64,000 bases of DNA from assembly GCF_042242105.1 (NCBI RefSeq), contig NC_092017.1, positions 19,368,432 to 19,432,431 of the forward strand, given 5' to 3'. Each line of letters starts with the position of its first letter. The stretch's first letter is position 1. This document shows, piece by piece, positions 1-64,000 of this stretch. A program made the position numbers and the translations under genes. Origin of the DNA: Pempheris klunzingeri (Eukaryota; Chordata; Actinopteri; Acropomatiformes; Pempheridae). The notes below the pieces were generated by a model. The model worked only from the letters and a program-made list of their open reading frames with translations, did not search any database and was not told where the DNA came from.

Positions 1-1392
1 AGATGCTTTTTTCATACCTGAGCAGTGTAAACTGCAGCTTTAGTATTACAAAGACCAAATATAGAGCGAAACCAGCAAGCTAAAGTTAGTGACTGCTGGT
101 TGTGGCTTTATACTCAACAGATAGATATGACAGTAGTATCCACGCTCTCATTTAACTTAAAAGAAAATAAACATATTTCCCAAACGTCAAACTTTGCTTT
201 AGTTCATGCATTTACTATGTAGTTGTAAGTTTAAATAGAAATTTAAATAAAATGTAGTGTTGCATCTCCAGAGTTCAACAATTCAATCTCGCTCTTTGGG
301 CACTCTGATGAAAAGCTGTTTGCAGCAGTGAGCAGAGAGGTTCTTAGTCACATGAGACTCAGTTGTCATGTCACAGGAAATGGGTTTTAACTGAGGAAAC
401 CTCATGTAAGACGTTTCCCTACCACACCGTGACAAACTAGTCTAGTGTCAAGGTGTGATGTGTTCAACTTTAATTCAGATTAAACAACTTAATGCAGAAA
501 CATATGACACAGTGATTTTAAAAGGGATGTTAACAAGACAGGTGAGGTAAGCTAACCCCAATAAATTATAAAAACAATAAAAAAAATAAAAAAAACATGT
601 AACCGACAGCAATGAAAAGTTGCTTTCCTCATCATTGTCCTTCATGTGAAAAAAGTTATCCTCTATTAACCAAATGTTGACTTTAATTCTGAAGGAAACC
701 TTTTGTCCATTGGTCTTTCTATTGTTGCTTTTGCAGTGGAGTAATAAAGAGCCTTTACACACTGACAGGGATGTTTATAGTCAACAGTCTGCTTTGATTA
801 TTCATATGATTGAAAGTAATCACGCAACATACAGTACATGGCATTATTGATTGGAATCATGAGTGTATGTTTATGTATTGAAGCATTGACTCGAGTGAAG
901 TGTTTCTATTCATTTATAGGCACTCATCAGTTACAATTCATAGGTTCAAGTTAAGCTAAGAGTCAATGTGGATGCAACTTTTGCACAACTTGAGTATGTA
1001 TTTCAACTTGGAACCCTGTTTTCCACATTCAAACATCTTTTACCAGTACCATAATAAGTTCTTTGAATAGAAGTTTCAAATAAGATGTCTTCAGATCAAT
1101 GTCAGTGCTTTACTTTTGTGGTTTTCAGCTATCTGTTTGACGAGAACACTTAAATGGGTCATACTGGTGGTCGGTGCGGAGGAGTGAAGGAGACAGCTGT
1201 GCAAAGTACCCGTCCATTTCCTCTTCCATTTTCCTCTTTTCTGACCCACATCCTCTTTGTACATTCATGTTAGGTTCTTTTTCTCGGAAACATATTGTCC
1301 CGCTTGAAGAATACAAGCAGCCAAGCAGCACGTTCAGACCGTAGACCCCTTCATGAAGTAGCCATTAAGTAGCCTGGCAGACTGAGATTCCC
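1..1392 (-). other. 3' flank / probable 3'UTR of kcnv2
   Basis: This AT-rich stretch lies downstream of the kcnv2 stop codon. No exon-like open frame with splice signals was found on either strand. I saw no AATAAA on the minus strand. The ATTAAA variants at about 469-474 and near 683 are the only candidate polyadenylation signals noticed. Part of the stretch is probably kcnv2 3'UTR, but its end cannot be placed. Confidence 0.4.
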
Positions 1393-3607
1393 TCAGTGTG
1401 GGCTCTGGCAGCAGCTGTCTGTACCATGCTCGTCCTCCAAGGGATGAAAACACATGTCCATTTTGCGTTGGAGGCGCTTCTTAAGGTGAAGTCGCCGCTC
1501 CACTAGCTTAGTGTTGTACTCCTGGGTTTTTAGCTTAGCATAGTACTCAGAGAACTTGTTAAAGAGGAAAGAGATTGGCATGCCGTTGAGGATGATACCA
1601 AATGAGATGCAGCCAAAGGCCACGATGCGGCCGAGGATAGTCACGGGAACCACATCCCCGTAGCCCACCGTAGAGATGCTGACCTAAGAGAGCAAAGTGA
1701 ACAGTCCCATGTTATTCGGTGTTCATTAATATTTTCTTCACTATAATATGATATGAATAAGAAAATGTCTCATCAGTGTCATCACTTTTTAGAAGAGATG
1801 CTGCTAAACTGGAGTAACTGGAAGGATTTGTCTGTTTCCATTACAACTAGGTTGCCACTCCCATCTAAACCCACAAAACCAAATTGGGCATTTACATGCG
1901 CTGAAGCATGCAGCTACACATTTCAAATGGCCGTTTTCTTTTTTTCCTTTGTTGACCCAATAGACTAACAGACTATTATGAAACAACATTTCAGATTCAT
2001 GTAGCTGGTTTTGATTTGTTTTTCAGAGGGAACAGCAGGATTTACTAGCAAACAGCCACCAGTAATAAACATACAAACTGGATTGTTTAATGCTGTTTCC
2101 TTCTTCATTAGAGAAAAAAAACATGGGCAGCCTTTTAAAATACAGAAAAGTTGAGTTTAGTGGCATTCAGAGATACTTTATTATGCTGGTTTTTTTATAT
2201 CCTTTGTGGTAGTATTGCTCAATGTCATATGTGTTTTCTAAGGCAGGTGTGCACTAAAGGTAGAAAAGGTGATGTGGATCAGGATCACATTTGAGGTCTA
2301 GAAGCGGGGGAATGACCTGGGTCAATTATTCAGTTACTGATACTCACCGCAGCCCACCACCAGGCGTATGGGATACTAGTGACAGGAGATCCCTCAGTTT
2401 CCCTCTCGGCTGAATGAAGGAGTGCAGAGAAAGTGAAGATTCCCATGGCAATGAAGAGGAGAATGCAACAGGCCTGCTGGTAACACTGACGCAGAGTGAA
2501 CCCAAACGCTCTCATGCCGGTGGAGTGTCTAGCCAGCTTCAAAATCCTAAAGATCCGCAGCAGCTTGACGACCTTAAGGACGTGGCTGATCTTGCTGACC
2601 TGAGCCATGGCCCTGAGGTCTTCCTGTGCGTTCACATCCTCCGCGTCAGATAAGGCTTCAAAGATGATCTGGACAAAATAAGGCATGACTGCCACCATGT
2701 CCACAAAGTTGAGGCCACTCTTCAAAAACATTACAATGTTTGGAGTGGTAGCAAGGCGAATTAAATACTCAAAGGCAAAAAACACAATGGTGATGATCTC
2801 CACCCATTCCATGTGCGTTTTGCCGTTTATTGTATACGTTCGAAGATCCTCCACAGTGTTGAGAGCCATTGCGACGATGGAGAAGAGCACAAAAATGTTG
2901 GAGAGCACACTGAAGGACTTCGCTAGAGTTGAGGAGTACGGATCCTCCACAATCTTCCACAGAGTCTTCCGCTTTTCCCCAAAGATCATGTCCTTGAAAC
3001 ATGTGTCATCATACTTCACCTCAATCTCAGCCATCAGCTCCCTATCCACCTTCAGGTTGTCCTTCACCTCCTCGACCCTCTCCTCAAACATCAACCAGCA
3101 GCAGACTTGGGTGTCCTTCAGGCTCAGCCCCCAGTATGCAATCTCCTCCTCGAAGTTGATGGGGCACATTTCCCGTATGACAAACAGCACTCCACTTTTG
3201 TAGAAATGGAAGATGTGGTGGAAGAAGGAAGGGTCACGGTCGAAGAAGTACTCATTCTTGCGTACAGAGTAGTCGTCACACAGTGTGAGCAGTTTTGCTC
3301 TGTCCCTGCAGAAGGCCAAAGAGCCTATCCGGGTGTTGGGATATTTAATGGCACACTGTTTGGGGATATGAAACACTTTCCCCCCAACATTAACGTCGAT
3401 GGTCTGTTGCCATTCTGGTCTGTCCTCTGCTTTGGGGCAGTCTGCCTTTATGCCCGGACAGTCGAGAGTCTCCAGAGATGTCCATGCTTTGACCTTTTTG
3501 TCCTGAGAAAATGGGAATGTTTTGTTGTCTTCCACACCCTGCGAGAGACAGTTGATAGTTGAGCGGCGGCTTTGCAATCTCTGCAGTTGAGCACTCTGTG
3601 AAGCCAT
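1393..3607 (-). CDS. kcnv2: Kv8.2 modulatory voltage-gated potassium channel subunit (KCNV2)
   Basis: Two coding exons, 2348-3607 (420 codons) and 1393-1683 (96 codons plus stop), join in phase 0 to give 516 aa; human KCNV2 is about 545 aa. Seen in order: an N-terminal T1 tetramerisation domain (about residues 68-170, with NVGGK and FFDRDP), S1-S3, an S4 with regularly spaced basic residues ([15 protein letters not shown]), the pore segment, the GYGD selectivity filter just after the splice junction, and S6. S6 carries [12 protein letters not shown] and lacks the PxP hinge of conducting Kv channels, as in electrically silent subunits. The S4-S5 region and the IILNGMPIS stretch match KCNV2 rather than KCNV1, KCNG or KCNS. 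Known of the family: it is silent alone, assembles with Kv2 subunits and shapes the photoreceptor current. Fish can have kcnv2a and kcnv2b; I cannot tell which this is. The start is the first ATG of a long open exon. Confidence 0.93.
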
Positions 3608-4384
3608 AGAAACTGCAGTTCAAGGCAGGAAGCCGATGAAACAGAAGAAGAAAAAAAGCATAACAGAAAACTTTGGTCCTGCAGGAACTAATATCTCAGT
3701 GAATAGCAGCTCTTCCTGTTTTTCTGACTCGTTGTGGCTGAGCTTCTAGTCCAGAGAGTCGTGGGGGAGAGGAAGAGATTCTCCTCTCTGACTGTCACTG
3801 TGAGGACAACACACATAGGCATCTGATTCAGACACAGAGATCAAGGGCAAGCAGCTGGGATGCCATCCATTTAATCTCATTGGTGCTTTTCCAAGTTTCC
3901 TTAAGCAGTTGTAAATATAGGGGGAGGCAGGATTAGTAAACAAAGTTAATTTAAGGATTTTGAACTGATGAGACAAAGGGCAAACTGAGGCCTTATGTTG
4001 AGTTCACTGATTTCTTCTTATTCCGCTCTTGAATTACCGTTCGTTATCATCCTCTTTCATGTCCTCATAATAGTTATTATAAGAAAGTACTTTTGCTTTT
4101 ACTAAAGGACAAGTATGAACTGCAGGTGTACAGGTGTAGAATATGCTTGCAAAGAGAAAAAATTTGACACTTGCTTTGAGGTAATTTGGTTTTAAATCCG
4201 CAAAGGATAATTTATTTGGAATAATTAAATATCATATATCTGTAACTCAAAATAAGGCAGATGTTGGATGTTAGGTTCAACCATGTGCCATGATTGGCCA
4301 GATGTCAGAGATTATTTGGTTATGATGCTGCTCATGTGGGGATTCTTGAATCCTTACTTTTGAATTCCTGTCTTTCTTAAAGAG

Positions 4385-4466
4385 TTTGGTCTAGACCCTT
4401 GAGATAACACTGTTATGAACTGGCACTATAAAAATATTGATTGATTGATTGATTGATAGATAGATA
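4385..4466 (+). repeat. L2-like retroelement tail ending in a TGAT microsatellite
   Basis: The segment carries 'GAACTGGCACTATAAAAAT' followed by (TTGA)n and (TAGA)n. The same unit occurs in reverse orientation near 52074-52155, with shared 'tctagacc' and 'ggcactata' blocks. It resembles the 3' tails of fish LINE/SINE copies that end in short tandem repeats. The family name is inferred from memory. Confidence 0.5.
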
Positions 4467-5716
4467 TTTGAATACATTCAAGAATAAAATTGATTTGTAA
4501 AACCGGTTGTTGTCTGAGGGTAGTACAGAGGTTATTTTTTCCATTAATAAGTAAGCGCTAACATGACTTTTTATTACAGTAAAGCTCATTTTAAAAGTGA
4601 CATCATCATGCTAGCATGATCACAATGACATGTTTAGCCTTTTTAGTTTCATGTTGTAGAGTGCAATTTGCCATTTGATAATTAGCAGAGAACAACTAGA
4701 GGCGACACTGATGGGAATTAGTTGCACAAGCAATTGGTCATAAAGCAAAGTTTTGTACAAACTAGAATTTACATGAAAAGTCAGGATTCAGAATTCAGAG
4801 AGGGAATAGAAGTGCCTTTATCTTTTAAATAAATGAACAAGCCAAAGGTTAATCCTTTAATGCCAAGTGTACCATATTTGATACATAGACCTCTACATCA
4901 TCAGTGTGAATTTTTTTGTATTTTGTGTTTAATATGTTTTTGTTTGTTTAAGATAAACTGTGAGCAATAAATTGCACAAAAAAGCCAGATGTAGAAAAAA
5001 GGTTCAATAAACACTCCAGTTTCAAAGAATTTGAATTTTCTGGCAATTATTTCATGGTTCAGGCTTTAAAGGGTTAATAGTTTGTAAAGCTCCCTAAAAT
5101 GTTCTTTATAACTGCTCATGAAAAAGACACATAAGCAAGGCATCAGCAGAAAGTTGTTGTTGTTCCTGGACAACATCAGATGCCCGTCAGACTGTGACAG
5201 AAAGTGCTCTCATCGCCATTTCTGATTGAAATCATGCAAACTTGACTGACCTCACAACTGATCATCAGATAATACCTGCTACAGTCAGAGAGACTGGCCG
5301 GGTTTAATGGAAAACTAAAAAAAACATGTCACAGAGAGCAGACATTAACGGTCTGTCCACAGGTAAAGGACATAATAAACCTTATAAAGAAGATTCCTCT
5401 GACCTGTTTGGACAGCTATCTGCTGCTGTCTGCCAGAGGCTTAAAAGGCATTAATGGTGCACTAAGGTAAAGATCTCTGCTCCTCTCTTAAACTCTTCGT
5501 TAGTAGCATCACTTTACAACATCTACAAATCTTATCTGAAACTTGAGTCACAAGGATGGGGGAAAAAAACTGCTACAAAGCTACGTCCTACATTTCCCAG
5601 CTGTACTTTTATTCTGCTGACTTACAGTTATGCATGATGCCTTGAGCCCAAAGTGGTGACAATGCTGCTATAGGAAACAGAAAATGAGTGGGTTAGTCTG
5701 CAAATCCTTCTATCTA

Positions 5717-5862
5717 GACCAGTTTTTTCCAATCCTGGTCCATGGGCCCACTGCCCAGCATGTTTCCTTTAGATGTTTCCCTGCTCCAAACATCCAATTA
5801 GAAGCCATGCGTCACTATCAGTCTCCCACAGATTGGGAAACACTGATCCAGGATCTTCAACC
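5717..5862. repeat. interspersed repeat, copy 1 of the 'CCTGGTCC...TTTCCCTGCTCC' family
   Basis: Blocks such as 'aatcctggtcc', 'gtttccctgctccaa' and 'ctgatccagga' recur in reverse orientation at 24992-25138. It looks like a short non-autonomous element common in fish genomes. No terminal duplication was identified. Confidence 0.5.
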
Positions 5863-6169
5863 TTAAATGTAATAAGATTGTATATAACATGGAATTCAGT
5901 TAGTAGTCAACATGACAACAAATTTAAAATCTAGTAATGATGATGGCCTTGGTCTCCATTCATCCTCTGTGGTATTTATACCATGAATACCAGAAAAACA
6001 TGTTCTTTTTGTTCAGTTTTTTTTTTTTAGAGTGGCAGCAATCAGATTTTAGCTTTTCTATCTCTGAAGAACAAGTGTTTTTAGTAAATGCTTGCAGAAA
6101 ATCCACAAGATTTTAATGCACTTGAGTGCTGGGTAAAAAAAAATAAAATAAAAAAATCAATGCATTAAA

Positions 6170-6560
6170 GGGATAGTTTGGATTAATTGAAATGGGGTTG
6201 TATGAGGTACTGGTACTGAGCCAGTGTATTATTGCAGTCGACACACCTCCAGTTTGGAAGAGCAGACAGGATTTCCTGGAACCAAATACCAAACTTTGGA
6301 AGGAGGCTACTGAAAATCATAGGCTGTTTTCTCTTTCATTTTCATTTAGTGTCTCAGAGGCTGAGAAGAGACTCAACATGTAAGAAAGAAATATTAAGGG
6401 GAAAAAAATATACTTTATTTGATTGACAGCATTTAACAGTATCATCCATGGTGCAAATACAGCGCGACAATGACTGCAATGCTGGCCAAAAATAAATAAA
6501 ACCCTTAAAAATAAATACCAACCACAAAACTCTGCGGCACACTTACAGAACGATCTCAAT
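6170..6560. repeat. probable interspersed repeat fragment
   Basis: It begins 'aaagggatagtttgga' and contains 'ggggttgtatgaggta' and 'ccagtttgg'. From general knowledge, this phrase series recurs in fish non-autonomous DNA elements. Short open frames here on both strands show no domain and no splice context, so I read them as chance. Confidence 0.4.
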
Positions 6561-6924
6561 TAGTACCGATGGGATTTTTATAGGTAAAACAGACTTATCT
6601 AATTTCTTCTCTTTCTTCTTTGAGACAATCACAAAATAACACAGAAAGGCTGAATTTAAACAAGGCAGGTCCATCAACCAAACATTCACCCCAACACTAA
6701 CCAGGCTCTGAGGACAAGAGCTCGACCAAACCTCCAGGCAACATTAACAAAACAAAATTACACATTTGTTCCCAGTGTAGTACCAGGGCTCAGTGGGCAT
6801 TAACACCAGCCAAAGAGAGCATTTGCCCCTTTACTGAAACCGATTTCTCTGACTAAATTACAGTATTGTTGCCATTGGACAAGCAACGCTTTTATCCTTT
6901 TTTGTCTAGCATTAGTACCCTTAG

Positions 6925-7190
6925 TTTCTTTAAAGGATATAGTGTAACTTTGAGAAAAACGCTAACTAAGACAAGAATTATGAAGCGACAGCCAGCAGCT
7001 GGTTATCTTATCATAAAGACAGGAAACAGGAAACCGCTAGCCAAGCTCTGTCCAAACTCAGCACCTCTAAAGCTCACTGATAAATTAACACACCGTATCT
7101 CGTACGTACAATCCATACAAAAACAAGTGTAAAAATGACGTAATGTGGTACGTAAGTGGGTGCAGTGACTTCCTGTAGCTCCTATTCCCA
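6925..7190. repeat. interspersed fish repeat ('agccagcagctgg...ataaagaca')
   Basis: The phrase series 'cagccagcagctggttatc', 'tatcataaagacaggaaac', 'gcacctctaaagctcactga' and 'aaaaacaagtgtaaaaatg' matches a short element that I recall as widespread in percomorph fish. Shared blocks reappear at 42655-42850, where the match is more diverged. An 88-codon open frame on the plus strand lies within it and is not a gene. Confidence 0.5.
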
Positions 7191-7689
7191 GCCAACTTTT
7201 GTGCTAAGCTCACTTTCTGCTGGCAGTAGTTTCATATTTATTGTGCAAACATGAAAGTGGGATCGATCATCTCATCTAATTCTCTGCAAGAAAGCAAGTA
7301 TGTGAATTTCCCAAAAATGTTCACTACTAGATCATTACCTCCAACATTCAAAAACTTTAAGATTTTTGTGGCATTTCCTCTGGAGCAGAAAAATTGTAGT
7401 TTAGGAAGTACTTAGTAAAAAGTGAGTTTAACAGTGACTTCTGTACCTTATAGTATTAGACTGCTGACTTTATCAAAAGGAAGTTACAACTCTGCAATCA
7501 CACATTTGCATAATACAAATGTCCCCTGCGAGAATCAAACACTGTTTTGATCCATCAGTAAAACTTTAAAAAGGCCACTTCCAATGAACTTTGAGGCTGC
7601 AAAGACATTATGAATTAGTCCATCAATGCTGCATAAATCATCACAGCCAGATTTCGAACTGTTGATGAACATTTTTGGAAATAAACTTA

Positions 7690-7860
7690 TTGGCTTTATT
7701 ACAGAGAGTTTGATGAGAAGATTGATAACCACACAAGGAGATTGATACCTCTCTCGAGAGTGATACTCTTCTCGTCTCGCTGTCTGTAATAAAATTAACC
7801 ACTCTCGAGGGGGCTATCAATCTTCTCGTCTAACTTTCAGCAATAAGCATCTTTCCCCAA
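7690..7860. repeat. interspersed repeat fragment with 'gagaagattgata' duplication
   Basis: 'gagaagattgata' near 7715 recurs inverted as 'tatcaatcttctc' near 7826, and 'ctctcgag' occurs near 7752 and 7802. This resembles the 5' portion of the element at 6925-7190, so the two may be pieces of one family. No coding content. Confidence 0.35.
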
Positions 7861-8109
7861 AGGGACTATTCCTTTAATCCAGTGTGTGGACATTCAGTTT
7901 TCTCTTCGGTACTTCAGGCAATTAGACTACACAAACCAAGAGAAAATCCAAGGGAAAACGTTCTTAAAACTGATTCAAATTATTCATAATATCCCTGTTT
8001 GATGATGGAAAGTAAAAGAACCTCTATAACACTGCAAAAGCAGAGTTCTGGAAATTGCAGTAAGATGAAATAAACATTCAAAAGGTTTGAGGAGAAAGTG
8101 CAACTAAAA

Positions 8110-8345
8110 AAGGAAAAATTAATCCACAACTAACAATTATTTCATATATTTGATTTGATATGGTTTTCCAATTTCTTGTAACAGTCAATAAATTCAAATA
8201 TTTATTTTACTGTCAGAAAAAAAAGTGGAAAATCCATATCGATAAGCTGGAAGCAGCAAATGTTTGATGTTTAACAGTAGCTGATTAATTTTCTGTCCAT
8301 CAACTAAACAATTAATCAACCACTTGTTTCAGCTCAAATCTAAAC
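8110..8345. repeat. interspersed repeat of the 'AATCGATTAATCG' family, diverged copy
   Basis: It contains 'gattaattttctgtccat' followed by 'caattaatcaaccact' and 'tttcagctc'. These are the diagnostic phrases of a common fish repeat whose better copies lie at 54120-54365 and 55440-55905. A TTTATT at 8201-8206 could also serve as a minus-strand AATAAA signal for the receptor gene above it. Confidence 0.5.
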
Positions 8346-8714
8346 AGATCACATTTCCAAAAGTGTGTCTGTGCTGATATTTAAAGAGCAAATATAAATG
8401 GATGTTTGTCTTCCCTCTGCAAGCTGAGAGCAGCAGTGAAACAAGCAAACAAACATCAATATGAACAAACAAGAGGAGTTCTGGAGCCGCCAGGGCTGAA
8501 AGCAACACCTCTCTAAAAGTGAAGATACGGCAGAAGTTACTGTCTGCCGGCCTTCTGACCCTCAGATGTTAACCACGAGTCGTTTGAGCCTCCAGAGGGA
8601 GTCGGGACACGACAGAGTGATCAGCCGGGTTCGTCAGCCCTGAGGTCACAGCGGGGGAGGAGGAGGCAGCACCAGGTGAAGCCCAGTCAGCTGACCATCT
8701 GTGTCGCACCTTTT

Positions 8715-8757
8715 TCATTCACCGTCCAAGTCCAGCTTAAGCAGAGTTTCCTGGCAG
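8715..8757 (-). CDS. cd320: terminal coding exon of the LDLR/CD320-like receptor
   Basis: An acceptor (polypyrimidine, then CAG) at 8758-8759 opens a 43-nt coding piece. It completes a serine codon and reads [13 protein letters not shown] then TGA. It joins in frame to the exon at 11083-11233 if a GC donor (AAG|GCAAGAG) is used there. The exon is GC-rich compared with its surroundings. The ETLL motif 12 residues from the end recalls the KESLL motif near the C terminus of human CD320. If this exon is not used, the previous exon reads through to a TAA at 11046-11048 and adds a low-complexity tail. Confidence 0.55.
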
Positions 8758-11700
8758 CTGAGAAACACACGGCTTAGTTGACCTACTGCATCGCCATAAG
8801 CCTTTAACCTGACGAGAGCTGGTTAGGGTGCGTTTATGTGGGATGCTACCGGAGTGCTTTTTAAGAAAAACAGAGACATTTTAATCACAAGAAGCCAGAA
8901 AACACTAGTAACAGTAAACACAGTTTTAACAGTGAACTTCACTGCAAATAAACAACATCAAAAATATTCTTAAAAAATGAAGCTTAAAATTTTCACAGAA
9001 ATGTGTAAAAGTGCAGCCTACAGAACATCAGTTCCTGGCAATCTTCCCATGATGTTTTAATTTCAGGTTCTGGCTTTTAAGAATGTGTGTTTTGTCATGG
9101 AAAAGTGTCCATCTGGCTGCATTTTTTCCACCATAAAAATTCCAATTAAATTATTCCATTTGAGGAAGAAAAGGGACATTTGTGTGCAGTGTAACCAAAC
9201 CTGGATACAAAACAAACTGAACACAATTTAGTGCAGGAGGTGGTGCGACAGATCTATCGTTTGGATTTTTGTGGAGCTCAGGATCAGGTGAAGTTCATAC
9301 CAAATTAAGTGAGGTGATGTTATGTTTGTAACATGTTTTACTGTTGTAGCTGTAGCTTTGGGTGGACATTATATGAAATTGTCCTCTAATTTACACACAA
9401 ACTCAAATAGAGCTTCTCCTTAATGAGGCTGTTGAACGGATTTTGTGCAACGGCCACTTACAGTAAGCTGTTCTCATTCCTCTATTGATCTACTGAACTC
9501 TCTCAGCATTCAGCACAGAAACCTTTTATCTAGCATCTCATGAAAACATTTAGGTGAACATGCTGAAACTGCTCTGCTGTATTTCTATGTTGATAAAAGG
9601 TTATCGGGCTAAAACAAACAGTTTAGCATGTCAGCTTGCATATCATAAACTAAGGAAGTGAGCACAGTATAAATACTATACCTGCATATACACTAGTTAG
9701 GGATATTCGACTTTCAGGTGAGATTTATGGAAAATGTAAAAAGTGAATGCTACAGTGATATTATATCATGAAAGTAGTGCATTTAAGGAGAAGCATGCAA
9801 TGGTAATTTCTTCATCTTAAACAATTTATTTGAAGAAAATCTAACAGTGGTGGGTATACCACAACAAAAAATTTCAATGTCTCAATAAATTGGGATGTGG
9901 CCAAAGGACGTCCACTCCTCTCCTTTCTGTGACTCTTCCAGTCTCTATCTCTGTTACAACCTCCTGATGACACTCTGTGACCCTCTAAGCTCAGTGAACA
10001 CTTCCGTCTGAGGACTTCCTGTTTGAAGCCTCCAGTGTTGAGGTGCTGCTGATCAACTGTTAGGTGTCGCCTTGGTCTCATGATGTCAGAATGTGAACAG
10101 CATGATGAGGAGGACTGTTTAAATACCAATTCTAATTGAACCAGGAAATGTATTGGTCGATTCATGGATCAAACCTGTTGTGAATGTTGCTGTTAAGCTT
10201 CTTGTTAGAGAACAGCAACTTGTGCAAAAAGTACTGAAACACTGAACAGTTGGACATGTGCATTCAAAGGTTTAGAGAAGGTCACATTAAGTTCACCTGG
10301 AAAGGTTAGAATGCATTTTAGGTTCATCTTGAAATTTCACCCGAAAGCCGAATATCCCTAACTTTTTGAGAAGTCCACTATTTCTGATGTGTTTTGGTGG
10401 TGATTTTTGATCATTGTTGCTTTATTAAAAGTGATGCTACACTTGTCACAAATAGTCCATGTGTTTTTAAACTCTGTGAAGCAGAGCAATACATTAGATG
10501 TGCGTTCCTCTACATATCTCCGTATTGTGCTATAATCACCCACACTTTATCAGATCAATTAGATGTTAAGGATATAAGTCCCTCTCGTCACTAATCCCCA
10601 TTTCCACACATTCAATTTCACTTGAAAATACACCACTTTACTGATGCTGAACATTCAAAAACTCGGCTCATCTCCTTCGTCAGAGTTCTGCTGGTTTGGT
10701 TTGGCCAGATGTGATTCACAGTGCAGACAAGCAACCCGACAGCCGACATAAATTGTGATTCAAATGTGGCTATAACATCACTTACCAACTTACTCAACCC
10801 CCCTTTAAACCAAAACTGTTCCAACTTTGATAGAAAATTGTGTTTTTTCTTCTCATCGTTAAATGTGCCCTTTTCCTGTGTACGAGTTTTCCGCATCATA
10901 AACACAACCTCCAAAATAACCACGGGGTACAAAATCAACACCTCTTTAAATCAGTTATATTTATATATATCTAGTGTACATATGTGCTGCTGGATGAATG
11001 GCATCTCCTCTCTAAAGGTGAATGAGGGCGGCTGTGTCTGCTTTTTTATGCATGTGTGCGTGTGTGTACAAACATCTCTTGCCTTGGTGAGACATGGGTT
11101 TGGGGCCCCTGGGTGATGAGCGGGTCCTGTGACTCTTTGAGGGAGACGCTCTGCTCAGTGAGAGACCTGGAAGGCCTGAACTCTTCTCTGCACCACCACA
11201 GAGCCATTCCCACCAGCAGCACACTGAGAAAGGCTGGGAAACACACACAAACACAGCGGTGAAACACGGTCAGGAGCCTCTGCAGACATGACAAAGTATC
11301 AAGACGTTGACGTCAACTTCCTCTATGTCTCCCTCCTCACCTCCTCTGAGGACATGAGGACGGGCGGACACACAGACACACACACACACACACACACAGA
11401 CACACACGGCTGTTATGACCAACTAAAACTGCAATACAAAGAGGAAACAACATAAATATGTATAATACACTTAATTTAAATAATGCTTCTGTAGACACTC
11501 AAATAAACTGCATGAGAAACTATGCAAGTAAATATACATTTGGCTAAAAACCAAGGAAGTGATAAAAAAAAATGTTCGTCTGTGGACAGGCTTGTAAAAT
11601 GGTTTGAAAATAAAGTGCTGCTACACATTGCTCTTGTCTTTTTTTTTCCTTAAGCAATCAAGCATATGTTTATAGAGATTACTGAATAAACTATATATGG

Positions 11701-14700
11701 AAATAGTTGCTCAAAAGCTCTTTAGCCGCATGAATCCATAGAGACAAACGCTGCCTGTTGCACGTTTATGACTCAGCAGGGTGTGACCACGTCGACCTCA
11801 GCGCAAAGTGACATCACATTAACTATAACCTCCGTGTTAGAGAAGAAAATTTCAAAGTCATGTTGGGAAGCACCTGGGAAACTAAAACTACTACAAAAAA
11901 CTAAAAATTATAACAATATTTATCTTTTACAGCCAATATTTGATCATGATTACATAACACAAAAAACTGCTTAACCATCTTATTTCACTGACCTGGCAGA
12001 AAAGTACCTACTTTTAACAGTAGTGTGATCATGTGCAACTACTTTGCTTTGTGGTGAGGAGTTATTTCTTACTGATAAGAGAGAGGATTCCAGCAAATGT
12101 ATGATCAGATAATGTTGACACAGGAACTGTGCGAGAAATAGCAGGAATTTCTTCAGATGCGTTTCGTCCCGTTTCTGGATGAGCGCAGCTGAACTCCAGA
12201 CTCTCCGGCTGCAGGTCAACAACACACTCGCGCTCACACACCGTCCTGGTGCGTCCGCATACAGATGGCCCTAAGAACCAGGCGAACGTATGATCAGTTT
12301 TGACAGACCGAAGGTACATGTTTAAAGTATTCAACCGGTCATACCAATTGGTTGAAGAGCAGGCTGAATGATGACCACACCACCGGGCGAGGTGGCGTTT
12401 GACAGCAGTACTTGGAGGTTGCTGCCGTTGTGTTTGTTGGCTCGGCAGATGGAGCGCGTCACTTCATCACTCCAGAAGACAAAACCCTGTGGGAGAATGG
12501 ACAGACTTAGCAGAGCTGTTCAAAGGCATTTATTATCCGTTGAAGGCTGAGTTAAAGATTTTAGTTACATTCAGCACTTCTCAACAGAGTGTCTGTGGTT
12601 GAGACATAATGTAACTAATGTGTGTGTTCCTTTCTAAGCCGATTTTTCAAGTGTGTGTGTTTTTTTTCTTTTCTTTGAGAAGTGATTCAGTAAGTTCTTA
12701 AAAATGACTTCTGTATTAAGTATGAAGTCAGTAGGGCAAAGCTTCTCGTTACTGCCTCTCCCACAATGCACTGGATGTCAGGCATGGGTATCCCTGTCTC
12801 TATTCCATCGTGGAGCTGTAACGTGGTGGTTTTACCTCAAACACAGCCAGTCCGAAGGGCCGGTCCAGATAACCGTTAGACTCAACCACTGTTTTACGGT
12901 GATGACCCTCTAGATCTACTCTAGAGATGCTTCTCTTTCCCTGGTCCAACCAGTACAGCAGCTGGCGAGGCATGTCTAAAGGAAAAAAAATAACCACGTG
13001 GAAACACAACCCACTCCATGAGCAGCAACATTGCAACTCCAAACACAAGAAGGAAATTTACACAGTTCCTGATTTTAAAGGAAAGCTTGTGGTTTTTCTT
13101 CTGCATTTTGTTTTTCATATTTAAATCCACATAGATTATAACATAGTGTACACAAGAACACAGGTTTTGCATAAATAAAGAGAAACGGTGGTTTTCTGTT
13201 GAACTATGTAAATACCCAGAGAGAGAGCCACGGGGTGATGTATTGAGGACGTGACCAGAGCTGTCCTATCCCGACCGTCCAAGCTAGCCCTCTCGATCTT
13301 TGCGGAGCCGCCACACTGAGCCCAGAAGAGAAGCCTGAGAAAACAGAAGCAGCTGGTAACTGCTGGAAACTGAGATTCTTAATTTATCCTGGTTTTGAAA
13401 ATTCCTATTTTCCTGTCTAATTTTCACAAGTTCCTATTAATTTAAACTGTCCTCTTATGTGTATTTTTCCTTCATTCTATGAAATATCCCATAGGTAAGT
13501 CTTCTTATTATCAGTCTTCTTATTTCTAATTTTAGGAAGCAGAACCTCTGTGCTTAAAAAAAACAGGTCGACTGGGCTTGTTTTTCTCCAAATTGACAAA
13601 CAAATGGACAAATGAATTAATGAGCTGAAACACAATCAAACATAAACCCATGTAAATGGGCCTAAATGTATTTTAGTTCAGGCCAGCAATATTAAGATCA
13701 AACTAGAAAAATTGCAGTGTGAATGCAAGCCATCTGGTGGCTCAAACGTCACTAGTGAGCTGCTGCTCATCAGCTGTGACACACCTGTGAAAATCCAGGT
13801 TTTGGCTAAAAACAGTAACTGTCACAGCTTTAAGGGAAGAACAGGATCTGCTGAACATGTACATGTAGTTTGAGGTCTCTAACTTGTGAAATGAGAGAGC
13901 GTTCTGAGTCACATCACTGCGTCGGCAAGGATTTTTCCTACGTTTTGATGCATAAATTGTGACTGTGGGTGAAGCGGTTCGGCCGTGAGAGCGAGTTAAA
14001 GACAAAAGCTTCAGGCGATTTTTCCGCTCCTCTCCGCTCTAGCGAGCCCACATACACACTCATTATAAAATCTGAGAAGGAGGGAAAACGGCATGAAACT
14101 AAAACTGCGATATTGTAAAAAACGTACGGTTATAAAAGATATCCAAAAGCTGAGTTATGTGGTAACAACTGAAGGTCTTGTGACCTGTTTAAAAGTTGAG
14201 TGGAGTCTGTGGCTGAAAGTATGAGGAAGCTATAACCTTTAAAAGTGGAGGAAGTTGAAGAGGATTTGAAATTTCCACCCAATTTTAAAAGAAAAGTTTA
14301 AATATTTTAAAAAGGTAGAATTGTGAAAAGTCATAGCACCCAAGAGACCGACGAGCTGAACATTTTGATGTTGGAACGGTTTCTGTGGCTCAAAGTGTGA
14401 AGCAGTTGAAACGCTGCAATGAAGAATAAAACAGGATAACAATAGTGTGAATGCTGCAACAGCATTCACACTAATCACAGCCCTCTCATCCTCAACACTG
14501 ACTGATGTGATGCATGAAGGAACCAAACTCATGTATTAATGTATGTATTTCTATGTACCACAGTGCCCCTCCCTGAGCAAATACACGATCAAAAGGGTCC
14601 TGTGTTGTGTTAGCTGGGTAAAAGCTTTTAAATGCTTTGACTAATAACTAATTTGAAGATTATGATGCGACAATGCGTTATCACAGCTAGAGCCTGGGCC

Positions 14701-17700
14701 CTCCTACCCTTGGAGAGGATCCACAGCCACTGCAGAAGGTTTGTCCAGTCCGGTGATGAGCGGCCGCTGAGCCGAGCCGTCCAACAGGCCAACGTTAACA
14801 GAGCCGCTCTCCATACTGGTCCAGTATAGGAGCTGGTGGATCCAGTCCACAGCCAGGCCGGACACTGAACTTTGAACTTTCAGCACCACTTGTGGCTTCC
14901 CATCCATGAGGACCCTGACAAAAATCCAGGGGAAGGAAAGGAACACATAATCAAAAAACAAACATGAGGTGTATTAAAAGTTAAAAATCAGTCCAAATCC
15001 TGACCGTGACAACGCATGGACACATCTCTCAGTGGGCTCCTTCACCTGTGCGCATTATGACGGTAAACTCAGAAACCTTTGTAACAAAATGCCACTCTGT
15101 ATCTACAGTTTACATGTTTTTAGCCATGCCAGTAGCATGGCTCTAGGGATGGCAATGTTTGACGGTCAGTCCACCGCTTTGCTCCAGACTGGAATATCTG
15201 ATCAATTACAGCAGTGTTTTTCAACCTTTTTTGAGCCACGGCACAATTTTTACATTAAAAACAAAAAAATACATTTTATTGTTGGAGCCTTGTCAAAGGA
15301 GAATTTCTGTCACCGTCTGGGGCAGACAATAAAGTCTATCTATTCCATTCTATTCTAAAGGGTACAATAAAATCTTTGTAATGGCTCTTCAAACAGAGCA
15401 GACGATCACATAGATACTATATCTGATATATTTCTACACTATAATAGAAAGGTAGAAGAGGGAAATGTTTGATAATAATCAAACCTTCCTTTACTCCATT
15501 CTTTGGTTTGTGATCAAATAAAACTTTAAGCGATATAGAAATATATATATATATATATAGAAATATATAGCTATATAGAAATTAACTGTGTTGGTGACCT
15601 TCTAATAATTATCAGTAGCTCCTTGGTGGTATTGTAATGTGTTCAAAAGAACATGTGTGTGCTGCCATCAGCAGCTCCACTCTGTTACCTGTATACAGAG
15701 CCTCGTCCTTGCCGGGCCCAGTACAGTGTCTGGTTAGAGGCCAAGGCCGCCACCGGCCCTGGTCCTGGTAAATGAGCAGCTGCTTCCTTGTACTCGGAGC
15801 CAGTGATGCTTGTCCATCGCATCCCTTTAGAAGATGTGAAGACCAAGTGAGCCTCATCCCCTGGAAGGACACAAACACCGGTGAAATTCACAATCCTGTG
15901 TGCTTAAATTAAGAGCCACACATTATATATGGCGTGTGGCGATGAGGCACATTGTTTCAAAGGGTGTAACAAGTAGATGAAATATCTGGAATTTTATTTC
16001 TCTAATTTACTTTAAATTGAAAAAAAAACGAAAGCTCATCAGATTTTATAAACACAACAACTGAATTCAGTATGAGTAAAAGTGATGTCCTGAGGGAGAC
16101 ATACAAAATGTAAGCTTTGTGGTTTGGCATCTGTATCAAAATAAAAATAAAAGAAAAAAACCCAGCCCAAGAATAATTATTCGCCAACACAAAGAAATAA
16201 TACACCTCTGAGGAGTCGTTTCCAATAAGTGTGTCTCTGCTGGACTGATGGATGTAGGCTAATATGTTTGTACAAAAACACTCAGTCGAGTCAACATTTA
16301 TTAAGGTGGAGCCAACATGAGCGTCTTTAGAATTCCTGACTGAGTGTACCTGACCAAACAGAAGCCTGAACAAACCCGCCAAAGGTCACTGATAGCATAC
16401 ATATATTTTATGCAAACACGTATTCTACTGATGTCTTGTGCAAATACCTTGACCACATGTATTTTTAGTATGGCCAGCACCACAAAAACCCCCTCACTAT
16501 GTGCTCCAGTCACTGCCTCTCTAGAGGCTCATCAGATCTCACCATATATTCTATTATGACATTAATGCAGGTACATGATTAAAACATTATACTTATTCTT
16601 TGTTGGCAGCTAAACATAGATATATGTATGAGTAGAAGAAATGGTAGAAAAACACAATTCAATGGAGAAAATGAAGCAGATGATTTCTATTTGTGTCTGA
16701 GGCAGAGTATTTTTGTAATGCATGTTTAAAGATGGTGGCTTTATGTTTCACCACTATTGTGCAGGGTCTCCATCACACTGCTCTGTTGGGTTCACAGCAG
16801 GCTGAAATTAGTTTGTTAGTTTGTTTGCTACTAATTATTATGCAATTAACGGTTTTATTGAACAAATTTCCTGGCTTGTGAGATATAGGACAACAGTTTG
16901 AAATAGCAGGCAAATGTTCATTTACAGGCCAAAGTTGGCAATATGGCTGAAATTAATTTGATATGAATTATATACAATAAAAATATAGAACTATCACCAA
17001 GCCCTACAAATACAAACAAAATACAAGCAGGAAAGGAAAATCTTAAACCCTTACGCTGTCAGCGGCAATCATTCGTCTCTCACCTTTGGCCTTGCACTCT
17101 CTGCTTGCTCGGTTCATCTGGTAGCCCTCGTGGCAGCTGCAGGTGAGGCTGCCGTTCATGTGAACACACAGCTGGTCACACACGTCGCTCTCCAGGCACG
17201 CGCTGACCTCTAGATGAAAGAAGGAACGAACACAGCAAAGGAAAAGTGTTAAACATAGTATACATGGAAGGAAGACCAGTTCCCATTACGTAAAAGAAAT
17301 GGCTTGCATAAGTGAAATTCTGCAAATGTGATTCAAGTTTTACGACAGTCTCCTCAAAAAAAACAAACTACCCCCTTAAAAACCAATCCTTCAATCCTCT
17401 GTCAGACATGTTAGCGTCATTTTGTGAGATGGATCAAGACAAATCTTTATAAATGGTGATGTAAAACTAAGTTTAGCAGCTGTCAGCAGACATCGAGCTG
17501 CTCGGTGCCCACTCACCCTCACACTGGATGTCCCCGACCAGCTTCATGTCGTCGGGGCAGTCGCAGAGGAAGCCCATCGGCTGGTCCACACACCGATGAG
17601 AGCAGCCTCCATTATTGACCAGGCACTCGTTCTGATCTGCACAAACACACATAACATCAGTGGTTTCATATAATGAAGTGCGCAGCTACTTGCCAGCATG

Positions 17701-20700
17701 ATAAATGTGATGCCGCGCACCAAGCGTTGAGGCCGAGAAATCCATAGTGTGTGAGAAAAAAGAAATATGGTTGTCGTTACAGGGTCCATGAATGGGGACT
17801 GTTATTTTCACATTCCTGATGAGCCAATTAATAACAACACAGCACCATTTGGGTCTACAGCTGTACTTTTGTTTTTATATGGAGCATTTTTATTCACTCG
17901 CATAGCAACACCTCTTGTTTTTTTTAATCATATGATGTAGAAACTGTGTGTCCTATCCCTTTAACTCTGAGTTTTAGATGTTGTGAGAAGCTGGTGTTCA
18001 TTCGGCTAAGACGATCAAGGACTTTGGTATGCTGTGAGCCAACTCCCCAAATGTCAGTTTCACAACTGCGCTCCAAGAGTCGCCTGTGCAGTCCTCTGAG
18101 ATGGACCCTCACTGTGCTTAATTAAAACAGCATGGTGTAATGGGGGATTCATAAGCAAATTCATGGTGGAACGACAGTGTGTGTAATTTGTTAAATGATT
18201 TATAAACACACACTGCCAGAGTTTATTTTGTCCTCAGGGATGAGCAACAATTTGTGCCGATGGAGGACAATTAAAAAGATACACGTACATTTGATTTGCC
18301 TAACAGCACTCACTTATTAGAGAACAGTCACTAGTTTACAAAGTTACTCATAACGCTGAATTAGCCTTGTAGCCATGAGTTGTTTGGTTGATTAATCATT
18401 TAGTCTATAAAATGTAAAGAGTGAAAAATGTCCATCCCAATTTCTCCTGAAAATATTCAGTTTGCAATGATGTAAAAACAGAAGAAAAACTAATTATTCC
18501 CATGAAGAAGCGGCACAAACAGAACTGTTGGCATGTTTTTATCATTTTGCCTGCGACAATTCCATTATCACAATAGTTTGTGATCACTTTTTCCTGTCGA
18601 CTGACTTTTATTCAATTAATCATTGCAGCTCTGGAACAGTTACATACCAAGACTGATGTGTTACTTTCTCACTATTGAACCCACTGAGGACTTTTGGCTT
18701 TTATAAGCTCAATCAAAATAAGTATACACTTTACACTTTTTAATTATTTACTTTCTGTAATTGTGTATGCTGCTTCAACTTTTGTATTGTATTCTGGCAA
18801 AATCCTTTTCTTCGGGATTAATAAAGTCGATCTCATCTCATCTTAAACTGTCTTTAGAAAACAACCTTTCCTCCACCCACAGGAATCAGTAATAAGCTGA
18901 TAAAGATTTATGCTGCTGTTTTTTATTGCCACTGACGGAGGACAAAGATTAGATAACGACGAGTATCATGATGTAGGAAGCCTTTCTGTCAACAAACAAC
19001 AAAAGAACTGTGCAGTGTGGAACAGTGCTATACTGCCCTCTGCTGTGTGTGGTTACTTAACATCTTGTTCCAAAATCAAAGGCATTAATAGGCTGCTGTT
19101 ACAGCCTTCAATCGCACAAGATTTTGGATCCATGGCCTTTAAAACCTCAGGGGTGTGTATCAGAGGGTCAAACTGCATCTAAAACACTCTCCTTCATGAC
19201 GTCAGAGCTCGCTGTTCAACATTTTTGCCTTGTACGTGTTGTACAAACTAGTTTTCTTCCCGTGCTGCCTTTAGTTAGGTTGAGTGATGAGATGAGAGGC
19301 TTGCGGTCAGAGCTCAAGTTTGTCCCGTAGCTGTGAGATCAGATATTTTTGTGATTTTAGTTTTCTCGTAGACGTGAAGCCGTCTCACTCACCACAGTTG
19401 TCCTCGTCGCTGCCATCTGAGCAGTCTGGGAAGTGGTCGCACCTCCAGGGCTGGCGGATGCACTGCCCGTCTCCACACTGAAACTCTGACGCTCCACAGG
19501 CGGGAGCCGTCTGCAGGCGCGTTGGAGACAAACCGCAAAACTCGTCCCGTCCATCTTTGCAGTCAGTTTTCCCATCACACAGCTTGTCTTTGGGCAGGCA
19601 GACGTCAGACGGCCCGCAGGACCAGAGGCCAGCGGAGGTGCAGCGGATTTCTGTGGAGTGTTTCAGTTAATAATAAACCTCTGGATGAAGTTTCAGAGCA
19701 ACACAAGGTTAATAATTTTTTTCCCCCAACTGAGTTCACATTAAAAGAAAAATGAGCAAAAACTTTGGTGGGGGAAAACACAAGTTTTCATTAAAAAAAA
19801 ACCAGCTGGTTCATGGGTCATTCCAGTTAGTTAGTAAGTAATCCTGGTTTAGATCACATCCAACCAGATCTTCAGCTTTCAGTCTTAATATCCTGAAGAG
19901 TGAGTGGTCAATAACATTTATTATAGTGAGAAGAATTTTAGATCACAGTGTGGTTTTATGTTTTAAAACCAATTTACTTTATCACATTGGAGCAAAAATT
20001 ACTGGATTACAACATCCAATATTGTTACGAAGCAGACTAAAATTGCATTGGTATGCGTTGAATTGCCGTGTGATGAAAAGACAACAGATCATTTCATTCA
20101 CATTCATCCATTTGCTCTTTTTTTTTTTTTTTTTAAACCGTCTCTCAGTAAAAAACCAGACTGCTGCTGAGCTCTGCATTTCTGAGTGGGAGAAAGTAAA
20201 TATTGTTCACCTTCTACATTTTCCTGGCCGCCATTCAAACCACTGACTTTCAGGTCTTGTGGCTTCAACCTCGAAGCAGCACTGCCAATATTCATACCAT
20301 CAGAGATTACTCACATCTGCAGTGTTCATGTTTAATGTCTGCAATCCTTTCAGAATACTTTCTCCTGCAGGGGTTTTTCTTTGCAGACGTTCTGCAGCTT
20401 GTGGTTCACGCTGAACAGCAAATCCCTCTGGAATTCAATATTAAAGTCTCTAATGATTTAACGGGATTATAAGGCTAAAATCTGCAATGGTATTTTCCCA
20501 CAAAGTGTGCAGAAATTTAAAAAGTAAAAAAAGGTAGATCAGTTTACTGTAGGCTCATTATGGAATTAAGATTTTTTTTTTTTTTTAAATCGGCATACAC
20601 AGAACAAGATTTATTAACATTAGTTTAAAATCAAGGTTTTGTGAGGACGTGTTTTGTGCTTTAATGTAAAAAACAGAACAACAGGTCTGGACACAACTTT

Positions 20701-22370
20701 AATTCAAAGTCGGCTTAATAAGCTAAAATTCAAGCAATCTACTGTATGCTGAACGAGTGTAGGTAAAAGGGCACATGCTGTCTGACATGCTAATTAAACA
20801 CGGAGATGGCCTGAATCAGTAAGAACTGTTCTTACAGGACTTCAGAGTCACTTTGTCAGACTTCTTGGTGTCTTTTTTCAGTGTGTCAGTCTTCCATTTA
20901 CGTTAATTACTGTCTAAACAACCATCCCATGTTTCTATATCAATCCATCTATCTTTCTCTGATGCTTAAAATCTTTGTTTGCCACCTTTTTATTAATTTA
21001 AAACTGAGACTACCCATTCATATATTGTCATTCTCCAGTTTAGTATCTTAACTTTTTTTTAAAAACGGCTTTATTTTACCCATCTTAAAAGATGTTTAGG
21101 TCTTTTTCTCTTGTATCTCACACTGAATCGCTTTGCTGTAGAAAAATAAACACACCTCTCCTCATCTCAAAGTACTTGATTATTCCCCCAAACTGTAAAG
21201 AAATGCTGGTTTTGATTTTATCATTTTGATTGTGAAGCCCAAACCAGTGTGTGTGTGTGTGAGAGAGAGAGTACAGTTTGGTTGTTTTTTTTGGATCCTG
21301 CCCTCACCACAGTGGTGTTCATCTGATCCATCCTCACAGTCAGCGTGACCGTTACATTCACTCAGTCTCGGGATGCACGACCCATTGCTACACCTGAAGT
21401 CCAGCTGCTCATGGCAGCCGTGACCTGCAGCCCCTGAAACACATGCAGAGTGTCAGTCAGTAATAATGGACATAATATACAAACAATATTAAACCAAACC
21501 AAAAAAAAAAGCCACACAAGGAAAGTAAATGATGATCCAAAACCTGCCATTTACTACAGCTTTCACAATTCCACATGCTTTATTTCGTAAACTACATGAT
21601 AAGATAATGTTATGTGGTGACATAAAGGCTTTAGGATGAGACTGTTGTTCCATAAAAGGACAAAATAACATTCTCTCTACAGTTCTGCTCTTTCCACACG
21701 TCCATCACATCACATAAAACCACAAATATAAATGCATAAAAATGAATTCCATTCCTGTGAAAGCAAATTGTTTGTCTGTGAGCGAACTGAATAATTGGAT
21801 ACAGAATAATTCGATTCATTTTCTGTTCAGTGTCATTTCGAACATTGCTCTCAGAGATAATGATCACATGAGGACTCTTACAGAGTTAAACTGGCTATGC
21901 TGCATATAGATGTTTTTGCAGTATTTGAGCACTCGTACTTAGAGTGGCTGTAATTTTTAGATTTATTCTTTAACTAATATGCAGCAGTTCACTTCAAAGA
22001 AGAAGCTGATGGTATCCGGAATGCTCCTTTATTTTTTCATCGCTCGAGCTTTCTAGTGATTTCGTTCATACTGTTGACTATATTTTCATCTTCTTCTGCA
22101 ACAACTTGGCTTCCTGAAACGTTGCGTTTGTTTAAAACCTCACAACTTCACTGTGGTTCGTAAGTAACATTGAACTTCATTCAAACTGACAGTCGGTCTT
22201 GCTCGACTGCAAACTCTCAGTCCGCTCCTCCGTTTTTAAACAAGACAAAGCCCAAACCACGCAGCTCTCTCACTCCACACACATGCACGCGTATTTTCCA
22301 GCACCTCACCCCAAATATGAGCGCTGGTTAGAGGGACGATCAGGAGAAATAAACCTCCAAGGTGTCCCAT
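8715..22370 (-). CDS. cd320: LDL-receptor-family transmembrane receptor, probable fish CD320 (transcobalamin receptor) ortholog
   Basis: Thirteen exons were traced: 22310-22370, 21308-21433, 19393-19650, 17517-17636, 17084-17209, 15689-15860, 14708-14914, 13216-13334, 12836-12975, 12345-12486, 12073-12270, 11083-11233 and 8715-8757. All junctions are in phase, giving about 620 aa. Order: signal peptide, three LDLa repeats, two EGF repeats, five visible Y/F-W propeller motifs (LYWA, LYWT, LFWA, LYWL, VFWS), a four-cysteine degenerate EGF, a transmembrane helix (about [20 protein letters not shown]) and a short tail. There is no NPxY endocytosis motif. VLDLR and LDLR have seven or eight LDLa repeats and NPxY, so this is not a plain ortholog of either. 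CD320 is inferred from position directly downstream of ndufa7 on the same strand, the three-unit LDLa layout with a weak middle repeat, and the tail. If so, it would take up transcobalamin-B12 at the cell surface. The alternative is a divergent LDLR/VLDLR paralog. The family is certain; the ortholog is moderately supported. Confidence 0.72.
9695..10363. mobile_element. MITE-like non-autonomous DNA transposon with 32-bp terminal inverted repeats
   Basis: The left end AGTTAGGGATATTCGACTTT and the right end pair as inverted repeats with about three mismatches over 32 bp. The element is about 669 bp. It sits in the last intron of the receptor gene. A minus-strand open frame at 9812-10165 ends in a stretch with RSGRPLA, faintly like the DNA-binding region of Tc1-type transposases. 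It lacks a catalytic domain. No clear target-site duplication was found. Confidence 0.65.
11046..11233 (-). CDS. transmembrane and juxtamembrane exon of the LDLR/CD320-like receptor (read-through form)
   Basis: The exon opens after CCCAG and encodes the last part of the membrane helix, then the basic/aromatic stop-transfer residues [12 protein letters not shown] Ser/Thr/Gln-rich tail follows, with a possible LITQ segment but no FDNPVY. With no splice at 11083 the frame ends at 11046. No usable GT donor is visible, so either the exon is terminal or the intron is GC-AG. Confidence 0.6.
11368..11408 (+). repeat. (CA)n microsatellite
   Basis: Near-perfect CA dinucleotide tract with GA interruptions, in the intron between receptor exons 11 and 12. 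Confidence 0.9.
15212..15358 (+). repeat. interspersed repeat fragment
   Basis: It starts 'cagtgtttttcaacctttt' and ends in 'ataaagtctatctattcc' and 'attctattc' units. Both phrases are typical of dispersed fish elements: a hAT-like start and a LINE-like tail. It lies in the intron between receptor exons 6 and 7. A 108-codon open frame spans it and is not credible as a gene. Confidence 0.45.
15541..15560 (+). repeat. (AT)n microsatellite
   Basis: Short AT dinucleotide run flanked by 'gaaatatat' duplicates, intronic in the receptor gene. Confidence 0.85.
17084..17636 (-). other. two EGF-like exons of the receptor
   Basis: Exon 17517-17636 encodes an EGF repeat with [14 protein letters not shown], the classic EGF-A form of the LDLR family. 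Exon 17084-17209 encodes the second, beginning [20 protein letters not shown]. Both exons are symmetrical phase 1-1, as in LDLR, which supports common descent. Human CD320 lacks these modules. Confidence 0.9.
18365..18640. repeat. interspersed repeat of the 'AATCGATTAATCG' family
   Basis: It begins 'gattaatcatttagtctat' and ends 'aattaatcattgcagctct', with central phrases 'tcagtttgcaatgatgtaa' and 'aagaagcggcacaaa' typical of this fish family. It lies in the receptor intron between the LDLa and EGF exons. Confidence 0.55.
18775..18845 (+). repeat. LINE-type 3' tail
   Basis: The segment reads through 'cttcgggattaataaag' and ends in short 'atctc' repeats. This is the usual tail of fish non-LTR element remnants. 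It is intronic. Confidence 0.5.
19393..21433 (-). other. LDLa-repeat exons of the receptor
   Basis: Exon 21308-21433 encodes repeat 1 with all six Cys and the calcium cluster [11 protein letters not shown]. Exon 19393-19650 encodes two repeats in one exon. Repeat 2 has six Cys but a weak start (WSCGPSDVC) and [10 protein letters not shown]. Repeat 3 is canonical, with [11 protein letters not shown]. The [13 protein letters not shown] start of repeat 3 resembles LDLR repeat 5, the key lipoprotein-binding unit. No further LDLa exon was found in the neighbouring introns. Confidence 0.9.
21247..21271 (+). repeat. (GT)n(GA)n microsatellite
   Basis: A GT run passes directly into a GA run, about 40 bp from the first LDLa exon of the receptor. 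Confidence 0.85.
22310..22370 (-). CDS. signal-peptide exon of the LDLR/CD320-like receptor
   Basis: ATG at 22370 opens [20 protein letters not shown]. It has a short N region and a hydrophobic core, with likely cleavage after TSA. The donor GGG|GTGAGG leaves phase 1, matching the LDLa exon. The upstream sequence to about 22445 is GC-rich with several CpGs and no TATA box, as expected for the promoter and 5'UTR. Confidence 0.85.
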
Positions 22371-22445
22371 GCTGCTCGACGTCCTCCACAGCTGCAGCGC
22401 ACACGGCGCAGAAATATGACGCAAGCGGCGAGTCCTCACAGCAGC

Positions 22446-23460
22446 CGATTTATGAATGAAAAGCTGTCATGTTACAAAACTACAACCACTTTTACTCTTT
22501 GTCACCATTGTGGCATCGAAAATAAATGTGCTTGAGGTTCATCTTATTCGGCGGTTTGTTGATTTGCCGTAAAACATTTCGCAGTCTGTTAGGTTACCTT
22601 TTATTATTATTATTATTATTTTACATTTCTGAACTTCTGAACTATGTTTGGTGCAGGACTGTTTTAGCTGTTATCCTGACTGTCGGCTTTGGTGCACAAA
22701 TAAGCATAAAATGCGGCTCAATGTGTTGGCATGACCTTGAAATATGAACAACAAGCTTTGACTTGTCTGGTACTAAATATTATACATTATGATTAATATG
22801 CACAACAAATGTTGTGGCTATAAGGCTGTTGTCCTAAAACTACTCACCTTTAAGATCTAATTTCTGTCACAAAACAGCTCATCAGTGTATTTAAATGCAC
22901 ACACACACCTGTTTTCAATCACGTTAGTTGGGGCATTTGAGTGATCTGGGAAAAGCAAAAACTCAGATAAAACTGCATATTAATGGGATGTGGAACTAAA
23001 AACATGCTTGTAAACCCAACTTGTTTTCACTAACCTCACTGACAAATACTAACACTAAAAATATTTATTTTTATTTTTCAGACTATGAAATTTGAAGTAT
23101 TTTCTTTTTGTCTTGAGTGACAAAACGGGACAAACTGTCCTTTGACTCAATGAATGCTTTGGCAGGTTCACTGTGACAATTCTAAGTTTGTTGTGGGCAT
23201 TTATTTCTCAAACTCGCTGGTTTTAAATGACCAAGATTCTCAATACACCAAATATGAGGAAATAAAATAAAACTGAAGCATCCTGAATTTTCTCTTTCAC
23301 GTAACAGGAGTTTACTTTTAGTATTTACACTCCATATACAGTCTTTATCTTCAACCACCTTTCTTTCTGATGAGTCGAGATCCATTTCACATTTGTTAAT
23401 TTCATTAAAAATGACCAGAATAACCACTTGGGAGGAGAAAAAAACTTGTATAGAACACAT
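22446..23460. other. intergenic stretch between the receptor promoter and the ndufa7 3' end
   Basis: About 1 kb of AT-rich DNA with an (ATT)n microsatellite at 22602-22621. No exon was recognised. Short open frames on both strands lack splice context. Confidence 0.6.
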
Positions 23461-23466
23461 TTTATT
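23461..23466 (-). terminator. polyadenylation signal of ndufa7
   Basis: TTTATT on the plus strand is AATAAA on the minus strand, 111 bp downstream of the ndufa7 stop codon. This is a usual spacing for a compact housekeeping gene. Confidence 0.7.
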
Positions 23467-23576
23467 CACACTTTCTACTGTACAGGACACAGCCAGCACA
23501 TGCAGAGGTCAGGCCTCTGCTGCAGGTCTGGATGGAGAAATTAGGTTGTTGATGCTGAAGCGATTGTTCCTGCTGC

Positions 23577-26053
23577 TCAGAGGTACGGCTGGTCTGTGGA
23601 GAGCACCGGCTCTTTATAAACAGCACCCGGGGTCACTGGTGGCTTTTGGACTTCAGCAACTTGACTATAAGAAATCACACAAAAACAAAAAAAAAAAAAC
23701 ACAGGTGTAAATCAGGAGTAAATAGGTGTCATATAATCTTGTTTTATTCTTCACACAGCAAAAAGTTACCGCTCACATTAGAAGATGTCAGATCAATACA
23801 TCTTAGCATTGAAGCATGACAGCACACACACTGTGTGTGTTGGGAAAAAAATGAGCAGAAGCCTCTGATAAGCATTCACAGACAGGCAGAAGTGTTTAAA
23901 TGGCGGCAATGGCGTCTTACTGCTGCCACACTTATTCCAGCTATGAACATAACTGCATTTATATAATCTGATGAAGACTGTTTACGTGGGTCCCACCTCA
24001 CTGCCTTCATTGTGTTGGTTTACTGCAGCTCAGAACAATGTTTTCTGTCATCAGTCTGTCATCTCTGCAAATTCAACACTTCCTGTGCTGGTTTTTCACA
24101 GTAAAGTTCCAGCAAAGACAAATCTACATCTACATTTGTATATTTTTCAGAATTTTCAAATAGTTGATTATTTTCAAACAATTATGTGCTGCTTATCAGA
24201 GGACAGATAAAATGTTTTCCTAGCAACCAGAACCCATTAGGTCACTGTTATTTAAAAAATGAATATGTGACCCAAAGGTATTGATTGAACCATTTACCTC
24301 CCAGCGGTAATAGCCTTCTGTGAAGACATAACAACTGTGGCAGGTACCGACTCTCTGCGTCCATCTCTTGTGAAATAGTAGTTGCTGGCATACTTGTGGC
24401 TTGGGCCTACTGGCAGTTTGGGAGGTGGCTGCGTCCTAAAGAGAGAGCATTGTAAACAGAAACTAAACAGTCAACCAAAACTGTGTCGTGTAAAACACTC
24501 TGTTTGGGAATAAACAATTTAGTTAACAGAAATAAATATAAAAACTAAACTTTGGAAAAAATGAAAATTCACTTAAACAATTGTGCTTTCACCAATCGTT
24601 GTGTTTGTATTGTAAGAAATAATCCTGAACTTCTTTAATCTGCCCCAGGCAAATTCCCCCATAATATCATATAAAAGAACACCAAAACTAATAAAAACTC
24701 CACCAAAAGTAAACATCTTGAAACGATAAAACCTAAACTGACTACACCACAAACTACACTGGAGACCAAATGAAAATAAACTGGATTGAAAACAAAAATA
24801 AAAAATGAAATAAAAACTATAATAACTCAGCAGCATCAGTACCTTCTCTAAAGCTGCATACAGATTTTGCACCTTAGCTTACTTTTTTTTTTTGCACTTG
24901 TGGGGCATGTTATTTCAGGTACTGGTGGAAAATATATCCATGATGGACAGTTTCAGTAACAGATACGTGATTTTGAGGTGCTTATTGCAGCATTTCCCTG
25001 CTCCGACACACCTGATTCAAATAATCCCCTTGTCATACAGATGCCTGATGATGACACATTCGTTTGAATCAGGAGTGCCAGAGCAGGGAAACAGCTAAGA
25101 CACACAGGCCAACGGGCCTGAAGGACCAGGAGCGGGAAATCCTGGCTTATTAGATGCCAAAACAGTGCACAGCGGGGTAAACGTATTGCTGGAAGTACTT
25201 GATTAGACTTACCACTTTAAAAAGGCACAAAAATGCCACTGACTAATCTACTTTTGGGTCACAAAAATGAGATCAAATTCAGTTTCAGGCCCCACAACAC
25301 CTTGGGATGACCTAACATGAGGTAGTGGCAAACAGGTGTATTTTCTTGTGGCAGTGCAGCGTCGTGTTTAAAGCACATCCCCTGGTTAGTTACCATCGTT
25401 CACCTGCAACAATTTGACTGTGTTACAGCTTTTAAACTGGTGAAGTTTAAAAAAAAGTGTGCCAGTTCCTGGTATATCAAGACGTCACATGAATATCACT
25501 AATAACTCATCACTAATAACTCACCAGTAATTACTAACCACTAATAACTCATCACTAGTTACTAACCACTAATAACTCATCACTAGTTACTAACCACTAG
25601 TTACTAACCACTAATAACTTGGCTGCAGCTGTTCCCAGAGACAAAAACAGTCTTCGGTACAGAGTGGAACAGTATTGTGGGGCGGCAGGTTAACGCCGGT
25701 GCACCAAGTCTTACCTCTTTGCGATCTCCCCATATCTCAGCTGCAGTTTGCTTTGCAGGTCATGCTGAAAAGGAAAAAATATATATTAATTATTATATAA
25801 TACTATTTTTTTTTTTTAAATCACGCTGTCAATACAGACCGGATGATTATCTTCTTGCTAGCTATCAAAAGCTAACCAGCTAAAATTGGAAACTTCTGCC
25901 TGTTTAGCAAGTTTATTACAAAAAATACACTTTAAATACGATTGTGTTTTCTTTCACATTAACTCCTGCCTCGGGTGTACAGCGTGTCCGTGTGTTTCTT
26001 ACCCCAGACAGTAAATTTCGTAGCCTCTGGATGATTTTGGTCGCAGTCGCCAT
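23577..26053 (-). CDS. ndufa7: NADH:ubiquinone oxidoreductase subunit A7 (complex I B14.5a)
   Basis: Four coding exons: 26003-26053, 25715-25764, 24298-24435 and 23577-23664. They join in phases 0, 2 and 2 and give 108 aa; human NDUFA7 is 113 aa. The start [17 protein letters not shown], the central [20 protein letters not shown] and the C-terminal STDQPYL match the family closely. It is an accessory subunit of mitochondrial complex I on the matrix side, and has no cleaved presequence here. The ATG at 26053 is chosen because it starts the conserved N terminus. The gene lies between mast3 and the receptor gene, all on the same strand. Confidence 0.97.
24992..25138. repeat. interspersed palindromic repeat, copy 2 of the 'TTTCCCTGCTC' family
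   Basis: Arms 'tttccctgctccgacacacc' and 'ccagagcagggaaa' flank a centre whose 'tgattcaaat' and 'tttgaatca' also pair, so the unit can fold into a long hairpin. The outer part reads 'aaggaccaggagcggg'. It matches 5717-5862 in reverse. It lies in ndufa7 intron 2. Confidence 0.55.
25496..25619 (+). repeat. minisatellite of 'actaataactcatc' / 'actagttactaacc' units
   Basis: About nine imperfect 14-bp units alternate between two variants over roughly 125 bp. It lies in ndufa7 intron 2. Confidence 0.85.
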
Positions 26054-26780
26054 GTTTGCTGTTGTGAAGGACACGGGACTTCTTCTGTGGTGTTAAATGA
26101 AGTCTGTCAGCAGCGCCTTACTGACACCTGGCGGTCTGAAAGAAAACTGCAGCGCCGCAGACGGATGGACAGGACACAGTGCTGCAAAATTAAACTGAAG
26201 ATCACCAGAAAATGTCCACCATCGGTTCTAGATCAAATCTTTACTATCTGTGCAAATGTGCTGATAACAGCAGCAGTGCCTCATGGAGGCAGAGGCACAA
26301 ACCAGTATCTCATACATAAAACACTTATTTTAATAATAAAATATTTGATACATCAGATCAGTTTTGTAAATTAATGCTCTAGGTTTTCCATCCTCAGTCT
26401 GTTTTTTAAAGCATGTATACACCAGTGCTAGTGAATAGTAAAGTGAATTATGTATTAGTACGGCAAAGTGCAACATTTACTGTATTTTGATACATGGTTA
26501 ATATTTTAACATTATATATCTGAATTACATGTTTATTGTAATGTCTCTGTAAATTATATTATGTACTAGCAACCCTACTACATTTCTCGTCAGATGACTA
26601 CAAACAAAGTAAAAAGTATGAGATGGAAGAAGTCAAACTGTGTGGATGTGTATCACCACACTGATGGAGACTGTCTCTGCATTATTACCTAATTATTTCC
26701 CACATCAGAGCTGTATATAAGAACACTGTATGTGATCCATAGAAAACTCAGTGGAGTCAGACTAAGGATAAGTCAAAGAG
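26054..26780. other. ndufa7 promoter side and spacer to the mast3 3' end
   Basis: About 700 bp between the ndufa7 ATG and the proposed mast3 polyadenylation signal. No coding exon, TATA box or clear repeat was seen. The 26054-26100 part should hold the ndufa7 5'UTR. Confidence 0.5.
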
Positions 26781-29700
26781 AAATACAAATTTTATTTGTT
26801 GCACAAGAAAACACAGTACAGGGCGCCGACGCCAGTATACCATGCAATCAAGTATTACAGATGTGTGCTTGTCTCATGCAGCATGCACTGAACAGAAGAG
26901 TCCACAGGAGAACACATGCACATGTACAACAGATTGACCTGCCAGTTTGTTCTTTTAAGAGTGAGTTTAACACCGGCTGGGGGGCAGCTCGTCTGTGCCG
27001 ACATCACTGTTGGGCGTTGTTACAGGTGCAGAACCTGAAGCTTTCAACCAGCAGAGAAGAATCGAGCACAGACTGCATTTACATTCACATAAGAAACCAG
27101 GTTATTCAGAGAAATTGGGCGTACATGCCCTGCAAAAAGGTCTCTCCCAAACTTTGTCATATTTTGGAAATTAGACTGTATAATTAGACCATATTCTGTG
27201 TGGTAACTGTGTTCTTTAGCTATGAAGCCTTTAGACAGCACAGTTTAGACTACAGGTTGTCCCTCACAATGCAAATCTGAAGTCTACAAGTACTGTTAAA
27301 TCAGCTGTTTTAGTTTTGCTGACTTATATCCTATTATCTTACTTACATTAATGTGTACATTAAAAAAACAAATCAGGTAAAGTATACATGACCAAGACAT
27401 CATGTTTGTCCAGCAGAAATCCAGCCGTATTCAGCAGGTTTTCTTTCATCCCTTAGCTAATAAAACTCCCTTAAATGACATCCATTGAACATGACATTCT
27501 TTATCAAGTCGGATATTAAATCAGTTACTTAAGTGCATGTAAAAACACTCTATGCCCATCAGCTTGGTGCTAAATTACCCTTTCTGAACAGTTTGAAAAC
27601 AGAATAAAAACAGATATGTAACGTCTAAGAGTTGTTTCCTTTCATGGTATCAAAGAAGGTAGTTTCATCATATACAAGCCACAGGATAGAAAATGTCTGT
27701 ACAGTACATAGCATGTTTGTTCATTGTAAACAATTCTGTCAGACTGCAAAAATAACTGAGCCATTCAGCGACATAAACGCTCCTTGCTGTTCACTGACAC
27801 GACAGCATCCTGTAACGTCGCCATCAGGAGATTTAAGGGCTATTTTTTTTATTTTTCCTAATGAAGAAAAAAGACTTAAGGAACCAAACAGACTCAGGGG
27901 AAAGTTGGTACAAAAGCCAGCAACAGCCACTAACAAATAAGACAATAAACCTCAAAACTCCATCTCTGTAGTGGAAATGATGTGAAATTACTCCCAAAAT
28001 GTTTGAATTTTTTTGGTGGGTTTTTTTTTTTTTTTTTTAAAAACAGCCCATTCCCTCAAATTAAACTTTCCGAAATCCCGGTTCCTGTTGCCTTAAATTG
28101 TCATTGTGCATATAATGTCCTTCAACACATTTTTGGAATTAAACACAGCCTTGTTATCAAAATATACATCAATATTTGTACAATACAAAGACATAAAACA
28201 TTTGTTCAAAGAAGCCCTGGGTTTGGATTCAATGTAAGGGTTTCCCTCTGCCATTTTCAGTTTACCTTCAACATTCACTTACAAAATTCATGTCAAAATA
28301 CATTAGTGCACTTTTCCCTTCAATGTAAACATCACTACATAGTAAATTAGGTAGGAACAGGTCTTTTAGGCATGGTGTCTCTGACATGCTCGTGTGATAA
28401 AACCAAGACGAAAGCTACGGTTTTCAGGAAAAAATACAATACTCCAAAAATACACCAGGATCCAATACATTTCAGGTGTAAAATGTCTTGATGCGATAAG
28501 TAAGGAAAGACCAAAAAATAAATATCAAAATGTTTTAAAAGAAAAAAAAGATATTCCCTCCAGGATTTGAAGAAGACGTAGACTTCGGTTTGGCTGCTCA
28601 ATGTTTTTTTTTTCCTGCAAATTGCATGCTTCGAGTAGAACAAGTTATCACAGCGAGACGCAGAGCCATGCTGAACACCGTTTACAGATGTGAGCAGGAA
28701 AAAAAAATACAAGTCAAAACTAATTAAAGATACCACTATGATTTTGGTATCACGCTGAGTTTATATTGAGTAGCCACAAAGCAGAGTGTGTCGAGTTCTG
28801 CACCATCCAGAACTTCATCTTCAACTTCACTTTTCATTACAAGTTGTCAAAATCGCAACAGCAGTGGAAAAAAACAAGACAAAAAAAAAACATGTCGAGT
28901 TGAGATTACAAACAAATTATTTGAACTGACATTTCTGTCTTCAAAGATATGGCTTAGAGGACGCTGCACTGATATCATGGCACGTAATACCCTTTTTGAG
29001 TCGGCTTCATCATGTCTTCGTAACAGATTGTACCTTAAAGTCATATTTGGACAGTGTCAGTGTGCGATATTACCCTGAAATGACTGGTTTCACATTTAAA
29101 AAAGAACAAAGCCGTGACTGTGAATTCACACTGCGAGGAACGTGATCAACGAGCCAATGGAAGTACTTTTTATTTCTTACAAAGTTAAAAAAGTTTCAGG
29201 AGAAACACGGGACACATAACTAATATTTTCGGGTCCGTCTTCTGTCCCACAGCCATCCTCTCCTTTCCCTGCTTATGTGATTGTTTCATTAACAATGGTT
29301 GTGTCTGATAAGTGCGAAATGGAAGAATTCCAGCTGTGCAGAGCTTTCCAGATTTGAGCAACTGTCAAAATTGAGCATTTATTTTCCTGCATACTTATTA
29401 GTTCTTTGTAGCTTTGACGTTTTCTTCTAGGATGTAGTGCTTTTAAAGGCTGAAGCAATAAAGGAAAAAAAAAAATCTGTATTGTAGCCGTGTACTATAC
29501 ATACAACTGCAGAGTCTGGCTGACAACTGATCACGAATGACACATCAACCATGTTGCTCACAGTGTGAACCAAAAGGTCATTCTTAGGTTTATGGAGATC
29601 AAGATTATAGCAGTATTACACTACTGGAAGCTGCACTGTTCAGATCTAAACTGACACTGACAGGGAGAGAAAAAAAAACAAAAAACAACCACAAGTCCAG

Positions 29701-30122
29701 CTTCTTAAATGACTCCTTTGGTCCTTCAACACTTATTCCCAGCATTATCAAACTGCTCTGTACCACAACAACGTGCTTAAAAAATAGACAATTCATTTAA
29801 AAAAAATCCAGTCAAAAGACATAAAACCACATTTTATGGATACAAAAATGTTAAGCCTTGGCGGTTCAACCAATAAGAACGCCCCTCTTTCCCTGTTACT
29901 AACTCATCATAGTTTACAAATGTAATAAATAAGACCAGCACATCTGCAATGCTTTGAGGCAAATATTTACAATTACAAAATTCAAGTAAAAGTAAAATCT
30001 TCTGCTCTTTCTCAGCCAGACAAATTTGTAAATTAGCTTCCAATTTTTGAATGACTTGGGAAAAAAAAAAAAGAACAACAAAAAAAGATATGAGCAGTTC
30101 AGGTGAGTGTAGTGATGACAGA
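26781..30122 (-). other. probable long 3'UTR of mast3
   Basis: After the mast3 stop at 30123 the minus strand runs about 3.3 kb without exon-like structure to an AATAAA signal (TTTATT on plus at 26791-26796). The stretch is AT-rich, with poly-A/T runs at about 28020-28040 and 30060-30072. Open frames such as 26732-27187 (+) and 28347-28736 (-) have low-complexity or random composition and are not called. The UTR end is inferred from the signal alone. Confidence 0.5.
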
Positions 30123-63180
<33,058 letters not shown>

Positions 63181-63500
63181 TCTTGCTCAACATCAAGCGG
63201 GGGCTTCATTTACCACAGCGCAGCGCCACTCTCTCCCCCAGCCGGCTTCCAGCCACTCATCGCTGCGGTGGGTGACTAAAAATAACCCGTTTAACTGAGT
63301 ATCGTTTACCGGCAGCTTCAGCGGATTCCGGGGAGAATTTCCGTGGGTAAAGGTGCAAGAAAACGCAGTTACATGTAAAATCAAATGAGGCTCCGCGGCA
63401 GTTTTGCGCGTTGCGCTTCGCGTCTGTCTCCGAGGCGCACCGGAGAGCGAGTGCCACAGAGCCGAGGGAGCGACGGGTCACCGATAACCTCCATGTGACT
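63181..63500. promoter_or_regulatory. CpG-rich region upstream of distal mast3 exon 1a
   Basis: A high density of CpG ('cgcgttgcgcttcgcgtc' at about 63407) in an otherwise AT-rich context. No TATA box. It is consistent with a distal promoter and 5'UTR for the long mast3 form. Confidence 0.55.
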
Positions 63501-64000
63501 GGTGGGAAGGAAGGGAGGCAGTGAGGGAGGGAGGAGAGGGGGAGGCTACTGGAAAGGGGGTGGCTAAATCAATTTGGGAGGTGGGTGACAGTCAGGAGCG
63601 GGTTGGGTGAGGAGTGGAGGGAGGGAAGGTTGGGGCGTCGGGGCTCAGATGTGATTGTCAAACCCCGATGGACACTTTGGCCAATCCACATCATGTTTAA
63701 TCATCTATTGTATCTCTGCCATGTTTTTCTGCGCTTTCTTGCCAAACGACGCCAAAATAAAAGTTTTCTCTATTGTCTGATGAGATGTCTGCTTCCTTTA
63801 TGAACCCAGCCCTTCTGTCTGTGCACTGAAACAAAAAGGCAGCAGAGCCGTGAACACTTGCAGGCTGCTGGTTGTGATGAGGCTGGGGAATACCTCCGCT
63901 GGAAACAGCGTGACAGCTGCCACACAGGATGCGTGTGTGTGTGTGTGTGTCATGCCTTTATTTACTGACTTTGTGCAGGAAGCCATTAATTGCATGGACA
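63501..64000. other. upstream flank of mast3
   Basis: A purine-rich G/A tract at about 63500-63640, then AT-rich sequence with a (TG)n microsatellite at 63931-63950. No exon seen. Confidence 0.5.

Follow-up and report, generated by a model that had tools for sequence, protein, structure and literature searches.

The 64-kb window analysed here, the whole stretch of Pempheris klunzingeri DNA under study (NC_092017.1), carries on its minus strand a receptor gene of 12 exons (11046-22370) with a product of 618 aa. We believe, with a probability of roughly 0.57, that it is a divergent LDLR-core gene, further to five others that we found in the same fish, that by both its neighbours it corresponds to tetrapod CD320 and is a duplicate of the VLDLR-KCNV2 block, and that it encodes a one-pass endocytic receptor binding transcobalamin-B12.

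All twelve exons (E1-E12) join in frame, every intron border being GT..AG, which corrects the original prediction of 13 in-phase exons in a gene reaching to 8715. E1 (22310..22370, 61 nt, end phase 1) holds the start codon and signal peptide, and E2 (21308..21433, 126 nt, phase 1-1) encodes LDLa1, whose calcium loop, CNGHADC, lacks the first acidic residue. E3 (19393..19650, 258 nt) carries in a single exon both LDLa2, the lowest-scoring unit by our LDLa HMM, and the canonical LDLa3 (WRCDHFPDC), which was also matched in our genome scan for LDLa candidates. EGF-A and EGF-B are encoded by E4 (17517..17636, 120 nt) and E5 (17084..17209, 126 nt), followed by a propeller in E6 (15689..15860, 172 nt, end phase 2), E7 (14708..14914, 207 nt, where the paralogs have 225-228), E8 (13216..13334, 119 nt), E9 (12836..12975, 140 nt) and E10 (12345..12486, 142 nt). 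E11 (12073..12270, 198 nt), which ends in ATCA before the donor GTAAG, encodes a putative EGF-C remnant, a short stalk and the start of the membrane helix, while E12 (11046..11233) supplies the rest of the helix, the cytoplasmic tail and the stop codon at 11046. Pfam recognised three LDLa stretches, two EGF-type units (FXa_inhibition) and Ldl_recept_b, of which one stretch passes on its own, and the propeller (query 234-523) can be aligned over its full length with the LDLR propeller (1ijq), in agreement with the domains predicted earlier. The degenerate EGF that had been proposed would be E11, which has four cysteines and is assigned by position; Pfam matches nothing in it up to E 10. The single membrane helix and short tail are also confirmed, as the top hydrophobic stretch (~549-571) spans the E11/E12 junction with the tail in E12, and no NPxY motif occurs within the 618 aa. 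With an estimated probability of ~1e-13, from the gene's own intron sequence, that the ten inner exons would all be stop-free, and with a GC3 of 0.62 against an intron GC of 0.376, these exons are not a product of chance.

The gene model lacks the terminal exon with an ETLL motif that had been placed at 8715..8770 on the minus strand. That exon is unsupported, as it would need a donor in E12, where the in-phase donors were judged poor and which has its own stop. Nor were further LDLa exons found in the 64 kb: among 2188 six-frame stretches the LDLa HMM matched E2 and E3, at E 1.2e-12 or better, and otherwise just a chance-level stretch at 49788-49862 (E 0.037).

On either side, the receptor gene has a neighbour that goes with CD320: NDUFA7 is found upstream, as had been predicted, and a KCNV2-type gene downstream, KCNV2L being syntenic with CD320 in chicken and finch; the fish side is observed, and the tetrapod side combines published avian synteny with the human arrangement. 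NDUFA7 (23580..26053, minus strand, four exons) is the neighbour on the same strand and was identified with the human NDUFA7 sequence; human CD320 adjoins NDUFA7 at 19p13. The downstream gene, also on the minus strand (1396..3619, at least two exons), encodes a KCNV2-type (Kv8) potassium channel subunit and is a KCNV2L candidate. Synteny of KCNV2L with ADMP/CD320, though not the exact gene order, has been reported for chicken and finch (Lovell 2013). Elsewhere in the same fish, on C19, vldlr is followed by kcnv2 in the same layout, which is also present in a gar gene list and has been reported for eel, zebrafish and tilapia (PMC9935665). The VLDLR-KCNV2 pair and the receptor-KCNV2-type pair therefore look like copies of one block, and the receptor is most likely a duplicate from it. 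Some 14-17 kb ahead of the first position of the window there is also a kinase piece, for which JAK2 and JAK3 are indistinguishable (119-122 vs 113-115 bits); the parallel on the human map, JAK1/LRP8, JAK2/VLDLR, TYK2/LDLR and JAK3/CD320, was not used as evidence.

For other LDLR-core genes, 150 of 254 candidates in the same genome were scored and 10 regions were read, five of which proved to be LDLR/VLDLR/LRP8-type, the others being nidogen-, LRP4- or LRP5/6-like by look. Five is the number found and no census, with clusters on C1, C2, C5, C10, C11, C20 and C22 left out. The receptor protein is 33-37% identical to each of the five. Exon sizes of 172, 119, 140 and 142 nt were top-scoring in all five paralogs, and the four whose stretch held the EGF exons have these at 120-123 and 126-129 nt; the scan demanded the phases of the window gene and lengths within 33 nt, and the paralog phases are thus a scan condition, not an independent result. 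Each of two LDLR-type genes of this fish has seven LDLa units, against three in the receptor.

The placement of the propeller depends on the tree model. In an alignment of 12 rows, three of them human sequences, LG+C20 with LRP2 joined the receptor to VLDLR (97/100) on a long branch, and the AU test under that model left unrejected a position outside all three families (p 0.43), with LDLR (0.18) or with LRP8 (0.13). Across the trees, the terminal branch of the receptor measures 1.2 to 3.4 changes per site. LG+G4 placed it outside LDLR, VLDLR and LRP8 (90/95), in which case it would predate the proposed duplication. The firm grouping within one of these families that the original prediction had taken to speak against CD320 has not come about: the receptor joins VLDLR under one model, with alternatives unrejected, and falls outside the three under the other. 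A tree of the propeller only, under LG+C20, again joined the receptor to VLDLR (100/100), but it is poorly rooted, as LRP2 falls beside LRP8. Residues common to the receptor and one family only number seven for VLDLR, three for LDLR and two for LRP8.

Compared with CD320 itself, the weak middle LDLa unit that had been said to be shared is recovered. The three units score 47.0, 24.9 and 53.7 in the receptor and 52.7, 8.0 and 43.0 in CD320, and for the “EGF-like” middle unit of CD320 only 1 of 1000 Cys-fixed shuffles scored as high as its 8.0 bits. An HMM built from 14 LDLR-type EGFs (eight fish, six human) gave that unit -1.0, a score reached by 538 of 1000 shuffles, which disfavours reading it as an EGF. 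As Pfam, even at E 10, finds neither LDLa nor EGF in the unit alone, the LDLa reading rests on this small HMM and its shuffles; by that HMM the unit is a degenerate LDLa, which gives each of the two proteins an LDLa triplet of the strong-weak-strong kind. The tail similarity that had been proposed survives weakly in the juxtamembrane part (score 31 with the human tail, 22 of 2000 shuffles as good; 24 each against the LDLR and VLDLR tails) and not in the ETLL exon, which leaves the score the same at 73 of 2000 shuffles. The human CD320 tail is short and lacks NPxY. The proposed comparison of LDLa modules came out the other way, as five of 11 LDLR/VLDLR triplets of the same fish, joined by artificial linkers, scored 203-222 against CD320 and the window triplet 194; as orthology markers the modules do not discriminate, and lean against CD320. 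Given these better triplets and the model-dependent propeller tree, sequence gives no proof that the receptor is orthologous to CD320. Both observations would suit a different gene in the same place, that is, an LDLR-core gene of its own, once a neighbour of CD320 and since lost from tetrapods, or one next to which CD320 arose by local duplication. We regard this as unlikely, since no second gene with LDLa exons was found in the window, parsimony prefers one gene per slot, and the CD320 tail has its weak similarity.

A search for a short cd320 elsewhere in the genome, which the original prediction had named as counting against it, found none among nine stretches read outside the propeller-gene clusters, from 150 of 532 LDLa candidates that were scored, with low-scoring modules outside coverage. 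We take these nine to be perlecan, corin, matriptase, LRP10, LDLRAD3, DGCR2, SCO-spondin (two) and SORL1. Among the open-licence PMC papers listed, we found none on a fish CD320 gene.

The propeller of the receptor is worn. Both positions of LDLR His562 and His586, in E9, are Arg, while all five fish paralogs have His at both, as do the three human paralogs, and the blade (YWTD) aspartate is missing in three of the five motifs compared. These losses and the long branch could indicate a gene decaying on its way to loss, which we consider very improbable, because none of the 12 exons is broken, their splice sites are canonical and GC3 is high, despite that branch length. If the receptor is instead a functional counterpart of CD320, the propeller acid switch of LDLR would be unused, both its histidines being gone.

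A single transcobalamin locus was found in the same fish (C7), its product being nearest to TC-II in PDB (95-109 bits, with TC-1 at 52 and intrinsic factor at 34). In the alignment it has Lys at Lys105 and Lys114 and Glu at Glu118, and the two lysines are those that dock to CD320 (PMC4947154). Other contacts have changed (Trp115 to Lys, Arg122 to Asp, His104 to Glu). That the carrier keeps both docking lysines suggests their recognition by an LDLa receptor of some kind, and in the window gene LDLa3 keeps the acidic pair, the Trp and a Glu aligned with Glu136, while LDLa1 has lost the first acidic residue of the necklace. The ligands of LDLR, VLDLR and LRP8 are mostly lipoproteins and yolk proteins, and lipoprotein/yolk ligands are also reported for Lr8 and Lrp13 (PMC9935665). 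Together with the changed contacts, this would fit a lipoprotein or yolk receptor with unrelated ligands, which owes its CD320 position to descent only and does not bind transcobalamin. We find this doubtful, though worth serious weight, as the receptor has only three LDLa units with one canonical binder, no NPxY and no switch histidines, and the carrier has kept both lysines. For the CD320 counterpart, B12 uptake is plausible, and transcobalamin-B12 would be the most likely ligand. The calcium loop of LDLa3 would grip transcobalamin by a lysine in its alpha domain, in the manner of LDLR-A2 of CD320, with release at low pH probably through calcium loss and a loop histidine; loop histidines are also found in LRP2 modules and are thus not special to CD320.

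The presence of a larger LDLR-type gene with a worn propeller at the CD320 spot suggests that CD320 may be a shortened LDLR-family member, whose long form may serve for B12 uptake in fish. One possible history, to which we give somewhat less than even odds, makes CD320 the fourth sister of LDLR, VLDLR and LRP8 from whole-genome duplication, and a direct sister of VLDLR. The acid switch would have been lost first, leaving the propeller as dead weight or as a permanent clamp at neutral pH on one LDLa (LDLa2, with its intact acidic loop) and LDLa3 free for transcobalamin; the land-vertebrate line would then have lost the EGFs and propeller and so arrived at the small CD320/Tva, and fish would have retained the full form for B12. 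If true, CD320 would gain a family history as a trimmed VLDLR sister, its “EGF-like” middle unit would be explained as an LDLa remnant, and the fish gene would be a natural experiment on the role of the LDLR propeller once the acid switch is gone. According to a 2024 review, zebrafish has no homolog of CD320 and may rely on a different receptor for B12 (PMC10778862). A candidate at the CD320 neighbourhood itself makes this question testable, and a search for short LDLa proteins could miss a gene of such a long form.

Among known systems, CD320 and avian Tva resemble the receptor in the NDUFA7 neighbourhood (human), the link to KCNV2L (chicken, finch), the LDLa triplet with a weak middle unit, and the short tail without NPxY (human). 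The receptor differs by its EGF pair and propeller and its 618 aa vs 282, and the two sets of LDLa sequences are not mutual best matches; the lack of a propeller in CD320 counts against the counterpart reading. The human CD320 gene has five coding exons (PMC12193483). VLDLR, like LDLR and LRP8, shares with the receptor the exon sizes and the order EGF-EGF-propeller-(EGF)-TM, and VLDLR is also followed directly by a KCNV2-type gene on its own strand and groups with the receptor by propeller under LG+C20. Against all three, the receptor stands apart by its 33-37% identity, its missing NPxY, His562/His586 and YWTD aspartates (three of five motifs), its EGF-C remnant, and three LDLa units where LDLR has seven and VLDLR eight (PMC10339998). 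Lrp13 is another fish LDLR-family receptor like the window gene, yet a different gene: eel Lrp13 has 1234 aa and 7+1 LDLa and adjoins rchy1, and the Fig. 2 legend counts kcnv2b as one of the genes shown near lr8 and lrp13 (PMC9935665).

The receptor gene in the window consists of twelve minus-strand exons (E1-E12, 11046-22370), all with GT..AG borders, which splice in frame to encode a protein of 618 aa. A thirteenth exon, which the original prediction had placed at 8715, lacks a good donor and is superfluous; the last exon, E12, ends at its own stop at 11046. The rest of the predicted architecture was largely recovered: Pfam identified three LDLa stretches (the best at residues 113-148) along with two EGF-type units and a match to Ldl_recept_b, and the LDLR propeller of 1ijq aligned with residues 234-523. 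The predicted degenerate EGF can be placed by position, as E11 lies at the EGF-C place of LDLR, and Pfam matched nothing to it with the cutoff relaxed to E 10. The top hydrophobic stretch of the protein, at about residues 549-571, straddles the E11/E12 border, and the tail contains no NPxY, YxxPhi, or canonical dileucine signal. Estimated from the intron sequence of the gene, the chance of ten stop-free inner exons is about one in 1e13, and the introns have a GC of 0.376 compared to a GC3 of 0.62; the open frame is not a product of chance. No further LDLa exons were found within the 64-kb window, where a scan of 2188 six-frame stretches gave one chance-level match besides two true ones, which both lie in this gene.

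We surveyed the genome of the same fish (646 Mb in 439 contigs) for paralogs by reading ten regions picked from Ldl_recept_b matches, and five of these contained genes with the same layout: contigs C3 and C17 each carry an LDLR-type gene, C19 a VLDLR-type gene, and C15 and C6 (at 22.5 Mb, on the contig that also holds the window) an LRP8-type gene each. We presume these type names from identities to human sequences of 63 and 65% (LDLR-type), 74% (VLDLR-type), and 70 and 66% (LRP8-type, C6 and C15). From the EGF pair through the propeller, the exons of the window gene measure 120, 126, 172, 207, 119, 140, and 142 nt. Propeller exons of 172, 119, 140, and 142 nt were top-scoring in all five paralogs; one of 225-228 nt was picked by size in three of the five, because a shorter candidate outscored it against the window exon; and four had EGF exons of 120-123 and 126-129 nt, which did not appear in the sequence examined for the C6 gene. 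The exon scan imposed the phases of the window gene and allowed lengths within 33 nt, so the paralog phases are consistent and do not constitute an independent finding. Because its exon sizes and design match those of the five paralogs, the window gene belongs to the LDLR core by architecture.

Judged by sequence, the gene is remote from LDLR, VLDLR, and LRP8. Its protein is 33-37% identical to every one of these sequences, which are 51-74% identical among themselves, and the LRP2 propellers are nearly as close (31-37%). Against PDB, the single-propeller matches were LRP8 (170 bits), VLDLR (158), LDLR (150-154), LRP4 (143), and LRP6 (141). The placement of the propeller in trees proved model-dependent: an LG+C20 tree with LRP2 as the outgroup grouped the window sequence with VLDLR (97/100), an LG+G4 tree placed it outside LDLR, VLDLR, and LRP8 (90/95), and the AU test rejected none of the three alternative placements of the propeller that were tried. 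The long branch of the window sequence would be expected to be pulled to the long LRP2 branches, which does not happen under LG+C20, though we do not count this as proof. Elsewhere, contig C20 (about 11.136-11.321 Mb) carries a tandem array of four units, each spanning about 50 kb and holding an LDLR-family gene with many propellers; many of their LDLa and LDLb matches score identically in three or four units. This array is either a recent amplification or an assembly artefact, and candidates for its gene are lrp13 and an LRP2-type gene.

A CD320-like position had also been predicted, and the neighborhood bears this out. NDUFA7 lies upstream on the same strand (23580-26053, minus; four exons), and human CD320 adjoins NDUFA7. 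Beyond it is a MAST-type kinase gene with DUF1908 and kinase exons, to which the exon at 30126-31229 presumably belongs; a Tc1/mariner-type transposase (35512-36599, minus), with two overlapping open frames and DDE_3 in the first, sits between exons assigned to this gene. Some 6-17 kb ahead of the window, C6 carries a glycosyltransferase (L043 2424-3620, minus), presumably B3GNT by its look, and a JAK2/JAK3-type kinase gene (L044 2742-4313, plus), and the four JAK genes are possibly tied to the four LDLR-core genes. Downstream of the receptor gene and on its strand is a KCNV2-type voltage-gated channel gene (1396-3619, minus; BTB_2 and Ion_trans), a KCNV2L candidate. One exon codes for most of its protein, and kcnv2 by vldlr on C19 has at least five exon pieces. 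That C19 channel gene follows vldlr in the same orientation, has a motif almost that of the last exon of the window channel gene, and is 40-54% identical to it, in pieces. The order vldlr, then kcnv2a and pum3, is given for eel, zebrafish, and tilapia in one study (PMC9935665) and stands in a gar gene list (PMC8042750). Lovell et al. described a KCNV2 duplicate, KCNV2L, on chicken chr28 and likewise in finch, syntenic with ADMP and CD320 (synteny rather than exact order); it is syntenic with RPS28 and KANK3 in frog and with ADMP in platypus, and it was reported as not found in other mammals (PMC3711925). Together, NDUFA7 upstream, the KCNV2-type gene downstream, the C19 vldlr-kcnv2 pair, and the synteny of KCNV2L suggest that an ancient block was duplicated, with VLDLR-KCNV2 as one copy and KCNV2L plus the window gene or CD320 as the other, and that the window gene occupies the CD320 slot in this fish.

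We then compared the protein with CD320 itself, which the original prediction regarded as a possibly trimmed LDLR-family member. The weak middle LDLa unit said to be common to both was supported: with an HMM built from 27 fish LDLa modules, all from outside the window, the window modules scored 47.0, 24.9, and 53.7 bits, although the middle being weakest is a one-in-three coincidence. The CD320 middle unit, named EGF-like in the literature (PMC4947154), scored 8.0 bits with this HMM, a value reached in 1 of 1000 cysteine-fixed shuffles. An HMM of LDLR-type EGFs gave it -1.0 (538 of 1000 shuffles as high), and Pfam found nothing in this unit alone. The CD320 ectodomain is collinear with the three window modules in alignment, as it is with other LDLa triplets. 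Closer comparison of the LDLa modules failed to single out the window gene, as its triplet scored 194 with CD320 and was outscored by 5 of the 11 LDLR/VLDLR triplets tested, all with artificial linkers: LA1-3, LA3-5, and LA4-6 of the C3 LDLR-type gene (203, 222, and 203) and LA2-4 and LA3-5 of the C17 gene (212 and 207). For the single CD320 modules A1 and A2, better partners than the first and third window modules also exist. The juxtamembrane tails of the window protein and CD320 gave a local score of 31 (22 of 2000 shuffles as good); the CD320 tail scored 16 with that of LDLR and 13 with that of VLDLR, and the window tail 24 with each of these human tails. Because two CD320 features were tested and not found, we do not class the gene as CD320. 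Among 150 scored of 532 LDLa candidates elsewhere in the genome, none of the nine stretches read fits a short cd320. A 2024 review describes zebrafish as lacking a CD320 homolog (PMC10778862), and our searches of open-licence literature listed no report of a fish CD320 gene, though such genes may already carry a label in genome databases.

The LDLR-A2 module of CD320 alone has been reported to bind transcobalamin at about 10 nM; its Asp153 and Asp157 clasp transcobalamin Lys114, Lys105 is clasped by Asp75 and Asp79 of the A1 module, and both lysines are absent from haptocorrin (PMC4947154). A genome-wide search at E 0.001, with all six candidates scored, found a single cobalamin-carrier locus (C7:4958572-4960642, L027-L031), which has five matches within 2.1 kb and, by look, exons for both the alpha and beta domains. 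The encoded protein is closest to transcobalamin II (95-109 bits, versus 52 for TC-1 and 34 for intrinsic factor). Aligned with human TC, with positions set by motif spacing, it keeps Lys105, Lys114, and Glu118 and has Lys for Trp115, Asp for Arg122, and Glu for His104. In the window protein, the clasp is present in LDLa3 (WRC-DHFPD-C), together with the Trp and with a Glu that lines up with Glu136; LDLa2 keeps both Asp residues, and LDLa1 has Asn in place of the first. Given this distribution, LDLa3 would likely be the grip on transcobalamin, with LDLa2 or LDLa1 as a helper.

LDLR lets its ligand go once two propeller histidines, His562 and His586, acquire a charge. Both positions are Arg in the window protein and His in all five fish paralogs and all three human proteins compared, and the YWTD aspartate is missing from three of the five blade motifs compared (YWAR, YWTS, and FWAQ), which makes an LDLR-type acid switch appear unlikely. 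Release may proceed via calcium loss and loop histidines, which are present in two of the three window modules and in CD320 A2, in none of the 17 LDLR/VLDLR modules of this fish, and also in LRP2 modules; alternatively, the fixed Arg charges might turn the propeller into a permanent clamp. The window gene is a divergent LDLR-core receptor that is the counterpart of CD320 by position, and it may work like CD320.
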